A stretch of 64,000 nucleotides of DNA. It comes from Solwaraspora sp. WMMA2056. Its GTDB lineage: Bacteria > Actinomycetota > Actinomycetes > Mycobacteriales > Micromonosporaceae. Made by a program: the position numbers and the translations under genes. The stretch is from NCBI RefSeq assembly GCF_030345095.1, contig NZ_CP128360.1, positions 6,510,001 to 6,574,000 on the forward strand. Direction: 5' to 3'. Every line of letters starts with the position of its first letter. Positions within the stretch are counted from its first letter, which is position 1. The notes beneath the pieces are model-generated. The model was given only the letters and a program-made list of their open reading frames with translations, made no database searches and had not been told where the DNA came from. Below, piece by piece: positions 1 to 64,000 of the stretch.

Positions 1-1
1 G

Positions 2-298
2 GACCGCGACCCGGGCTGGCGGCAGCTCGCCGCCCAGCTGTGCGCGATCGGCCCGGCGACCACCTGTGACGCCGCCACGCTGCTCGCCGCCGTGAGCATC
101 GGCACCGCCGAGATCCTGAGTTTCGTCGACGGTGGGAGCCCGGAGACCATCGGAGCGGCGGTCGAGGTGCACGCCCCCGCCCAGCTGCGCCGACGGGCCT
201 GGTCGGTGCACCCGCGCTGCCCCTGCCAGCGCCGGCCGGCCCCCCGCCGTGGCATGAGCCACGTTCAGGGAGGGGTCACCGTACGCGATCGTCGGTAA
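2..298 (+). CDS. C-terminal fragment of a ThiF/cyclodehydratase-like protein (5' end outside window)
   Basis: An open frame enters from the left edge and ends with TAA at 296-298, 10 bp before the ABC1 kinase start. The visible 98 residues end in a Trp-x-x-His-Pro-x-Cys-x-Cys arrangement (residues around AWSVHPRCPCQ) followed by a basic tail. A terminal W..HP.C.C motif is typical of actinobacterial ThiF/E1-like adenylating and TOMM-cyclodehydratase-like proteins, where the cysteines help bind structural zinc. The nucleotide-binding N-terminus is missing, so the family call rests on this tail and on its position before an ABC1 kinase. It is probably cotranscribed with that kinase. An unrelated zinc-binding hypothetical protein is the main alternative. 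Confidence 0.5.
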   Translation, partial: DRDPGWRQLAAQLCAIGPATTCDAATLLAAVSIGTAEILSFVDGGSPETIGAAVEVHAPAQLRRRAWSVHPRCPCQRRPAPRRGMSHVQGGVTVRDRR

Positions 299-308
299 CA
301 ATGGCCAG

Positions 309-1637
309 GTGACCGATATCCCGCGCTGGGCCGTGTCCAGGACCGCCAAGCTCGCCGCGCTGCCGCTGGGCTTCGCCGGCCGTACCGTCCTGGGGCTGGG
401 CAAGCGGGTCACCGGGCTCGCCTCCGACGTGATCTCCACCGAGATCCAGGAACGCACCGCCGAGCAGTTGTTCAGCGTCCTCGGACAGCTCAAGGGCGGT
501 GCGATGAAGGCCGGCCAGGCGCTGTCGGTGTTCGAGGCGGCGCTGCCCGAGGAGCTGGCGGCACCGTACCGGCAGGCGCTGACCAAGCTCCAGGAGGCGG
601 CCCCGCCGCTGCCGGCCGGCAGCGTGCACAAGGTCCTCGCCGAGCAGCTCGGCGCCGACTGGCGGGAGAAGTTCGTCGAGTTCGACGACCACCCGGCCGC
701 CGCCGCCAGCATCGGGCAGGTGCACCGGGCCCGCTGGCACGACGGCTCACCCGAGGGCCGACCGGTCGCGGTCAAGGTGCAGTATCCGGGGGCCGGCGAC
801 GCGCTGCTCGCCGATTTCAAACAGCTGTCCCGGCTGAGCGCCATGTTCCGGGCGATCCAGCCGGGGCTGGACATCAAACCACTGCTCAACGAGTTGCGGG
901 ACCGGCTCGCCGAGGAGTTGGACTACGAGCTGGAAGCCGAGTCGCAACGGGCGTTCGCGTCGGCGTACGCCGACGACGACCAGATCCGGGTGCCGGCGGT
1001 GCTGGCCGCGGCACCCCGGGTCCTGGTCACCGAGTGGATCGACGGTACGCCGCTGTCGAAGATCATCTCAGCGGGCAGCGCCGAGGAACGGGACCGGGCC
1101 GGGCTGCTGATGGCGGTGCTGCACTTCTCCGCACCGGCGCGGGCCGGGCTGCTGCACGCCGACCCGCATCCGGGCAACTTCCGGCTGATGGCCGACGGCC
1201 GGCTCGGGGTGGTCGACTTCGGGGCGGTCGCCCGGCTGCCGGGCGGGCACCCCGAGCCGATCGGGCGGCTGGTCCGGCTGGCCCTCGACGGCGACGCCGA
1301 CGCGGTGGTGGCCGGGCTGCGCGACGAGGGTTTCATCAAGCCCGACGATCCGATCGACGCGCCCGCGGTGCTCGAGTTCCTGCTGCCGATGCTGGCGCCG
1401 CTGGCCGCCGAGGAGTTCCAGTTCACCCGGCAGTGGCTGCGGGAGGAGGCGGCCCGACTGGCCAACCCGAAGTCACCGGCGTACCAGTTGAGCCGGCACC
1501 TGAACCTGCCGCCGGCGTACCTGCTGATCCACCGGGTCACGCTCGGCTCGATCGGGGTGCTCAGCCAACTGGAGGCGAGGGCGGCGTACCGCGAGGTCGT
1601 ACAGCGGTGGCTGCCGGGCTTCGCACCGGTGGACTGA
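309..1637 (+). CDS. ABC1/AarF/UbiB-family atypical protein kinase
   Basis: A 442-aa protein with the full ABC1 (UbiB/ADCK) signature: the KxGQ motif (KAGQ, residues 67-70), an A-rich loop AAASIGQVHRA, the VAVKVQYPG strand with the ATP-binding lysine, the catalytic loop HADPHPGN and a DFG-like VDFGAV. Family members are atypical kinases/ATPases linked to quinone biosynthesis or lipid homeostasis. The actinobacterial copy beside whiB7 has no established substrate. The GTG start at 309 follows the upstream fragment by 10 bp, which suggests an operon. A strong hairpin at 1671-1700 lies just after the stop. No membrane segment is obvious. The fold call is confident; the substrate is unknown. Confidence 0.9.
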   Translation: MTDIPRWAVSRTAKLAALPLGFAGRTVLGLGKRVTGLASDVISTEIQERTAEQLFSVLGQLKGGAMKAGQALSVFEAALPEELAAPYRQALTKLQEAAPPLPAGSVHKVLAEQLGADWREKFVEFDDHPAAAASIGQVHRARWHDGSPEGRPVAVKVQYPGAGDALLADFKQLSRLSAMFRAIQPGLDIKPLLNELRDRLAEELDYELEAESQRAFASAYADDDQIRVPAVLAAAPRVLVTEWIDGTPLSKIISAGSAEERDRAGLLMAVLHFSAPARAGLLHADPHPGNFRLMADGRLGVVDFGAVARLPGGHPEPIGRLVRLALDGDADAVVAGLRDEGFIKPDDPIDAPAVLEFLLPMLAPLAAEEFQFTRQWLREEAARLANPKSPAYQLSRHLNLPPAYLLIHRVTLGSIGVLSQLEARAAYREVVQRWLPGFAPVD

Positions 1638-1670
1638 ACCAGCGCAGGACGGTGAACTCCGACAGCGTGC

Positions 1671-1700
1671 GGGCCGCGCAGTGCGTGCACTGCGCGGCCC
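1671..1700 (+). terminator. Perfect 14-bp inverted repeat after the ABC1 kinase gene
   Basis: Arms 1671-1684 and 1687-1700 are perfectly complementary around a 2-nt centre. The hairpin begins 34 bp after the kinase stop codon. There is no T-run, as is common for actinobacterial terminators. It sits 25 bp from a second palindrome (1726-1759) that follows the opposite-strand gene, so the two probably insulate convergent transcripts. A protein-binding palindrome cannot be excluded. Confidence 0.55.
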
Positions 1701-1725
1701 GGTAGTCGATGGTGTCGTAGGTGCT

Positions 1726-1759
1726 GCCGGTGGCGCACCGCATGCGGTGCGCCACCGGC
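1726..1759 (-). terminator. 34-bp perfect palindrome downstream of the whiB7-side small gene
   Basis: Bases 1726-1742 and 1743-1759 are exact reverse complements with no central mismatch. The centre is GCATGC. In RNA this would fold as a stem of about 14 bp with a 6-nt loop. It starts 4 bp beyond the stop of the leftward 47-aa gene, which fits a transcription terminator. Perfect 34-bp DNA palindromes are also typical protein-binding or replication-sensitive sites. Confidence 0.5.
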
Positions 1760-1763
1760 GCGG

Positions 1764-1907
1764 TCAGCGCCCGCCCAGGGTGCGGGCCCAGTGCTGCCGG
1801 GCCTGCATCGCGACGGAACGGGCGGGTCGGGTTGCCTCAGTACGCGCGGTGCCGGCCTGAGGCGATCGCATTCGCGCCCGGGAGAGCGCTTCGTAGAGTA
1901 GATGCAT
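1764..1907 (-). CDS. Small hypothetical protein, 47 aa, downstream of whiB7
   Basis: A leftward 48-codon frame starts at ATG 1905-1907 with GGAG about 9 nt upstream and ends at TGA 1764-1766, immediately before a strong palindrome. The product begins MHLLYEALSRARM and is rich in Arg and Ala, with no membrane segment or signal peptide. Short basic proteins opening with a similar MHLLYEAL-like helix are familiar as unnamed actinobacterial hypotheticals (recollection, not a search). It lies 100 bp after the whiB7 stop on the same strand and may be cotranscribed with it. Function is unknown. The good ribosome site and the fit with the terminator are the main reasons to call it. Confidence 0.5.
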   Translation of the reverse strand: MHLLYEALSRARMRSPQAGTARTEATRPARSVAMQARQHWARTLGGR

Positions 1908-2007
1908 GACGGTTTCTCCAGTTACGGTCGGTGCGCTGTAGCCCGGTAGCGCCGGGCTGTCGGTTCGGGCCGGCGGCGCGCCGGCGATCCTCGTGGTCGG
2001 GTGCATG

Positions 2008-2412
2008 TCAGGCCGCCACCTGCACGGCCCGACGGGAGTCGCGGACTCCGTCGGCTGCCATCCGGGTCTCGACCTCGACCCGCAGGGCGGCGTCGCGGGC
2101 CAGATCCTCCTTGCGGGGGCGGCCACGCGGCCGCTTGCGCGGCACGACCGCGCCCCGCTCGAAGATCTCGCCGCCCCAGACGCCCCACGGCTCGGCCCGC
2201 TCGACCGCGCCGGCCAGGCACTCCACCCGCAGTGGACAGTCCACGCAGAGCGACTTGGCCAGTTCCAGCTCGGTCGGGGAGTCGGAGAACCACAGGTCAG
2301 GGTCGAACTTCCGGCACGGCAGGCCTGCCAGCACCTCCGACTGGCCGGTTCCGGCCGGCCGGCAACCCGGCTGGGGGACGCTGCGGTCGAGAGTGGCCAA
2401 CGCCAGACTCAT
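2008..2412 (-). CDS. whiB7: WhiB7/WblC-type transcriptional regulator
   Basis: A 134-aa Wbl protein that binds a [4Fe-4S] cluster and partners the principal sigma factor. Cysteines at 33, 56, 59 and 65 form the Wbl C-x(n)-C-x2-C-x5-C pattern. The glycine-rich turn GVWGG is at 77-81. A C-terminal AT-hook (RPRGRPRK, about 94-101) binds the minor groove and is diagnostic of the WhiB7 class. WhiB7 activates intrinsic antibiotic-resistance genes and its own promoter in mycobacteria and Streptomyces. The gene lies between the ABC1 kinase and uvrD2, as in mycobacteria. Its leader contains an intrinsic terminator (2484-2525), so expression is probably controlled by attenuation as well as autoactivation. 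Confidence 0.95.
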   Translation of the reverse strand: MSLALATLDRSVPQPGCRPAGTGQSEVLAGLPCRKFDPDLWFSDSPTELELAKSLCVDCPLRVECLAGAVERAEPWGVWGGEIFERGAVVPRKRPRGRPRKEDLARDAALRVEVETRMAADGVRDSRRAVQVAA

Positions 2413-2483
2413 CGCCCGGTCACCTCTTTCTTTCGCTTCGATCTCGTAGATCGCTTCCGACGTGCTCGTACCTGTGCGGTCGC

Positions 2484-2525
2484 AAAAAATTAAGGCCGCG
2501 GATCCCGGTTACGGGTTCCGCGGCC
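2484..2525 (-). terminator. Intrinsic terminator/attenuator in the whiB7 leader
   Basis: On the leftward transcript, 9-bp outer arms (2517-2525 with 2494-2502, GGCCGCGGA type), one mismatch, a further 4-bp stem and a 4-nt loop form a strong GC hairpin. It is followed by TTAA and a run of six U (complement of 2484-2489). This is a complete Rho-independent terminator lying 72-113 nt before the whiB7 start codon, inside its leader. Attenuation of whiB7 by such a terminator downstream of an upstream ORF, relieved when ribosomes stall, is established in mycobacteria and Streptomyces. T-rich terminators are rare in this window, so a regulatory role is likely. Confidence 0.85.
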
Positions 2526-2552
2526 TCGAGGTGAGCCGGTTGGTCTGATGGT

Positions 2553-2915
2553 TCAGACCGGCCTTCCTCGAGGGGGAACACCGCTGGCAGCATCCATGAA
2601 CGGCTTCTTGACCGTCGGGATGGTGGTGCGGACGCTGCCTTCGGAGCTGTTGATGCCATTGGTCGCCGTCACTACCGACGCACCACGGTGCCGCAGCCAT
2701 GCCTGGGCCACCTGGGCCCGCTCGGCACCGACCAGACGTCGCGCGGCCAGGCCGGCGGACGCCTCGGTCACCCCGAGTGGGAGCTGGTGGAACTGCTGGG
2801 ACTGGGCCTGGTGCGCCCCGGATCCTCCGGTGGGCGCGACGGCGGCCAGATAGCCGCCGACCGTCGGAGCGCAGGCAGCGGCCAGCGTCGACGTCGGGAT
2901 CATGGTGATCTCCAT
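2553..2915 (-). CDS. Hypothetical protein, 120 aa, ORF in the whiB7 leader
   Basis: A leftward frame begins at ATG 2913-2915 behind an excellent ribosome site (AGGAGG, 7-nt spacer) and ends at TGA 2553-2555, only 28 bp before the attenuator hairpin. The 120-aa product (starts MEITMIPTSTLAAACAPTVGG) has an Ala/Gly-rich N-terminal part, a charged middle and an end with TVKKPFMDAASG. I recognise no domain. Its stop codon lies at a smaller hairpin (2542-2559). An 8-bp self-complementary motif, CCTCGAGG, occurs both in its last codons (2566-2573) and at the terminator edge (2524-2531), so alternative pairing is possible. It could be a genuine protein, the translated upstream ORF that senses ribosome stalling, or both. 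Confidence 0.65.
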   Translation of the reverse strand: MEITMIPTSTLAAACAPTVGGYLAAVAPTGGSGAHQAQSQQFHQLPLGVTEASAGLAARRLVGAERAQVAQAWLRHRGASVVTATNGINSSEGSVRTTIPTVKKPFMDAASGVPPRGRPV

Positions 2916-3006
2916 CGTCGCCACCTCCTGCCTGAAACTCGTCACGGATAACCCTCCCACCCCGGTCGAGCAGCCAGAACGACCACTGCTCGCGAGGTGT
3001 GACCTG

Positions 3007-3044
3007 AGGCTAAGCCTCTTGCGTGGCCGGGGGCAAACCATTTT
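3007..3044 (-). promoter_or_regulatory. Candidate WhiB7-type promoter for the whiB7 leader
   Basis: On the leftward strand an A/T-rich patch (AAAAT, complement of about 3040-3044) is followed by TTTGCC/TTGCCC (about 3033-3038), an 18-19 nt spacer and TAGCCT (3007-3012), which matches the actinobacterial TAnnnT -10. An A/T patch just before the -35 is the known hallmark of WhiB7-activated promoters. The -10 overlaps the uvrD2 stop codon. Predicted transcription would begin near 3000, giving a leader of about 590 nt to whiB7. Confidence 0.4.
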
Positions 3045-5274
3045 CCGGGTCGGATTCCGAACTTTTTTGCAGCTCAAGATCATCTACGCTGGCGCCAGCC
3101 ACCAGCGCGGCCACCGACGGGCCGTAAAGGCCCAGCTTGCGTGGCCCGATCCCGGCGATCGCCAGCAGCTCGGCGTCGGTGCCGGGACGCCGCTCGGCGA
3201 TCGCCACGAGCGTCGCGTCGGTGAACACCACGTACGCCGGCACCCGCTGCTCCCCGGCCGCCCGCGACCGCCAGGTCCGCAACCGCTCCAACAGCTCCTC
3301 GTCGAGATCCGACGGGCAGCCCGGACACCGGCCGAGCTTGCGGTCCACGCCGGCCAGCAGGGTCGCCCCGCAGACCCGGCAGGACACCGGCTGGCCACGC
3401 CGCCGCTGCGACCCGGCGCCCGCCGTACCGTCGCGCTTCGCTCCGCCGCCGGAGCCGCCGGAGCGGTCCAGCTGCGGCAGGAACCGGCACGGCCGCCGGG
3501 CCCGCCCACCCGGGGACCGCGACTGGCCGTACGACAACCACAGCCACTGCCGCGCCCGGGTCACCCCGACGTAGAGCAGCCGCCGCTCCTCCTCCAGCTG
3601 CTCCGCCGTGCGGGCGTAGGTGGTGGGCAGCGTCCCGTCGGCCAACCCGACCAGGAACACCGCGTCCCATTCCAGACCCTTGGCCGAGTGCAGCGAGGCC
3701 AGGGTCACCCCGGCGACCGTCGGCACGTGCTGCGCCGCCGCCCGGCGGGCCAACTCGGCGCAGAAGTCGGCCAGCGACACCGGCCGTTCGCTGACCGCCG
3801 CCTCCCCCACCGGCACCACGACCGGCGTGGCGGCGACCTCCTCGGCCAACTGGACCAGCGCCGCCAGCGCCTCCCAGCGCTCCCGGGCCGCGCCGCCGGG
3901 CGGCGGCTGCCCGGGCGCCCAACCGGCCCCCTCCAGCGCGGCGACGACCGCCTCCACCAGCGGTGTCTCCCCCGGCGTCGACCGGACCGCCGCCCGCAAC
4001 GCCACCATCGCCTGGCGTACCTCGGCACGTTCGAAGAACCGCTCCGCGCCCTGCACCACGTACGGCACCGCCGCCTCGGCCAACGCCTTCTCGTACGCCT
4101 CGGACTGGGCGTTGGTCCGGAACAGCACGGCGATCTCGGCGGCCGGCGTACCGCCGGCGATGAGCTCGGCACAGCGGGCCGCGACCGCCGTCGCCTCGGC
4201 CGGCTCGTCGGTGAAGATCCGTACGTCCGGCTCCGGACCGGGCGGCCGTTGCCCGACCAGCTCCAGCCGCAACCGGGCCTCGGTGCCCCGGGCCTGCGCG
4301 ATCACCGCGTTCGCCAGCCCGACCACCTGCGGCGTCGACCGGTAGTCACGGACCAGCCGGACCACCACCGCGTCGCGGTGGTGGCGGGCGAAATCGATCA
4401 GGTACGTCGAGGTGGCACCGGTGAACGAGTAGATCGTCTGGCTGGCGTCGCCGACCACGGTCAGGTCGTCGCGCCCGGCCACCCAGGCCTGCAGCAGCCG
4501 CTGCTGCAGCGGGTTGACGTCCTGATACTCGTCGACCACGAAGTGGCGGTACTGCGCGCGGACCTGCTCACCCACGTCCGGGTGCTCCTCGATGCCCCAG
4601 ATCGCCGCTCGCAGCACGTCCTCGAAGTCGATCACCCCGGAGGAGCGCTTGATCTTCTCGTAGCCGGCGTACACCTCGGCGACCTGGGCCGGGTCGTGCG
4701 GTGTCTCGCGCAGCGCCTTGGCCGCCGCGACGGCGTACTCCCCCGGCTCGACCATCGACGACTTGGCCCACTCGATCTCGCCGGCCAGGTCGCGGGCCGC
4801 GGCCCGGTCGGTGCGCATCCCGACCCGCCCGGCGGCGAGCGTGACCAGTCGCACCTTGCTGTCCAGCAGCTCCGGCATCTGCCGACCGCCGAGCAGCCGG
4901 GGAGCAAAGTAGCGGACCTGGCGCAACGCGGCGGCGTGGAACGTGCGGGCCTGCACACCGCCCACGTCGAGCGCGCCGAGCCGGGCCCGCATCTCGGCGG
5001 CGGCCCGGGCGGTGAAGGTGACCGCCAGCACGTGCCGGGCGTCGATCTCACCGGAGAGCACCCGGTAGGCGATCCGGCTGGTGATGGCCCGGGTCTTACC
5101 GGTGCCGGCACCGGCCAGGATGCAGACCGGGGCGGCCGACGCGGTCACCGCCGTACGCTGCTCCGGGTCCAGCCCGGCCAGCAACCGCGCGACGCGCGCG
5201 GAGGCCGGCCCGCTCGCCGGCCCGGCGTCCGGGTCCCGGTCGGGGGTCGGGGCTGAGTTGAGGTTCGCGGCCAC
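3010..5274 (-). CDS. uvrD2: ATP-dependent DNA helicase UvrD2 (superfamily 1A with HRDC)
   Basis: A 754-aa SF1A helicase. Walker A is AGAGTGKT (54-61). Later motifs include DEYQDVNPLQQ (motif II), a GDASQTIY motif, VTLASLHSAKGLEWD (motif V region) and YVGVTRAR (motif VI). The C-terminal quarter has a tetracysteine element (CRVCG...CPGCP) and an HRDC-like domain (YVVFTDATLVAIAERRP...IAGIGPRKL). That combination defines actinobacterial UvrD2, an essential 3'-5' helicase in mycobacteria with a role in DNA repair. The likely start is GTG at 5274; no strong ribosome site is visible. It is followed by the whiB7 leader gene on the same strand, and mycoredoxin is divergent. Confidence 0.93.
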   Translation of the reverse strand: MAANLNSAPTPDRDPDAGPASGPASARVARLLAGLDPEQRTAVTASAAPVCILAGAGTGKTRAITSRIAYRVLSGEIDARHVLAVTFTARAAAEMRARLGALDVGGVQARTFHAAALRQVRYFAPRLLGGRQMPELLDSKVRLVTLAAGRVGMRTDRAAARDLAGEIEWAKSSMVEPGEYAVAAAKALRETPHDPAQVAEVYAGYEKIKRSSGVIDFEDVLRAAIWGIEEHPDVGEQVRAQYRHFVVDEYQDVNPLQQRLLQAWVAGRDDLTVVGDASQTIYSFTGATSTYLIDFARHHRDAVVVRLVRDYRSTPQVVGLANAVIAQARGTEARLRLELVGQRPPGPEPDVRIFTDEPAEATAVAARCAELIAGGTPAAEIAVLFRTNAQSEAYEKALAEAAVPYVVQGAERFFERAEVRQAMVALRAAVRSTPGETPLVEAVVAALEGAGWAPGQPPPGGAARERWEALAALVQLAEEVAATPVVVPVGEAAVSERPVSLADFCAELARRAAAQHVPTVAGVTLASLHSAKGLEWDAVFLVGLADGTLPTTYARTAEQLEEERRLLYVGVTRARQWLWLSYGQSRSPGGRARRPCRFLPQLDRSGGSGGGAKRDGTAGAGSQRRRGQPVSCRVCGATLLAGVDRKLGRCPGCPSDLDEELLERLRTWRSRAAGEQRVPAYVVFTDATLVAIAERRPGTDAELLAIAGIGPRKLGLYGPSVAALVAGASVDDLELQKSSESDPENGLPPATQEA

Positions 5275-5371
5275 GGGTAGGAATCATCGCAGCCCCGCCG
5301 GACGTTGCACCGGACAGCCCGGGCACCGCCCGGGCCGATGCCCTGTCGCCGTATCCCGGAGGACCTCTCTG

Positions 5372-5617
5372 ATGTTGACCATGTATTCGACCAGTTGGTG
5401 CGGCTACTGCCATCGACTGAAGTCGCAGTTCGACCGGGAGAAGATCCCGTACGAGGTGATCGACATCGAGCAGGACACCGCCGCCGCGACGTACGTGATG
5501 GGCGTCAACGGCGGTAACCAGACCGTCCCGACGATCCGTTTCCCCGACGGTTCGGCATTGACGAACCCGAGCATCGTTCAGGTCAAGCAACGACTCGCCG
5601 ACCTCGGGGCGAGCTGA
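5372..5617 (+). CDS. mrx1: Mycoredoxin (glutaredoxin-like, CGYC active site)
   Basis: An 81-aa thioredoxin-fold protein with the dithiol active site WCGYC (Cys10 and Cys13) and the cis-Pro segment TVPTIRFPDG. Mycoredoxin-1 reduces protein-mycothiol mixed disulfides in actinobacteria, which use mycothiol in place of glutathione. The presence of mshB at 41.0-41.9 kb supports mycothiol use here. ATG 5372 is chosen because GGAGGA lies about 8 nt upstream and the protein then matches family length. A long in-frame extension upstream exists but would add a non-homologous N-terminus. The divergent partner is uvrD2, the same arrangement as in mycobacteria. Confidence 0.93.
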   Translation: MLTMYSTSWCGYCHRLKSQFDREKIPYEVIDIEQDTAAATYVMGVNGGNQTVPTIRFPDGSALTNPSIVQVKQRLADLGAS

Positions 5618-5776
5618 GTCGCACTCACGGTCCGTCCGCCGCCATGACGCACGTCGCTTTTGCTAACACGCCCCCCAGCGGACCCCACGAAGGCAGCAAC
5701 CGGTCCATACTGTTTCGGGCCGCGACGCACAACGCCGCGACATAGGCGGATACCAACGGATCGGGGGGAGTTTCCG

Positions 5777-6916
5777 GTGCAGCCCGAGCAGCCCATACCC
5801 AGTCCGACGCTGCGTCGCCGCCGTCTCGGCAGCGAACTGCGGCGACTGCGGGAAAGCGCCGGGCTCACCGGCGAACAGGTGATCGAGCGGGTCAACTGGG
5901 CGTCCGCCTCCAAACTCTCCCGGCTGGAGAACGGGCGCAGCCGACCCGGCGTCGGCGACGTGATGGACCTGCTCGACCTGTACGGCGTCACCGGAGCCGA
6001 TCGCGACGAGCTCGTCGCGATCGCCCGGGACGCCGGCAACACCCGGGCCTTTCTCAGCTCGTACAAGGTGATGACCAGCCGGCAGCGGGCGTACGCCGAG
6101 CTGGAGGCCGGGTGCACCGAGATCCAGGAGTACGGCGCGGTCATCATCCCCGGGCTGCTGCAGACCTCCGCGTACGCGAAGGTGCGGATCATGTCGGCCC
6201 GGCCCCTGGTCGGGCCGGGTGACCAGATGACGATCCTGCGCCAGGCGGCCAGCAGCAAGTCCGCCAACCAGAAACAACCGGCCGGTGCCCGCCGCCAGGC
6301 CGACGACCCCGACACCGAGGTAGCGGCCCGCCAGTCGCGGCAGTCCATGCTGCTGCGTGACAACGGGGTCCCGCGCTACACCGCGGTGCTGGAGGAGTCC
6401 GCGCTGGGGCTGCGCTGCGGCCCGCCGGACGTCATGGTCGCCCAGCTGCAACACCTGCGGGCCATGGCCCAGCTCGACAACGTCACGCTGCGGGTGCTGC
6501 CGCCGGGCGCGACGGTCGCCTCCTGGTACCTGTCGGAGACCGCCTTCTCGATCTACCACTTCGCCGACCCCGAGGATCCCAGCGCCGTCGCGATCGAGAC
6601 CCTGGCCGCCGACATCATCGTCAACGACGCCCCCGTACTGGAACGCTACGGCCAGGTCTTCGACTGGCTCTGCGAGGCCGCCCGCAGCCCGGCGGAGTCG
6701 ATCGACTGGCTCGCCGAGGAGATCGCCCGGCACGTCGCGGCCGGTGCCACCGAGCTCAGTGCCGTCGGTGACGACGAACCTTCCCCCGCCACCCCTGCCC
6801 CGCTGTCCCCGCCGGCCACCGGCGGGACAGGCCCCGGCCGACCGGCCGGGCCGCCGATCCAGCGTGGACCGCGCGAGCGTCCCACGCGCCGGACCGAGCA
6901 GGCGACACCGGAGTGA
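5777..6916 (+). CDS. Scr1-family HTH regulator with DUF5753 (antitoxin-like)
   Basis: A 379-aa protein from GTG 5777, preceded by GGGGGAG. Residues 12-70 are an XRE helix-turn-helix (LRRLRESAGLTGEQV...SKLSRLENGRS). The rest matches DUF5753 (EYGAVIIPGLLQTSAYA, then YTAVLEESALGLRCG and LRVLPPGA). Between the two DUF5753 halves (about 150-185) there is a polar, Gln/Ala/Ser-rich stretch that looks like an insertion. A disordered Pro/Arg tail follows residue 330. It pairs with the DUF397 gene 41 bp downstream. Such pairs are very numerous in Streptomyces and Micromonosporaceae and include Scr1/Scr2, described as toxin-antitoxin-like. An upstream start at 5660 has no ribosome site. Confidence 0.85.
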   Translation: MQPEQPIPSPTLRRRRLGSELRRLRESAGLTGEQVIERVNWASASKLSRLENGRSRPGVGDVMDLLDLYGVTGADRDELVAIARDAGNTRAFLSSYKVMTSRQRAYAELEAGCTEIQEYGAVIIPGLLQTSAYAKVRIMSARPLVGPGDQMTILRQAASSKSANQKQPAGARRQADDPDTEVAARQSRQSMLLRDNGVPRYTAVLEESALGLRCGPPDVMVAQLQHLRAMAQLDNVTLRVLPPGATVASWYLSETAFSIYHFADPEDPSAVAIETLAADIIVNDAPVLERYGQVFDWLCEAARSPAESIDWLAEEIARHVAAGATELSAVGDDEPSPATPAPLSPPATGGTGPGRPAGPPIQRGPRERPTRRTEQATPE

Positions 6917-6957
6917 CGGTGTGCCCTCGCCGGTCCGCTTCACAGCAAGGAGCAGGA

Positions 6958-7194
6958 ATGAACCCAGCAGATCAGTCCGTCGTGCGGATCGTCGGCGGCG
7001 CCTCGCCCACCTGGCGCACCAGTAGCCGCAGCCAGAGCACCAACTGCGTGGAGGTCGGGGAACTGGCTGGTCGCAGTACGCCGGTGCTGATGCGCGACAG
7101 CAAGGACCGGTCCGGGCCGGTGCTGTCGTTCGACCGCACCACCTGGCGTGAGTTCATCGACAGCGCCAAGGACGGCGAGTTCGACCTGAGCTGA
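6958..7194 (+). CDS. DUF397 domain protein, partner of the Scr1-type regulator
   Basis: A 78-aa protein with the DUF397 pattern: WRTSSRSQSTNCVEVGEL near the N-terminus, VLMRDSKDRSGPVLSF in the middle and TTWREFIDSAKDGEFDL at the end. ATG 6958 has AAGGAG upstream. DUF397 proteins are small acidic partners of DUF5753 regulators. In the studied pairs the two proteins bind each other and influence antibiotic production or development. The gene is 41 bp after its regulator on the same strand and is followed by a hairpin (7204-7239), so the two form a compact bicistron. Confidence 0.85.
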   Translation: MNPADQSVVRIVGGASPTWRTSSRSQSTNCVEVGELAGRSTPVLMRDSKDRSGPVLSFDRTTWREFIDSAKDGEFDLS

Positions 7195-7203
7195 CGGGCC
7201 GGT

Positions 7204-7239
7204 CGAGCCGGGTGGCCGCCGCCACCCCGACCCGGCTCG
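7204..7239 (+). terminator. Hairpin terminator after the HTH-DUF397 pair
   Basis: Arms 7204-7213 and 7230-7239 are complementary over 10 bp around a 16-nt GC-rich loop, starting 9 bp after the DUF397 stop. There is no U-run. Confidence 0.55.
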
Positions 7240-7465
7240 GTTCCCGCACCCAGCAGCGCGTGCACCGGTGTCGATATCCCCCGAACGGGCACCGGAGACA
7301 GGCCGATCGTCAGGTTTAACCGGTCTGCGATCCGGGTTCTCCCCTTATCGAGACACTCGATGGAAATTCCAGACAAGGATCTTTCGCGCGAGAAAATTTC
7401 GCATGCGGAATCGTCGCGGAACCTGTCGACTGTCCGATCATCGGTCACGGTTCCCGGAGTCGCCC

Positions 7466-7723
7466 ATGCGATATCTGATCGTCCGCACGGAGATCCGCGC
7501 GGTCGCCCACCACGAACTCGTCACCGCCGTCATCGACGGTCGACGTGTCCGCGACGAACAGACCACTCCCGAGCAACGCCGACAGACGTTGCGCGCCACC
7601 GACCGCGAATCCGCGATGCGGCTGGCCCGCGCCCTGTCCACGGTCGGCTCGGTCCGCTCCGGCCGGCACCGGGTCAAGGTCGTTCCGGTGCCGGGCGATC
7701 CGACACCGACCGCGCCGCACTAG
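7466..7723 (+). CDS. Hypothetical protein, 85 aa
   Basis: A small frame from ATG 7466 with GGAG 7 nt upstream. The product starts MRYLIVRTEIRAVAHHELVTAVIDG and contains many Arg and Thr residues. It has no signal peptide, membrane helix or recognisable motif. The segment before it (7240-7465) is unusually A/T-rich for this genome, with GGAAATTCC and GAAAATTTC stretches, and probably holds its promoter. The frame converges on nudC with a hairpin between (7811-7848). The alternating hydrophobic start suggests a small alpha/beta protein. Function is unknown. Confidence 0.55.
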   Translation: MRYLIVRTEIRAVAHHELVTAVIDGRRVRDEQTTPEQRRQTLRATDRESAMRLARALSTVGSVRSGRHRVKVVPVPGDPTPTAPH

Positions 7724-7810
7724 CTGCGGCCCCCGACGACCGTCGTCGCACCGGCCGGCCCCCGCCGCAGGGCGCGCCCGCCGCCACCGGGTCACGACGG
7801 TCCATGGCTT

Positions 7811-7848
7811 CGGCCCGTGGGCATCGCGGCAACGGTGTCCACGGGCCG
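7811..7848. terminator. Bidirectional hairpin between convergent genes
   Basis: Arms 7811-7820 and 7839-7848 pair perfectly over 10 bp around an 18-nt loop, midway between the 85-aa gene (rightward) and nudC (leftward). The symmetry suits either transcript. Confidence 0.5.
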
Positions 7849-7889
7849 GGGTCAGGCTGACAACAGGATCACCGGCCCGACATCCAGGG

Positions 7890-8885
7890 TCAGGCCGACA
7901 CCCAGCGGCGGATCAGGAAGGCGGCGATCGACGCGGGTCCCGCCAACTGCACCTCGAATCCGTCGCCGGCATCGACCCGCTCCCCGGCCAGCACCGCCGC
8001 GAGCTGCGCCCGGGTGAACCAGTGGGCCCGCCGGATCTCCGCCGGATCCACCCGGACCGGCTGTTCGGCGTCGACCAGGCCCAGATAGCCGAGCATCAGC
8101 GTGCCCGGGAACGGCCACGACTGGCTCGCCACGTACGTCAACCCGGTCAACGTCACGCCCACCTCCTCGGCCACCTCGCGGGCCGCAGCCGCCTCCGCCG
8201 ACTCGCCCGGCTCGACGAACCCGGCCAGGCAGGAGTAGAGCCGCCCCGCCCCGGCACCGGGCCGGTCGTGGTGGTTGGCCAGCAGACACCGGCCCGCCGG
8301 CCCGGCGACCCCGTCGGTCACCAGCACGATCACCGCCGGATCGGTCCGTGGCCAGTGCCGGGTGCCGGCGTCGTCGACCCGTGTCCAGCCGCCGTCGGCA
8401 CAGCGGGTGCCCAGACCGGTCGACGACGCGTACGGATGCCGGGCATGCCAGCCGGCCAGCGCCGCCGCCGTCGTGAACAGCCCGGCGTCGCGGTCGCCGA
8501 GCAGGTGACCGACCTGCCGTACCGTGGCCAGCCGGGCACCGGCCGGCCACGGGGGCGACCCCGGTGACGGCTCCAGGGGCGCGTCGACGGCGAAGTACGG
8601 GGTGCCGTCGTCGTCCGTACCGAGAAAGATCCGCTGCTGCGCCGGCACCGCCGGCGCACGGTCCGCGTCGAGCAGAACCAACGCCACCCCGGCCCCGTCG
8701 TCGCAGACCACCGCCGGGCCGCCGGCAGCCGAGTCCACCACCAGCACCCGGGCCCGCGGCCACGCCTGCGCCAACCACTGCGGGTCGGTCCGGTGCCGCG
8801 CCGCCCGGTCGACCGCGCGCCGGGCCAGCGCCGGCTGGTCAGCCGGATCGCCGGTCGCGCCCTCCGGCGGCGGTACGTCGCTCAC
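7890..8885 (-). CDS. nudC: NAD(+) diphosphatase / Nudix hydrolase NudC
   Basis: A 331-aa Nudix protein that hydrolyses NADH/NAD+ to NMN and AMP. In other bacteria NudC also removes NAD caps from RNA. The Nudix box reads GFVEPGESAEAAAAREVAEEVG, followed by the NudC-specific SQSWPFPGTLMLGY element. The segment PRTDPAVIVLV before the catalytic domain is also typical. The zinc ribbon normally found just before that segment is largely lost: only one cysteine (RCADGG) remains where four are usual in the E. coli enzyme. GTG 8885 overlaps the stop of the upstream M16 gene (GTGA), so translation is coupled. Confidence 0.9.
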   Translation of the reverse strand: MSDVPPPEGATGDPADQPALARRAVDRAARHRTDPQWLAQAWPRARVLVVDSAAGGPAVVCDDGAGVALVLLDADRAPAVPAQQRIFLGTDDDGTPYFAVDAPLEPSPGSPPWPAGARLATVRQVGHLLGDRDAGLFTTAAALAGWHARHPYASSTGLGTRCADGGWTRVDDAGTRHWPRTDPAVIVLVTDGVAGPAGRCLLANHHDRPGAGAGRLYSCLAGFVEPGESAEAAAAREVAEEVGVTLTGLTYVASQSWPFPGTLMLGYLGLVDAEQPVRVDPAEIRRAHWFTRAQLAAVLAGERVDAGDGFEVQLAGPASIAAFLIRRWVSA

Positions 8886-10237
8886 AGTGCGGTGCCGGGC
8901 AGCTCGACCTGCGTCAACGCGGCCACCGGCCCGGCGATGCGTGCCACGTCACCGAGCACCACACCCGACGCCCGCGCCGGCGCCAGGTAGCGGGTCGCCG
9001 CCTCGGCGACCTCGTCGCGGGTGACCGACGCCAGCCGGGCGATGTGCTCGGCGAGGAACTCCAGCGGCAGACCGAACCCGGCGTACGTGCTGGCCAGGCC
9101 GGCCAGCCCGGCCTGGGTGGACATGCCCAGCTGCAGGGTGCCGACCGCGTACTGCCGGGCCTGCTCCAACTCCTCGGCCCCGGGCGGCAGCGCCGCCAGC
9201 CGGCCCAGCTCGTACATCGTCTCCAGCAGCGCGGGAGCGGTCACCTCGGTCGCCACGTCGGCGGAGAGCATCAGCACCGAGCCGGCGATCGAATGCTCCA
9301 CCATCGAGTACGGGCCGTAGGTGTAGCCCTTGTCCTCCCGGATGTTCTCCACCCAGCGGGACGAGAAGTAGCCGCCGAAGACCATGTTGGCCAGCTGCAA
9401 CGCCGCGTGGTCCGGGTGCCGGCGGTCCACCGCCGGCAGCGCGATGCGCACCGACGACTGCACCGACCCCGGCCGGTCGACCAGCAGCAGCGGTGCCGGC
9501 CGGGGATCCGGTGCCGGCGGCAACGTCACCTGCCGTCCGACGGTGGACCAGCCGGCGAGCGCCTGCTCGGCGACGTCCAACGCCCGCTTCGGGGCCACGT
9601 CACCGACCAGCACCAGGTGCGCCCCGGCCGGCTGCACCCGCTCGGTGTGCAGCGCCCGCAGCGCCGCCGCCCGGACCGCCCGGACCTGCGCCACGGAGGG
9701 CGTCGGCTCGGCGTACGGGTGCCGTCCGTACAACCGGCGGGTCAACGCCGTCCGGGCCAGATGCGCCGGCTGGCTCAGCGCGACCTGAATCCGGTCGGCG
9801 AGCCGGTCCCGTTCGATCGCCACCTCGTCGGCCGGGTACGTCGCACCGGTCAGCACCTCGCCCAGCAGTTCGAGCATCCGCCGCAACCCGGTGACCAGCC
9901 CGGCACCGGAGATGAGCAGCCGGTCGGCGTCGAGCCCGGCGGCCAGTCCGCCACCGACCGCCTGCAGGTCGGCGGCGAGTCGCACACCGGAGCGCTCGGC
10001 GGTGCCGGAAAAGATCGTCTGCGACAGTACGGTGGCCCGGGCCAGCGGGGCCCGGGCGAACGGCACCCAGAGCCGGACCTCGACCAACGGCACCGTCGCC
10101 CGGCGGATCGCGATCACCCGCAGCCCGGTGTCCAGGGTCCGCTCGGCCACCGTGGGCACCGGCGGGGTGCGGGTCGGCCCCAGCGCAGGCAACGGCCGCC
10201 GGGGCTGCGGCTGCCCGGCCGTACCGGCGGCGGTCAC
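8882..10237 (-). CDS. M16-family peptidase homologue, non-catalytic subunit
   Basis: A 451-aa protein in the M16 (insulinase/MPP) fold. It carries late M16 features such as LANMVFGGYFSSRWVENIREDKGYTYG but no HxxEH zinc motif; the equivalent region reads ATVLSQTIFSGTAERSG. It is therefore the structural partner of the catalytic subunit encoded just upstream, as in mitochondrial processing peptidase and other bacterial M16B heterodimers. GTG 10237 overlaps the upstream stop as GTGA, with GGGAGG just before it. The first 45 residues are Pro/Arg-rich and probably disordered. No signal peptide is seen, so it should act in the cytoplasm. Substrate unknown. Confidence 0.88.
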   Translation of the reverse strand: MTAAGTAGQPQPRRPLPALGPTRTPPVPTVAERTLDTGLRVIAIRRATVPLVEVRLWVPFARAPLARATVLSQTIFSGTAERSGVRLAADLQAVGGGLAAGLDADRLLISGAGLVTGLRRMLELLGEVLTGATYPADEVAIERDRLADRIQVALSQPAHLARTALTRRLYGRHPYAEPTPSVAQVRAVRAAALRALHTERVQPAGAHLVLVGDVAPKRALDVAEQALAGWSTVGRQVTLPPAPDPRPAPLLLVDRPGSVQSSVRIALPAVDRRHPDHAALQLANMVFGGYFSSRWVENIREDKGYTYGPYSMVEHSIAGSVLMLSADVATEVTAPALLETMYELGRLAALPPGAEELEQARQYAVGTLQLGMSTQAGLAGLASTYAGFGLPLEFLAEHIARLASVTRDEVAEAATRYLAPARASGVVLGDVARIAGPVAALTQVELPGTAL

Positions 10238-11544
10238 CAGGCACCTCCCGCAACGATCTCGAGCACGGCCCGCCGATGCGGACGTAACGTGGCGGCGGCC
10301 TGCCTGATCTGCTCCTCGGTGACCGCGCCGATCAGCCGGGGCAGCTCGTTGATCAGCTCCGGGGCACCGCGCTGCTGCTCCAGCACCGCGATCCGCAGTG
10401 CGCGGCCGAGCACCGCGTCGGTGTCGCGCAGCAGGTGGGTCGCCATCCGGGCCTTGACCCGGGCCAGCTCGCCCCGGTCGAAGCCGTCGGTGACGAGCCG
10501 GTCCAGCTCCTCGTCGACCGCGGCGAGCACCCGGTCGGCGTCGCCGCCGGGCGGCAGGTGCGCCTGCAGCACCAGCACCGTCGGATCCCGTACGTCGAAC
10601 GGCTCCCCCTCGAACGACAGGTAGCCGCCGACGCTGGTCACCGACCGGTCGACCCGGACCAGCCGGTCCACCAGCCGCGCGGCGTCGCCGTCGGTGAGCA
10701 CCTCGGCGAGAACCACGTACGGCAGGTAGCCGGGCAGGTCGTCGATCGGGTCCGGCACTCGCCAGGCGACAGCGACCGCCGGCAACGGCGCCAACGCGTC
10801 GGTGTACGTCGTCCGGCGTTCGCCGGTCAGGTCGGGCTCGGTGAAGCTGGGCCGGGGCGGCGCGGGCCGGGCCGGCACGTCCCCGAAGTGCCGTTCGACC
10901 AGCGTCGTCGCCTCGGCGACGGAGACGTCGCCGGCGACCGCGAGCACCGCGTTGCCGCTGGCGTAGTAGCGGGTGAAGAAGTCGGCGGCCTCGCCGACCG
11001 TGGCGCTCTCCAGATCGACGAAGGACCCGTAACCGTCGTGCGCGTTCGGGAAGCTGTCGAACATCACCGGCGGCAGCAGCAGCCACGGGAACCCACCGTA
11101 CGGTCGGTTGAGGACGTTGACCCGGATCTCCTCCTTGACCACGTCGACCTGGTTGCGCAGGTTCTCCTCGGTCAGCTGTGGGCCGCGCATCCGGTCGGCC
11201 TCCAGGAACAGCGCCCGTTCCAGCGCGTTGCTCGGCAGCACCTCGTAGTAGTCGGTGTAGTCGAGGTGGGTGCTGCCGTTGAAGGTGCCGCCGGAGCCCT
11301 GCACGTGGCGGAAGTGCGCCAGCTTCTCCAGGTTGGCCGAACCCTGGAACATCAGGTGCTCGAACAGGTGCGCGAAGCCGGTCCGGCCCGGCGGCTCGGA
11401 GCGGATCCCGACGTCGTAGACGACCGCGACGCCGACCACCGGGGCGCTGCGGTCCGGCGCGACGACCACCCGCAGACCGTTGGCGAGGGTGAACCGTTCC
11501 ACCGGGTACGCGGTCGCCGGGATCCGCACTGCACGTGGTGCCAC
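10234..11544 (-). CDS. M16-family zinc metallopeptidase, catalytic subunit
   Basis: A 436-aa M16B peptidase with the inverted zinc motif HLFEH (His59, Glu62, His63) and the downstream VVKEEIR segment that supplies the third metal ligand. The PPGRTGFAHLFEHLMFQGS block is highly characteristic. It forms a translationally coupled operon with the inactive M16 homologue and nudC (4-bp GTGA overlaps at both junctions), strongly suggesting an obligate heterodimer. Start GTG 11544. No export signal is visible. The family degrades or processes peptides; the natural substrate is not evident from context. Confidence 0.93.
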   Translation of the reverse strand: MAPRAVRIPATAYPVERFTLANGLRVVVAPDRSAPVVGVAVVYDVGIRSEPPGRTGFAHLFEHLMFQGSANLEKLAHFRHVQGSGGTFNGSTHLDYTDYYEVLPSNALERALFLEADRMRGPQLTEENLRNQVDVVKEEIRVNVLNRPYGGFPWLLLPPVMFDSFPNAHDGYGSFVDLESATVGEAADFFTRYYASGNAVLAVAGDVSVAEATTLVERHFGDVPARPAPPRPSFTEPDLTGERRTTYTDALAPLPAVAVAWRVPDPIDDLPGYLPYVVLAEVLTDGDAARLVDRLVRVDRSVTSVGGYLSFEGEPFDVRDPTVLVLQAHLPPGGDADRVLAAVDEELDRLVTDGFDRGELARVKARMATHLLRDTDAVLGRALRIAVLEQQRGAPELINELPRLIGAVTEEQIRQAAATLRPHRRAVLEIVAGGAW

Positions 11545-11600
11545 GCCACCGACCCTAACCTGTCGCCGCCGACCCGTGCCGCACCTGAGCCCAACGAGCG

Positions 11601-12581
11601 CTACTCGACACGCACCGATGCGTACAGGTCCTCGACCATCCAGTCGAGGTGACGGTGGGTGCCCGGGATCGACAGGAACAGCACGGCCGCCGTGGGCCGC
11701 CCCACGTCGATGCAGGCCACCGCCACGAGTTCGTCGGTGGCCTGCAGCCCCGGCTGGGTGAAGTGCAACCGGAACACGGTCAACCAGGCGGGCCGACCGC
11801 CGATCGCGGTCCGCTCGTCACGGATCAGGTCCGCGCGGTTGGGCTGCGGGTAGTACTCGGCGCGGACGTCGGCGGCCACCTGCCGGCCGATGCATTCCAG
11901 ATCGACGGTGAGCGCGTCGTTGTCGGCCACCGGCACGGCGGCGGACAGGATCGAGGCGTGGTAGTCGCTGAACCCGTTGTACTGCGCCTCGGTGACGAAG
12001 TGCTGCCCCACCTTGTACGGCACCTGCAGCGAACCGGCGTTCCACACCGCCCGCCACGGCTGCCACGGCTCGCCGTAGCTGGTGTAGGAGATGCCGGCGT
12101 CCGGGTCGACGGTGCGTGGCCCGGTCGGGTCCGGCAGCGCCGGCCCGGGGTCGGCCGGTGGCGGCGGTTCGCTCGCGGTGGGGGTGGCACCGGCACAGAG
12201 CTGCGCCAGCGGCGGCCGGACGTCGTCCGGCGGCGGCGGGGTCCGGAACGGATCCGGGTTGCCGCTGAGCACCAGCGCCAGGACGGCCACCAGGCCGACG
12301 GCCAGCACGGCCGCGGCGGCACCGCCGAACCACCACAGTCGCCGGTTGTCCGACCGTGGCGGGCCACCGGGCGGACCGGCCGCCGGTGGCGGCTGGGGCA
12401 CCCCAGCACCGCCGGCCGGCGGGGGGTACGGCAGGCCGGGACGGGTGACCGCACCGGCGGCCCAGTCACCTGGCCGGCTGACCGCACCGGTGGCCCGGTC
12501 ACCTGGCCGGGTGACGGCTCCGGTGGCCCGGTTCACGGCGGTCCCGGGCGGCGGCCGGTCCGGTAGCGGCGTGGCAGACAT
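11601..12581 (-). CDS. Membrane-anchored protein with extracellular domain, unknown function
   Basis: A 326-aa protein from ATG 12581 with AAGG just upstream. Residues 18-49 are three copies of an 11-residue unit (RATGAVTRPGD-like). A proline-rich stretch follows, then one membrane helix (LWWFGGAAAAVLAVGLVAVLALV, about 86-108). The remainder is a predicted external domain containing two cysteines (AQLCAGA and DLECIG) and ending in a hydrophobic-aromatic segment. The topology is a cytoplasmic disordered tail with an external domain. It is 47 bp after the 66-aa membrane protein on the same strand. Actinobacteria have many such single-pass proteins of unknown role; I assign no function. Confidence 0.7.
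   Translation of the reverse strand: MSATPLPDRPPPGTAVNRATGAVTRPGDRATGAVSRPGDWAAGAVTRPGLPYPPPAGGAGVPQPPPAAGPPGGPPRSDNRRLWWFGGAAAAVLAVGLVAVLALVLSGNPDPFRTPPPPDDVRPPLAQLCAGATPTASEPPPPADPGPALPDPTGPRTVDPDAGISYTSYGEPWQPWRAVWNAGSLQVPYKVGQHFVTEAQYNGFSDYHASILSAAVPVADNDALTVDLECIGRQVAADVRAEYYPQPNRADLIRDERTAIGGRPAWLTVFRLHFTQPGLQATDELVAVACIDVGRPTAAVLFLSIPGTHRHLDWMVEDLYASVRVE
12435..12530 (-). repeat. 33-bp tandem repeat, about 3 copies, in the membrane-protein gene
   Basis: Three in-frame 33-bp units encode RATGAVTRPGD, RATGAVSRPGD and WAAGAVTRPG. The near-identical DNA suggests recent slippage or duplication. Confidence 0.75.
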
Positions 12582-12628
12582 CTTCCTTAGTGAAACACCT
12601 GTGGTCGCGTACCCGGGCAGGGCCCTGG

Positions 12629-12829
12629 TCAGCGTGGCGGGGCCGCGTCGATTCCGGTCGTCGCCGGCGAGTGCTGCGGCGCGCGCATCTCGACCACGGA
12701 CGGACTGGTGGTGGCCGCCGGTCCGACGTACCAGGGGGTGAGGACGGACGCCAGCGCCAACGCGACACCGAGCAGCGCGACGCCGACCACGAAGAGGACC
12801 TCCCTCGTCGCACTGGTGTCGGCGGCCAT
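12629..12829 (-). CDS. Small single-pass membrane protein, 66 aa
   Basis: A 67-codon frame from ATG 12829 with AGGAGG 10 nt upstream. After MAADTSATREV comes one strong membrane helix (LFVVGVALLGVALALASVLTPWYV, about 12-35), then a polar tail ending near GIDAAPPR. It is the first gene of a leftward pair with the 326-aa membrane protein. Function is unknown. The ribosome site and clear transmembrane helix make a real gene likely. Confidence 0.6.
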   Translation of the reverse strand: MAADTSATREVLFVVGVALLGVALALASVLTPWYVGPAATTSPSVVEMRAPQHSPATTGIDAAPPR

Positions 12830-13214
12830 CTCCACAAGACCTCCTGCCGGGGTGACGCTCGGCGAGCCCCGTACTCGCGCGCCATCGACAGGATCCCGGC
12901 AACGCCCGTACCGTGCAGTCGGCCATCGGACGAAAAGCGTGGATGTCTCGCGGATCCGCACGACCGGACGATCATCGGCACGGTCCGTCCGGACCGCCCG
13001 GTCAGCGACACAGCCGGACCCGTCCGGCCGTACGGCCGACACCCGGCTGGTTACGGCCTGCGACACCTGGCAGGTTACTGCCGGCGAGCAGCCGTGACGA
13101 GAGGTGACCAGTGAATCACGGCACGACAGGTGAGCGGAAGTCCCCACCGGGGTAGGTGGCCAGACAGGCGCCGGACCACGAGGTCGGGCGACCGCCGACG
13201 ACGAGGAGACGCCC
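12830..13214. other. Intergenic region between divergent genes
   Basis: This 385-bp stretch separates the leftward 66-aa membrane protein gene from the rightward GH15 gene. It contains a 14-bp perfect palindrome, CGGCCGTACGGCCG (13025-13038), which could be an operator, and short CTGG/TTAC-containing repeats near 13045-13080. I could not place a convincing -35/-10 pair, and no additional gene is supportable. Confidence 0.4.
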
Positions 13215-15071
13215 GTGACGGACCAGTTGGCGGAGACCGCCGCCCGGCCGGTACCCCCGTTCACCGACGGATACCCGCAGATCGCCGACCACGGCCTGAT
13301 CGGCGACGGACAGACCGCCGCCCTGGTCGGCGTGGACGGCACCGTACGGTGGCTCTGCCTGCCCCGGTTCGACGGCCCGGCGCTCTTCGCCGGCCTGCTC
13401 GACACCGACCGGGGTGGTGCCTGGACACTGCGTCCCGCCGGGCTGCGGTCGGTACGCCAGGAGTACCTGCCGGACACGGCGGTACTGCGTACCGAGTTGC
13501 ACACCGCCACCGGCAGCTGCGAGGTCCGCGACGCGCTGCTGGTGGCCGGCGCCAGCGCACCGACCGGCCCGGCCGGGTTCGGCACCGCCTGCGGTGAGCT
13601 GGCCCGGCTGGTCACCGTCACCCACGGCGAGGTGGACCTGGAGATCGGGCTGACCGGCCGGGGCGGACTGCGCTCGCGCGCCGACACCGACCAGATCCAC
13701 CTCGAGTTCCCGGCCGGCGACGGTACGCCGCTGCGGCTGACCGCCAGCCGGCCGGTACCCGGACTGGACCGGCTGGCCGGCCGGGTGCGGCTGACCGCCG
13801 GCGAACGGCTCGGCCTGGTGCTGCGCTGGGCCGACGGGCAGACCCGCCACACCGACGCCGAGCAGGTGGCGGCCGCGCTGGACCGTACCGCCGACGCCTG
13901 GCGGGCCTGGGCCAGGGAGATCACCTACCGTGGCCCGTACACCGACCTGGTCCGCCGCAGCGCCATCACGCTCAAACTCTGCGACGACCACGACGGCGGC
14001 GCGGTCGTCGCCGCGCCCACCTCGTCGCTGCCCGAGGCGATCGGCGGCGAACGCAACTGGGACTACCGTTTCACCTGGGTCCGCGACGCCGCCTACACCG
14101 TGTACGCGCTACGCCGGGTCGGGATGGCCAGCGAGGCCGACGCCTTCCTGTCCTGGGTGCTGCGCGCCTGCACCCAGGACGGACGCCCCCGGGTGCTCTA
14201 CACCCTCGACGGCACCGCACCGCCGACCGAACACCTCGACCCGCAGCTCGCCGGCTACCGGGGTTCGCGGCCGGTGCGCTGGGGCAACGCGGCCGCCGAC
14301 CAGATCCAGCACGACGTGTACGGCGAGATCCTCGACTGTGCCTGGCAGTGGGCCCGCGCCGGCGGTGAGCTCAGCGACCAGCGGTGGGCCAGGCTGACCC
14401 GGTTGGGCCGCTCGGCGCTGGAGCACTGGCGTACCCCGGACCACGGCATCTGGGAGATCCGTCAGGAGGGCCGGCCGTTCACCTACTCGGTGGCGATGTG
14501 CCAGGTCGCGGCCGACCGGATGGCCCGGCTGGCCACCGCCACCGGCCGCCGCGACGAGGTGGAGCCGTGGCGGCGGGCCGCCGCCGAGATCCGCGACACG
14601 CTGCTCGCCGAGGCCTGGGATCCGGTCGCCGGGCACTTCACCGAACACCTCGGTCAGCCGGGCACCGTCGACGCCAGTCTGCTGGCGCTGCCGCTGCGCC
14701 GGGTCGTGGACCCGGCCGACCCCCGGATGGTCGCCACCGTCGACGCCGTCGTACGCCGCCTCGGTGCCGGCGGCGACCTGCTCTACCGGTACCTGCCGGA
14801 CGAGTCGCCCGACGGGCTGGCCGGCCATGAGGGGGCGTTCCTGCTCTGCTCGTTCTGGTGGGTCGACAACCTGGCCGGCAGCGGCCAGCTGGACCGGGCG
14901 ACCGAACTGTTCGAGCGGCTCTGCGCCCGGGTCAACCACGTCGGGCTGCTACCCGAGCAGATCGACCCCGCCACCGGCGCGTTCCTGGGAAACTTCCCGC
15001 AGGCGTTCAGCCACATCGGGCTGATCAGCAGCGCGGTCAATCTGGCCCGGTACGGAGGGAGGCGCCCGTGA
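13215..15071 (+). CDS. Glycoside hydrolase family 15 protein (glucoamylase/trehalase-like)
   Basis: A 618-aa GH15 enzyme. The N-terminal beta-domain is recognisable from IADHGLIGDGQTAALVGVDGTVRWLCLPRFD. The (alpha/alpha)6 barrel carries AIGGERNWDYRFTWVRDAAYT, the general-acid region DHGIWEIR and the general-base region GLLPEQID followed by GNFPQAFSHIGLI. GH15 enzymes release glucose from alpha-glucans, and several actinobacterial members are trehalases; the sequence alone does not decide between them. No signal peptide, so cytosolic. GTG 13215 follows AGGAG. Its stop overlaps the start of the G6PDH gene (GTGA), implying that released glucose is linked to the oxidative pentose phosphate pathway. 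Confidence 0.92.
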   Translation: MTDQLAETAARPVPPFTDGYPQIADHGLIGDGQTAALVGVDGTVRWLCLPRFDGPALFAGLLDTDRGGAWTLRPAGLRSVRQEYLPDTAVLRTELHTATGSCEVRDALLVAGASAPTGPAGFGTACGELARLVTVTHGEVDLEIGLTGRGGLRSRADTDQIHLEFPAGDGTPLRLTASRPVPGLDRLAGRVRLTAGERLGLVLRWADGQTRHTDAEQVAAALDRTADAWRAWAREITYRGPYTDLVRRSAITLKLCDDHDGGAVVAAPTSSLPEAIGGERNWDYRFTWVRDAAYTVYALRRVGMASEADAFLSWVLRACTQDGRPRVLYTLDGTAPPTEHLDPQLAGYRGSRPVRWGNAAADQIQHDVYGEILDCAWQWARAGGELSDQRWARLTRLGRSALEHWRTPDHGIWEIRQEGRPFTYSVAMCQVAADRMARLATATGRRDEVEPWRRAAAEIRDTLLAEAWDPVAGHFTEHLGQPGTVDASLLALPLRRVVDPADPRMVATVDAVVRRLGAGGDLLYRYLPDESPDGLAGHEGAFLLCSFWWVDNLAGSGQLDRATELFERLCARVNHVGLLPEQIDPATGAFLGNFPQAFSHIGLISSAVNLARYGGRRP

Positions 15072-16468
15072 CTGCGACCGTGATCGTGCTCGGTGCCACC
15101 GGTGACCTGACCACCCGGTACCTGCTGCCCGGCCTGGCCCAGCTGCGGGAGCTGGGGCGGCCCGTCGACGGGCTGCGGATCATCGGGGTGGCCCGCGACG
15201 ACATCGACGAACGGCAGTTCCGTCAGCGGATCAGCGTCGCCCTGCGCGAACACGCCCCGACGGTCGGCAACCGGGCCCGCGCGGCGCTGGCCGACGACGC
15301 CGGCTACCTGCACGGCGACGTCACCGACCCGGAGGTGCTGCAGGCGGCGCTGCGGGCCGCCCGTACCGGTGGGTCCGCCAGCCGGGGCGACGACGCGGTG
15401 GTGGTCTACCTGGCGCTGCCACACGGGCTGTTCGAACCGGTGGCGGTCGCGCTGGGCCGCTGTGACCTGCCGCCCGGTATCCGGGTGGTGGTGGAGAAAC
15501 CGTTCGGCGAGGACCTGGCCAGCGCCCGGCGGCTGAACACGGTGCTGCACCAGGTGCTGCCCGACGACCGGGTGTTCCGGGTGGACCACTTCCTGGCCAA
15601 GCAGACCGTGCTGAACCTGCTCGGGCTGCGGTTCGCCAACCGGGTGCTGGAGCCGCTGTGGAGCAACACCCACATCACCGGCGTCGACATCGTCTTCGAC
15701 GAGACGGTCGACGCCCAGGGCCGGGCCAGCTACTACGACCACGCCGGGGCGCTGCGGGACATGGTGCAGAACCATTTGCTGCAGCTGCTCACCCTGGTGG
15801 CGATGGAACCGCCGCTGACCATCGACCCGGCGGACCTGGCGGTGCGCAAACTCGACGTGCTGCGGGCGGTCCGCCCGATCCGGGACACCGACGTCGACCA
15901 CTGCACGCTGCGGGGCCGCTACACCGCCGGCACGGTGACCGGCCGGGGCGGCGAACGGTCGGTGGCCGGCTACGTCGACGGGCCCGGCGTCGACCCGGCC
16001 CGGGGCACCGAGACGTACGCCGAGCTGACCGTCTACATCGACAACTGGCGGTGGTCGGGAGTGCCGTTCCGGCTGCGTACCGGCAAGGCGATGGCCGCCG
16101 ACCGGCGGGAGATCGTGGTGCGGTTCGCGGACGTGCCGCACGCGATCTTCGCCGACCGGGACAGCCAGTGCAACGAGCTGCGGCTGCAGCTGGACCCGGA
16201 CCGGATGTCGTTGAAACTCAACGTCAACGGCATCGGTGACCCGTTCGACCTGGAACCGGTCGAACTGGTCACCGAACTCGCCCGCCAGGCGCCCAGCCCG
16301 TACGGCCAACTGCTGATGGCGATCATCGAGGGCGACACCCGCCTGTCCGCCCAGGCCCAGGAGGCCGAGGAGAGCTGGCGGATCATCGAACCCGTGCTCG
16401 ACGGCTGGGCCGCCGGGCGGTCACCGCTGCGGGACTACCCGGCCGGCAGCACCGGACCGCGACGCTGA
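15068..16468 (+). CDS. zwf: Glucose-6-phosphate 1-dehydrogenase
   Basis: A 466-aa enzyme oxidising glucose-6-phosphate with NADP (or NAD/F420-independent relatives) in the oxidative pentose phosphate pathway. The Rossmann fingerprint GATGDLTTRYLLPGL is at the N-terminus. VVEKPFGED precedes the active-site block RVDHFLAKQTVLNLLGLRF, in which His174 matches the catalytic-base region (RIDHYLGKE in canonical enzymes; here Tyr is Phe and Gly-Lys-Glu is Ala-Lys-Gln). The substituted active-site block marks it as a divergent paralogue rather than the canonical housekeeping zwf. It is translationally coupled to the GH15 gene. Its 3' end overlaps the convergent DEAD-box gene by 48 bp. Confidence 0.88.
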   Translation: MTATVIVLGATGDLTTRYLLPGLAQLRELGRPVDGLRIIGVARDDIDERQFRQRISVALREHAPTVGNRARAALADDAGYLHGDVTDPEVLQAALRAARTGGSASRGDDAVVVYLALPHGLFEPVAVALGRCDLPPGIRVVVEKPFGEDLASARRLNTVLHQVLPDDRVFRVDHFLAKQTVLNLLGLRFANRVLEPLWSNTHITGVDIVFDETVDAQGRASYYDHAGALRDMVQNHLLQLLTLVAMEPPLTIDPADLAVRKLDVLRAVRPIRDTDVDHCTLRGRYTAGTVTGRGGERSVAGYVDGPGVDPARGTETYAELTVYIDNWRWSGVPFRLRTGKAMAADRREIVVRFADVPHAIFADRDSQCNELRLQLDPDRMSLKLNVNGIGDPFDLEPVELVTELARQAPSPYGQLLMAIIEGDTRLSAQAQEAEESWRIIEPVLDGWAAGRSPLRDYPAGSTGPRR

Positions 16469-17770
16469 CCCCGCCGGCCGGCGGCGTCCGCCGGGGCGGC
16501 GGGCCGGGCGACGGGCCCCGCCGGAGCCGGCGGCCTGCGCCGTCGGCCGGGCGGGCGGGGCGGCCAGGGTGACCGGCACGCCGCTGGGCGTACGGGCCCC
16601 GGTGACCCGGGTCAGTTCCGCGTCGACCGGGCCGACCCGCGCCGACTGCGGACGGATCCGCGCCGCCGCGAACAGCCGGTCCACGTCGCGGCGCTGCTCC
16701 GGCAGGACCAGGGTGGCGACCACACCGGTCGCGCCGGCGCGGGCGGTCCGCCCGCCCCGGTGCAGGTAGTCCTTGTGGTCGGCCGGCGGGTCCACGTTGA
16801 GGACCAGGTCGAGGTCGTCGATGTGGATGCCCCGGGCGGCGACGTCGGTGGCGACCAGCGCGGTGACCTGCCCGGAGCGGAACTGCTCCAGGATCCGGTT
16901 GCGCTGGCCCTGGGACTTGCCGCCGTGCAGGGCCGCCGCGCGCACGCCGGCGGCGAGCAGCTGGCGGGCCAACCGGTCGGCCCGGTGCTTGGTCCCGATG
17001 AACATGATGACCCGGCCGTCGCGGGCGGCGATCGCCGCCGCCGTGGCCGGCTTGTCGGCCGCCGACACGTGGAACAGGTGGTGGCTCATCGCGGCGACCG
17101 TCGCCGTACCCGGGTCGACCTGGTGGGACACCGGGTTGCTGAGGAAGTCGCGGACCAGCCGGTCCACGCCCCGGTCCAGGGTGGCCGAGAAGAGCATCCG
17201 CTGCCCACCGGGCGCGACCTGGCGCAGGATCATGGTGACCTGCGGCAGGAAGCCCATGTCGGCCATCTGGTCGGCCTCGTCGAGGACCGCCAGGGTGACC
17301 TGGTCGAGGCGGCAGGCGCCCCGGTTGACCAGGTCGTTGAGCCGCCCCGGGGTGGCCACGACGATCTCCGCGCCGGCCCGCAGCGCGTCGGCCTGCCGCT
17401 GCAGCGACAAGCCGCCGACGACGGTGACGCAGCGCAGCCGGGCGGCTCGGGCGTACGGTTCCAGCGCGGCGGTCACCTGCTGGGCCAGCTCCCGCGTCGG
17501 CACCAGGACCAGCGCCAGCGGCCGGCCGGCGGTGGCCCGGCGACCGGCGGTACGGGCCACCAGCGGCAGCCCGAAGGCGAGGGTCTTGCCGGAGCCGGTG
17601 CGGCCCCGGCCGAGCACGTCGCGGCCGGCCAACGAGTCGGGCAACGTGGCGGTCTGGATGGGAAACGGTGCGGCGATGCCGTTGGCGGTGAGGACCGCGC
17701 ACAGGTTCGCCGGTAGGCCCAGGTCCGCGAAGGACGGGGTCTGGGCACGGGACAACGTGGTGGTGCTCAT
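16421..17770 (-). CDS. DEAD-box ATP-dependent RNA helicase (RhlE-like)
   Basis: A 449-aa SF2 helicase with a Q motif (FADLGLPANLCAVL...PFPIQTATLP), Walker A GRTGSGKT, PTREL, the DEAD box (VLDEADQM), the SAT motif (LFSATLD) and HRGGRTARAG. A basic Ala/Pro/Arg tail follows, typical of RNA-chaperone helicases. ATG 17770 (MSTTTLSRAQ) is preferred to an upstream GTG because GGAAGG lies before it. It is downstream of a cold-shock protein gene on the same strand. Cold-shock proteins and DEAD-box helicases both unwind structured RNA at low temperature, so joint regulation is plausible. Confidence 0.93.
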   Translation of the reverse strand: MSTTTLSRAQTPSFADLGLPANLCAVLTANGIAAPFPIQTATLPDSLAGRDVLGRGRTGSGKTLAFGLPLVARTAGRRATAGRPLALVLVPTRELAQQVTAALEPYARAARLRCVTVVGGLSLQRQADALRAGAEIVVATPGRLNDLVNRGACRLDQVTLAVLDEADQMADMGFLPQVTMILRQVAPGGQRMLFSATLDRGVDRLVRDFLSNPVSHQVDPGTATVAAMSHHLFHVSAADKPATAAAIAARDGRVIMFIGTKHRADRLARQLLAAGVRAAALHGGKSQGQRNRILEQFRSGQVTALVATDVAARGIHIDDLDLVLNVDPPADHKDYLHRGGRTARAGATGVVATLVLPEQRRDVDRLFAAARIRPQSARVGPVDAELTRVTGARTPSGVPVTLAAPPARPTAQAAGSGGARRPARRPGGRRRPAGSASRSGAAGRVVPQR

Positions 17771-17876
17771 GATCGGGTCAGCCTTCCGCTGGTTTGGCAC
17801 GTAGCGAGGAAGGCGCGACGGCGGCCGGGCCGCCAGCGGTCACAAGCACGAACCAGGTGTGTGTCTGCCGTAGCCC

Positions 17877-17900
17877 GGCCCCCACCGGATGGTGGGAGCC
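17877..17900 (-). terminator. Hairpin downstream of the cold-shock gene
   Basis: Arms 17877-17886 and 17891-17900 form a 10-bp stem with one G-U pair and a 4-nt loop, about 31 bp after the csp stop and before the helicase gene on the same strand. It could terminate csp transcription or allow partial read-through. Confidence 0.55.
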
Positions 17901-17930
17901 GGACCGCACGTACGGAAAGTACGAGGTGGT

Positions 17931-18134
17931 TCAGAGCGGGCGGATGTTGGCCGCCTGCGGGCCCTTCTGGCCCTGGGTGATCTCGAACTCCACCCGCTGG
18001 TTCTCGTCCAGGCTGCGGTAGCCGGAGGACTGGATGGCGGAGAAGTGGGCGAACACGTCGGCGCCACCCTCATCCGGGGTGATGAAGCCGAAGCCCTTGT
18101 CCGCGTTGAACCACTTGACGGTGCCTACTGCCAT
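17931..18134 (-). CDS. Cold-shock protein (CspA family)
   Basis: A 67-aa single cold-shock domain. RNP1 is KGFGFITP and RNP2 is VFAHFSAI. It begins [14 protein letters not shown] and ends [10 protein letters not shown], the standard length. CSD proteins bind single-stranded RNA and DNA and act as RNA chaperones. The stretch before it has a long non-coding leader, as many csp genes do. The DEAD-box helicase gene lies 160 bp downstream on the same strand. High certainty for the family; which numbered csp paralogue it is cannot be told. Confidence 0.97.
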
Positions 18135-18265
18135 GTAACTGCTCTCCTTGACGGAACGATCGGTCCCGAGACTGCCTGCGGGCCGATGGGAGATCCGCGC
18201 TCGTCACGCGGATCGGCGTCGCGGTGCTGATCGCCCCATCCGGAATGTTCTCCGGACACAACAAA

Positions 18266-18296
18266 GAGCGCCTGGGCCGAGATCCCACAGGCGCTC
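18266..18296 (-). terminator. Terminator at the end of the adnA-adnB operon
   Basis: A perfect 9-bp stem (18266-18274 with 18288-18296) and 13-nt loop, followed on the leftward strand by TTTGTTGTGT. It lies 79 bp after the adnB stop and ahead of the csp gene. Confidence 0.65.
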
Positions 18297-18374
18297 GCAC
18301 TGTCACTGTGACCGGCCGGTCGGGTGAACCCGAGGGCGGCACGGGGAACCAAAACTGCAACGTCGACCACGCTA

Positions 18375-21300
18375 TCACGGATCCGGCGTTTCACCCAGCA
18401 TTGGCAACTCACCGATCAGTGCGGCCAGGCCGGCCCGGTCCAGCAGGTCCGCCGGACGCACGGTGACCCCGTCGCGGACGTAGTGGAACGCGGCCCGGAC
18501 CTGCTCCACCGGCACCCCGGCCAGATCCGCCCAGGCCATCCGGTACGCGGCGAGCTGCACCGTGGCGGCGGTCTCGGCCACCCCGGTCGGCCGGCGACCG
18601 GTCTTCCAGTCCACCACGTCGTACCGGCCGGCCGGGCCGGCGAAGACGGCGTCCATCCGACCCCGCACCACCACCCCGGCGATCACCGTGGCGAACGGGA
18701 CCTCCACCTCGACCGGCACCCGGTCGGCCCACTCGCTGGCCAGGAAGCGCTCCTGCAGCTCCTGCAACGCCTCGTCCCCCGCGGCGTCGGCGTCGGCCGC
18801 GCCCGGCAACTCGTCAACGTCGAGCAGCCGGTCGGCCCCGAACCGCTGCTCCAACCAGGCGTGGAAGGCGGTGCCCCGGCGAGCGTGCGGGTCCGGCCGG
18901 TTCGGCAGCGGCCGGCGCAGCGTACGGGCCAGGGCGAACCGGTCCCGGCGCAGCGCGACCAGCTGCGACACCGACAACTGCTCCGGCAGCGGTACGTCGA
19001 CCGGCCCGACGCCGTGGGCCAACTGGTCGCGTTCGGCGAGCAGGATCCGCGCCTCCCGCCACCAGCCGTCGGCGACGGCGGCATCGGCGGCGGCATCGGC
19101 GGCCGGCTGGTGCGCCCCGGCGGCGGCAACCGGGTGGTCCGCCGCCCGGTCCATCGCCTGCCGGACCAGCCCGGCGGCCTCGGCGATGCGCGGCCGCAGC
19201 GCACCCAGCGGATCCGCCGGCCACTCGGCCCGTACGGTCACCTCGTCGACCGGGTTCGTCGCCCCCGGCAGCGGCTCCGCCGCCCAGTGGTCCACCACTC
19301 CGGCCCCGGCCAGGCAGTCGTCGTGGATCTGCCGCAGGAACGCCGACGGCCCCCGGTGCCGCTTCACCCCGGCCCCCCACCAGTAGCCGGAGCAGAGCAG
19401 CAGCCGACGAGGACGGGTCACCGCCACGTACGCCAGCCGCCGCTCCTCCCGCTCGTCGTGCTCACGCCAGCGCTTGCCGAACTCGGTGAACTCGCGCTCC
19501 ACCGCCTTCTGGTCCTCAGCGTCGTCGAGGTCGAGCACCGGCAGGCCGTCGGCGTCACCGCGCAGCGGGAACGGCAGCACGCCCAGGCCGTACAGGTAGT
19601 GGTCGGCGCCGCGCACCGACCCCGGCCAGACGTCGCGGGTCAACCCGGCGACCGCCACCACGTCCCACTCCAGGCCCTTGGCGGCGTGCGCGGTGAGGAT
19701 CTGCACCGCACCGGAGACCACGTCGACCTCACCCGGGCTGAGCCCACGCTCCTCGTCCTCGGCGGCGGCCAGGAACGCCAGGAACGCCGACAGGGTCGCC
19801 GTGTCCGACTCGCCGGCGAACCGGGCCGCGACGTCACCGAGCGCGTCCAGATGCCCCCGGGCCAGGCCGGCGTCCCCACCGCCGGCCCCGCCGGCCCGGA
19901 CCGCCACCTCCACGTCCAGGCCGGTGGTCCGCTCCACGTCCGCGATCAGATCCGGCAGCGACTGGTCCAGGCGTTGCCGCAGCAGGGCCAGCTCCCGGCC
20001 GTACGCGCGCAGCCGGGCGTAGCCCTCCGCCGAGTAGAGCTGGGCCGGCCCCGGATCGGCCAACGCCTCCACCAGGCTCGCCTCGTCCAGGTGGTCGACG
20101 ACGATCTCCGGCTCGGCGGTGCCCGAACGGGGCAGCTGCCGGCGGGCGTCGGCGATCGCCCGCGCCCGCCGGTGCAGGGCCACCAGGTCCCGGGGACCGA
20201 TCCGCCACCGGGCACCGGTGAGCAGCCGCAGCAGGGCCGCGCCGTCGGTCGGATCGGCCAGCACGCGCAGCGTACTGACGACGTCACGGACCTCCGGGGT
20301 GTCCAGCAGGCCGCCGAGACCGACCACCTCGACCGGCAGCCCACGGGCCCGCAGCGCCGCCTCGATCGCCGGGATCTGACTGCGCACCCGGACCAGGACC
20401 GCGCTGGTCGGGCGGGACTCGACCGGGATCTCGTCACCTCGGCCCGGATCCGCGCCGGCCGCCCCCCGCCAGGCCGCCAACATCCCGTCGGCGATCCACT
20501 CCGCCTCGTCGAGCACCGTGTCCAGCAGCGCGCAGTGCACCGTCGCCGCCGGCGCGCCACGCGCGGTGCGGCCCGGGATCGGCGGGTCGACCTTCGCGGC
20601 GGCCGCCAACGCCGCCACCCGCGCCCCCGCCGAGCGCAGCGGGCCGGACAGCTCGTTGGCGACGCTGAGGATCTCCGGCCGGTTACGCCAACTCGTGGTC
20701 AACGTCAGCGCCCGGGCCGGGGTACCGTCGACCCGGGCGAACTCGCCCGGGAAGCGGTCCAGGGTGCCGGCGCTCGCCCCCCGCCAGCCGTAGATCGACT
20801 GGCACGGGTCACCGACGGCGACCACCGGATGCCCGCCGCCGAACAGCGACCGCAGCATCACCACCTGGGCGTGGCTGGTGTCCTGGTACTCGTCGAGCAG
20901 CACCACCCGGTAGCGGTCGCGTTCCAGCTCGCCCACGGCCGGATGGTCCCGGGCCACCTGCGCCGCCCGCGACATCTGGTCGCCGAAGTCCATCGCCTCG
21001 AAATCGGCCTTGCGCTGCTGGTACGCCCGGACCAGCGGTAGCAGCCGCAGCCGGATCTGCTGGATGGTCAACGACCGGCGCACGTCGGCGTAGACCCGAC
21101 CCGGCCGCGACTGCACCTCGGCGAAGAACCGGCCGGTCCAGCCGGCCAGCTGGTCCGGGGTGACCAGGTGCTCGGCCAACTCGCCGGCGAGGGCGAGGAC
21201 GGCGTCGGTGACCGTACCCGGCGCCCGGTCCACCTCGGACATGTCACCGTCGTAGTTGCGGACCAGGAAGTCGACGATCTGCCAACGGGACGCCTCGGTC

Positions 21301-21770
21301 AGCAGCCGGGCCGACGGCTCGAAGCCGGCGCGCAGCCCGTGCTCGGTGACCACCCGGGCCGCGTACGAGTGGTAGGTGGCCACCACCGGCTCGCCGGACA
21401 GCGGATCCTCCTCCGGCCGGCGACCCTGCCGGCCGAGCTGGCGGACCAGCTGCCCGAGCCGGGTACGGATCCGGTGGGCCAGCTCCCCGGCCGCCTTACG
21501 GGTGAACGTCAGACCGAGCACCTGCTCCGGGCGTACCTGGTCGTTGGCGACCAGCCAGACCACCCGGGCGGCCATCGTCTCGGTCTTGCCGGACCCGGCA
21601 CCGGCGACCACCAGCAGCGGCTCCACCGGGGCAGCGATGATCGCCGCCTGCTCCGGCGTCGGCGGCGGCAGCTTCAGCAGCCGGGACAGCTCCTGCGGGG
21701 TGTAGCGGGGCCCGGCGTCGGCCCGACGACGCGGCGACGGGGTGGCGGCGAAGAGCGACTGCTGGGTCAT
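18375..21770 (-). CDS. adnB: AdnB-like ATP-dependent helicase-nuclease subunit
   Basis: A 1131-aa UvrD-like motor fused to a RecB-family nuclease. Walker A is AGAGSGKT (56-63). Other helicase motifs include VLLDEYQDTSHAQ, GDPCQSIYGWRGA, TAHAAKGLEWD and YVAVTRPRR. The C-terminal nuclease has YDVVDWKTGRRP. It is the second gene of an adnA-adnB pair with an ATGA overlap. AdnAB is the actinobacterial heterodimeric counterpart of RecBCD/AddAB and resects double-strand breaks. Its start at ATG 21770 gives a length close to the mycobacterial AdnB. Followed by an intrinsic-type terminator. Confidence 0.93.
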   Translation of the reverse strand: MTQQSLFAATPSPRRRADAGPRYTPQELSRLLKLPPPTPEQAAIIAAPVEPLLVVAGAGSGKTETMAARVVWLVANDQVRPEQVLGLTFTRKAAGELAHRIRTRLGQLVRQLGRQGRRPEEDPLSGEPVVATYHSYAARVVTEHGLRAGFEPSARLLTEASRWQIVDFLVRNYDGDMSEVDRAPGTVTDAVLALAGELAEHLVTPDQLAGWTGRFFAEVQSRPGRVYADVRRSLTIQQIRLRLLPLVRAYQQRKADFEAMDFGDQMSRAAQVARDHPAVGELERDRYRVVLLDEYQDTSHAQVVMLRSLFGGGHPVVAVGDPCQSIYGWRGASAGTLDRFPGEFARVDGTPARALTLTTSWRNRPEILSVANELSGPLRSAGARVAALAAAAKVDPPIPGRTARGAPAATVHCALLDTVLDEAEWIADGMLAAWRGAAGADPGRGDEIPVESRPTSAVLVRVRSQIPAIEAALRARGLPVEVVGLGGLLDTPEVRDVVSTLRVLADPTDGAALLRLLTGARWRIGPRDLVALHRRARAIADARRQLPRSGTAEPEIVVDHLDEASLVEALADPGPAQLYSAEGYARLRAYGRELALLRQRLDQSLPDLIADVERTTGLDVEVAVRAGGAGGGDAGLARGHLDALGDVAARFAGESDTATLSAFLAFLAAAEDEERGLSPGEVDVVSGAVQILTAHAAKGLEWDVVAVAGLTRDVWPGSVRGADHYLYGLGVLPFPLRGDADGLPVLDLDDAEDQKAVEREFTEFGKRWREHDEREERRLAYVAVTRPRRLLLCSGYWWGAGVKRHRGPSAFLRQIHDDCLAGAGVVDHWAAEPLPGATNPVDEVTVRAEWPADPLGALRPRIAEAAGLVRQAMDRAADHPVAAAGAHQPAADAAADAAVADGWWREARILLAERDQLAHGVGPVDVPLPEQLSVSQLVALRRDRFALARTLRRPLPNRPDPHARRGTAFHAWLEQRFGADRLLDVDELPGAADADAAGDEALQELQERFLASEWADRVPVEVEVPFATVIAGVVVRGRMDAVFAGPAGRYDVVDWKTGRRPTGVAETAATVQLAAYRMAWADLAGVPVEQVRAAFHYVRDGVTVRPADLLDRAGLAALIGELPMLGETPDP

Positions 21771-24700
21771 CCGCGCTCCTCTGACGGCCCGGCGGGCGGC
21801 GGCCCCCCGGGCGGCGGCCCGGCCGACGGTGGTTCCACGACCTGCCGGCCCTTGCCGGAGACCGGACAGCTGGTCTTCACCGGGCAGACCCGGCAGGAGG
21901 AGTTGGCCACCGCCGAGAACGTCGAGGCGGCCATCGTCTGCGCCGTGCGGCGGACCATCGCCGTCGCCCAGCCGGCGTCGTCGGTGTCGGCCAGCGGCTC
22001 CTGCTGCTGCTCCTTCGCCTCCTTCACCGGGGTGCCGAGCTGCACCAGGGCGGCGCCACCGGAGTCGTCGCCGTACTCGACGAACGCCCCCGCCTCGACC
22101 GCCGCCTGGTAGGCGCCCAGCTGCGGATGCTCGGCCAGCTCGGCGGCGGTCACCGCGGTCGACTTGCCGGTCTTGAGGTCGATCACCACGAGCCGGCCGT
22201 CGGCGTCGACCTCCAGCCGGTCCACCCGACCGGTCAGCTCCACCGGCCGGGTCGGGTCGTCCAGCCGTACGGTGAACTCGTGCTCGATGGCGAGCAGCCG
22301 GCGCGGGTTGCCGGCCAGCCAGCGCAGCAGCTTGTCCACCATGCCTTCGGCGCGGGCCAGCTCCGGACCGGCCATCCAGCGGGCCGCCAGGTCGATCGCG
22401 TCGAACCGGGCGGCGACGTACTCCAGCAGTTTCGCCCGGTCGACGCTGGCGTCCTCGGCGAGCATCGCCGCCGCGTGCACCAGGTTGCCGACCCCGGCCG
22501 CCGCGCTCGGCTCGCCCCGCCCGCCGTGGCGTTCCAGCAGCCAACGCAGGCTGCACCGCAGGGCGCTCTCCATGGTCGACGGGGTGACCCGCACCGGTTC
22601 ACCGTCGTCGACCAGCGGCCGGTCGTCGGACAACGGCCGCAGCCCCCACCAGTCGTCGGGGTGGGCGCCGGGCACCCCGGCGACGGCCAGCCGGCCCAGC
22701 ACCGCCGCGGCCTCGTGCCGGCGCGCCGGCGCCGCCGCCTGGTCGGTGACGACGGTACGCAGCTCCGCCACCAGCGCCGGCAGGGTCAACGACCGGGGCG
22801 GCCGGCCGACCGGCAACGTCGCCGGTTCCTCGCCGTCGGCGTCCACCGCCGACACCCCCAGCTCGTGCAGGAACCGGCTCGGCTGCTCCTCGTGGTCCAG
22901 GCCGCCGACCCCGGCGGAGGCGACCGCCGTCACCAGCAGCCGCCGCCGGGCCCGGGTCACCGCCACGTAGAACAGCCGACGTTCCTCGTCGAGCAGCGCC
23001 GAGGTCTGCGCCACCAGCGACGCGCTGAGCCCGGCCCCGTCGGAGCGGCCGCTGAGCACGTCCACCAGCCGTTCCGAACCGAGCAGGCTGCCGCGCAGCC
23101 GCAGGTCCGGCCAGACGCCCTCCTGCACCCCGGCGACCGCCACCACGTCCCACTCCAGGCCCTTGGCGGCGTGCGCGGTGAGCAGCCGGACCGCCTCACC
23201 CCGGTCCCCGGCGGGCGCCAGGGTGTCGGCCGGCAACTGCTGGCCGAGCACGTGGTCGAGGAAGACCTCGGTCCGGGCACCCGGCAGCCGGTCGACGAAC
23301 CGGGCCGCCGTGTCGAACAACGCCATCACCGCGTCGAGGTCCCGGTCGGCGGCGGCGGCCCGCCACCGCGCCCCGGTGTCGCTCACCCCTCCGGCCGGTA
23401 CGGCACCCGCCGGCCCGCCCTGGGTCCGGCCCCGCACGATCGCGCCGAACCAGCGGTCGGCCAGCCCACTGGCCTGCCACACCGCCCAGAGCACGTCCTC
23501 GACGGTCGACCCCGGCCGGGCGGCGGTCTCCCGGGCGGTGGCCAGCAGCGAGGCGACCGCCTGCGCCGGGGCCGCCCAGCGGCGTTCGATCGCCGCCAGC
23601 TCCGCCGGATCCCGCAACGCGTCGACCAGCAGCTCACCGGAGGGGCGCCGGTCGCCGGCGGCCAGCGCCAACGCCCGCAGCCCCTGCCGCAGTCGCCGCT
23701 CGGCCAGCGGATCCGCCCCGCCCAGCGGGGAGTGCAGCAACGCCACCGCCGCCTCCTCGTCGAGCCGGGCCGGCTCCAGGGCGCAGCGCAGCAACAGCAG
23801 CAGCGGCGCCACCGCCGGTTGCCGGTGCAGCGGCAGGTCCTCGGCGTGCACCACGGTCGGTACGCCGGTGATGTGCAGGGCCCGTTGCAGCGGCGGCAGT
23901 TGCAACGTGGTGGACCGGACGATCACCGCCATCCGCGACCAGGGCACCCCGTCGACGAGGTGTGCCACCCGCAGCGCGTGGGCCAGGTAGCTGGCCTCGC
24001 TGGTCGCCGACCGGAACACCCGTACCTGGGCGTGGTCGGTCGCCGCCGACCCGGCTGTCGGAGGGGCGGCCTGGAGCGGCTCGGCCTCGGTCGGCTCCGC
24101 CTGGGCCGGCTCGGCCTCGGTCGGCTCCGCTTGGACCGGCTCGGCCTCGGTCGGCGGGGCTGGCGGTCGCAGGTCACGGTGGCCGGCCGGACCCCGCAGC
24201 CGGCGGGCCACCCGACGCGTCACCGCCAGCAACGCCGGGTCGGCCCGGTAGCAGACCGGCAGCACGATCTGCCGGGCCGGCGCGCCCGACGCGGTCCGCA
24301 GCCGCAACCCGAACGCCGGCACGATGCCCGGATCGGCGCCCCGGAACGCGTACGTCGAGGAGTCCGGGTCGGCGAACGCCACCAGCGGTCGGCCACCGCC
24401 GGCGATCAGCTGCAGCAGCTCCACCTGGGCAGGATCGGTGTCGGCCAGCTCGTCGACGTAGACGAAGGCGAGCCGACGGCGCTCCGACTCCAGCAGCTGC
24501 GGGTCGTCGACCAGCAGCCCGGCGGCGGCCCGGACCAGCTCGGCGTGGTCGTAACCGATCGAGCCCCGGTTGCTGACGTCACGCAACGCCAGTACGGCGA
24601 CGTACTGGCGCAGGAAGCGGGCGGCCGCCGGCCAGTCCGCCCGGCCCAGCCGCTCGCCGAGGCGGGCCAGCTCGACCGGCCCGACCCCCCGTTCGGTCGC

Positions 24701-25300
24701 CCGCTGCAACAGGTCACGCAGCTGGGTGGCGAACGCCCGGGTCGGCAACGCCGCCCGCAGGTCCGCCGGCCAGCCCACCGGGTCACCCAACTCGTCGCCC
24801 GGTGGCGGCTCGGCGGTCCCGGTGACGGTCCCGGTGGCGGTCGTGGTGGCCTCGCCCGGCTGCGGGCCGGCGACGTCCAGCAGCTCCCGGATGATCAGAT
24901 CCTGCTCGGGGCCGGTGAGCAGCCGGGGCGAGGGCTCACCCCGCTCGGCGGCGGCCCGGCGCAACAGGCCGAACGCGTAGCCGGGAAACGTGCGTACCAG
25001 CGGTTCGTGCAGCACCCGCCGCGACCCGCCGGCGACGGCCGCCTCGATCCGCCGCCGCAACGCCACGGCCGCCCGCCGGTTGAAGGTGAGCACCAGGATC
25101 CGTTCCGGGTCGGTCCCTTCGGCGACCCGGGCGGCGACCGCTGCCACCAAGGTGGACGTCTTGCCGGTGCCCGGCCCGCCGACCACCAGCAGCGGACCGT
25201 CGGTGTGCGCGACCACGGTCTGCTGCGCGGGGTCGTCGAGGCGCGCCGGCGCGGCCGGGGCCGGCCGACGGACCAGCCGGTACGCCTGCACGCCGCTCAT
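21767..25300 (-). CDS. adnA: AdnA-like ATP-dependent helicase-nuclease subunit
   Basis: A 1177-aa partner of AdnB. Walker A is GGPGTGKT (41-48) and motif II is VYVDELADTDPAQ. A helicase core and TAHAAKGLEWD follow. The C-terminal nuclease contains LVVIDLKTGKS and a cysteine set (C in CSLRWLLERHGG, then CRVCPVKTSCP) that matches the iron-sulfur-stapled nuclease of AddB/AdnA proteins. A repeat-rich insertion encoded at 24071-24154 lies in the middle. ATG 25300 is preferred over GTG 25324 for its ribosome site (GGTGAG). Coupled to adnB by an ATGA overlap, as in mycobacteria. Confidence 0.92.
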   Translation of the reverse strand: MSGVQAYRLVRRPAPAAPARLDDPAQQTVVAHTDGPLLVVGGPGTGKTSTLVAAVAARVAEGTDPERILVLTFNRRAAVALRRRIEAAVAGGSRRVLHEPLVRTFPGYAFGLLRRAAAERGEPSPRLLTGPEQDLIIRELLDVAGPQPGEATTTATGTVTGTAEPPPGDELGDPVGWPADLRAALPTRAFATQLRDLLQRATERGVGPVELARLGERLGRADWPAAARFLRQYVAVLALRDVSNRGSIGYDHAELVRAAAGLLVDDPQLLESERRRLAFVYVDELADTDPAQVELLQLIAGGGRPLVAFADPDSSTYAFRGADPGIVPAFGLRLRTASGAPARQIVLPVCYRADPALLAVTRRVARRLRGPAGHRDLRPPAPPTEAEPVQAEPTEAEPAQAEPTEAEPLQAAPPTAGSAATDHAQVRVFRSATSEASYLAHALRVAHLVDGVPWSRMAVIVRSTTLQLPPLQRALHITGVPTVVHAEDLPLHRQPAVAPLLLLLRCALEPARLDEEAAVALLHSPLGGADPLAERRLRQGLRALALAAGDRRPSGELLVDALRDPAELAAIERRWAAPAQAVASLLATARETAARPGSTVEDVLWAVWQASGLADRWFGAIVRGRTQGGPAGAVPAGGVSDTGARWRAAAADRDLDAVMALFDTAARFVDRLPGARTEVFLDHVLGQQLPADTLAPAGDRGEAVRLLTAHAAKGLEWDVVAVAGVQEGVWPDLRLRGSLLGSERLVDVLSGRSDGAGLSASLVAQTSALLDEERRLFYVAVTRARRRLLVTAVASAGVGGLDHEEQPSRFLHELGVSAVDADGEEPATLPVGRPPRSLTLPALVAELRTVVTDQAAAPARRHEAAAVLGRLAVAGVPGAHPDDWWGLRPLSDDRPLVDDGEPVRVTPSTMESALRCSLRWLLERHGGRGEPSAAAGVGNLVHAAAMLAEDASVDRAKLLEYVAARFDAIDLAARWMAGPELARAEGMVDKLLRWLAGNPRRLLAIEHEFTVRLDDPTRPVELTGRVDRLEVDADGRLVVIDLKTGKSTAVTAAELAEHPQLGAYQAAVEAGAFVEYGDDSGGAALVQLGTPVKEAKEQQQEPLADTDDAGWATAMVRRTAQTMAASTFSAVANSSCRVCPVKTSCPVSGKGRQVVEPPSAGPPPGGPPPAGPSEERG
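24071..24154 (-). repeat. 30-bp tandem repeat, about 2.8 copies, inside adnA
   Basis: Units at 24071-24100, 24101-24130 and 24131-24154 differ by only a few bases. They encode an acidic Pro/Glu/Ala linker of the type TEAEPAQAEP repeated. The reading frame is kept. It is probably a slippage-expanded disordered linker between helicase subdomains. Confidence 0.8.
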
Positions 25301-25358
25301 CTCACCACGACGCGGCGACACCACGCGGCGCGCGGGTCCACGCCCGCCCGGCGCCCGG

Positions 25359-25904
25359 TCAACCGAGCCGGGACTCGATGGCGTCCAGCGCGGCCGGCAC
25401 CGAGTCGACGACGATCAACAGGTCCAACGCCGTACGCCCGACGAAGGCGGTGTCGGCCAACGCCGACAGCCAGGTCAGCAGGCCCTGGTAGAAGCCGTCC
25501 GGGTCGACCAGGACGACCGGTTTGCGGTGCAGCCCCAGCACGGCGGTGGTCCAGACCTCGAACAGCTCGTCGAGGGTGCCCAGGCCACCGGGCAGGGTGA
25601 CGAACGCGTCCGACTTCTCGATCATCAGCGTCTTGCGGCTGGCCATACCGTCGGTGACGACCAGTTCGTCGGACCGGGTGTCGGCCACCTCCAGGTCGAC
25701 CAGGGTCTGCGGGATCACCCCCAGGGTGTAGCCGCCGCCCGCGCGGGCGCCGTCGGCCAGTGCCCCCATCATGCCGACGCAGCCGCCACCGGATACCAGG
25801 CTGTGGCCGCGCGCGGCCAACTCCCGCCCGGTCTCGGCGGCCAGGTCCAGCCAGCGCTGGTCGAGTGTGCGCGACGAGGCGCAGAAGACTCCGATCGCGG
25901 TCAC
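25359..25904 (-). CDS. LOG-family nucleotide phosphoribohydrolase (short form)
   Basis: A 181-aa Rossmann-fold protein with the LOG motifs GGGCVGMMG (39-47), the catalytic Arg90 in MASRKTLM and PGGLGTLDE (105-113). LOG proteins cleave nucleoside 5'-monophosphates to base and ribose-5-phosphate, best known as cytokinin activation. Bacterial roles are often unclear, and the historical 'lysine decarboxylase' label is wrong. GTG 25904 has GGGAG 5 nt upstream. The start lies 10 bp after the stop of the longer LOG gene, so the two are an operon of distant paralogues. Confidence 0.9.
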   Translation of the reverse strand: MTAIGVFCASSRTLDQRWLDLAAETGRELAARGHSLVSGGGCVGMMGALADGARAGGGYTLGVIPQTLVDLEVADTRSDELVVTDGMASRKTLMIEKSDAFVTLPGGLGTLDELFEVWTTAVLGLHRKPVVLVDPDGFYQGLLTWLSALADTAFVGRTALDLLIVVDSVPAALDAIESRLG

Positions 25905-25914
25905 GGTGCTCCCC

Positions 25915-26826
25915 TCATCCCGCCGGCCGGTGATCACCGGCCGGACCCCGGTGGTCGGCCTGCCGTTCGGCGGCGGCCTGCGCCGACGCCGTCTCACGCA
26001 GCGAGGCCTGCTCGGCGGCGAGCGCCGCGTCGGCGTCGACGATGTGCCGCACCGCCTCGTTCACGTCGTCGGTCAGGCAGAGCAGGTCGAGGTCGGCCGC
26101 GCCGATCTTCCCCTGCTCCTGCATGGTGTCACGCAGCCAGTCGAGCAGGCCGGCCCAGTACCCGGTGCCCATCAGGACGACCGGGAAGCGGGTCACCTTG
26201 CCGGTCTGCACCAGGGTCAGCGCCTCGAACAACTCGTCCATCGTGCCGAACCCACCGGGCAGCACCACGAACGCCTGCGCGTACTTGACGAACATCGTCT
26301 TGCGGGCGAAGAAATAGCGGAAGTTGATGCCGACCTCGACCCATTCGTTGATGCCCTGTTCGAAGGGCAACTCGATGCCGAGCCCGACCGAGACCCCGCC
26401 GGCGGTGGTGGCTCCCCGGTTCGCGGCTTCCATCACGCCCGGACCACCGCCGGTGATCACCGCGTAACCGGCGGCGGCCAGCGCCGCGCCCAGTTCTTCG
26501 GCGAGCCGGCACTCCGGACTGTCCGGCCCGCTACGGGCGGATCCGAATACGCTGACCGCCGGCGGCAGATCGGCCAGGGTGTCGAACCCTTCGACGAACT
26601 CCGACAGGATGCGTAGCGCCCGCCAGGAGTCCTTGGTCTGCCATTGGGCCCGGGCCCGCGAATCGAGAAGGCCCTGATCGGCGGTGCCGCGCCGGACCGC
26701 CTCCCGGCGCAGCGTCACCGCACCCCGATGCCGTTCCGGGCCGGATTCCGCCGGCGCCGCAAGGGTTTCGTCCGACGGCGCAACCGATTCGTCACCTGCC
26801 GTGGGCCCGTTGAGTCGATGGTCCAT
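25915..26826 (-). CDS. LOG-family (TIGR00730) protein, long form
   Basis: A 303-aa protein with a core of the LOG/TIGR00730 type: VSVFGSARSG, ITGGGPGVMEAANRGA, FFARKTMFVKYAQAFVVLPGGFGTMDELFEALTLVQTGK. The PGGxGTxDE motif is at 190-198. An extra N-terminal segment of about 65 residues and a basic Ala/Gln-rich C-terminal tail flank it. It is the upstream partner of the short LOG gene, with a 10-bp gap. Long and short LOG genes are frequently found near dapE/dapD in actinobacteria; whether they act together is inference. ATG 26826 has only a weak ribosome site. Confidence 0.9.
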   Translation of the reverse strand: MDHRLNGPTAGDESVAPSDETLAAPAESGPERHRGAVTLRREAVRRGTADQGLLDSRARAQWQTKDSWRALRILSEFVEGFDTLADLPPAVSVFGSARSGPDSPECRLAEELGAALAAAGYAVITGGGPGVMEAANRGATTAGGVSVGLGIELPFEQGINEWVEVGINFRYFFARKTMFVKYAQAFVVLPGGFGTMDELFEALTLVQTGKVTRFPVVLMGTGYWAGLLDWLRDTMQEQGKIGAADLDLLCLTDDVNEAVRHIVDADAALAAEQASLRETASAQAAAERQADHRGPAGDHRPAG

Positions 26827-27060
26827 CCGACCAACCGTAGTGGGCGATATCGCGACAGCGTCGGTCCGGGCGCTCGCGTGTCCAGTCCGGACCGGTCCGG
26901 GTCGCCGCCGCCGGAGCTGTCGCGGACCGGACGGATTTCCGCGAGTTTGGCGTGAGGTGCAACCAAATCGGCTGCGCTTACGTCTTCATTGGCAGATACT
27001 GGGAACGCCCGTGCGGCGGGGAGGACGTCGCACTAGGTGCCTTCGGGGGGAGGAGCAACA

Positions 27061-27216
27061 ATGATGACACGTAGCGAACTGATCCGCGTCCGCCGTCAGA
27101 TGCACCGCCGGATCCGGGCCGTGGTCGCCGAGCGTCGGGTGGCCGGGGGGCGGCCCGACCCGGTGGAGCCGGCGACCGACCCGGTCACCGAGTCCGAGTC
27201 GCTGCTACTGCGCTGA
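27061..27216 (+). CDS. Small basic hypothetical protein, 51 aa
   Basis: A 52-codon frame from ATG 27061 behind a strong site (GGGGGAGGAGC). It begins MMTRSELIRVRRQMHRRIRAVVAERR, a strongly amphipathic basic helix, and ends in an acidic Pro/Thr/Ser tail. No known motif. It has its own upstream intergenic region of 234 bp with an A/T-richer stretch at about 26960-27000, and a perfect hairpin (27224-27247) follows it. The basic head and acidic tail could suit nucleic-acid binding, but that is inference. Opposite-strand shadows in this window lack such a ribosome site. Confidence 0.6.
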   Translation: MMTRSELIRVRRQMHRRIRAVVAERRVAGGRPDPVEPATDPVTESESLLLR

Positions 27217-27223
27217 ACTGGTC

Positions 27224-27247
27224 GGCCCCGGCGGTCACGCCGGGGCC
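27224..27247. terminator. Perfect hairpin between convergent genes
   Basis: Ten-bp arms 27224-27233 and 27238-27247 pair perfectly around the 4-nt loop GTCA, 8 bp after the 51-aa gene and 25 bp beyond the dapE stop on the other strand. It suits termination in both directions. Confidence 0.65.
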
Positions 27248-27291
27248 AGCCAGCAGGTACCGGCCCGGCGGTCACGCCGGGGCCAGCCAGC
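27228..27291. repeat. 27-bp direct repeat spanning the dapE stop codon
   Basis: The 27 bases 27228-27254 recur at 27265-27291 (offset 37). The second copy contains the real dapE stop (27272-27274) and the first carries a duplicate stop downstream of it on the leftward strand. Confidence 0.8.
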
Positions 27292-28345
27292 GGTGGAGCG
27301 TCGCGGCGCCCTCGCGGATCTTGTCGATCTCCACCCGCTCGTCCCGGGCGTGGGCCAGGTTGGGGTCCCCCGGGCCGAAGTTCAATGCCGGGATGCCGAG
27401 CGCGGCGAACCGGGCCACGTCCGTCCAGCCCAGCTTGGCCACCGCCGGCTGGCCGACCGCGTCGAGGAACTCCCGCGCCGGGGCTGCGGTCAGGCCGGGC
27501 AGCGCGCCGCCGGCGCAGTCGACGATCTCCACCGCGAAACCGTCGAAGACCTCCCGGACGTGCTGCTGCGCCTGCTGCTCGTCACGGTCCGGGGCGAACC
27601 GGAAGTTGACCTCGACCGCGCACCGGTCCGGGATCACGTTGCCGGCGACCCCGCCCTCGACCCGGACCGCGTTGAGCCCTTCCCGGTAGTGGCAGCCGTC
27701 GATGGTGACCTCGCGGGCCCGGTACTCCCCGAGCCGCCGCAGCACCTCACCGGCGGCGTGGATGGCGTTGACGCCCCGCCAGGACCGGGCCGAATGCGCC
27801 CGGCGACCGGTGGTCACCACCATCGCCCGCAACGTGCCCTGGCAGCCGGCTTCGACCAGGCCGTACGTCGGCTCGTGCAGCACCGCGAAGTCGGCGGCCA
27901 GCCACTGCGGGTGCGCCTGCGCCACCAGGCGCAGCCCGTTGAACCGGGAGTCGATCTCCTCGGCCTCGTAGAACAGGTACGTCACGTCGTACCGGGGCGC
28001 GTCCACGGTGACGGCCAGGTGCAGCGCGTGCGCCACCCCCGACTTCATGTCCGAGGTGCCGCAGCCGTGGATCGACCCGCCTTCCACCCGGGACGGAAAG
28101 TTGTCCGCCAACGGCACCGTGTCCAGGTGCCCGGCGAGCACCACCCGCTGCGCCCGGCCCAGTTCGGTACGGGCCATCACCGTGTTGCCGTACCGTCGGG
28201 TGGTCAACCACGGCACCCCGGCCAGCACCTGCTCGACGCAGTCGGCGATCCGCTGCTCGTTGCGCGACACCGACTCGATGTCGACCAACGCACGGGTCAG
28301 CGTCACCGGATCGGCCAGGACCTCGGGGGTCAGCGGGTTGTCCAT
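27272..28345 (-). CDS. dapE: Succinyl-diaminopimelate desuccinylase
   Basis: A 357-aa M20-family di-zinc hydrolase that removes succinate from N-succinyl-LL-diaminopimelate in lysine and peptidoglycan precursor synthesis. Metal and catalytic elements are visible: AGHLDTVP (His73, Asp75), GCGTSDMKSG, the YEAEEID glutamates and a late His in GDPNLAHARDE. The dimerisation lid lies between. ATG 28345 is used; a GTG 9 bp earlier is possible. It is divergent from dapD (succinyltransferase), and dapC lies 9 kb away, so three steps of the succinylase branch are in this window. Confidence 0.93.
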   Translation of the reverse strand: MDNPLTPEVLADPVTLTRALVDIESVSRNEQRIADCVEQVLAGVPWLTTRRYGNTVMARTELGRAQRVVLAGHLDTVPLADNFPSRVEGGSIHGCGTSDMKSGVAHALHLAVTVDAPRYDVTYLFYEAEEIDSRFNGLRLVAQAHPQWLAADFAVLHEPTYGLVEAGCQGTLRAMVVTTGRRAHSARSWRGVNAIHAAGEVLRRLGEYRAREVTIDGCHYREGLNAVRVEGGVAGNVIPDRCAVEVNFRFAPDRDEQQAQQHVREVFDGFAVEIVDCAGGALPGLTAAPAREFLDAVGQPAVAKLGWTDVARFAALGIPALNFGPGDPNLAHARDERVEIDKIREGAATLHRWLAPA

Positions 28346-28469
28346 GGCTGGCACGGTACCGTCTCAACAGGGCCGGCCCGTCCGCTGACCGCCCGGTTCG
28401 CCCGGATCGACCGCGCACCCGGACCACGGCCGGCGGTGACCCGTACCACGATCGGAAGGCGACAGTTCG

Positions 28470-29423
28470 GTGACGGTTTCGACGCAGCCCGCCTGGGGCA
28501 TCGGCCTGGCCACCAGTACCGAGCAGGGACAGGTGCTGGACACCTGGTTCCCGGCCCGTCAGCTGGGCCTCGGGGAACGCCCGCCGGCACCGGCCGGTGA
28601 GCCCGGCGAGCTCCCTGCCGGCGTGGTCGGCCCACGCGCGCTGCCGGGGCTGCGTACCGAGGTCGTGGTGGTCGAGATCGGCTCGCTGGCCGACCCGATC
28701 AAGGACGTCCCCGACGCGTACCTGCGGTTGCACCTGCTGTCGCACCGACTGGTCCGGCCCAACGAGCTCAACCTGGACGGCATCTTCGGTCAGCTGGCCA
28801 ACGTGGCCTGGACCTCCGCCGGGCCGTGCCCGCCGGAGCGGGTCGACGAGCTGCGGATCGTCGAGCGGGCCGCCGGGCGGCACCTGGCCGTGTACGGGGT
28901 GGACAAGTTCCCCCGGATGACCGACTACGTGGTGCCGTCCGGGGTGCGCATCGCCGACGCCGACCGGGTCCGCCTCGGCGCCCACCTGGCCGCCGGGACC
29001 ACCGTCATGCACGAGGGCTTCTGCAACTTCAACGCCGGCACGTTGGGCACCTCGATGGTCGAGGGCCGGATCGTCGCCGGGGTCGTCGTCGGTGACGGCT
29101 CCGACGTCGGTGCCGGCGCCTCGATCATGGGCACCCTCTCCGGCGGCGGCACCGAGAAGATCCGGATCGGCGAACGCAGCCTGCTCGGCGCGAACGCGGG
29201 CATCGGCATCTCCCTCGGCGACGACTGCGTGGTCGAGGCCGGTTGCTACGTCACCGCCGGTTCAAAGGTCACCCTGCCCGACGGTCGGGTGGTGAAGGCG
29301 CGCGAGCTGTCCGGGGTCGACGGGCTGCTGTTCTGGCGCAACTCGGTGACCGGTGGGTTGGAGGCCCGCCCCCGCACCGGCGCCGGGATCACTCTCAACG
29401 CCGCCCTGCACGCCAACGACTGA
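28470..29423 (+). CDS. dapD: 2,3,4,5-tetrahydropyridine-2,6-dicarboxylate N-succinyltransferase
   Basis: A 317-aa left-handed beta-helix acyltransferase of the actinobacterial DapD type. It transfers succinyl from succinyl-CoA in diaminopimelate synthesis. Hexapeptide-type repeats run from [27 protein letters not shown] through [19 protein letters not shown] and [26 protein letters not shown]. The family-typical FVNFNAGT-like motif appears as [20 protein letters not shown] 28470 has GGAAGG upstream. Divergent from dapE with 124 bp between, which should hold both promoters. Followed by a large inverted repeat. Confidence 0.93.
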
Positions 29424-29478
29424 CCACCCCCACCTGCCCCCACCCCTCCGCCGCCCCACCCTCACCCACCCCTCACCC

Positions 29479-29542
29479 CCGCGATCTTGCACTTATCGAG
29501 AACTTATGTCCAGATTGTCCGTCGATAAGTGCAAGATCGCGG
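29479..29542. terminator. 21-bp inverted repeat, bidirectional terminator between dapD and the subtilase
   Basis: Arms 29479-29499 and 29522-29542 are perfectly complementary (core GCGATCTTGCACTTATCGA) around a 22-nt loop. It lies between convergent genes. On each strand the hairpin is preceded by a C-rich tract and followed by a G-rich one: 29424-29478 is C-rich on the plus strand and 29546-29610 is G-rich. Similar GATCTTGCACTT hairpins are, from memory, frequent between Micromonosporaceae genes, so it may also belong to a dispersed repeat family. Confidence 0.7.
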
Positions 29543-29545
29543 AGA

Positions 29546-29610
29546 GCGGGGCGGGGGCGGGGCGGGCGGGCGGGGGCGGGGCGGGCGGGCGAGGCGAGGG
29601 CGAGGGGGTC
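29546..29610 (+). other. G-rich tract with quadruplex potential
   Basis: More than ten runs of three to five G in about 65 nt, separated mainly by single C. The mirror tract 29424-29478 gives G-runs on the other strand. It directly follows the inverted repeat and adjoins the subtilase stop codon. Confidence 0.6.
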
Positions 29611-32600
29611 AGCGCACCGTGATCCGGTACGCCTGGATGATCGTCTGCTGCACGGTGTTGCCGTCCCGGTCGGTAACCGAGGCCCGCAGCGACACGAACC
29701 CGTCGGCGTCCGGATGGTGCACCGACGCGGTCCATCCGGCCTTGGCCGACCGTACCTGCGCCGGCAGCCAGCTGTCGCCGCCGTCGTAGGAGACCTCGAC
29801 CACCGGTTTACGGACCCCGATGCCGGCCACACCCGGCTGGTGGGCGATGGTGAACGGGATCTGCGCCGCCCGGCCGGCCGGGGCGGTGTTGCCCGCGTCC
29901 ACCGCCGGCGCGAACCGCACCGCCATCACCGGCAGCGCCGCAACCTGACCCCGGGTCACCGGCCCGGAGGCGAAGGTCCACACCCCGCTGACCGAGGTGG
30001 AGAAGTCGCTGACGTCGTGCGTCGCGGCGACCTCCAGCCGGTATTCGGCCTCCGCCCGGGGCACCTCGAACCAGCCGTACCCGGGGTATTCGCTCTCCCC
30101 CACCAGCTTGCCGTCGCGGTACAGCGCGGTCCGCCCGCTGTCAGTCAACGCCGATCCGGGATGGCCGTCGGCGTCACCGAACAGCGGCACCTCCACGGCG
30201 ATCACGTCACCGTCGCGGCGCACCCAGCCACCCGGGTACGTCGTGTCGGCGAACACCGGCCCGTAGGGTGCCACGTTCCAGGTGTCCTGGATCTGCCGTC
30301 CCGGCGGGTACCGCTGCGGCATGGAGGTCAACATCGCGGTGAGCTCGCCCCACTGCTGGCCGGGCACCTTCCGGGAAAACTCCAGGTAACCGTTCCAGGT
30401 CAACGTGTCGGCGACGCTGTAGTGCTCCACCCGTACGGTGGGCAGTTCGACCGGGGCGACCAGTGCCCACCCGCCGGGGTCGCGCTCGCCGTGGCTGCCG
30501 AAGACGGTCCGGTCGGTCGCGTCACCGTGGGCGACGCCCCGGAACCGGTGCCGCACGGTGGCCAGGTCACGCGGGCGGTAGTGCCGGGTGAACCCGGTCG
30601 GCAACTGGTCGACGAAGTGCTCGGTCAGGCCGTAGAAGTACGGGCTGCCGACGAAGCCGTCCGCGCCGTCCGGTCGCAGCCACTGGCTGGCGATGGTGGC
30701 GGCGAACTCCCCGCGCCGGGGCGGGGCACCGAACTGGCCGGCGGTCAGCCCGTCGAAGGTGTCCGAGAGCAGCCCGACCCCGGCCCCGGCGTTGTTCCGG
30801 GTCCAGTAGGCGAAACCGACGTCGACCAGGGCCGGACGGGCGGTCGGCTCCGGCACGGTGACCCGTACCGGCTGGCCGCGCCGACCGTCGAAGGTGACCG
30901 CCGTGTCGGCGGTGACCTTCAGGTTCGGCCGGACCAGGACGGCCAGCTCGAGTTCGGCGTCGTCGCCCTCGCCGATCCGGCGCTCGATCATGCTGGACAG
31001 GCCGTACCGGCCGGCAGGCAGCCGGACCGTGACCGATCCGGAGCCGTCGGCGCGCCACGGCATCGCGTCGTACGGCTGGTCGAGCCCGATCGCGACGGTC
31101 CAGTACGCGTCGGTCGGGGCCCCGGTCTGGTCCAGGTGCGCCAGGGTCAGGTCGTAGCTTTCCACCTCGCGGTTGACGCCGAACGGGGTGACGACGCGGA
31201 CCCCGTCGGCGCCGGTGGCGACCAGGTGGCCCGAGTAGTAGCCGTCGGGCCCGTCGACGCTGGTGTCGGCGGTGACGACGACCTCGGCGGTGCCCTGGGC
31301 CGGTACGGTCACCTCGGTCGCGCCCGCGCTGAACACGCCGGCCGGTGCCGGCGTACCGGTTGGTCCGACGGCGTCGACGGCCAGCGCCAGGGTCTGGTCG
31401 GTGCCGGTGGTGTTACGGTAGGTGACCGTCTTCGTGACGGCCTCGTCGTCGTGGTGCGGCCAGGCGGTACGGCCGAAGGAGACGCTCGCCGGGGTGGCGA
31501 CGACCCGTTGGGTGATCGCGCGGGCCACGTCGACCCGGCCGGCCCCCTGCGGGTAGGCACCCGTACCGGGCTGTGGTGCCGCCGCGCCCATCAGCGCGGC
31601 CTTGAGCCGCTGCGCCGACCAGCCGGGGCGGCGCTGGGCCAGCAACGCGACCGCGCCGGTGACGTGCGGCGTCGCCATCGAGGTGCCGGAGGCGGCGACG
31701 TAGTGCGCGTCGACCGGGGTGTCCAGCGTGGTGCCGGCGGCACGGGCGGCGACGATGCCGACGCCCGGCGCGGTGATGTCCGGTTTGACCGCGTCGTCGC
31801 CGGTGCGCGGGCCCCGGCTGGAGAAGTCGGCCAGGGTGTCGTCGCGGTCCACCGCGCCGACGGTCAGCGCCGCGTCGGCGCTGCCCGGGGAGCCGATACT
31901 GGCGTCGGTGCCGGAGTTGCCGGCGGCGATGACGAACAGTGCGCCGGTCTGTGCGGTCAGCGTGTCGACCGCCTCCTCCAGCGGGTCGATCTCCGGGGTG
32001 TCCTGGCCGCCGATGCTGAAGTTGATCACCGTGGCCTGCTGGTCGGCGGCGGCCCACTGCATACCGGCCAGCATCGCCGACTCGGTGCACCAGTAGGACT
32101 CGCAGACCTTGCCGGAGACGATCGTGGCGTCCGGGGCGACCCCCCGGTTGGCTCCCTCGGAGGCGGCACCGCTGCCCGCGATGATCGACGCCACGTGGGT
32201 GCCGTGGCCGACGACGTCGGCCGGGTCCGGGTCCTCGGTGAAGTTCTCCGCGTCGGCGACCCGGCCTGCCAGGTCCGGGTGGTCGGCGTCGACGCCGCTG
32301 TCCAGCACGGCCACGGTCACCCCGGCACCGGTGAGCCCGGCGTCGTGGGCCGCTGGCGCGCCGATCTGGCCGACGCTGTGCTCCAGCAGCAGCCGCCGCT
32401 TGCCGTCGAGCCAGATCCGGGCGATCCCGGATCCGGCGGCCAGCGAGCGGGACGCGGTGGTCGGCGACCCGGCGGTGGCCCCGGTGACCGCCGTCCAGAG
32501 GTCGCCGGCGGTGGCCTTGTCGGCGCTGACGGCGGCCCCGCCGATGGCGGGCAGGTCTCGGGTGATCCGGGTGCCGGCGAGCGCGCCGGTCGCCCGACGG

Positions 32601-33028
32601 GCGGCGGTGGCCGGGCCGGCGTACTCGACGAGCAGCGGCAGCCGGTCGGTGGCGGCGTCGTGGTAGCCGTACGTGATCAGGTTGGTGACGTTGAACAGGC
32701 GTCGGTCGAGCACCCCGGCGCGGATCAGCGGTTGGGCGTCGGTCGGGACGACGTACCGGCCGTCGGCGAGCTGGTAGGTGTGGAAGCGCAGGTGGCGGCG
32801 GCCGGGGGCGGGTGCGACGGCGGCGCCGCGGTCGGTCACGGTGATCCGGTCACCGGTGATCAGCGTGACGGTGGTGGCGCCGAGGTCGACGGCGGCTGGG
32901 GACGCCGCGCCAGCGGCGGCCGGGCTGGACGGTCGGGCGGCGGCGGGTGCGGCCCCGCCGACGCCGATCAGGCTCGTCGCCAGGACGGCGGCGAGGGTGG
33001 CGGCGGTCGTTCTCCTGACTGGATGCAA
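29609..33028 (-). CDS. Secreted subtilisin-like serine protease (S8), multidomain
   Basis: An 1139-aa exported protease. A signal peptide covers about residues 1-32 (basic start, hydrophobic core, AAAARP). The catalytic triad is Asp243 (VAVLDSGVDADHPD), His275 (GHGTHVA) and Ser450 (SGTSMATPH), with oxyanion Asn371 (AAGNSGTD). A propeptide-like region precedes residue 230. About 600 residues after the catalytic domain form beta-rich domains of unknown role, probably for substrate or wall interaction. The start is TTG 33028, chosen for GGGGAGG 6 nt upstream and a perfect signal peptide. There are no neighbours in an obvious pathway. Likely an extracellular peptidase of saprophytic growth. Confidence 0.93.
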   Translation of the reverse strand: MHPVRRTTAATLAAVLATSLIGVGGAAPAAARPSSPAAAGAASPAAVDLGATTVTLITGDRITVTDRGAAVAPAPGRRHLRFHTYQLADGRYVVPTDAQPLIRAGVLDRRLFNVTNLITYGYHDAATDRLPLLVEYAGPATAARRATGALAGTRITRDLPAIGGAAVSADKATAGDLWTAVTGATAGSPTTASRSLAAGSGIARIWLDGKRRLLLEHSVGQIGAPAAHDAGLTGAGVTVAVLDSGVDADHPDLAGRVADAENFTEDPDPADVVGHGTHVASIIAGSGAASEGANRGVAPDATIVSGKVCESYWCTESAMLAGMQWAAADQQATVINFSIGGQDTPEIDPLEEAVDTLTAQTGALFVIAAGNSGTDASIGSPGSADAALTVGAVDRDDTLADFSSRGPRTGDDAVKPDITAPGVGIVAARAAGTTLDTPVDAHYVAASGTSMATPHVTGAVALLAQRRPGWSAQRLKAALMGAAAPQPGTGAYPQGAGRVDVARAITQRVVATPASVSFGRTAWPHHDDEAVTKTVTYRNTTGTDQTLALAVDAVGPTGTPAPAGVFSAGATEVTVPAQGTAEVVVTADTSVDGPDGYYSGHLVATGADGVRVVTPFGVNREVESYDLTLAHLDQTGAPTDAYWTVAIGLDQPYDAMPWRADGSGSVTVRLPAGRYGLSSMIERRIGEGDDAELELAVLVRPNLKVTADTAVTFDGRRGQPVRVTVPEPTARPALVDVGFAYWTRNNAGAGVGLLSDTFDGLTAGQFGAPPRRGEFAATIASQWLRPDGADGFVGSPYFYGLTEHFVDQLPTGFTRHYRPRDLATVRHRFRGVAHGDATDRTVFGSHGERDPGGWALVAPVELPTVRVEHYSVADTLTWNGYLEFSRKVPGQQWGELTAMLTSMPQRYPPGRQIQDTWNVAPYGPVFADTTYPGGWVRRDGDVIAVEVPLFGDADGHPGSALTDSGRTALYRDGKLVGESEYPGYGWFEVPRAEAEYRLEVAATHDVSDFSTSVSGVWTFASGPVTRGQVAALPVMAVRFAPAVDAGNTAPAGRAAQIPFTIAHQPGVAGIGVRKPVVEVSYDGGDSWLPAQVRSAKAGWTASVHHPDADGFVSLRASVTDRDGNTVQQTIIQAYRITVR

Positions 33029-33210
33029 CTGAACCTCCCCGGTAGACGTCGAGTGACGTCAGGGTCGTGATCCGAAGCCCCAGGATTGCATATTCAGTAT
33101 GTATGTCGATGCCCCAGAACTCGGGACAATAGGGACCGATATCGACGCGCAGTGATCAACTGACCACCCAGGAACGATCAGCCGTCCGCCCAGTCGTCCG
33201 CCCAGCAGAC

Positions 33211-33255
33211 GGCCGGCTACGGACGGGCCGGCTACGGACGGGCCGGCTACGGACG
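33211..33255 (-). repeat. 15-bp tandem repeat, 3 copies, over the GGDEF-EAL stop codon
   Basis: The unit GGCCGGCTACGGACG occurs at 33211-33225, 33226-33240 and 33241-33255. The complement of CTA gives the stop codon, so three in-frame TAGs follow one another. Confidence 0.85.
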
Positions 33256-36200
33256 GGCCGAGCCCACCGGCCGGCCGCCGGCCACCCACGCCGCCGCCGC
33301 CGGCTCCGGCAGCGGCCGGGAGAAGAGATAGCCCTGCCCGAAACCACAGCCGAGATCGCCGAGCAGATTCCGCTCCGCCACCGTCTCGATCCCCTCGGCC
33401 ACCACGGCGAGCTCGAGGTTGTGCGCCAGCCGGATGATCCCGTCCACCAGCGACCGCTGGCGCGCGGAAAAGGCCATCTCCGCCGTGAACGACCGGTCGA
33501 TCTTCAGTACGTCGATCGGCAGCTGCCGCAGATAGCTCAACGACGAGAAGCCGGTGCCGAAGTCGTCGATGGCCATCCGTACCCCGAGTTCGCGCAGCTG
33601 CGCCAGATCGGACCAGATGTCGTCCTCACTGCCCAGCAGCAGGCTCTCGGTCAGCTCCAGCATCACCTGCTCCGGCGGCAGGCCGGCCTCGGTCAGCGCC
33701 CGACGTACCGTGCCGACGAACCCGGTGACCCGGAACTGCCGCGCCGAGACGTTCACGCTGATGTACGGCGCGTCCCCCGGCGCCGCACCCACCTGCCACT
33801 GGGCGGCCGCCGCGAACGCCCGACGCAGCACCCAGTCCCCGATCGACTCGATCAGGCCGGTCTCCTCGGCCACGTCGATGAACTGGTCCGGGCGCAGTAG
33901 CCCCAGCGTCGGGTGCTGCCACCGCAGCAACGCCTCCAGGCCGACCGCGCTGCCGGTGGCCAGTTCCACGATCGGCTGGTACTCGACGACGAAGTCGGTC
34001 TCCGGTGCCGCCCGTTCCAACGTCGTGCGCAGCTCCATCCGCCGGACCAGGCTGACGTGCAGGGCCGGCTGGTAGCGCCGCCAGCGTCCCTTGCCCGCCC
34101 CCTTCGCCACGTAGAGCGCGAGGTCGGCGTGGCGCAGCAGGTCGTCGGTGCCGCCAGCGTCCTCGGTGGTGGCGACACCGACGCTGACCGCGCCGCCGAC
34201 CAGGCGGCCGGCCAGCCGGAACGGCTCCGCGAAGGCCGCCACCACCCGCTGGGCGGCCTGCTCCACCTCGGCCGCGTCGACCGCGTCGTCGATCAGAGCA
34301 GCGAACTCGTCCCCGCCGAGCCGGGCCGCCGTGTCGGCCGATCCGAGCGTCGCCGCCAACCGGTTGGCCACCGCGACCAGCAACTCGTCGCCGGCCTGGT
34401 GTCCGAGGGTGTCGTTGACGACCTTGAAGTCGTCCAGATCGATGAAGAGGACACCGACGGTGTGCCCGCCCCGGTGGGCCCGCGCCACCGCCTGCTGCAC
34501 CCGGTCGTGGAAGAGCACCCGGTTCGCCAACCCGGTCAGCGAATCGTGGAACGCCCGGTGGGTCAGCTCCTGCTCCAGCCGCCGCCGCTCGGTGACGTCG
34601 CGCAGGGTCAGCACCAGGCCCCGTACCGTGCGGTCCGACCGCAGGTCCCGGCAGCTCACCTCGACCTGTACGGTGCTGCCGTCGGCGTGCCGCAACCGCC
34701 AGTCCTGCCAGTCGTGTGGCTCGCCGGAGGTCCGGACCAGGTCGAGTCCGTCGATCACCCGGTCGTGATCCTCCGGGTCCACCAGGTCGGTCACCGGTCC
34801 GCCGTCCGGTGCCGGGCGGCCGAGCACCGTGCTCACCGCCGGGCTGGCGTACCGGATCCGGGCCTGCCCGTCGACGATCAGGATGATGTCGGCGCTGTTG
34901 AGCACCAGGGTGCGGAAGTACGCCTCGGCGTCGCGCCGGTTGATCTCGTCGCTGAGCCGGACCCGTTCCAGCGCCGTCGCGGCGTGACTCGCCAGCACCT
35001 CGATGCTGTCGCGCAGCGTACCGAGGACCGGCGTCTCCGCCGCCACCAGCAGCACGCCGGCGCGCGGACCCGCGACGTCGTCGACGCCGGCGGGCCGCCG
35101 GCCGGGCTGCGCGGGCACCGTCGCCGGTGTCGTCGGGCGGCGCTCCGGCAGCACCAGCGGGCAGAGCAGCGCGAACGGAAACGACCCGAGTTGCCGGGCC
35201 AGCCCCGGGGTGAGGGCCGACCGGCGCAGCATCCGGGACCGCCGGACCGCCGCGCTCGGCGGCAGCAGCGCGTCGCCCGCAGTCGCCGGCACCGACGGCC
35301 CCCAGATGCTGGTGGCCAGTGCCGGCACCCCGCCGGCACGGTTGACCACCAGCACCAGCCGGTGGGCGACGCCCTCCGGAACGATCTGCGCCAGGCCGGC
35401 ACGGACCGCCCGGTCCACCTCGGCCGCGTCGGCGGCGGAGACCAGGGCCGCGCAGGCGTTGCGCAGCCCCTGCTCGCGGCGCACCGTCTGGCGGTGCGCC
35501 GCCAGCACGTCACCGAACCGGCTGAGCACCAGCGCGAAGACCACCGCCGAGGTGATGGCCAGCATCGCGCCGTCGCGGACCTGCCCGGTCAGCGACTCGA
35601 CTAGCAGGATGGTCGGCGCGATCAGCGTGGCCAGGACGAGCAGCACCGCCCACGGCCGACTCACCTTGCCCTGCTCCAGCTCGGCCGGCTCGGACAGCTG
35701 CGCCATCGACGGTTGCAGCCCGGCCGCCCCCCAGGTCAGGTAGAGCAGCAGCCAGCCCAGCTCGATCGGTCCGCCCGGCTGCCACGGCCCGCCGAGCGTG
35801 GTCAGCCCGTACAGGATGTCGCTGACCAGCATCCCGGCCGCACCGGTCAGCAACAGCAGCAGCGCCGGAGTGCGACGATTCGTGGCCAGCAGCCGAATCG
35901 TCACCGCGAGGACCAACAGATCACCGAGCGCGTACGCGGCGAGCAACGACCGTTCGACCGGGCTCAAACCGTCAGCGGTGATGTACGGCCCGACGATGAA
36001 GATCCAGGCGAGCAGCGCCGCGGTGCACAGAAATGTGAGAACGTCGAGCAATCTGGCCCGATCGCCGATCTCCCGATTGCCCTGGGTCAGCAGGAACAAC
36101 CCCACTGCGGTGAGGACGAAAACCGCGAGGTAGAAAAGCTCGGCGAGCACCGCGCCGGGACGCAGGGCGTACGTCGTGTCGCCGGCGGCCAGAGCGACCA

Positions 36201-36393
36201 CCGCAGCCGCCAGGCACCACCAGGCTGCCGGCCGCTTCGGCCGGTGCCGCCGCAGGCCGACGACGATTCCACCGGCGCTGAACGCGCCGAGGAGCGGCCA
36301 GAGGACCGGATGCCAGGCAGGGGCCGCGAAGATCCCCGCCGACAACAGGATCATCACACCGACGTACGCGCCGGTGAATTTTCGGACCGACAC
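33247..36393 (-). CDS. Membrane-bound PAS-GGDEF-EAL c-di-GMP enzyme
   Basis: A 1048-aa integral membrane signalling protein. About eight to ten hydrophobic helices span residues 1-310. A GAF-like middle and a PAS domain (YFRTLVLNSADIILIVDGQARIRYASPAV, about 495-610) follow. The GGDEF domain has an intact GGDEF motif at 693-697 and the EAL domain an intact EAL at 820-822, with DDFGTGFSSLSYL downstream. Both synthesis and hydrolysis of c-di-GMP are therefore possible; in Streptomyces such proteins regulate development. GTG 36393 has AGGGGAGG 5 nt upstream. It is monocistronic by appearance. The signal sensed is unknown. Confidence 0.93.
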   Translation of the reverse strand: MSVRKFTGAYVGVMILLSAGIFAAPAWHPVLWPLLGAFSAGGIVVGLRRHRPKRPAAWWCLAAAVVALAAGDTTYALRPGAVLAELFYLAVFVLTAVGLFLLTQGNREIGDRARLLDVLTFLCTAALLAWIFIVGPYITADGLSPVERSLLAAYALGDLLVLAVTIRLLATNRRTPALLLLLTGAAGMLVSDILYGLTTLGGPWQPGGPIELGWLLLYLTWGAAGLQPSMAQLSEPAELEQGKVSRPWAVLLVLATLIAPTILLVESLTGQVRDGAMLAITSAVVFALVLSRFGDVLAAHRQTVRREQGLRNACAALVSAADAAEVDRAVRAGLAQIVPEGVAHRLVLVVNRAGGVPALATSIWGPSVPATAGDALLPPSAAVRRSRMLRRSALTPGLARQLGSFPFALLCPLVLPERRPTTPATVPAQPGRRPAGVDDVAGPRAGVLLVAAETPVLGTLRDSIEVLASHAATALERVRLSDEINRRDAEAYFRTLVLNSADIILIVDGQARIRYASPAVSTVLGRPAPDGGPVTDLVDPEDHDRVIDGLDLVRTSGEPHDWQDWRLRHADGSTVQVEVSCRDLRSDRTVRGLVLTLRDVTERRRLEQELTHRAFHDSLTGLANRVLFHDRVQQAVARAHRGGHTVGVLFIDLDDFKVVNDTLGHQAGDELLVAVANRLAATLGSADTAARLGGDEFAALIDDAVDAAEVEQAAQRVVAAFAEPFRLAGRLVGGAVSVGVATTEDAGGTDDLLRHADLALYVAKGAGKGRWRRYQPALHVSLVRRMELRTTLERAAPETDFVVEYQPIVELATGSAVGLEALLRWQHPTLGLLRPDQFIDVAEETGLIESIGDWVLRRAFAAAAQWQVGAAPGDAPYISVNVSARQFRVTGFVGTVRRALTEAGLPPEQVMLELTESLLLGSEDDIWSDLAQLRELGVRMAIDDFGTGFSSLSYLRQLPIDVLKIDRSFTAEMAFSARQRSLVDGIIRLAHNLELAVVAEGIETVAERNLLGDLGCGFGQGYLFSRPLPEPAAAAWVAGGRPVGSARP

Positions 36394-36674
36394 GAGCCTC
36401 CCCTCTGGCCGGACGCGGACGAACGCCGGACGACGGTCGACACGCCGGTGCCCGGCGCACATCCGGCACGCGGCTACACATCCACCGCTCGGTTTACCAG
36501 TCCGACAAGGAGTTGGCCATACTTCTGCCGGTCAATGGTCGTCGAACGATGGGTCGTAAGGGACCCGGATGCGATTTCCCGATTGCGTCGGCGACCGTCC
36601 GGTAATACGGCACCACCTGGGCTGATCATTGGCGCCGGGCGGCGCAGCGGTCACCGCGCCAGGCTGCGCGGCCG
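36394..36674. other. Upstream region of the GGDEF-EAL gene
   Basis: A 281-bp gap holding a TTGACC at about 36530 and TTGTCG at about 36510 on the leftward strand, each a possible -35, but without a convincing spaced -10. The right end carries the duplicated 3' segment of the SIMPL gene. I see no gene here. Confidence 0.35.
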
Positions 36675-36687
36675 TCACCGCGCCAGG
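36651..36687 (-). repeat. 13-bp repeat duplicating the SIMPL stop codon
   Basis: TCACCGCGCCAGG occurs at 36651-36663 and 36675-36687, offset 24. The real stop is 36675-36677; the second copy places another in-frame TGA eight codons later. Confidence 0.75.
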
Positions 36688-37346
36688 TCCAGTACCGCCG
36701 GGGCGGAGATGGTGAACCGGGCCTCCACGACGGCGTGCACCGTCTGCGTCTGCGGATCGAGGTCGAGATGCGGGACATCGTCGGCGGCCAGCTCCGTCGC
36801 GGCGAACGTCCGGCCGGCGGCGCGCAACATCATCGGCTGCGGTGCCGCCATGCCGTGATCGGCCAGCTCCACCAACCCGGTCACCTCGGCACCGAGGGCC
36901 TCGGCGTAGTCGCGGGCCCGGGCGATCGCCTCGTCGATCGCCGCCCGACGCGCCTGGCCGTGCACCGGACTGGTCGGCCGCAGCGCCCACCAGGGACCGC
37001 TGACCTGCACCTGGTCCTGGTCGGCCAGGCGCAGCATCAGCTCACCGAGAATGGTGAAGTCGACCACGGTGACGGTGGTGGTCACGCTGGCGTGGTAGGC
37101 GGCGACCCGCTCACCGGAGCGTTTCCACTCCGGACGTACCTGCAGGGCACCGGACTCGCGGCGCTCGATCGCCGGACCGTACCCGTCGATCAGGGCACGC
37201 ACCGCGTCGCCCCGCTCGGCCAGTCGGGCCAGGGTGCCCGGCCGGTCCTTGCCACGTGCCGAGGCCGTCACCGCGAACCGGGCGAGCTCGGGGGCGACCT
37301 CACGGACCACCTCGCCGCGTACCGCCACCACCGGAGCGCCCGCCAT
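36675..37346 (-). CDS. SIMPL (DUF541) domain protein
   Basis: A 223-aa protein with the SIMPL/DUF541 layout: an N-terminal VRGEVVREVAPELARFAVTASARG strand pair, the central YHASVTTTVTVVDFTILGELMLRLAD segment, a helix AAIDEAIARARDYAEALGAEVTGLVELAD and a final VHAVVEARFTI strand. The family includes periplasmic or cytosolic beta-rich proteins of poorly defined role, some linked to oxidative stress. No signal peptide is visible, so it is probably cytoplasmic. It starts at ATG 37346, 9 bp after the dapC stop on the same strand, so it is likely the last gene of a fdxA-dapC-SIMPL operon. Confidence 0.85.
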   Translation of the reverse strand: MAGAPVVAVRGEVVREVAPELARFAVTASARGKDRPGTLARLAERGDAVRALIDGYGPAIERRESGALQVRPEWKRSGERVAAYHASVTTTVTVVDFTILGELMLRLADQDQVQVSGPWWALRPTSPVHGQARRAAIDEAIARARDYAEALGAEVTGLVELADHGMAAPQPMMLRAAGRTFAATELAADDVPHLDLDPQTQTVHAVVEARFTISAPAVLDLAR

Positions 37347-37355
37347 CGCACCAGC

Positions 37356-38477
37356 CTAGCCGAGCCGGGCCACGGCGGCGGCCACCCGCTCGTCGGTCGC
37401 CGTCAACGCGACCCGGACGTGCCGCTCCCCCGCCGGTCCGTAGAAGGCGCCGGGTGCGGCCAGGATGCCCCGGTCGGCGAACCAGTCGACCGTCGCCCAG
37501 CTGTCCTCACCCCGGGTGATCCACAGGTACAGGCCGGCGGTCGAGTGGGTCACGGTGAAGCCCGCCCCGGTCAGTGCCGTACGGAGCAGTTCCCGGCGGG
37601 CCGCGTACCGCTTCAGCTGGTCGGCCACGTGGGTCTCGTCGGTCAGGGCGGCGATCATCGCCGCCTGCACCGGCGCCGGCACGATCATTCCGGCATGTTT
37701 GCGGACCGCGAGCAGCTCGGCGACCAGGGCCGGATCGCCGGCGACGAAACCGGCCCGGTACCCGGCCAGGTTGCTGCGCTTGGACAGCGAGTGCACGGCG
37801 AGCAGACCGGTCAGGTCGCCGCCGCAGACCTCGTCGTGCAGCACCGAGACCGGCTCGGCCTCCCAGCCCAGCGAGTGGTAACACTCGTCACTGGCGACCA
37901 CCGCGCCGCGCTCGCGTGCCCAGTCGACGACCTTGCGCAGGTGGCCGGTGGGCAGCACCTGCCCGGTCGGGTTGCCGGGCGAGTTGACCCAGACCAGACC
38001 GACCCGGCTGATCGGCCCGAGGGCGGTGAGCGAATCGGTCCGCACCACCTCGGCACCGGCCAGCCGTGCCCCGACCTCGTAGGTCGGGTAGCAGACCGAC
38101 GGCACCACCACGACATCGCCGGGGCCGAGCCCGAGCAGCGTCGGCAGCCAGGCGACCAGCTCCTTGGAGCCGATCGTCGGCAGCACTCCGAGCCCGTCGG
38201 CGGACGCGCCGCACTCCCGGACGCACCAGTCGCGGATCGCCCCGCGCAGCGGCGGGCTACCCGCCGTCAGCGGGTAGCCCGGGGTGTCGGTGGTGCCCCG
38301 CAACGCCGCCTGGACGGTGGCCGGCACCGGGTCGACCGGCGTGCCGACCGACAGGTCGACGATGCCGTCCGGGTGGGCGGCGGCACGGGCCTTGACCGGC
38401 TCCAGCCGGTCCCAGGGAAAGTCCGGCAGACCGGCGGCGAGGGATCCGCCACCGGTCACGGCCCGCCGCCCGGCCAC
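37356..38477 (-). CDS. dapC: Succinyldiaminopimelate aminotransferase
   Basis: A class I/II PLP aminotransferase of about 373 aa. It contains LPDFPWD and GIVDLSVGTPVDPVP near the start, NSPGNPTGQ, SDECYHSLGW and the PLP lysine in SLSKRSNLAGYRAGF. Actinobacterial DapC converts N-succinyl-2-amino-6-oxopimelate to N-succinyl-LL-DAP, joining dapD and dapE in lysine synthesis. It follows fdxA on the same strand, a conserved actinobacterial pairing. The start is uncertain: GTG 38477 (GGAG with short spacing) is used; GTG 38459 is possible, and a CTG at 38501 overlaps the fdxA stop as CTGA behind GGGGAGGGG. Confidence 0.9.
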   Translation of the reverse strand: MAGRRAVTGGGSLAAGLPDFPWDRLEPVKARAAAHPDGIVDLSVGTPVDPVPATVQAALRGTTDTPGYPLTAGSPPLRGAIRDWCVRECGASADGLGVLPTIGSKELVAWLPTLLGLGPGDVVVVPSVCYPTYEVGARLAGAEVVRTDSLTALGPISRVGLVWVNSPGNPTGQVLPTGHLRKVVDWARERGAVVASDECYHSLGWEAEPVSVLHDEVCGGDLTGLLAVHSLSKRSNLAGYRAGFVAGDPALVAELLAVRKHAGMIVPAPVQAAMIAALTDETHVADQLKRYAARRELLRTALTGAGFTVTHSTAGLYLWITRGEDSWATVDWFADRGILAAPGAFYGPAGERHVRVALTATDERVAAAVARLG

Positions 38478-38497
38478 GAGCTCCGCCGGCGTCGCGG

Positions 38498-38824
38498 TCA
38501 GTGCCCCTCCCCGCGCGGCGGCTGACCCGCGACGAACGGAGTGTCCTTCTCGATCTTGCCGACCTTGGAGGCGCCGCCGGGCGAACCGAGATCCTCGAAG
38601 AACTCGTAGTTCGCGGTGGTGTAGTCCTTCCACTGCTCCGGCACGTCGTCCTCGTAGAAGATGGCTTCCACCGGGCAGACCGGCTCGCAGGCACCGCAGT
38701 CGACGCACTCATCGGGGTGGATGTAGAGCATCCGGTTGCCCTCGTAGATGCAGTCGACCGGGCATTCCTCGATGCACGCCTTGTCGAGCACATCGACGCA
38801 CGGCTCGGCGATGATGTATGTCAC
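38498..38824 (-). CDS. fdxA: Seven-iron ferredoxin FdxA
   Basis: A 108-aa ferredoxin with cysteines 9, 17, 21, 25 ([19 protein letters not shown]) and 40, 43, 46, 50 ([12 protein letters not shown]), the [3Fe-4S][4Fe-4S] arrangement. [15 protein letters not shown] and EQWKDY are strongly conserved in actinobacterial FdxA. It carries electrons to cytochromes P450 and other reductases. GTG 38824 lies behind AAGGAAGG. It is immediately upstream of dapC, and its stop may overlap that gene's start. It has a 30-residue polar C-terminal extension beyond the core. Confidence 0.96.
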
Positions 38825-38904
38825 TGGCCTTCCTTCCCGCACGACATGCCGCGATCGCCCGCGGCCGTAACGAGCCTAGTATCTCGCCGGGGAGGGGGTC
38901 GATC

Positions 38905-40023
38905 GTGCTCCGGAGACAAGATGTGGGACGCCGCGTGGTAGTCCGCACGAACACCGGTACCGGTGCGGACCGGCCGCGCTACACCGACCTGCTCGGCCTG
39001 CTCGTCGAGTTGACCGGGACCGACCTCACGGTGCTCACCCGGCACGGGCCCCGGCAGGTCCCGCTCGCCCGGGTGCACCGGGCGAAACTGGTGCCACCAG
39101 CACCGGCCGCCGCCGCCGGAAGCCGGGCCGGAGCCACCACTGGAAGCCGGACCGGAGCCGGAGCCGGGGCGATGGCCGACCCGGCCGAGGTACACCGACT
39201 GGAGGCGGCGGCCAACGAGTCGTGGCCGGCGCCGGTGCAGCAGCGGCTCGGCGACTGGCTGCTGCGGGCCGCCGACGGCTGGACCGGTCGGGCCAACACC
39301 GCGCTACCGCTGGGCGACCCCGGCCGGCCACTGGCCGACGCGGTCGACGCGGTGACCGACTGGTACGCCGCCCGTGCCCTGCCGGCGCAGTTCAACGTAC
39401 CGTTGCCGGCCGCCGCCGACGTCGCCGCCGTGCTCGCCGACCGGGGCTGGCAGGCCCGGCCGCTGGTGCTGGTCCAGACCGCCGACCTGGCCGACCTGCG
39501 CACCCGAGCCGACGCGATGAACGCCGGCCCCGACGCGATGAACGACGGCGCGACGGCCGCCGGTGCCACGGCCGCCCGCGCCGACCTGCCGCCGGTACGG
39601 CTGGCGTACGAACCGGACGCGGACTGGCTGAGCGTCGTGGCGGCGCGCAAGTCCGCCGGGGAGTCACTACCGGCCGCCGCCCACCAGCTGCTCACCGGCG
39701 CGCCACACGTCCGGTTCGCCCAGATCCACGACGCCGGCACCCTGATCGCCGTGGCCCGGGCCACGGTCAGCGCCGACCGTCACTGGTGCGGCGTGTCGCT
39801 GCTGGAGGTGGCCCCGGCCGCCCGGCGTCGTGGCCTGGCCCGCCATCTGCTGGGCACGATCGCCGGCTGGGCGCACGACGACATGGGCGCACGACGCGCC
39901 TTCCTCCAGGTCGAGCAGCGCAACCCGGCGACCGCGCTCTACACCCGGCTGGGCTTCACCACCCACCACGTGTACGTGCCGTGGGGCCAGGTCAGCGACG
40001 CACCACCCGGCGGGGCTTGCTGA
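38905..40023 (+). CDS. GNAT-family N-acetyltransferase with N-terminal SH3-like domain
   Basis: A 372-aa protein from GTG 38905 (GGAGGGGG upstream). The N-terminal 60 residues (DVGRRVVVRT...GLLVELTGTDLTVLTRHGPRQVPLARV) resemble the small beta-domain found in Rv0428c-like acetyltransferases. A Gly/Ala/Ser/Thr linker follows. The C-terminal GNAT core has the acetyl-CoA loop VSLLEVAPAARRRGLARHLLGTIAGWA and QVEQRNPATALYTRLGFTTHHVY. Substrate unknown. An alanine/asparagine-rich repeat (DAMNAGPDAMNDGA) lies in the middle. The 3' end overlaps the convergent membrane-protein gene by 32 bp. Confidence 0.85.
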   Translation: MLRRQDVGRRVVVRTNTGTGADRPRYTDLLGLLVELTGTDLTVLTRHGPRQVPLARVHRAKLVPPAPAAAAGSRAGATTGSRTGAGAGAMADPAEVHRLEAAANESWPAPVQQRLGDWLLRAADGWTGRANTALPLGDPGRPLADAVDAVTDWYAARALPAQFNVPLPAAADVAAVLADRGWQARPLVLVQTADLADLRTRADAMNAGPDAMNDGATAAGATAARADLPPVRLAYEPDADWLSVVAARKSAGESLPAAAHQLLTGAPHVRFAQIHDAGTLIAVARATVSADRHWCGVSLLEVAPAARRRGLARHLLGTIAGWAHDDMGARRAFLQVEQRNPATALYTRLGFTTHHVYVPWGQVSDAPPGGAC

Positions 40024-40456
40024 GCTTTGTCTCGGCGTAGCGCTGCAGCGACTGCGACCGGTGGTCCAGGCCGAGCGTGATCAGCACCAGATAGCCGAGC
40101 AGCGCGCCACCGGCGGAACACCCGCCGTAGAGCCACACCTGTGAGAAGAAGGCACCCGCGCCGTTGGCGAACGGATGCCCGCCGCTGACGAACGGGCCGA
40201 CCAGGACGGTCAGCAGCAGGCCGATCAGCACCGCCAGCGCCAGGTCGCCACCCCAGCGCTCCACCGGCCGGCGCCGGCCCCAAACGAACGCGACCGTACC
40301 GAGCACGAGCCCGATCACCACGAACATCGCCAACGTCAGCCGGTCCTGCGCCTCGGTGTCGGTGCCGAACGCGAACCGGGCGACCAGTCGGGCCACCACG
40401 TTGATCGCGAACAACCCGACGGCCAGGATCCCGACCGGCAGCCACCGCTGCCTCAT
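39992..40456 (-). CDS. Four-helix membrane protein, unknown function
   Basis: A 154-aa protein from ATG 40456 with GGGAGG upstream. Four hydrophobic helices are visible: WLPVGILAVGLFAINVVARL, LTLAMFVVIGLVLGTVAFVW, LALAVLIGLLLTVLVGPFV and AGGALLGYLVLITLGL. A basic C-terminal tail (KLSKPRRVVRR) follows. I do not recognise the family. The 32-bp convergent overlap with the acetyltransferase gene is visible. It lies 74 bp downstream of another small membrane protein on the same strand, so mshB and the two membrane genes may be one operon. Confidence 0.75.
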   Translation of the reverse strand: MRQRWLPVGILAVGLFAINVVARLVARFAFGTDTEAQDRLTLAMFVVIGLVLGTVAFVWGRRRPVERWGGDLALAVLIGLLLTVLVGPFVSGGHPFANGAGAFFSQVWLYGGCSAGGALLGYLVLITLGLDHRSQSLQRYAETKLSKPRRVVRR

Positions 40457-40529
40457 CTCCACCTCCCGGATGCGGAACCGGGAACACTCTCCCGGTACCG
40501 GGAATAGTAGAAGCCGTGACCCTTCGGCG

Positions 40530-41015
40530 TCAGCTCCGCGCACCCGGGCCGGGTGCCGGACGTGGCGACAGGATCGCCCGGAAGGCGATCACCGCGTACG
40601 CGATCGCCCCGGCGAAGATCGTCGCGAAGCCGACCCAGTTGTCCCCGGCCAGCAGGATGTCCCCCTCGGTGGTCCCGCCGGCGGCGAGCACCATCACCGC
40701 GAACCAGGCGGCCGCCGGCACCGCCACCGCCCACCGGGCCCCCACCGCCCGGATGGCGAACCAGCTGACCAGCACGTTGCCGACCACCGCCAGCAGCACC
40801 GACAGGCCGACCAGGTGACCGCCGAGGCGGACCGTGGCGAACTGCAACTCCAGCACCGCGGTGAGCACCGCCGCGACCACCGCGACGGCACCACCGAGGA
40901 CCCGTACCGTCAGATCCGCCAGCCGGTGCAGCCGGCCCGGTACCGTCGGCGCGGCCGCCGGCACCGGCTGCTCCTGCGTCGCGGACATCGGACCGGACCC
41001 ACCGGGCCAGGTCAC
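40530..41015 (-). CDS. Four-helix membrane protein coupled to mshB
   Basis: A 161-aa protein from GTG 41015, which overlaps the mshB stop as GTGA with GAGGTG upstream; an internal ATG at 40988 is the alternative. Four hydrophobic segments: [63 protein letters not shown] and [23 protein letters not shown] short polar N-terminus precedes them. Small membrane proteins of this layout often follow mshB in actinobacteria, but no role in mycothiol metabolism is established. Translational coupling implies a linked function. Confidence 0.78.
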
Positions 41016-41905
41016 CGCTGCGGCACCTCGGCGACCGGCAGCCCGGCGAACAGGTCGCTCTCCCAGCCGTACGGCCCCTCACCGGGACCGCGTTCGCCGT
41101 GGGCGAGGGTGAAGTACTCCATGCCCATGAACTCGCCACCGATGTTGCCGGCCAGCGCGTACAGCCAGGAGTCGGCCGGGATCTGGGTGGCGTGCGCCCG
41201 CATCGCGGCCAGCTTCGCCGGGTAGTGGTCGGTGCCATCGACACGGGCGGCGATCTCCGGATCGGGGGTGCCGAACGGCAGGTCGTCGACCTGCTCCACG
41301 CCGGCGAACGGATTGTTCGCCGCGCCCCGGAAAGCGTCGATTCCGGCCGCCAGCACGCTCTTCGGCATGGCCGTGAAATAGATCTTGTCGGGAGCGATTC
41401 CCTCGGCCGCGGCCAACTCGACCGCCCGCATCGTGACCCGGTGCGCCTGGATGTGGTCCGGGTGGCCGTAGAAGCCGTTGTCGTCGTAGGTGATCACCAC
41501 CTGGGGGCGGACCTCGCGCACGACCTCCATCAGGTATCCGGCGGCCTCGTCGAGGTCGGCCTGCCAGAACGCCCGCGAATGGTCGTTGGTCGCCAACCCC
41601 ATCATCCCGGAGTCACGGTAGCGGCCGGCACCGCCGAGGAACCGGTGGTCGGTCACGCCCAGGGCGGCGCAGGCGGCGGCCAGCTCGGCGATCCGCAGGC
41701 CGCCGAGCTGATCGGCGGCACCGGCGGCCAGGCCGGCGAACTCGGGTACGTGGATCTCACCTTCCTCGCCGAGGGTGCAGGTCACCAGCGTGACGTGAGC
41801 ACCGGCGGCGGCGTACCGGGCCATCGTGGCACCGGTGCCGATCGTCTCGTCGTCGGGATGGGCGTGCACCAGCAGAAGCCGATGGGCGGCGGCAAGGTTG
41901 GTCAC
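41012..41905 (-). CDS. mshB: GlcNAc-Ins deacetylase (mycothiol biosynthesis)
   Basis: A 297-aa zinc deacetylase of the PIG-L family. The metal-binding block is HAHPDDE (His16, Asp19), with [17 protein letters not shown] supplying the second histidine region. [10 protein letters not shown] and MPKSVL are also typical of MshB. The enzyme removes acetate from N-acetyl-glucosaminyl-inositol, the second dedicated step to mycothiol. Together with mycoredoxin at 5.4 kb it shows a mycothiol-based thiol system. Start GTG 41905; a GTG 27 bp earlier cannot be excluded because neither has a strong ribosome site. Divergent from the S9 homologue. Confidence 0.93.
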
Positions 41906-41983
41906 TCGGGGAACTTTACGCCGGACGGGCACCTGCGCGAATTACCGGTCTCATGGCGCACCAGCCGGTTCTACGATCCGGGA

Positions 41984-44107
41984 GTGGAAATTGCGCAATC
42001 GACCGTCCGTACCGGTGATTCCGCCCGTGGCGCGCCCCGGGCGGTGACCGTCGGCGCCGACGGCGCCCGCGTCGTGTTCCTGCGTTCCACCGGGCCGCAC
42101 GACGAGGCCGACAGTCTCTGGGTGCTGGACACCGACAGCGCCGAGGAACGCCGGATCGCCGACCCGACGGTCCTGTCCGCACAGCGCGGTGGCACGACGC
42201 AGCGCGGTGCCACCATCGACCGCTACGTCACCGACCCGGCCGCCCGGATCGCCGTGTTCGCCCTCGCCGGCCGGCTGTGGCGGGCCGACCTGGTCGGCGG
42301 CGACGTCGTCGAGGTGCCGGTGGTCGGCACCGCCGTCGACGCCCGGCCCGACCCCACCGGCGAACGGATCGCCTACGTGTCCGACAGCGACGCCGCCGAC
42401 ACCGCCACCCGGCCGGCGACGACCGCCCTCGGCAAACTGCGGGTGATCCATCCCGACGGCCGTGACACGCTGCTCGCCGGCGAGGCCGGCGACATCACCT
42501 GGGCACTGCCCGACCCGGGCGCCGCCGACTTCGGCCGCGACCGTGGCTACTGGTGGTCGGCGGACGGGCAGACCATCCTCACCGCCCGGGTGGACCGGTC
42601 CCGGTTGCCCCGCTGGCGGTACGCCGACCCGGCGCAGCCGCAGCAGCCCGGCCGCACCGCACCGTACCCACTGTGCGGCGGACCGGTCGCCGAGGTGACC
42701 CTGCACCTGCTCGACCTCGACGGCGGCTGGGTCGACGTGCACTGGGACCGGGAGACCTACCCGTACCTGGTGTCGGTCGACTGGTCCGACGGCGGCCCAC
42801 TGATCACCGTGCTGCGCCGGATGCAGCAGCACGGGCTGGTGCTGTCGATCGACCCCCGCACCGGCGAGACCCAGGTGCACGCCGAACTCGCCGACCCGCG
42901 CTGGGTCGAGCCGATCCCCGGCACCCCCTGCTACCTGGCCGACGGTCGGGTGCTGGTCGGCGGCGAACTCGCCCACGACGGCTACGACGCCCGCTGCCTG
43001 TTCGCCGACGGCACCCTGCTCACCCCGGCCGCGCTGTACGTACGCCGGGTGGTGGGTCGACTGCCCGGCCGGCAGACCAGCCCCGACCTGCTGATCGAGG
43101 CCAGCGACGGGGAGCCCAGCGAGCAGCACCTGTACCGGGTCCGCACGGCGGCCTCCTCCGGCGGGTTGGACGCCGCCCGGGTCACCAGCACACCCGGCTG
43201 GCACGTCGGCGCGGTCGGCGGCGACGTGCTCGCCGTCGGCTCGGCCGCCCTGGACCAGCACGGCACCCGGTGGACGATCTGGCGCGGCGACACCGAGATC
43301 GGCGTACTGCGCAGCCTGGCCGCCCTCGGCCCGACCGCGCCCCGGCCGGCGCTGCAGCGGGTCACCGACCGGCGGCTGCCCGCCGGCGTGCTGTACCCGC
43401 AGAGCCACGTCGACGGCCGGCGACTGCCGGTACTGCTCGACCTCGACGGGGGGCCGGGCCGCCAGCAGGTCCGGGCCCGGCGGGCCGACTGGCTGGGCCG
43501 GCAGTGGTGGGCCGACGCCGGGTTCGCGGTGGTCGCCGTCGACGGCCGCGGTACGCCCGGAGTCGCCCCGAGTTTCGAGAAGGTGGTGCACCGCAGGCTC
43601 GCCGACGTGCTGCTCGCCGACCAGGTCGACGCGCTGACCGCGCTCGCCGACAAGCACCCCGACCTGGACCTGGACCAGGTCGTGGTGCGGGGCACCGGGT
43701 TCGGCGGCTGGCTGGCGGGGCTGGCCGTGCTGCGCCGGCCGGACATCTTCCGGGCGGCGGTGGCCCGCGCACCGATCGCCGACTGGGCCCTGCTGCGCGC
43801 CGGGTACGCCGAACGCTACCTGGGGGCGCCGGAGACCGACGGCGAGATCTACCCGCACCACAGTCTGGTCGCGGTCGCGGCGGAACCGCTGGTCGGCGGC
43901 GACGAACCGCGCCCGCTGCTGCTGGTGCACCCGCTCGACGACGACGACGTCCCGGTGGCGCACACCCTGCGGTTGTCGGCCGCGCTGCTGGCCACCGGCC
44001 GGCCGCACACGGTGCTGCCGGTGGCCGCCGGCACCGACCCGGACTCGGCGGCGGTGCGCCGCGCGGAACGGGAGTTCCTCCGGCAGGCGTTGGGATCGAT
44101 CGGCTGA
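41984..44107 (+). CDS. S9-family prolyl oligopeptidase homologue lacking the catalytic serine
   Basis: A 707-aa protein with the dipeptidyl-peptidase IV/S9B architecture. An N-terminal beta-propeller contains VTVGADGARVVFLRS, IAYVSDSDA and DRGYWWSADGQTILTARVDRS. A C-terminal alpha/beta-hydrolase domain contains ADWLGRQWWADAGFAVVAVDGRGTPG and RPDIFRAAVARAPIADW. The nucleophile elbow, normally G-W-S-Y-G-G, reads G570-T-G572-F-G-G, so the serine is glycine. The usual H-G-x-x-D-D is HPLDDDD. The final catalytic histidine is not visible where the strand LPVAAGTDPDS ends. It is likely a non-catalytic binding or scaffold protein. Start GTG 41984 is the best available. Confidence 0.85.
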   Translation: MEIAQSTVRTGDSARGAPRAVTVGADGARVVFLRSTGPHDEADSLWVLDTDSAEERRIADPTVLSAQRGGTTQRGATIDRYVTDPAARIAVFALAGRLWRADLVGGDVVEVPVVGTAVDARPDPTGERIAYVSDSDAADTATRPATTALGKLRVIHPDGRDTLLAGEAGDITWALPDPGAADFGRDRGYWWSADGQTILTARVDRSRLPRWRYADPAQPQQPGRTAPYPLCGGPVAEVTLHLLDLDGGWVDVHWDRETYPYLVSVDWSDGGPLITVLRRMQQHGLVLSIDPRTGETQVHAELADPRWVEPIPGTPCYLADGRVLVGGELAHDGYDARCLFADGTLLTPAALYVRRVVGRLPGRQTSPDLLIEASDGEPSEQHLYRVRTAASSGGLDAARVTSTPGWHVGAVGGDVLAVGSAALDQHGTRWTIWRGDTEIGVLRSLAALGPTAPRPALQRVTDRRLPAGVLYPQSHVDGRRLPVLLDLDGGPGRQQVRARRADWLGRQWWADAGFAVVAVDGRGTPGVAPSFEKVVHRRLADVLLADQVDALTALADKHPDLDLDQVVVRGTGFGGWLAGLAVLRRPDIFRAAVARAPIADWALLRAGYAERYLGAPETDGEIYPHHSLVAVAAEPLVGGDEPRPLLLVHPLDDDDVPVAHTLRLSAALLATGRPHTVLPVAAGTDPDSAAVRRAEREFLRQALGSIG

Positions 44108-44132
44108 GCCGATTGTCGAATAGGGTCGACCG

Positions 44133-45569
44133 ATGACCCACTTCGACGTCGCGACGGCAGCCGTGCAGGCCGCCCTCGACGCGGGCGCCCGGTACGCCGA
44201 CGCCCGGCTGATGCACCGCCGGTACGAGTCGATGACCGCCCGCAACGGCGAGATCGAGGCGCTGGTCCAGCACAGCGACGCCGGGCTCGGTGTGCGGGCA
44301 CTCGTCGGATCCAGCTGGGGCTTCTACGCCGTACCGGATCCGTCGCCAGCCGCCGCCCGCGCGGCCGGCGGGCGGGCCGCGAAGATCGCCGCCGCCAGCG
44401 CCCTGGTCCCGGGGCCGCCGATCGACCTGGTGCCGGCCGGTGCCGGCACCGCCAGCTGGGCCAGCCCGTGCCTGGTCGACCCGCTCGCGGTGCCGTTGTC
44501 GGACAAGGGTGACCTGCTGGTGTCGGCCACCGCGACGATGCGGGAGCACGGCGCGGACCTGGCCGAAGGGCTGTACCAGATCTGGGACACCGAGAAGTGG
44601 TTCGTCTCCAGTGAGGGCCACCGGATCGACCAGCGGTTTCGCGAGTGCGGGGCCGGGCTCTCGGCGACCGTGATCGGCGACGGCGAGACCCAGCGGCGGT
44701 CCTATCCGTCGTACCGGGGCCAGTACGGCACCAGCGGCTGGGAACTGGTCGACAGCCTGGACCTGCCGGCGCACGCCGCCCGGATCGCCCAGGAGGCGCG
44801 GGCGCTGCTGACCGCGCCGCCGTGCCCGGCCGGGGAGACCACGCTGATCCTCGGCGGGGAGCAGATGGCGCTGCAGATCCACGAGTCCGTCGGACACGCC
44901 ATCGAGCTGGACCGGATCCTGGGCTGGGAGGCGGCGTTCGCCGGGACGTCCTGGCTGGACCTGGCCCAGCTGGGCAGCCTGCGGTACGGGTCCGAGCTGA
45001 TGAACGTCACCATCGACCCGACCATCCCGGGGGCGTTGGGCAGCTTCGGGTTCGACGACGAGGGCAGCCCGGCGGTCAAGCGGGACGCGGTACGCGCCGG
45101 CCGGTGGGTCGGCGTACTGGCCGGGCGGGACTCGGCGGCGGTCGCCGGGCTCGACCACGGCGGCAGTGTGCGGGCCGACGGCTGGTCGCGGCTGCCGATG
45201 GTGCGGATGACCAACGTCGGCCTGGAACCGGGCCCGCACACCCTGGACGAGATGATCGCGGCGACCGACGACGGCGTACTGATGGACTTCAACCGGTCCT
45301 GGTCGATCGACGACAAGCGGCTGAACTTCCAGTTCGGCTGCGAGATCGGCTGGGAGATCAAGAACGGAAAGCTGGGGCGGATGCTGCGCAACCCGACGTA
45401 CACCGGGATCGGCCCGGTGTTCTGGCGGTCGATGGACATGCTGTCGTCGGAGAGCGTCGCCTGGGGGACGCCGAACTGCGGCAAGGGCCAGCCCGGCCAG
45501 GTCGGGCACACCGGGCATCCGGCGGCCCCGGCCCGGTTCACCGACGTCCGGGTGGGGGTGCGCGGATGA
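44133..45569 (+). CDS. tldD: TldD-type metalloprotease subunit
   Basis: A 478-aa TldD homologue with the HExxxH zinc motif at about residues 249-254 (IHESVGHAIELDRI). Other family segments are ILGGEQMALQI, EGSPAVKRDAVRAGRWVG, RLPMVRMTNVGLEPG and FNRSWSIDDKRLNFQFGCEIGWEIKNGKLGRMLRNPTYTG. TldD/TldE heterodimers cleave unfolded peptides and mature microcin B17-like peptides. The partner is encoded immediately downstream with an ATGA overlap. ATG 44133 is 26 bp after the degenerate S9 gene, so all three may be cotranscribed. Confidence 0.93.
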   Translation: MTHFDVATAAVQAALDAGARYADARLMHRRYESMTARNGEIEALVQHSDAGLGVRALVGSSWGFYAVPDPSPAAARAAGGRAAKIAAASALVPGPPIDLVPAGAGTASWASPCLVDPLAVPLSDKGDLLVSATATMREHGADLAEGLYQIWDTEKWFVSSEGHRIDQRFRECGAGLSATVIGDGETQRRSYPSYRGQYGTSGWELVDSLDLPAHAARIAQEARALLTAPPCPAGETTLILGGEQMALQIHESVGHAIELDRILGWEAAFAGTSWLDLAQLGSLRYGSELMNVTIDPTIPGALGSFGFDDEGSPAVKRDAVRAGRWVGVLAGRDSAAVAGLDHGGSVRADGWSRLPMVRMTNVGLEPGPHTLDEMIAATDDGVLMDFNRSWSIDDKRLNFQFGCEIGWEIKNGKLGRMLRNPTYTGIGPVFWRSMDMLSSESVAWGTPNCGKGQPGQVGHTGHPAAPARFTDVRVGVRG

Positions 45570-47023
45570 GTCTGGACGCGGGGACGACCGGGGTGGCGCT
45601 GTCGCCGGCCGAGACCGAACTGGCGGTGCGGGTGGTGGAACTGGTCCGCCGGGCCGCCGGGCCGGAGGCGCAGGCCGAGGCGTACGTCGACCACCGGGCG
45701 CTGGCGCTGACCCGGTTCGCCAACTCGTTCATCCATCAGAACGTGGCCGAGGCGACGACCACGGTGTGGCTGCGGCTGCACGTCGACGGTCGGACCGCGA
45801 TCGGCTCGACGACGCTGACCGGCCCGGACGGACTGGCCGACCTGGTCGAGCGCACCCTGACCGCCGCGCGGCTGTGCCCGCCGGATCCGGCCTGGCCGGG
45901 GCTGGCCGGGCCGGCGCCGCTGCACGCCGCCGGCACCTGGGACGAGGCGACCGCCCAGGCCGGGCCGGACCAGCGGGCCGCCCGGGTGCGCGACTTCGTC
46001 GCCGCGGCCGACGGCCTGGAATGCGCCGGCTACTGCCGTACCGTGCACCGGTCGACCGGGTTCGCCAATTCTGCCGGGCAGACCGCCGGTGGTCGTACGG
46101 CGGAGGCGGCGATGGACGGCATCGCCCGGGTCGACGGGGTCGACGGGGTGGCCCGGTTGGCGGCGGCCCGGCTGGCCGACGTCGACGGCGCGCGGCTCGG
46201 CGCGCGGGCGGCGGTCAAGGCGCGGGCCGGGCGGCACCCGGTCGACCTGCCGGCGGGCCGCTACCCGGTGGTGCTCGAACCGACGGCGGTGCTGGATCTG
46301 CTGCAGATGCTGGCCCACTACGGTTTCGCCGGCAAGGCGCACCACGAGCGGCGGTCGTTCGTCACCCTCGGCGAGCGGCAGTTCGACCCGGCGATCTCGC
46401 TGATCGACGATCCGGCGGTCGGCGGCGGGGTGCCGTTCGACGCCGAGGGCACGCCGACCGACCGTACGGTGCTGGTCGACGCGGGCCGGTCGGTGGCGCT
46501 GACCCACGACCGGCGGACCGGGGCGGCGGCCGGGATGGCGTCGACCGGGCACGCGGTGCCGGGCAGCGTGGTCTGGGGGCCGGCGGCCCAGCACCTGCGG
46601 CTGGTCCCGGCCGGCCAGGTCGACCAGGCTCCGGCCGGCGACGGTACGGCGGACGTGGGGCCGGCGGACGTGGGGCCGGCGGACGTGGGGCCGGCGGCGG
46701 ACGGCAGCGCGGCGCTGCTCGGTGGGATGGAGCGCGGCCTGCTGGTCACCGACCTCTGGTACACCCGGGTGCTCGATCCGCGCAGTCTGGTGGTGACCGG
46801 CCTGACCCGTAACGGAGTGTGGCTGGTGGAGTCGGGTGAGATCGTCGCGGCGGTGGCGAACCTGCGGTTCACCCAGTCCTATCCGGAGGCGCTGGCCCCG
46901 GGGGCGGTACGTGGGCTGGGTACGCGGCTGACCCGGCTGCCGGACTCCTGGGACGCCACCTCCTGGCACGCCCCGGCGCTGCACCTGGCCAGTTGGCAGA
47001 TCACCGGCGGTGCCGCCGGCTGA
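45566..47023 (+). CDS. TldE/PmbA-type subunit (partner of TldD)
   Basis: A 485-aa member of the TldD/PmbA family without an HExxxH motif, as expected for the non-catalytic TldE subunit. Recognisable blocks are RFANSFIHQNVAEATTTVWLRLHVDGRTAIG, VVLEPTAVLDLLQMLAHYGF and a late VTGLTRNGVWLVESGEIVAAVANLRFTQSYPEAL. ATG 45566 overlaps the tldD stop (ATGA), giving coupled synthesis of a heterodimer. A run of three ADVGP units (encoded at 46651-46695) is inserted before a conserved segment and looks like a recent slippage expansion. Confidence 0.9.
   Translation: MSLDAGTTGVALSPAETELAVRVVELVRRAAGPEAQAEAYVDHRALALTRFANSFIHQNVAEATTTVWLRLHVDGRTAIGSTTLTGPDGLADLVERTLTAARLCPPDPAWPGLAGPAPLHAAGTWDEATAQAGPDQRAARVRDFVAAADGLECAGYCRTVHRSTGFANSAGQTAGGRTAEAAMDGIARVDGVDGVARLAAARLADVDGARLGARAAVKARAGRHPVDLPAGRYPVVLEPTAVLDLLQMLAHYGFAGKAHHERRSFVTLGERQFDPAISLIDDPAVGGGVPFDAEGTPTDRTVLVDAGRSVALTHDRRTGAAAGMASTGHAVPGSVVWGPAAQHLRLVPAGQVDQAPAGDGTADVGPADVGPADVGPAADGSAALLGGMERGLLVTDLWYTRVLDPRSLVVTGLTRNGVWLVESGEIVAAVANLRFTQSYPEALAPGAVRGLGTRLTRLPDSWDATSWHAPALHLASWQITGGAAG
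46651..46695 (+). repeat. 15-bp tandem repeat, 3 copies, in the tldE-like gene
   Basis: GGACGTGGGGCCGGC is repeated exactly at 46651-46665, 46666-46680 and 46681-46695 and encodes ADVGP repeats. The reading frame is preserved. Confidence 0.85.
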
Positions 47024-47071
47024 CCATCCGGGTCGCCGGCTGACCGACCGTGCCGCCGGCGACCGTCGGTG

Positions 47072-47101
47072 TTGACGACATCTCGATCAATAACTTAGGT
47101 T
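47072..47101 (+). promoter_or_regulatory. Candidate sigma-70-type promoter under the iron box
   Basis: TTGACG at 47072-47077, an 18-nt spacer and TAGGTT at 47096-47101 make a good actinobacterial -35/-10 pair facing sdhC. The -10 lies within the predicted iron-regulator site. Confidence 0.45.
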
Positions 47102-47113
47102 AGGCACACCTCA
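47095..47113 (+). promoter_or_regulatory. IdeR/DtxR-type iron box
   Basis: TTAGGTTAGGCACACCTCA matches 15 of 19 positions of the IdeR/DtxR consensus TTAGGTTAGGCTAACCTAA, including the whole left half. It overlaps the predicted -10, a position suited to iron-dependent repression. Confidence 0.6.
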
Positions 47114-47128
47114 CTCTGGTGGGTCCGC

Positions 47129-47165
47129 GACGGGCGGTGCGGGCTGGTCGACCGCGCCGCCCGTC
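47129..47165 (+). ncRNA. Hairpin in the putative iron-regulated leader or small RNA
   Basis: Nine-bp arms 47129-47137 and 47157-47165 pair around a 19-nt loop, starting about 20 nt after the predicted transcription start. It could close a short RNA or be a leader element. No gene product is shown by the sequence. Confidence 0.25.
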
Positions 47166-47500
47166 ACCCGTACCAGTGGGTGCCGGACCACCCCGCCGAC
47201 GGTTGACAACGGCCGATCTGTGACCGACGCCGCTACGGATCCAGTGAGGTTCTGCACATCCGCCCACCCAGCGGCGGGCCGGGCTTTCGTAACCGACGCG
47301 ATACCGGCGAGACTCCCTTGCGCATACGTCCGTCGGTACGGGGCGTAACGTGTGCACCGGACTGCGCCAGCCGTCGAACGCGCGGCGCGGGATTGGAGCA
47401 CGCGGTCGCACGGCAATCTGGGCTCTGCCCTGCTCGCCACGGACCGGCCGAAGATATCCGGGTCCGCCTTGGGAAAGTCGGGCCCCGTCAGGGAGACAGG

Positions 47501-48307
47501 ATGACGACTACGGCAACGACGCCGGGGCAGGCGCGGGCGCGCGCCGCCATCGCGGCGAAGACGTTGCGCACCGACCGGTGGTGGCTACCCCCGCTCATCA
47601 CCGTCATCGGACTCGGTGCCTGGGTCACCTACGCCACTGTCCGTGTTTTCATGCACGACTTCTACTGGGTCGAGGAGCACCACTACCTGACCCCGTTCTA
47701 CTCACCCTGCGTCACCGAACGCTGCGTACCGGAGGCCGCGCACTTCGGCCGGTTCCTGCCCGGCTGGTGGATCATCCCGGACGCCGCGCTGACCCTGCCG
47801 TTCCTGCTGCTGTTCCGGCTGACCTGCTACTACTACCGCAAGGCCTACTACCGGGCGTTCTGGCTCAGCCCGCCGGCCTGCGCGGTGCCGGACGGCCACC
47901 AGCGCTACACCGGCGAGACCCGCTTCCCGCTGGTCTTCCAGAACGCGCACCGGTACGCCTTCTACGCCGCCGCGATCATCTCGCTGATCAACACCTGGGA
48001 CGCGGTACTGGCCTTCGACGGCGAGAACGGCTTCGGCGTCGGCCTGGGCAACGTCATCCTGCTCGGCAACGTGGTCATGCTCTGGGCGTACACGCTGTCC
48101 TGCCACTCCTGCCGGCACATCGCCGGTGGCCGGCTCAAGCACTTCTCCAAGCACCCGGTGCGCTACCGGATCTGGACGTTCATCTCCAAGCTCAACGTCC
48201 GGCACATGCAGTTGGCCTGGATCACCCTCGGCACCCTGGCGCTGACCGACTTCTACGTGATGGCGCTGTCCGCCGGCTGGTTCAGCGACCTGCGGTTCTT
48301 CAACTAA
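47501..48307 (+). CDS. sdhC: Succinate dehydrogenase membrane subunit (Sdh1 type)
   Basis: A 268-aa integral membrane protein with about five helices: LPPLITVIGLGAWVTYATVRV, IPDAALTLPFLLLFRLTCYYY, YAFYAAAIISLINTWDAVLAF, VILLGNVVMLWAYTLSCHSC and MQLAWITLGTLALTDFYVMAL. Conserved His/Cys residues such as HHYLTPFYSPC and SCHSCRHIAGG are typical of the actinobacterial Sdh1 anchor (compare Rv0249c), which may bind haem and quinone. ATG 47501 has GGGAGAC upstream. It is the first gene of sdhCAB and may be under iron control from the upstream box. Confidence 0.92.
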   Translation: MTTTATTPGQARARAAIAAKTLRTDRWWLPPLITVIGLGAWVTYATVRVFMHDFYWVEEHHYLTPFYSPCVTERCVPEAAHFGRFLPGWWIIPDAALTLPFLLLFRLTCYYYRKAYYRAFWLSPPACAVPDGHQRYTGETRFPLVFQNAHRYAFYAAAIISLINTWDAVLAFDGENGFGVGLGNVILLGNVVMLWAYTLSCHSCRHIAGGRLKHFSKHPVRYRIWTFISKLNVRHMQLAWITLGTLALTDFYVMALSAGWFSDLRFFN

Positions 48308-48320
48308 GGGCTTGGACGAT

Positions 48321-50258
48321 ATGACTACCCGAATCGAACGACACCACTACGACGTCGTGGTCATCGGCGCCGGCGGCGCCGGGCTGCGGGCGGCGATCGA
48401 GTCCCGACTGGCCGGCAAGCGCACCGCGATCATCTCCAAGTCGCTGTTCGGCAAGGCCCACACGGTGATGGCCGAAGGCGGCGCGGCCGCCGCCATGGGC
48501 AACGTCAACAGCCGGGACAACTGGCAGGTACACTTCCGCGACACCATGCGCGGCGGCAAGTTCCTGAACAACTTCCGGATGGCCGAGCTGCACGCCAAGG
48601 AGTCACCGCAGCGGATCTGGGAGCTGGAGACGTACGGCGCGCTGTTCGACCGTACGAAGGACGGCAAGATCTCGCAGCGCAACTTCGGCGGCCACGAGTA
48701 CCCGCGACTGGCCCACGTCGGTGACCGCACCGGCCTGGAGCTGATCCGTACCCTCCAGCAGAAGATCGTCTCGCTGCAGCAGGAGGACAAGCGGGAGTAC
48801 GGCGTCCACGACGCCCGGATCAAGGTCTTCGCCGAGACCACCATCACCGAACTGATGCTGGAGGACGGTCCGGACGGCCCCCGGGTCGCCGGCGCCTTCG
48901 GCTACTACCGGGAGAGCGGCGAGTTCGTCCTGTTCGAGGCGCCGGCCGTGGTGCTGGCCACCGGCGGGGTCGGCAAGTCGTACAAGGTCACCTCGAACTC
49001 CTGGGAGTACACCGGTGACGGGCACGCGCTCGCCCTGCGGGCCGGCGCCAACCTGATCAACATGGAGTTCCTGCAGTTCCACCCGACCGGCATGGTCTGG
49101 CCGCCGTCGGTCAAGGGCATCCTGGTCACCGAATCGGTCCGGGGCGACGGCGGCGTGCTGCGCAACACCGACGGCAAGCGGTTCATGTTCGACTACGTCC
49201 CCGACGTGTTCCGCAAGCAGTACGCGGAGACCGAGGAGGAGGCGGACCGCTGGTACACCGACCCGGACAACAACCGGCGTCCGCCGGAGCTGCTGCCCCG
49301 TGACGAGGTCGCCCGGGCGATCAACAGCGAGGTCAAGGCCGGCCGGGGTACGAAGTCCGGCGGCGTCCTGCTGGACATCGCCAGCCGGCTGCCGGCCGAG
49401 GAGATCCGTCGCCGGCTGCCCTCGATGTACCACCAGTTCAAGGAGCTGGCCGACGTCGACATCACCAAGCAGCCGATGGAGGTCGGGCCGACCTGCCACT
49501 ACGTGATGGGTGGCGTCGAGGTCGAACCGGACACTGCGGCGGCCACCGGCCGGGTCAGCGGACTGTTCGCCGCCGGTGAGGTCTCCGGCGGCATGCACGG
49601 CTCCAACCGCCTCGGCGGCAACTCCCTGTCCGACCTGCTGGTCTTCGGCAAGCGGGCCGGCGAACACGCGGCGGCGTACGCCGGGAGTCTGGACCGGCGG
49701 CCGAAGGTCTCGGCCGAGGAGGTCGAGCACGCCGTCGACCAGGCGCTGGCGCCGCTGTCGCGCGACACCGGGGAGAACCCGTACACCCTGCAGCAGGACC
49801 TGCAGGCGGTGATGGGCGACCTGGTCGGCATCATCCGCCGCGAGGGCGAGCTGGCCGATTCCCTGGTCAAGCTGGCCGAGCTGCGGGAACGGGTGACGAA
49901 GGTCAGCGCGGCCGGCGGCCGGCGCTACAACCCCGGCTGGCATCTGGCGCTCGACCTGCGCAACATGCTGGTCGTCTCCGAGTGCACCGCCAAGGCGGCG
50001 CTGGAGCGCACCGAGTCCCGGGGCGGACACACCCGGGAGGACCACCCGACGATGGCCCCGCAGTGGCGCACGGTCAACCTGGTCTGCTCGCTCGACGGCG
50101 AGACGGTCAAGCTGGAACACAAGCCGCTGCCGAAGATGCGCCCCGAGCTGATCAAGCTCTTCGACCGGGCGGAGCTGGCCAAGTACCTGACCGACGAGGA
50201 GCTGGCGGAGTTCGACGCGCTGGCGCAGGACGCGCTCGCTGAGGAGGCGGACAACTGA
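48321..50258 (+). CDS. sdhA: Succinate dehydrogenase flavoprotein subunit
   Basis: A 645-aa FAD enzyme oxidising succinate to fumarate. The dinucleotide fold VVVIGAGGAGLRAAIE opens the protein. His47 in AHTVMAEGG is the covalent FAD attachment site. LQFHPTGM and VRGDGGVLRN belong to the active site, and GEVSGGMHGSNRLGGNSLSDLLVFG to the FAD domain. ATG 48321 is 13 bp after the sdhC stop; a TTG 9 bp earlier is less likely. It overlaps sdhB by one base (TGATG). The sequence type matches the Rv0248c class of respiratory Sdh1. Confidence 0.96.
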   Translation: MTTRIERHHYDVVVIGAGGAGLRAAIESRLAGKRTAIISKSLFGKAHTVMAEGGAAAAMGNVNSRDNWQVHFRDTMRGGKFLNNFRMAELHAKESPQRIWELETYGALFDRTKDGKISQRNFGGHEYPRLAHVGDRTGLELIRTLQQKIVSLQQEDKREYGVHDARIKVFAETTITELMLEDGPDGPRVAGAFGYYRESGEFVLFEAPAVVLATGGVGKSYKVTSNSWEYTGDGHALALRAGANLINMEFLQFHPTGMVWPPSVKGILVTESVRGDGGVLRNTDGKRFMFDYVPDVFRKQYAETEEEADRWYTDPDNNRRPPELLPRDEVARAINSEVKAGRGTKSGGVLLDIASRLPAEEIRRRLPSMYHQFKELADVDITKQPMEVGPTCHYVMGGVEVEPDTAAATGRVSGLFAAGEVSGGMHGSNRLGGNSLSDLLVFGKRAGEHAAAYAGSLDRRPKVSAEEVEHAVDQALAPLSRDTGENPYTLQQDLQAVMGDLVGIIRREGELADSLVKLAELRERVTKVSAAGGRRYNPGWHLALDLRNMLVVSECTAKAALERTESRGGHTREDHPTMAPQWRTVNLVCSLDGETVKLEHKPLPKMRPELIKLFDRAELAKYLTDEELAEFDALAQDALAEEADN

Positions 50259-51316
50259 TGGGCACGAATCGCCACTTCAGGGTGTGGCGGGGCGACGAGA
50301 ACGGCGGCGAGCTGCAGGACTACCAGGTCGAGGTGAACGAGGGCGAGGTCGTCCTCGACGTCATCCACCGGCTGCAGGCCACCGAGGCTCCCGACCTGGC
50401 CTGCCGGTGGAACTGCAAGGCCGGCAAGTGCGGCTCCTGTTCCATGGAGATCAACGGCATGCCGAAGCTGGGCTGCATGACGCGGATGTCGACGTTCGAG
50501 GAGAACGAGACGATCAGCATCACCCCGCTGCGTACCTTCCCGGTGATCCGGGACCTGGTCACCGACGTGTCGTTCAACTACCAGAAGTCGTTGGAGACGC
50601 CGGCGTTCAGCCCGCCGGAGGACCTGGCCCCCGGCGAGTACCGGATGCAGCAGGTCGACGTGGAACGCTCACAGGAGTTCCGCAAGTGCATCGAGTGCTT
50701 CCTGTGCCAGAACACCTGCCACGTGGTCCGTGACCACGAGGACAACAAGACCGCGTTCTCCGGTCCCCGGGTGTTCATCCGCGCCGCCGAGCTCGACATG
50801 CACCCGCTGGACACCAAGACCGACCGCAAGCAGTACGCGCAGGCCTCGCAGGGGCTGGGCTACTGCAACATCACCAAGTGCTGCACCGAGGTCTGCCCGG
50901 AGCACATCAAGATCACCGACAACGCGATCATCCCGATGAAGGAGCGCGTCGTCGACCGGCGGTACGATCCACTGGTGTGGCTCGGTAGCAAGATCTTCCG
51001 GCGGGGGCAGAACGGCGCGGCGGACAACGGATCAGGGCTCGGTCAGTCCGGCCTCGACCAGCCCGTCGGCACCGTGGCGGCGACCGCGGTGCCGGCCGAC
51101 GGCGACCACAGCCCGGAAGCGGACGCCGCCCGGGGCGTCAACTGGCACCGGCAGGTCCCCCGTCCGCAGGCCGCGGCGGTGGACGAGAAGGGTCACCTGC
51201 CGATCAGCGAGCTGGCCTTCGACAAGCCGGCCGCGCCGTCGCCGTTCGGCGAGGACGTCACCTTCCCGCTGCCGGACAAGTCGCTGAACTACCACCACCC
51301 CGACCAGGACCGCTGA
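50258..51316 (+). CDS. sdhB: Succinate dehydrogenase iron-sulfur subunit with long C-terminal extension
   Basis: A 352-aa iron-sulfur subunit. The [2Fe-2S] cysteines lie in CRWNCKAGKCGSC with CMTR downstream. The [4Fe-4S]/[3Fe-4S] ligands lie in CIECFLCQNTC and CCTEVCPEH. Residues after about 250 form an unusual 100-residue extension (Asp/Ala/Gln-rich, ending in ELAFDKPAAPSPFGEDVTFPLPDKSLNYHHP); homologues such as Rv0247c stop near 248 residues. ATG overlaps the sdhA stop. The stop codon lies in a 31-bp tandem repeat, and a strong terminator follows. Confidence 0.94.
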   Translation: MGTNRHFRVWRGDENGGELQDYQVEVNEGEVVLDVIHRLQATEAPDLACRWNCKAGKCGSCSMEINGMPKLGCMTRMSTFEENETISITPLRTFPVIRDLVTDVSFNYQKSLETPAFSPPEDLAPGEYRMQQVDVERSQEFRKCIECFLCQNTCHVVRDHEDNKTAFSGPRVFIRAAELDMHPLDTKTDRKQYAQASQGLGYCNITKCCTEVCPEHIKITDNAIIPMKERVVDRRYDPLVWLGSKIFRRGQNGAADNGSGLGQSGLDQPVGTVAATAVPADGDHSPEADAARGVNWHRQVPRPQAAAVDEKGHLPISELAFDKPAAPSPFGEDVTFPLPDKSLNYHHPDQDR

Positions 51317-51386
51317 ACGCGGCCAGCACCCGACGCAGGACCGCTGAACGCGGCCAGCACCCGACGCAGGACCGCTGAACGCGGCT
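51306..51386 (+). repeat. 31-bp tandem repeat, about 2.6 copies, over the sdhB stop codon
   Basis: Units 51306-51336, 51337-51367 and a partial 51368-51386 each contain CGCTGAACG. Because 31 is not a multiple of three, the three TGAs occupy all three reading frames. Confidence 0.85.
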
Positions 51387-51399
51387 CTGCCGTTCTGAT

Positions 51400-51447
51400 C
51401 GACATCGCCCCGGTTGGCGCGCGGAAGCGCCGACCGGGGCGATGTCG
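51400..51447 (+). terminator. Strong hairpin terminator of sdhCAB
   Basis: A perfect 15-bp stem (51400-51414 with 51433-51447) encloses a second 5-bp stem (51416-51420 with 51427-51431) and a 6-nt loop. It begins 84 bp after the sdhB stop. No U-run. Confidence 0.7.
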
Positions 51448-51599
51448 CGAGTTGCCAGCAATCCATCGACAGTCGTAGCATCCTCGGCGGAGCCGGGAAC
51501 GAATCTCGTCGATCGTTTTCCGTCGTGGGCGGTGTCGGGCCGCCGGGCCCACGGCACCAGTCCGCCATGCGGGCTGCCCGCCGAAGGAGCTCCACGGCA

Positions 51600-52376
51600 A
51601 TGTGTGCACTCAGGCGCTTCCGCCTGCTTTCGATCATCTTCGCCGCGGTCGTCGCCCTCGGGGTCACCGTCGTCTGGTTCGCACCGGTGGCGGACGCCGG
51701 CGAGCTCTGCGGACGGACAGACACGGTCAGCATCGCCGACAAGCGGTACGTGGTGATGAACAACGTCTGGGGAGCCGGCACCCTGCAGTGCCTACGGGTC
51801 ACCGAGGAGGGCCGGTTCACCGTCAGCCGATCCGAGCACGACAAGCGCACCGGGTCGGCGGCCGCGTACCCGACGATCTACCAGGGCTGCCACTGGGGCA
51901 ACTGCACGGTCGGCAGCGGGCTGCCGATCAAGGTACGGCAGCTGCGGTCGGCCCGCTCCGACTGGACGTTCGACGCCGCCGACGCCGAGGGCCGGTGGAA
52001 CGCCACGTACGACCTGTGGTTCCACACGGACGCGAACGCCCACCGCTCGCCGGACGGCGCGGAACTGATGGTCTGGCTGGACCACGACGGCGGTGCCGAA
52101 CCCGCCGGCACGCTGGTCGCCAGCGACGTCACCCTGGCCGGGGCGACCTGGGACGTCTACCACGCCGACTGGCACTGGAACTACGTCGCGTACGTGCGGA
52201 CCAGCCCGACCGACCGGGCGGAGGATCTGGAACTGGCGGCCTTCACCCGCGACGCCGTGGGCCGGGGGTACATCGACCGTGACTGGTACCTCACCGGAAT
52301 CGAGGCGGGCTTCGAAATCTGGCACGGCGGCGCCGGACTCGGCTCCCGGTCGTTCGAGGTCAAGATCAATTACTGA
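51600..52376 (+). CDS. Secreted glycoside hydrolase family 12 glucanase
   Basis: A 258-aa exported enzyme. A signal peptide or anchor covers about 1-33 (LLSIIFAAVVALGVTVVWFAPVADA). The GH12 jelly-roll signature follows: VVMNNVWGAGTLQC, YPTIYQGCHWGNCT, WNATYDLWFHTDAN, then ELMVWLD with nucleophile Glu155 and GFEIWHGGAGL with acid/base Glu239. GH12 enzymes cut beta-1,4-glucans or xyloglucan. Unlike many actinobacterial GH12 cellulases it has no carbohydrate-binding module. ATG 51600 has AAGGAG upstream. The 3' end overlaps the convergent Nudix gene by 7 bp. Confidence 0.93.
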   Translation: MCALRRFRLLSIIFAAVVALGVTVVWFAPVADAGELCGRTDTVSIADKRYVVMNNVWGAGTLQCLRVTEEGRFTVSRSEHDKRTGSAAAYPTIYQGCHWGNCTVGSGLPIKVRQLRSARSDWTFDAADAEGRWNATYDLWFHTDANAHRSPDGAELMVWLDHDGGAEPAGTLVASDVTLAGATWDVYHADWHWNYVAYVRTSPTDRAEDLELAAFTRDAVGRGYIDRDWYLTGIEAGFEIWHGGAGLGSRSFEVKINY

Positions 52377-52786
52377 GGCTGACGCAGGTACGGCCCGAGT
52401 ATGGCGACGATGGGCTGGTCCGCCGGCAGCCAGGTGACCTGGTCGAGTTCGTCGGCGGCCAGCCATCGCAACTCGGCGTGCTCCAGCGCGGTGGGCTGAG
52501 CCGACCCGAGCAGGCTGGCCAGGTAGACCCGCAGAACCGACCGACCGTGCCCGAGCACCTGGTCACCGCCGAGCCGCTGCCCGACCGCGACCGCCACGCC
52601 CAACTCTTCGTGACACTCCCGGACCAGTGCGTCGATCTCCGACTCACCGGTTTCCACCTTTCCGCCGGGAAATTCCCATTTTCCCGCCGTGCTCGGCGGG
52701 TGTGCCCGCGCGCAGGCCAGCACCTGCCCATCGCGGACGATCGCCGCCCCCACCACTACCTGACGCCTTGACTGCCCGGTCCGCAC
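52370..52786 (-). CDS. MutT-type Nudix pyrophosphohydrolase
   Basis: A 138-aa Nudix protein with the box GGKVETGESEIDALVRECHEELGV (about 41-63), preceded by KWEFPGG, the MutT pattern. MutT-type enzymes cleave oxidised dGTP to limit mutagenesis. The paired motifs WEFPGGK and a final ELRWLAADELDQVTWLPADQPIV fit 8-oxo-(d)GTP hydrolases. The start is uncertain: GTG 52786 gives normal family length, but no clear ribosome site is seen and upstream in-frame sequence is open. Substrate is inferred from the family. Confidence 0.88.
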   Translation of the reverse strand: MRTGQSRRQVVVGAAIVRDGQVLACARAHPPSTAGKWEFPGGKVETGESEIDALVRECHEELGVAVAVGQRLGGDQVLGHGRSVLRVYLASLLGSAQPTALEHAELRWLAADELDQVTWLPADQPIVAILGPYLRQPQ

Positions 52787-52866
52787 AGCAGACCAGCCTG
52801 CCAGATCAATCAGCAATTCGGGTAACCCTGCTGTCTGCACGGACAGTAGATGACGGAAGGGTGGAC

Positions 52867-53283
52867 GTGGACACACCAGCCAGTCAGCGGCCAGACTGGG
52901 GGCCACCGACCAAGACACAGGATGGCGACGATTTGGCCACAAGCCGGCAACGACGCCTGGGAGGTGTGGCTTTGCGAGCAATCTGGCCCGGCCGGGTAGG
53001 CCGCGACTACCTTAGCGACGCGCTGACCCAGCTGGACGGGTGGACCCAGGACGGCCAGCAGATCCATCGGACCCTGCTGCTCGACGACAGCCAGCACGCC
53101 GAGCTGACCGAGCGGATCAAGGTCGCGGCCGACGCCCTGCACCTACGACCGCAGGTACGTCGGGCGGACGGGCACACCCAGATCTGCCTGGGTGATCCGG
53201 ATGGCGACAAGATCACCGAAGGTGACGTGACGCTCGCCGCCCGGATCGAGGACGCCTACCGTACGATCATCGACGCCGCCTGA
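52867..53283 (+). CDS. Pterin-carbinolamine dehydratase-like protein with degraded active site
   Basis: A 138-aa protein from GTG 52867 (GGAAGGG 6 nt upstream). The C-terminal 90 residues align by pattern with pterin-4a-carbinolamine dehydratases: L.Q.DGW...HRT near the start of the domain, then ADALHLRPQVR and a final GDVTLAARIEDAYRTI. The expected H-H-P of the catalytic motif appears as L-R-P, and the THDAGG-like loop is LGDPDGDKITEGD. It is therefore probably inactive as a dehydratase. The first 50 residues are polar and not conserved in the family. No operon partner is evident. Confidence 0.6.
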   Translation: MDTPASQRPDWGPPTKTQDGDDLATSRQRRLGGVALRAIWPGRVGRDYLSDALTQLDGWTQDGQQIHRTLLLDDSQHAELTERIKVAADALHLRPQVRRADGHTQICLGDPDGDKITEGDVTLAARIEDAYRTIIDAA

Positions 53284-53356
53284 TCCGACTCCCCTGGCTT
53301 GCATCGCGGCCGGTCACAATCAGGGCCGGCTTGTCGATGCGACCTACCCTCGGATC

Positions 53357-53719
53357 ATGGCGAATGTTGCGTACGACCGACGCGAGCAACTACGGCAGAT
53401 CGAAAGTGGGCTCCTCGACGGCGAGCAGGTGATCGCGGTCTACGACGCGATCGGCACCGGCACCGGCTTCATCGGGCTGACCAACCGCCGCGTGATCATC
53501 CAGGACAAGTCCTTCGTCGGCAAGAAGGTCGCCATCACCAGCATCCCGTACTCGAAGATCACCAGCGTCAGCGTGGTGAGCAACAAGTCCTGGGGTGGCT
53601 CGTACTTCTCCACCGGCGCCATCGCCATCAACGTCGGCACGCACACCTACGAGGTCGAGTTCCGGGGCGACCAGAAGTCACACCACGTACACAACGTGAT
53701 CCTGCACTACATCTCGTGA
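53357..53719 (+). CDS. Bacterial PH-domain protein, 120 aa
   Basis: A single bacterial pleckstrin-homology domain. GEQVIAVYDAIGTGTGFIGLTNRRVIIQDKS, KVAITSIPYSKITSVSV and TYEVEFRGDQKSHHVHNVILHYI form the beta-barrel plus terminal helix. Bacterial PH proteins of this class form oligomeric rings and have mostly unknown ligands. ATG 53357 is the only sensible start. No signal peptide. The neighbours are a PCD-like protein upstream and a lipoprotein downstream, both rightward with gaps of 73 and 53 bp, so cotranscription is possible but unproven. Confidence 0.85.
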   Translation: MANVAYDRREQLRQIESGLLDGEQVIAVYDAIGTGTGFIGLTNRRVIIQDKSFVGKKVAITSIPYSKITSVSVVSNKSWGGSYFSTGAIAINVGTHTYEVEFRGDQKSHHVHNVILHYIS

Positions 53720-53772
53720 CCGGGCCCCATCGGTCGCCAATGCCCTGGACCAGGGTTGTTACGGTGCCGGTC

Positions 53773-54876
53773 GTGAAGCGGATCATGCTTGGCGCCACCG
53801 CCACCGGACTTGTTCTGACCCTGTTCGCCGCCGGCTGTGGCGACACTGACAGCGACGACGCCGCCGGCCCGTCGCCGGCCGGACCGGCGGGGTCCGCCAG
53901 CGCGGCTCGACCCACGTTCGCCGAACGGCTGGCGCTGCTACCGCAGCGACTCGCCGACGACGAGATCGTGCTGCAGATGGCCGATCTCGACCGGGCGGCC
54001 GAGCTCGCCGGGCTGGCCCGGCCGACCGACCCCGCCGACGCCGAGGCGGTCCGCGGCTACCTCGCGGCGTTGTCCACCGGCGCGAGCGCCGACGGACCGG
54101 CGGAGGTGGCTGCGCTGCTGCCTCAGCAGGCGGTACCGGCCGGGAACCCCGACCTCGCCGGGTTCGCGGCCGAGCTCGGCTGGTCGGTGCTCGACGTCTC
54201 CTGGTACGTCGAACACAGCAATCCGCCGAACGTGATGAGCGTGCTCGGCGGCCGCTTCGACAGCGACCGGAAGACCGACGCGATGGGTGAGCCCACCGAC
54301 GGCGGATGGCAACTCGGCAACGCCGACGGCAGCATCGACCTGGCCGGACGCACCGTCGCCCGACCATTCGGTCAGCCGCTGCACCTGCGGCTGGCCGACG
54401 GCAGGCTGACAGTGGCCGGCAACTCCGAGACGGCGACCGCGCTCGACAACGGGGCCGCGTCGTTCGCCGACACGCCGGCCGCAGTCGCACTCGCCGAAGC
54501 AATGGACGCCGAGCAGGCGTACTCGGTGTTGTTCCGGGTCGGCGGCGACTACGGCGGCGGGCGGGCCGGGCAGACGCTGCCCGCTGCGTTCGACGGGGTC
54601 GCTGGCGGGCTCGCCCACGACGGCGCGCCCGTCATGGTGCTCGCCTATGCCCATGCGGACGCCGACTCCGCGAAGGCCAACGCGGAAGCCTTGGTCACCC
54701 TGCTGGAACAGGGCAGCTCCAGCACCGGACAGCCCTGGTCGCAGCGGTTCACCGAGCCCGAGGTACGCCAGGACGGCGACACGGTGGTCGTCCGGCTGCG
54801 CCCAGCCGACGGCACGCCGGCGTCGATCGTCTACCAGCTGTTGCAGCGGCAGGAGTCACTGATCACCCACAAGTGA
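53773..54876 (+). CDS. Predicted lipoprotein, 367 aa, unknown function
   Basis: An exported lipoprotein: basic start VKRIM, hydrophobic core LGATATGLVLTLF and lipobox LFAAGC at about residues 17-22. A Pro/Ser/Ala linker is followed by a long mixed alpha/beta domain (LPQRLADDEIVLQMADLDRAAELAG, DVSWYVEHSNPPNVMSVLGGRFD, QAYSVLFRVGGDYGG, APVMVLAYAHADADSAKANAEALVTLLEQG). I do not recognise a named family. GTG 53773 gives an ideal signal; ATG 53740 would lengthen the N-region by 11 residues. No partner is obvious. Confidence 0.72.
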   Translation: MKRIMLGATATGLVLTLFAAGCGDTDSDDAAGPSPAGPAGSASAARPTFAERLALLPQRLADDEIVLQMADLDRAAELAGLARPTDPADAEAVRGYLAALSTGASADGPAEVAALLPQQAVPAGNPDLAGFAAELGWSVLDVSWYVEHSNPPNVMSVLGGRFDSDRKTDAMGEPTDGGWQLGNADGSIDLAGRTVARPFGQPLHLRLADGRLTVAGNSETATALDNGAASFADTPAAVALAEAMDAEQAYSVLFRVGGDYGGGRAGQTLPAAFDGVAGGLAHDGAPVMVLAYAHADADSAKANAEALVTLLEQGSSSTGQPWSQRFTEPEVRQDGDTVVVRLRPADGTPASIVYQLLQRQESLITHK

Positions 54877-55319
54877 CGCCGTCCCTTCCGCCTCGGCCGC
54901 CCGCACCCGGAAATAGCCCGGCCGCCGACGTGGTTGTATCTGCCCAGCCCCGACCGGCCTGCCCGTCCCCCCGCGTGGGTGTCCTGGCGGACCGGTACTG
55001 CGGTAGAGCAGTATTCCTGTGAGGAATAATTATTCCTCTGAGGTATATCGTCCGGACGGGTGTCCCTGTCCGGTGCCGTCACGGTCGGTGACGTGGCGGA
55101 CCGCGAGGCCACTGCGGGGAATGACCGGCCGGCCCACGTGGTTGGACATGGTCGCGACGCACGGAAGGCCAGCCCCGAGCGGGCGAGAAGCCGCCGCCGC
55201 GTCCCCGTACCACCCGGACGACCGTTTACCGCACACCCCACACGACCGCCCGCCCCGGCACGCTTGAGGGGCCCGAGCGGCGGGTGTGCCCCCTCGGAAA
55301 ACGGAAGGTGGCCCCCCCT
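54877..55319. other. Upstream region of the lysozyme-like gene
   Basis: A 443-bp stretch. Its left half contains a hairpin TACTGC/GCAGTA (54996-55013) and the duplicated AT-rich operator 55012-55047. The right 270 bp is GC-rich with no supported gene. A transcript starting near the operator would have a long leader. I did not find a convincing match to a known riboswitch. Confidence 0.45.
55012..55047 (+). promoter_or_regulatory. Duplicated dyad operator TATTCCT-N3-AGGAATA
   Basis: Two 17-bp copies, TATTCCTGTGAGGAATA (55012-55028) and TATTCCTCTGAGGTATA (55031-55047), start 19 bp apart. Their inner halves also make the perfect 18-bp palindrome GAGGAATAATTATTCCTC (55021-55038). The A/T content is extreme for this genome. 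This is the layout of a cooperative dimeric repressor or activator site. No matching regulator gene is adjacent. Confidence 0.6.
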
Positions 55320-55922
55320 ATGACCACGATCATCACCCGCACCCTGCGCACCACCGCCCTGGGCATCGCCGGCCTCACCCTCGCCGGCGGCGCGATCGCC
55401 GGCCCCGCCCTGGCCGCCGACCACGCCCCCACCGCCCTCGCCGCACCCGCCGCCGCAGCCGCGAGCGACAGCGGCGTCGACACCGCCAAGCTCATCCCGC
55501 ACGGCGTGCAGGGCGAACAGTCCCGCATCGACCTGAGCAGCGAGCAGACCGACAACGTCAAGGGCATCATCGCCGCCACGAAGAAGGCGGGCATGGACGA
55601 GCGGGCCGCCGTGGTCGCGATCGCGACCGCGCTGCAGGAGTCGAAGCTGGAGAACCTGGGCCACCTGGGTGACCGTAACGACCACGACTCGCAGGGCCTG
55701 TTCCAGCAGCGGCCGTCGTCCGGCTGGGGCACGGTGGAGCAGATCACCGACGTCGAATACTCCACCACCGCGTTCCTCAACGGGTTGAAGGCCGTCGACG
55801 GCTGGCAGGACATGCCGCTGACCGAGGCCGCGCAGACCGTGCAGGTGTCGGCGTACCCGGACCACTACGCCCAGTGGGAGACCCAGGCCGCCGAACTCGT
55901 CGCCCAGCACTGGAACAGCTGA
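55320..55922 (+). CDS. Secreted lysozyme-like / transglycosylase-like protein
   Basis: A 200-aa exported protein. The signal peptide is about 1-33 (TALGIAGLTLAGGAIAGPALA). After a short Ala-rich linker comes a small lysozyme-fold-like domain: KGIIAATKKAGMDERAAVVAIATALQESKLENL with candidate catalytic Glu107, DSQGLFQQRPSSGWGTVEQI, then ATTAFLNGLKAVDGWQDMPLTEAAQTVQVSAYPDHYAQWE. The ATALQES...GLFQQRPS...WGT pattern is common in actinobacterial secreted cell-wall proteins often fused to NlpC/P60 or M23. ATG 55320 has GGAAGG 11 nt upstream. A strong terminator follows. The duplicated operator upstream probably controls it. Confidence 0.78.
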   Translation: MTTIITRTLRTTALGIAGLTLAGGAIAGPALAADHAPTALAAPAAAAASDSGVDTAKLIPHGVQGEQSRIDLSSEQTDNVKGIIAATKKAGMDERAAVVAIATALQESKLENLGHLGDRNDHDSQGLFQQRPSSGWGTVEQITDVEYSTTAFLNGLKAVDGWQDMPLTEAAQTVQVSAYPDHYAQWETQAAELVAQHWNS

Positions 55923-55966
55923 CCCGGCCCCAACTGACCGCAGCAGCCTGACCCCAGCACAACGAC

Positions 55967-56004
55967 CGAAGGGCCGGACCCCGTACCCGGGGTCCGGCCC
56001 TTCG
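55967..56004. terminator. 16-bp perfect hairpin terminator
   Basis: Arms 55967-55982 and 55989-56004 pair perfectly around a 6-nt loop (core AAGGGCCGGACCCC). It lies 45 bp after the lysozyme-like gene and 14 bp from the convergent GntR gene, suiting both. Confidence 0.75.
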
Positions 56005-56017
56005 ACGCATTCCTGAC

Positions 56018-56257
56018 TCAGGACTGCCTATCCGGGGTGACGAATGTGCCGCGCCCGGTGAAGGTGACCACTCGGCCTTCCTCGCGCAACGCGTCGAGTG
56101 CAGCCCGCACGGTGCCGCGCGCCACGCCGTACGTCTGCGCCAGCGTCACCTCGCCAGGCAGCTTGTGCCCAGGCGGCCACTCGCCGCTGTCGATCCTCGC
56201 CTTCAGGGCGTCGGTCACCTGCTCGGCAAACGAACGCGGCGACCAAGGGTCGATCAT
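56018..56257 (-). CDS. Short GntR-family regulator, DNA-binding domain only
   Basis: A 79-aa protein consisting almost wholly of a GntR winged helix: SFAEQVTDALKARIDSGEWPPGHKLPGEVTLAQTYGVARGTVRAALDALREEGRVVTFTGRGTFV. No effector-binding domain follows, so it resembles the small GntR repressors of actinomycete mobile elements. ATG 56257 is used; GTG 56308 is in frame but lies at the predicted -10. Three TGGACAGG-type sites flank and fill its promoter (56273-56334), indicating autoregulation. It lies in a short lower-GC accessory patch. Confidence 0.82.
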   Translation of the reverse strand: MIDPWSPRSFAEQVTDALKARIDSGEWPPGHKLPGEVTLAQTYGVARGTVRAALDALREEGRVVTFTGRGTFVTPDRQS

Positions 56258-56272
56258 TCCAACAGGCTGCCA

Positions 56273-56334
56273 CCTGTCCAGCCGAGCCGTTCTGTCTATC
56301 TCGTTCACTCTATGGACAGGGTGGACAGGTTCAA
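56273..56334 (-). promoter_or_regulatory. Autoregulatory promoter/operator of the GntR gene
   Basis: On the leftward strand TTGAAC (56329-56334), a 16-nt spacer and TAGAGT (56307-56312) form a promoter. The spacer holds two direct TGGACAGG copies (56313-56320, 56322-56329 on the plus strand), and an inverted copy, CCTGTCCA, lies at 56273-56280 in the leader. The spacing suits repression and possibly DNA looping. Confidence 0.6.
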
Positions 56335-56361
56335 CTAGTGTCGGATTCACGAAGACAGAGC

Positions 56362-56397
56362 GGCCCTCGGCTCGCGTGGTAGCGCTCGCCGAGGGCC
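56362..56397 (+). promoter_or_regulatory. Hairpin before the 75-aa gene
   Basis: Ten-bp arms 56362-56371 and 56388-56397 pair perfectly around a 16-nt loop. It lies 24 nt upstream of the GTG start at 56422. It could be a leader element or a terminator isolating the divergent GntR promoter. Confidence 0.4.
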
Positions 56398-56421
56398 TTG
56401 ACGCGAAACGAGGTCGCGCCC

Positions 56422-56649
56422 GTGAACATTCTGCCCGAGACGCCGTCGCCCGGCGGCCAGCCCGAGACTTCACCCACGCCGCGAGCCCCCAAGCGAAGCA
56501 CGCGCGGCGATGTGACGACCCCTCAGGAGCCGGGGATCCTGGTGGTCGGGCCGAGAGTGCTGCCGGAGCACGGGACGGTCCAGATCTGGGCCGACTCCGG
56601 CGAAGGCGCCAAGGCCCTCTACCGACTGAGGCGCAGCTCTACAGCCTGA
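56422..56649 (+). CDS. Hypothetical protein, 75 aa
   Basis: A frame from GTG 56422 with GAGG about 8 nt upstream. The first 40 residues are Pro/Ser/Thr-rich and probably disordered. The second half (GILVVGPRVLPEHGTVQIWADSGEGAKALYRLRR) is a possible small beta-alpha unit. It is divergent from the small GntR gene, the arrangement often seen for targets of mobile-element GntR regulators. It overlaps the convergent vapC end by 11 bp. No family is recognised. Confidence 0.45.
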   Translation: MNILPETPSPGGQPETSPTPRAPKRSTRGDVTTPQEPGILVVGPRVLPEHGTVQIWADSGEGAKALYRLRRSSTA

Positions 56650-57034
56650 TAACCCGGACCCGCCGCCCGCACAACTTGGTCATGTCGTCGACATCCGATG
56701 TCAGAACGACCACAGGCGCAGGAAGTCGAAGCGCCACCTCGGCGACCATGGCATCGATGGCGTACTTGTGCCCGTGCAGCCCCGCCGCCTTCAACAACTC
56801 CACGCTACGGCAGGCGCTTTCCTTTGTCACCGCCTCCACTCGGACCCGGGACAGCAGCCAGCCCAGCCGCGCAATGTCTACCTTGGAATGCGAAACCTCA
56901 ATGGTCGTGGCAGCCGAGACGGCAAGGTCTGCCCCGTCACGCTCGGCCTGCTCCAGCAGGCGCATCACCTTGCGATCCCGATCGATCCAGCCGGCGAGAC
57001 CTTGCGAGTCGAGCACTAGTGACTCGAGGCTCAC
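56639..57034 (-). CDS. PIN-domain toxin (VapC-like)
   Basis: A 131-aa PIN-domain ribonuclease. The acidic metal ligands are visible as Asp9 (LVLDSQGL), Glu46 (TIEVSHSK), Asp94 (YAIDAMVAEVA) and Asp114 (LTSDVDDM). VapC toxins cleave tRNA or rRNA and are neutralised by a VapB partner. GTG 57034 overlaps the antitoxin stop as GTGA, so antitoxin and toxin are cotranslated, antitoxin first, the usual TA order. Base composition is visibly less GC-rich than the flanking genes. Confidence 0.88.
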   Translation of the reverse strand: MSLESLVLDSQGLAGWIDRDRKVMRLLEQAERDGADLAVSAATTIEVSHSKVDIARLGWLLSRVRVEAVTKESACRSVELLKAAGLHGHKYAIDAMVAEVALRLPAPVVVLTSDVDDMTKLCGRRVRVIRL

Positions 57035-57270
57035 GCCGCGCGCTCCGTCTCCCCGGTCCCGTGCAGGAGCGTTCGCGCCTCGGCCATCTCCTGGTCGGTG
57101 AACGCCCCGAATTCAGCCTGATAGCCGTCCAACTCCTCACGAAGGAGCCTTCGCCGCTCGGCCCGCTCGGCCAGCTCGGTCAGGTAGCCGGAGACGTTGT
57201 CGGTGTGCGTCTTCATGCTCTCCAGCAACTCTGCCGGCAGCGTGATCGTGACCTTCTTCGTCCTCGCCAT
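57031..57270 (-). CDS. Antitoxin partner of the PIN toxin (ribbon-helix-helix-like)
   Basis: A 79-aa protein from ATG 57270 starting MARTKKVTITLPAELLESMK, the beta-strand-helix opening of ribbon-helix-helix DNA-binding antitoxins. A charged helical tail (AERRRLLREELDGYQAEFGAFTDQEMAEARTLLHG) follows and likely wraps the toxin. It precedes the PIN toxin with a GTGA overlap. A 12-bp palindrome lies 10 bp upstream (57280-57291) and would suit autoregulation. Confidence 0.85.
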   Translation of the reverse strand: MARTKKVTITLPAELLESMKTHTDNVSGYLTELAERAERRRLLREELDGYQAEFGAFTDQEMAEARTLLHGTGETERAA

Positions 57271-57279
57271 CCCGCGACC

Positions 57280-57291
57280 ATACCATGGTAT
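57280..57291. promoter_or_regulatory. Palindrome ATACCATGGTAT before the toxin-antitoxin operon
   Basis: A perfect 12-bp palindrome in an A/T-rich segment between the leftward antitoxin gene and the rightward Uma2 remnant. It is the obvious candidate operator for the antitoxin. Confidence 0.5.
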
Positions 57292-57311
57292 TACCGCATA
57301 CTGGAGCACGC

Positions 57312-57708
57312 ATGGCTCCGACTACCGATGTTGCGGTGAAGAACATGACCGCAGTGCCCGAGTGGATGCGACCGCCCTGCCCCGAGGGGAGGTACGCCGA
57401 TGACCTCGACAAGCTCGCCGAGGCGCCTCGTCACACCGAACTGATCGATGGAGCACTCGTCTTCACGGTGTCCCCCCAGCGGGTCTGGCACGCACGTATC
57501 GTCACCGCGCTGGTGAACAGTTTGACCGACCAGGCACCGCCGGGCGTCGAGGTCGACCGGGAGATCACGATCCGACTCGACAGATGGAACCGCCCGGAGC
57601 CCGACCTGGTGGCCGCAGCGGCGGCCTACGATCCGTTCCGGACCTACTACACGTCCGAGGAGACTCTGCTGGTCGTGGAGGTGACCGGTGCGGGCACCCG
57701 CCCCGGGA

Positions 57709-57719
<11 letters not shown>
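57312..57719 (+). pseudogene. Truncated Uma2-family restriction-endonuclease-like protein
   Basis: A 135-aa frame from ATG 57312 (GGAG upstream). It has the Uma2 start (EGRYADDLDKLAEAPRHTELIDGALVF...HARIVTALVNSL) and the PD-(D/E)XK core up to NRPEPDLVAAAAAYDP and TLLVVEVTGAGTRPG. It then stops inside the 3' end of ychF. Uma2 proteins are about 180-200 aa and continue after VEVxSPGS with D..K..K.YA.AGI.HFW. The catalytic lysine and final strands are missing, so it is a remnant cut at about 57700. In-frame junk (IRR) closes it. Confidence 0.7.
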
Positions 57720-58794
<1,075 letters not shown>

Positions 58795-58827
58795 GTCGGT
58801 CGAGTCTACGCAGCGCCCGGCAGCGGG

Positions 58828-59334
58828 TCAGGCGCAGGCGGCCTTGAGCTTGTCGGTCGCCTCGGTCAGCAGCCCGGTCACCTGACCCATCGGGGTGTTG
58901 TCGTCCGGGTCGTTGATCTGGGCGACGACATCGGCGGCCTCGGTCAGCGCCTGCTGTACGTCGGCGTCGACCGGGTCGACGGCGAGCGACTGCAGCATCC
59001 CGGTCCAGCCGGCGAGCTTGCTCCGGAACTCGGACTCGGCGGTCTCCGGCGCCGACCCGCCCTCGACCGCTGCGGCGATCAGCTTGTCGAAGTCGTCCTC
59101 GATGTTCGCGGTGTTCGCCTCGCTGGCCGGCACCGCCATGTCGCACGCCGCCTTCGTGGCGACGGCGGCCTCGTCGTCGGCGGACTCGGCCGGTTGCGCG
59201 TCGGCCGGGGCGCTGGCCGACGGCTGGGGGCTCGGGTCAGCGGCGGCGTCGGTGTCGGTGTCCGCGCCGCCACAGCCGGCCAGGGTGAGTGCCAGCGCCG
59301 TGGTGACGGCGGCGGTGATCAGGGTACGTCGCAT
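58828..59334 (-). CDS. Predicted lipoprotein A, 168 aa
   Basis: An exported lipoprotein: MRRTLITAAVTTALALTLAGC with lipobox LAGC at residues 18-21. An acidic/Pro-Ser-Ala linker (residues 22-58) is followed by a helical domain (AACDMAVPASEANTANIEDDFDKLIAAAVEG and AGWTGMLQSLAVDPVDADVQQALTEAADVV) ending in a cysteine (KAACA). It shares length, lipobox and the A-A-C...SLA...PVD pattern with lipoprotein B just upstream and so is a paralogue. Function unknown. Confidence 0.75.
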   Translation of the reverse strand: MRRTLITAAVTTALALTLAGCGGADTDTDAAADPSPQPSASAPADAQPAESADDEAAVATKAACDMAVPASEANTANIEDDFDKLIAAAVEGGSAPETAESEFRSKLAGWTGMLQSLAVDPVDADVQQALTEAADVVAQINDPDDNTPMGQVTGLLTEATDKLKAACA

Positions 59335-59415
59335 CGTGATCCGTCCAATGGGGGTGAGCAAACTGGAGCAGGCTACCCAACGCCCGCACCCGCCCCAGGT
59401 CAACCCCTCCCACCC

Positions 59416-59880
59416 TCACTGGCAGACGGCACCCAGCTTCTCCGGTACGGCCGTGACCGCAGCGATCTGCTCGTCGGTGAACGGGGTCTCCCCCACTTCG
59501 GTCGCCGCTTCGATCGCGGTGGTGCTCTCCGCCAGCACGGTCCGCAGCTCCTCGTCGACCGGACCGGTCGCCAGCGAGGTCAGCGTCGCCGACCAGGCCC
59601 GCATCTGCGCCTCGAAGTCCTCTGCCGACACCTGCGTCGCGACACTGGCGTCCTCGGGGAAGAGCAGCTTGGCATCCCGCTCGAACCCGGTCGCGAAGTC
59701 GTTGCTCATCGAGACCGCCTGGTTGCAGGCGGCGTTCGTGGCGGCCAGGATGTCGGCCTCGCTGGCGGTGGTGTTGGCGGGGGGCGGCGACGCGGAGTTC
59801 GTCGGCGGTTCGGTGCCGCAGGCGGCAAGGCTCAACAGCAGGGCCGAGCCGAGGGCGACGCTGGCCAGTAGGTGACGCAT
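59416..59880 (-). CDS. Predicted lipoprotein B, 154 aa
   Basis: An exported lipoprotein: MRHLLASVALGSALLLSLAAC with lipobox LAAC at 18-21. Its mature part has NAACNQAVSMSNDFATGF, MRAWSATLTSLATGPVDEELRTVL and a C-terminal cysteine (LGAVCQ), matching lipoprotein A in order and spacing. The internal pair of Cys could form a disulfide outside the membrane. Tandem paralogues on the same strand, 81 bp apart, suggest local duplication. Function unknown. Confidence 0.75.
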   Translation of the reverse strand: MRHLLASVALGSALLLSLAACGTEPPTNSASPPPANTTASEADILAATNAACNQAVSMSNDFATGFERDAKLLFPEDASVATQVSAEDFEAQMRAWSATLTSLATGPVDEELRTVLAESTTAIEAATEVGETPFTDEQIAAVTAVPEKLGAVCQ

Positions 59881-59996
59881 GGGATCTACCGACTCCTTGA
59901 TCGAGGTGGGGCGAACCGCACCAGCTTATCGATCGATCCCGACATCCACCCGATCAGGTCGATCGAGATCAGCGGATGCCTCGGGTGGCGTACCGG

Positions 59997-61586
59997 TCAG
60001 CTGGTGAACCGGGTCGACACCCGGCGGGCCAGCAGCGTCGCACCGACGACGGTCACCGTCGCGCCGAGCGCGGCGTACCCGCAGGCGGGCCAGTAGGCTC
60101 CGGCCGCGCCGGCCTGCTGGGTCAGGCTGACCGCCGCCGGTGGCAGCAGCGCCACCGGCCAGGACGCCGCCGCCGGCCACTGTGCGGGCACCGGCAGCCA
60201 GGGCAGCGCGGCAAGGACCATCACCGCGCCACCGAACAGCTTCAGCAGGGCCAGCCCGTGCACCTTGTTCGCCGCGTACCCGGTGACCGCCAGCAGCACG
60301 AGCACCGCCTGGCCGGCGGCGACCAGCACCGCCGGGACCAGCCAGCGCGGGTCCGCGTCGGCCAACCCGCTGAGCGGTACGGCGATCAACAGGCCGACCG
60401 TCGTCAGCGCGGCGGTGACCCCGACCCGGTAGCCGAGGTAACGCTGCAGAGTCACCGGGGTGACCCGGATCAGCAGCAGCCGTCGTTCGTCGACGTCGTC
60501 GAGCAGCAGCAGCGCCCCGACCATCCCGCCGATCACCGGTACGTGGGCGAGCACCAGCAGGGCCAGCAGCAGGTCGCGGTGCGCGGCGAGGTCCACGCCG
60601 TACCGCTGGTCGACGAAGGCGGTCGCCGACGGCACCCCGAACCGCAGCGCCACCGCGAGCAGCAGCGGGGCGCAGAGCAGGACGGCCAGCAGCCGGTCCG
60701 CGCCGAGCGCCCGCAGGTCGACCCGCAGCAGCGCGGGCAGCCAGCCCACCGGCCACCCCGACCGGGGCACCGGCCGCGCCGCCGGCCGGGCGGGGGTCAC
60801 CGCCGATCGCCGGGCGGCGTCCGGGGCGGCGAAGACCCGGTCGAACCGCCGGAGGGCGAGCAGTGTCGCCCCGACGATCCACCCGGCGGCGTACCCGGTC
60901 GACGCCCCGACCTGCCACCAGCTGACGGCCGCCGTCCCGGCGAGCCCGGCCCGGATCAGCTCGGCGGTGCCGGTGGTCGGCACCAGTTGGCCGACGGGAT
61001 GGTCGAGCAGTCCGGTCAGGTACGCCAGTGGCACGGCGAGACCCGGCAGCAGCACCAGCGGCGCGGCGGTCAGGTATCCGGCGACTGTCGGCTGCCGCAG
61101 CACCAGCAGCAGCGACGCGAGGAGGATCAACAGCGCGGTCAGCGCCACTCCGAGCAACGCCAGGCCGGCTGCGGCGACGGTCGACCACGTACCGCCGTCC
61201 CGGCCGACGACGACGGCGACGATCGGCACCGCCGCGACCACCGACAACCCGGTCAGTACGCCGAGTTTCGCCCCGACCTGCTCGCCGGCGCGCAACGGTG
61301 TGACCCGCAGCGCGGCCAGTGCTCCCTCGGCGCGTTCGGTGATCAGCAGCAGCGCGATGAAGAAGGCACCGAAAGCGGCGGTGTCGACGAACAGCAGGAC
61401 CGGGCCCAGGGTCCGGGCCGCCGGGGCCGGTACGGCGAGCAGCGGCACCGTCCACCCGAGGGCGAAGACCGCCGCGACCGCGACGATCCGGTAGCGCCAC
61501 TCGACACGTACCTCCAGTGCCACGGCGGTGGCCAGCCGTCGCAGGCTGCGGCGTGCAGCGGCGGCGCGGCGGCGCGACCGGTTCAC
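59997..61586 (-). CDS. ABC transporter permease, two fused membrane halves
   Basis: A 529-aa membrane protein with about twelve hydrophobic helices in two similar blocks separated by a polar linker near residue 275 (APDAARRSAVTPARPAARP). Each half resembles the ABC-2 drug-export permease; in mycobacteria two separate genes (the fluoroquinolone-exporter pair near Rv2686c-Rv2687c) appear to do this job. GTG 61586 overlaps the ATPase stop as GTGA. Direction of transport is export by family; the substrate is not determinable. Confidence 0.85.
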   Translation of the reverse strand: MNRSRRRAAAARRSLRRLATAVALEVRVEWRYRIVAVAAVFALGWTVPLLAVPAPAARTLGPVLLFVDTAAFGAFFIALLLITERAEGALAALRVTPLRAGEQVGAKLGVLTGLSVVAAVPIVAVVVGRDGGTWSTVAAAGLALLGVALTALLILLASLLLVLRQPTVAGYLTAAPLVLLPGLAVPLAYLTGLLDHPVGQLVPTTGTAELIRAGLAGTAAVSWWQVGASTGYAAGWIVGATLLALRRFDRVFAAPDAARRSAVTPARPAARPVPRSGWPVGWLPALLRVDLRALGADRLLAVLLCAPLLLAVALRFGVPSATAFVDQRYGVDLAAHRDLLLALLVLAHVPVIGGMVGALLLLDDVDERRLLLIRVTPVTLQRYLGYRVGVTAALTTVGLLIAVPLSGLADADPRWLVPAVLVAAGQAVLVLLAVTGYAANKVHGLALLKLFGGAVMVLAALPWLPVPAQWPAAASWPVALLPPAAVSLTQQAGAAGAYWPACGYAALGATVTVVGATLLARRVSTRFTS

Positions 61587-62506
61587 GGCGGTGGGCCGGC
61601 GGCGTCACCGGTCGGCGCGGGCGCACCGGCGGCGGTGACCGCGACGAAGACCTGTTCGAAGGTGGCTTCCCGGGTGTGCATGGTCTCGATCCGGCCGGCC
61701 CGCAGCAGCGCGGCGAAGTCGCCGTCGGCACCGAGGGTGGCCAGGTCGTACTCCCGCCGGGCCAGGGTCCCGTCGGCGCGGTACTCGACCAGTACGGTCG
61801 ACCGGCCGTGGCGCAGCCGGTGCCCGCGCGGGGTGTCCACGGCGACGACCCGGCCGTCGACGACGAACGCCACCCGGTCGCAGACGCTTTCGGCGGTGGT
61901 CATGTCGTGGGTGGTCAGCAGGACGGTGCGGCCCTGCGCCGCCTGCCGGCGGATCAGCTGCCGGACCGCGCCGGCGTGCACCGGGTCCAGCCCGGAGGTG
62001 GGCTCGTCGAGGAAGAGCACCTCCGGTCGGTGGATCAGCGCCCGCGCCAGGTTGAGCCGCAGCTGCATGCCCTTGGAGAAGCCGGCGACGGGCCGGTCGG
62101 CGTCGGCGGCGAGATCCACCTGGTCGAGCAGCACGTCGGGTGGTTCGGTCGGCGACCGGTACAGGCCGGCGACCGCCCGCAGGTTCTCCCGGGCGGTCAG
62201 CCGGGCGAAGTGCGCGGGTAGTTCGAAGCTGACGCCGACCCGCTCGTACAGCTCGGGCCCCCAGCTGTGCAGCGGCCGGCCGAGCAGCTCGGCCCGGCCC
62301 TGGTAGTCGCGCAGCAGCCCGGTCAGCACCCGGGCGGTGGTCGACTTGCCGGCCCCGTTGGGCCCCAGCAGGCCGAAGACCTCGCCGGCGGCGACGCTGA
62401 ACGAGACGCCGTCGACGGCGTACCGGGGTGAGTCGCGGTAGCGCACCCGCAGCTGGTCCACCACGATCGCGGACGGTGGGCTGGCAGCGGGCGGGGACGC
62501 GGGCAC
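61583..62506 (-). CDS. ABC transporter ATP-binding protein (drug-export type)
   Basis: A 307-aa nucleotide-binding subunit. Walker A is GPNGAGKST, signature FSKGMQLRLNLARAL (a departure from LSGGQ), Walker B VLFLDEPTSGLD and switch TTHD. A C-terminal extension (EYRADGTLARREYDL...FEQVFVAVTA) is typical of ABC-2 exporter ATPases. GTG 62506 has GGGGAGG 6 nt upstream. It is the first gene of a two-gene export operon with the fused permease. Divergent from the MFS gene. Confidence 0.93.
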   Translation of the reverse strand: MPASPPAASPPSAIVVDQLRVRYRDSPRYAVDGVSFSVAAGEVFGLLGPNGAGKSTTARVLTGLLRDYQGRAELLGRPLHSWGPELYERVGVSFELPAHFARLTARENLRAVAGLYRSPTEPPDVLLDQVDLAADADRPVAGFSKGMQLRLNLARALIHRPEVLFLDEPTSGLDPVHAGAVRQLIRRQAAQGRTVLLTTHDMTTAESVCDRVAFVVDGRVVAVDTPRGHRLRHGRSTVLVEYRADGTLARREYDLATLGADGDFAALLRAGRIETMHTREATFEQVFVAVTAAGAPAPTGDAAGPPP

Positions 62507-62545
62507 GGCGGCCTCCCCGGGACGGCCGGACGGTGAGCATCGTCA

Positions 62546-62557
62546 TGTTACCTAACA
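62546..62557. promoter_or_regulatory. Inverted repeat TGTTACCTAACA in the exporter/MFS divergent region
   Basis: Five-bp arms flank two bases (TGTTA CC TAACA) in the only A/T-rich part of the divergent intergenic region. A TetR/MarR-like operator is plausible. No regulator gene is adjacent within the window. Confidence 0.35.
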
Positions 62558-62646
62558 GTTTCAAGTGATCTACCGTCTGTGCAGATGGCTGCCGGCATCG
62601 TCCGGCACCGGCCGGCCTGGTGGGCGGCGACGGGGAGGCGGGGAAC

Positions 62647-63903
62647 GTGGTGACGGACAGGTCGACTGTCGTGGCGCGGCCGACGGTCGAGCGGGCCCGG
62701 ATCGCGGTCGGTGTCGCGTTCGGGGTCAGCGGCCTGGCTTTCGCGTCCTGGATTTCCCGTACGCCGGCCATCCGCGACGCGCTCGAGCTGACCAACGCCC
62801 AGTTCGGCCTGCTGCTGCTGTGCATGTCGGCGGGGGCGGTCAGCGCGCTGCCGCTGTCCGGGCCGCTGGTGCACGCCATCGGGCCGCGTCGCACCGTGCT
62901 GCTCGGCACCTCGGCGGTGACCGTCGGGATGCTCGCCGTCGCGCTCAATGTGGCGATCGGGTCGTCGCCGCTGGCCGGCGCCGGGCTGTTCCTCACCGGC
63001 ACCGGGGTGAGCAGCTGGGACGTGGCGATGAACGTGGAAGGCGCCGACGTCGAGCGCCGACTCGGTCGGCCGCTGATGCCCCGCTTCCACGCCGGCTTCA
63101 GCCTGGGTACGGTCTCCGGCGCGCTCGCCGGGGCCGGCTGCGCCTGGCTCGGCGTACCGGTGGACTGGCAGCTGGCCGCCACCGCGCTGCTGGCGATCGT
63201 CGCGGTCGCCGCCGCCGTCCGGATGTTCCTGCCGGTGCCGGCCCGGGTGCCCGGTGAGTCCGCGCCCCGGTCAGGGGTGCTGCGGGCCTGGGCGGAGCCG
63301 CGCACCCTGCTGATCGGTCTGGTGGTGCTGGCGTTCGCGTTCACCGAAGGGGTGGCCAACGACTGGTTGACGCTGGCGGTCGTCGACGGCTACCGGGTGG
63401 GCGACGCGGTCGGCGCGGTCGCGTTCGGGGTCTTCGTCGCGGCGATGACCGGTGCCCGGATGGTCGGCGGCACCGCCCTGGCCCGCTGGGGCCGGGTGCC
63501 GGTGCTGCGCGCCACCGCCGTGCTGGCCGTCGTCGGGTTGACGTCGGTGGTGTTCGGCCCGTCGCTGCCGTGGGCGATGGTCGGGGCGCTGCTGTGGGGC
63601 GCGGGCGCGTCGCTCGGCTTCCCGGTCGGGATGAGCGCGGCCGCCGACCAGGCCGACCGGGCGGCGGTACGGGTGTCGGTGGTCAGTTCGATCGGCTACA
63701 CCGCGTTCCTTGCCGGCCCGCCGCTGGTGGGTTTCCTGGCCGAGCAGGTCGGCATCCTGCGGTCGTTGCTGGTGGTGCTCGGCGCGTTGCTGATCGGTCT
63801 GCTGGTGGCCGGCGCGGCCCGTCCGCTGCCCGACGGCGACGGCGACGGGGCCGAGAACGGGGACGGTGCCGAGAACGGTGCCGGGGCCGGGGCCGGGAGG
63901 TAA
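62647..63903 (+). CDS. MFS transporter (YbjJ-like)
   Basis: A 418-aa major-facilitator protein with twelve predicted helices. It opens IAVGVAFGVSGLAFASWISRTPAIRDALELTNAQFGLLLLCMSAGAVSALPL, an arrangement typical of the YbjJ-like group of uncharacterised MFS exporters, and contains MNVEGADVERRLGRPLMPRFHAGFSLGTVSGAL. A short acidic Asp/Gly/Glu/Asn repeat forms the C-terminus (DGDGDGAENGDGAENG). GTG 62647 or 62650 follows GGGAGG. Divergent from the ABC exporter. Substrate unknown. Confidence 0.88.
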   Translation: MVTDRSTVVARPTVERARIAVGVAFGVSGLAFASWISRTPAIRDALELTNAQFGLLLLCMSAGAVSALPLSGPLVHAIGPRRTVLLGTSAVTVGMLAVALNVAIGSSPLAGAGLFLTGTGVSSWDVAMNVEGADVERRLGRPLMPRFHAGFSLGTVSGALAGAGCAWLGVPVDWQLAATALLAIVAVAAAVRMFLPVPARVPGESAPRSGVLRAWAEPRTLLIGLVVLAFAFTEGVANDWLTLAVVDGYRVGDAVGAVAFGVFVAAMTGARMVGGTALARWGRVPVLRATAVLAVVGLTSVVFGPSLPWAMVGALLWGAGASLGFPVGMSAAADQADRAAVRVSVVSSIGYTAFLAGPPLVGFLAEQVGILRSLLVVLGALLIGLLVAGAARPLPDGDGDGAENGDGAENGAGAGAGR

Positions 63904-63954
63904 GGTCCGATTCCCGCCAGCCGCAGCGTCGGCGCGGCAGGCAGGATTCGACCC

Positions 63955-64000
63955 ATGGAGCTCGACTTCGAGCGGTGCTACCGGGCGGTGGACAGCCGCG
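63955..64000 (+). CDS. Start of an Ada/AlkA-type DNA repair gene (3' end outside window)
   Basis: Only 15 codons are visible: MELDFERCYRAVDSR. This opening (xDFxRCYRAVxSRDxRFDG) is typical of the actinobacterial bifunctional AlkA with an Ada-like N-terminal methyl-phosphotriester domain, which repairs alkylated DNA. ATG 63955 lies 52 bp after the MFS stop. The call is by recollection of the motif and should be read as provisional. Confidence 0.5.
   Translation, partial: MELDFERCYRAVDSR

Follow-up and report, generated by a model that had tools for sequence, protein, structure and literature searches.

What does an open reading frame of 120 codons do in front of whiB7: does it sense the ribosomes that translate it, yield a protein of its own, or both? 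The question is raised by the leader of whiB7 in Solwaraspora sp. WMMA2056 (a genome of 7.01 Mb on a single contig), analysed here within a stretch of 64,000 nt that we call the window. The strain belongs to the Micromonosporaceae, which are major antibiotic producers. Lee, Lee and Roe reportedly described a uORF-mediated transcription attenuator of whiB7/wblC (Molecular Microbiology, 2022), and our leader, judged from its sequence and from that of its relatives, is very probably a whiB7/wblC transcription attenuator, thus adding a Micromonosporaceae member to a kind already known. Our literature search found no paper with both Micromonosporaceae and whiB7; wblC and Micromonospora co-occur in two.

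On the minus strand, the gene for a UvrD-type helicase with an HRDC domain (uvrD2) is followed by the leader, whiB7 and a small ORF, and beyond the small ORF a gene for an ABC1-type kinase lies on the plus strand. Of six WhiB-type places in the strain's own genome the query scores best, followed by one of 38% identity, and a WhiB7 match at E ≤ 1e-25 is present in 146 of the 150 genomes of the family; the NCBIfam search with WhiB7 gave no match. All of the leader elements that a sequence-only reading of this DNA had named, namely an upstream ORF (uORF), a stop-codon hairpin and an intrinsic attenuator, were located on the minus strand where that reading had placed them (Table 1).

Table 1. Features of the whiB7 locus in the window; the promoter, ribosome-binding sites and RNA pairings are predicted.
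Feature	Position	Strand	Remark
WhiB7/WblC box GAAAAT (GAAAWY)	3040..3045	(-)	3 nt before -35; box as defined in the excerpt of PMC7157823
Promoter: -35 TTGCCC (3036-3031), 18 nt spacer, -10 TAGCCT (3012-3007)	3007..3036	(-)	
uORF ribosome-binding site AGGAGG	2924..2929	(-)	8 nt before ATG at 2915; GGAGG block conserved in 41 Micromonospora/Salinispora leaders
uORF, ATG to TGA, 120 codons	2553..2915	(-)	frame conserved, body nearly free, end GVPPRGRPV conserved
Degenerate copy of mid-uORF motif, GGGACCAATGGGTTC	2652..2666	(-)	12/15 by eye
Antiterminator 5' strand CGG-U-GUUCC	2575..2583	(-)	pairs with 2519-2512
Outer stem 5' strand CCTCGAGG	2566..2573	(-)	inside uORF
Inner hairpin GGTCTGA-ACCA-TCAGACC	2542..2559	(-)	stop codon UGA (2555-2553) in 5' arm
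Outer stem 3' strand CCTCGAGG	2524..2531	(-)	last GG is first GG of terminator
Terminator stem-loop	2494..2525	(-)	conserved A.A mismatch; arm 2519-2512 also antiterminator 3' strand
Terminator A/U tail AATTTTTT	2484..2491	(-)	T6 at 2489-2484
whiB7 ribosome-binding site AAGAGGTG	2421..2428	(-)	
whiB7, 134 aa	2008..2412	(-)	Pfam Whib PF02467, E 3.7e-13

The candidate promoter, read as GAAAAT-GGT-TTGCCC at 3045-3031, would be an autoregulated one, the WblC box being given in the excerpt of PMC7157823 as GAAAWY three bases before the -35 element. Its -10 box overlaps the stop codon of uvrD2 and is far from the sigma-70 consensus; a generic sigma-70 scan of the leader region reported 0 promoters. 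The promoter region is kept in 41 Micromonospora/Salinispora leaders, with TAAATT replacing GAAAAT. Transcription would start near 3000, giving a leader of about 590 nt. Between the terminator and the whiB7 ribosome-binding site lies a small inverted repeat, CGATC...GATCG (2453-2439, minus strand), in a block conserved in Micromonospora. On the other side of whiB7, the 47-aa ORF at its 3' side (1767-1907, minus strand, starting MHLLYEALSRARM) has no Pfam match at E ≤ 0.01 and has relatives in 72 of the 83 loci with enough 3' flank; it resembles a conserved, whiB7-linked small protein.

RNA structures in the leader

For the region 2600-2480 the folding energy is -59.7 kcal/mol (z -5.41), a value that none of 200 shuffles matches. 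The arms of the terminator are GGCCGCGG (2525-2518) and CCGCGGCC (2501-2494). A generic terminator pattern scan reported 0 terminators in the leader region; its rule allows 0-2 nt between stem and T-run, and in this leader TTAA intervenes. Among 143 distinct hairpin regions, pairs one to eight of the terminator are present in all and the ninth in 135, and 130 retain an A.A mismatch at position ten. The 5' A of this mismatch is able to pair with the uORF strand as part of the antiterminator, a pair present in 131.

Upstream of the terminator, the outer stem, formed by CCUCGAGG inside the uORF and CCUCGAGG just before the terminator, is paired in 1142 of the 1144 cells of the same 143 regions, and 2000 one-strand re-deals, which ignore relatedness, reach a maximum of 1133. 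Compensation is seen at the seventh and eighth pairs, with A-U for G-C in 11 and 4 sequences, respectively. The two CCTCGAGG copies had been read from the single sequence as an alternative to the base of the terminator; the pairing, with its compensatory A-U pairs, is borne out, and the competition by this helix alone is not, as the helix and the terminator share two bases and the helix by itself hardly competes. The competing pairing is, in our model, the extension of the CCTCGAGG helix, 2583-2575 with 2519-2512. This predicted antiterminator, CGG-U-GUUCC:GGAACCCG, is paired in 1035 of 1144 cells, the maximum of 2000 re-deals (relatedness again ignored) being 1034.

An alignment of 52 leaders, hand-picked from the 143 for breadth, allows both structures to be compared. 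The terminator structure is paired in 93.3% and the antiterminator structure in 90.0% of cells, both above every slid register and every one of 500 shuffles (means 91.8 and 88.7), which take no account of relatedness. The terminator stem is paired in 99.4% of cells and the inner hairpin in 81.5%. Double changes occur in 28 cells of stem and terminator taken together; the shuffles average 9.1, and none of 500 reached 28. The terminator structure does not stand above shuffles in pair types (304/500), nor does the antiterminator structure in double-change pairs, reached by 46/500, or in pair types, reached by 498/500. In the antiterminator extension the U-A pair of columns 14-88 is broken in 16/52 sequences and the G-C pair of columns 12-90 in 11/52. 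The extension rests mostly on little-varying pairs, and an antiterminator overlapping both uORF and terminator is predicted in silico with a small margin of covariation.

The uORF as sensor or product

Taken alone, the uORF is within chance expectation for G+C-rich DNA: an antisense ORF of 101 codons spans most of the same stretch, and 12.7% of composition shuffles of 144 family uORFs stay open. It is the conservation of the frame among the loci of the family that makes it real, the frame being open for at least 80 codons in 152 of 153 distinct Micromonosporaceae-type loci (the exception is L043), and the other two frames in 17 and 57. Gaps in the uORF come in multiples of three in 140 of 177 cases, against 14 of 147 in a terminator-to-whiB7 control (84 nearest-neighbour pairs), a count redone at higher gap cost, with slightly different pairs and with penalties chosen after the first result; looser penalties had given 393/1109 in the uORF, not above one third, and 61/349 in the control. 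We judge that the aligner opened spurious gaps under the loose penalties. A Shine–Dalgarno (SD) sequence, an open frame and gaps in threes together mark the uORF, on sequence grounds, as probably translated.

The length of the uORF had been thought unusual, and it is not: 120 codons are ordinary because the ranges within and outside the family include such a length. A rule of SD sequence and length gave a uORF in 166 of 175 Micromonosporaceae-type loci (147 distinct; nine loci gave none), with 77-184 codons and a median of 93, a range that is rough because some of the picked starts are doubtful (e.g., TTG in locus L088, with 163 codons). Three of the 147, with stops outside 18-35 nt before the terminator, were dropped from the shuffle, frame, gap, leader-conservation, composition and end-residue counts. 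A rule of the same kind gave 36-160 codons in 47 of 52 leaders of other families, two having been left out for want of a terminator anchor and three for want of an SD-led uORF; four Streptomyces-like genomes have 90-109 codons, and four Mycobacterium-like genomes have 45-68, shorter than in the window.

The uORF body, that is, everything before the last 12 codons, has a dN/dS of 0.73-0.98 in five genus-level groups, against 0.10-0.24 for WhiB7 at the same loci. The groups hold 7, 41, 29, 6 and 6 sequences, or 89 of the 147 distinct uORFs; many uORFs fall in none of the five, and three (L018, L088, L161) were excluded for doubtful start choice. In the genus of the window, represented by seven genomes in the set searched, the uORF has 0.91 in frame, between the 1.34 and 0.66 of the other two frames. 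Near neutrality of the body and this intermediate value lead us to reject a protein product as the main reading. Because the frame stays open while most of the protein sequence drifts, the comparison favours a uORF that is a sensor rather than a constrained protein or second gene product, within a scope of 153 distinct family loci for the frame and 89 sequences in five groups for the substitution rates. A readable frame with a nearly free body is what a general elongation-rate sensor would predict, and not what a dual-function gene would. The alignment across Micromonosporaceae that the sequence-only reading had proposed as a check came out on the side it had assigned to a pure sensor, with the last codons and the hairpins conserved and the body not, and both the ORF and the outer stem are kept in relatives.

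A sensor may be of a more particular kind, an amino-acid-specific attenuator with a uORF that mainly senses one charged tRNA, e.g., that of alanine. We regard this as improbable, although it is the best placed of the alternatives. Alanine accounts for 15.8% of residues in the bodies of 144 family uORFs (17.5% in the window), and the two shifted frames, which serve as the baseline here, have 8.5% and 12.8%. High-G+C genomes are alanine-rich anyway. No run of one amino acid is found near the hairpin. A role of WhiB7 in mycobacterial alanine starvation is mentioned in the excerpt of PMC10727445 and in the references of PMC11550727.

Slightly less probable is the proposal of the sequence-only reading that the uORF is both a sensor and a functional small protein, which the body rates given above count against. 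Frame conservation with in-frame indels agrees with it, as do the values from close pairs in the five groups: the in-frame dN/dS of the uORF is 0.45-1.22 overall, and it is the lowest of the three frames in three groups, namely Micromonospora (0.70 vs. 1.30 and 0.95; 178 pairs), the Actinoplanes-like group (0.45 vs. 0.90 and 1.06; 6 pairs) and, narrowly, the Plantactinospora-like group (0.61 vs. 1.24 and 0.64; 6 pairs), so weak constraint is possible in some groups. By the same method the adjoining 47-aa ORF stands, by contrast, at 0.31-0.55 in its own frame, against 0.75-2.74 in the others. The uORF peptide has no match in Pfam or NCBIfam at E ≤ 1, and tblastn of the genome contigs with the window peptide found no relative at E ≤ 1e-3, in a pattern-seeded search that may miss near relatives. 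The last 12 codons seem at first to favour a protein, with a dN/dS of 0.00-0.29 in four of the five groups; the value is 1.04 in the Actinoplanes-like group, the intervals are wide, and synonymous change is itself low here (pS 0.04-0.13). These codons pair with the terminator-proximal strand, and their variable third bases (GGN, CCN, GGN) are, by our reading, the positions bulged or unpaired in the RNA model, which is why RNA pairing explains most of the conservation of the uORF end; constraint on peptide and on RNA are not separated here.

The same end, GVPPRGRPV, might instead be a programmed ribosome stall that sets the decision itself, with the long body as an approach only, a reading we hold to be about as unlikely as the dual-function one. 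All 144 uORFs keep the G, P, P and R of GVPPRGRP, and 139 have R or K at the later arginine; both PP and R-x-R are sequences prone to stalling. In the AGR codon (AGG in the window, within 2569-2561, minus strand) the first base is conserved although it is unpaired in the RNA model. Most of the same conservation is, however, demanded by the outer stem and the antiterminator, the uORFs of other families end differently (e.g., WSPPV or WSDPA), and a ribosome stalled at GVPPRGRPV would be expected to occlude the strand that a terminating ribosome occludes at the stop codon, favouring termination.

A proposed switch and its relation to known attenuators

For a sensor of elongation rate, we infer the transcription start, translation, termination, antitermination and drug response of this leader to be as follows. 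A WhiB7-responsive promoter would start the leader of ~590 nt, and a ribosome translating the 120-codon uORF would follow RNA polymerase. On timely arrival at the stop codon, the ribosome would cover the 5' strand of the stop-codon hairpin, no antiterminator would form, the terminator (2525-2494) would fold, and transcription would end at ~2484. If elongation within the uORF is slowed or blocked, by a ribosome-targeting drug or by a shortage of charged tRNA, the stop-codon hairpin would close and zip on into CGG-U-GUUCC:GGAACCCG, so that the antiterminator takes the 5' arm of the terminator before its 3' arm is made; polymerase would then read through into whiB7, and WhiB7 would raise its own promoter. 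The uORF would thus serve as a length of track to be translated in time, with most of its peptide unselected as a product.

Minimum-energy folds are consistent with this order of events. Of 143 sequences, 136 show four or more antiterminator pairs as prefixes that stop short of the terminator 3' arm, and 140 show seven or more terminator pairs at full length. In the window, the full segment folds at -54.2 kcal/mol with terminator and hairpin vs. -47.6 with the antiterminator, and the prefix with the antiterminator at -44.0 kcal/mol; with a ribosome masked at the stop codon the terminator remains in the fold. As the antiterminator is the weaker structure at equilibrium, the switch must be kinetic, and in this model the antiterminator would have to form first and persist past the U-tract for the switch to work.

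Control might alternatively act mainly on translation of whiB7, through a sequestered ribosome-binding site and not through termination, and the CGATC...GATCG repeat just before that site lends itself to such a reading; we give it very little credence, given that the repeat excludes AAGAGGTG (2428-2421) and that a terminator with so well paired a stem (99.4% of cells) intervenes. Least credible of all is that the hairpin merely terminates uvrD2, whose transcript, coming from just upstream on the same strand, would meet it too, as between them lie a WhiB7-type promoter and an SD-led, frame-conserved uORF with an end that pairs, with compensations, with the terminator-proximal strand.

The attenuator reading is in keeping with what is described for other whiB7 genes. 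According to the excerpt of PMC10727445, a long leader containing a uORF and an intrinsic terminator is typical of whiB7 in actinobacteria, and stalled ribosomes allow an antiterminator to form from overlapping uORF and terminator sequences; the excerpts of PMC13393426 and PMC11550727 give the same outline, and that of PMC4128351 reports attenuation at the terminator in mycobacterial whiB7. Compared by description and not base by base, the window shares with these the gene, a WhiB7-type promoter, a long leader, a uORF, an intrinsic terminator and a predicted antiterminator from overlapping uORF and terminator sequences. With the mycobacterial leader, as excerpted in PMC4128351, it has in common a uORF starting ~10 nt after its SD sequence and 3' attenuation predicted at a stem-loop with a U-rich tail; that leader is ~350 nt long, against the ~590 nt proposed here. 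The uORF end GVPPRGRPV and the hairpin sequence differ from those of the Streptomyces-like and Mycobacterium-like leaders, among those listed.

Other attenuators share the logic and differ in the uORF. In the Mycobacterium ilvB1 leader, as far as the excerpt of PMC13236596 describes it, a ribosome at the uORF stop likewise blocks the antiterminator and the terminator forms; its uORF is short, with four regulatory branched-chain codons for one pathway, whereas that of the window is long and lacks such a run. The window leader is accordingly not of the trp/ilv peptide-leader type, having no run of regulatory codons in 120 and whiB7 as its downstream gene. The Streptomyces are5sc and tiaA leaders (excerpt of PMC12421871) also have a drug-stalled ribosome and a terminator/antiterminator switch, but with uORFs of 3 and 9 residues and stalling at the start codon, unlike the window.

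Distribution and nucleotide-level motifs

A covariance model, R1, built from the 52 hand-picked family leaders and used at E ≤ 0.01, has one strong match in the strain's own genome and matches 89 of 118 genomes of the class, including two whose leaders contributed to the model (the own genome and G009). The best match lies 11-294 nt 5' of a WhiB7 match on the same strand in 88 of these 89, the exception being G153, which has no WhiB7 match at E ≤ 1e-18. At the same threshold R1 has no match in 29 of the 118 genomes, including three of the four Mycobacterium-like ones, so that the hairpin sequence must have diverged in these relatives; a WhiB7 match at E ≤ 1e-18 is absent from 15 of the 118. 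A second candidate in the window (55934-56058) was rejected, as it matches weakly and has the look of an ordinary G+C-rich terminator lying between convergent ORFs. An Rfam 15 scan of window positions 1-12000 found no family at gathering score; of 6 matches below threshold, one is antisense to the leader. R1 makes the whiB7 leader searchable across the class, where Rfam 15 has no family matching the copy in the window.

Within the uORFs of several families (e.g., loci L014, L067, L196 and L216) we observed a further motif, CAGGGGACC(A/G)NTGNSTYC, with unusual codon choice. At the amino-acid level its pattern, G-[TIV]-x-x-[SF], occurs in 22 of 47 one-per-genus family uORFs and in 13 of 47 from other families; the means after shuffling are 2.0 and 1.4. 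Copies picked by this pattern have GGG as first codon in 21 of 33 distinct family 15-mers and in 5 of 8 others, and T closes the third codon in 27 of the 33 and 5 of the 8; in family uORF bodies as a whole, GGG is 20% of glycine codons and T fills 13.9% of third places. These counts point to constraint at the nucleotide level. Copies picked by nucleotide likeness to the consensus (at least 9 of 15), a choice that inflates codon bias in this set, are found in 115 of 194 uORFs. Of the 99 Micromonosporaceae cases, 78 have the motif 28-31 codons before the stop; the distance differs in other families.

A hairpin at the GGGACC motif was considered and rejected. Its pairing, 0.747, is well above that of synonymous redraws (mean 0.531, maximum 0.604), and re-dealt halves pair equally (mean 0.745), which speaks for sequence constraint without covariation. 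The motif (about CAGGGGACCANTGGSTTC, or ...GTGTCC) may conceivably be a programmed pause site of RNA polymerase or ribosome that synchronises both before the decision point, which we think doubtful and which, if true, would add a part to the whiB7 switch. The elemental pause signal given in the excerpt of PMC12288461 (G-10, Y-1, G+1) fits the GTG/CTG variants (14 of 45 distinct 15-mers, by our reading) and misses the common GGC/GGG ones, so a pause function stays a guess. Finally, in the 41 Micromonospora/Salinispora leaders the segment PSVPQVHQVQVQAEL, about codons 31-45 of the uORF, has less synonymous change (pS 0.04-0.07) than non-synonymous change (pN 0.09-0.12), and is, on this comparison, a further stretch apparently constrained at the nucleotide level.
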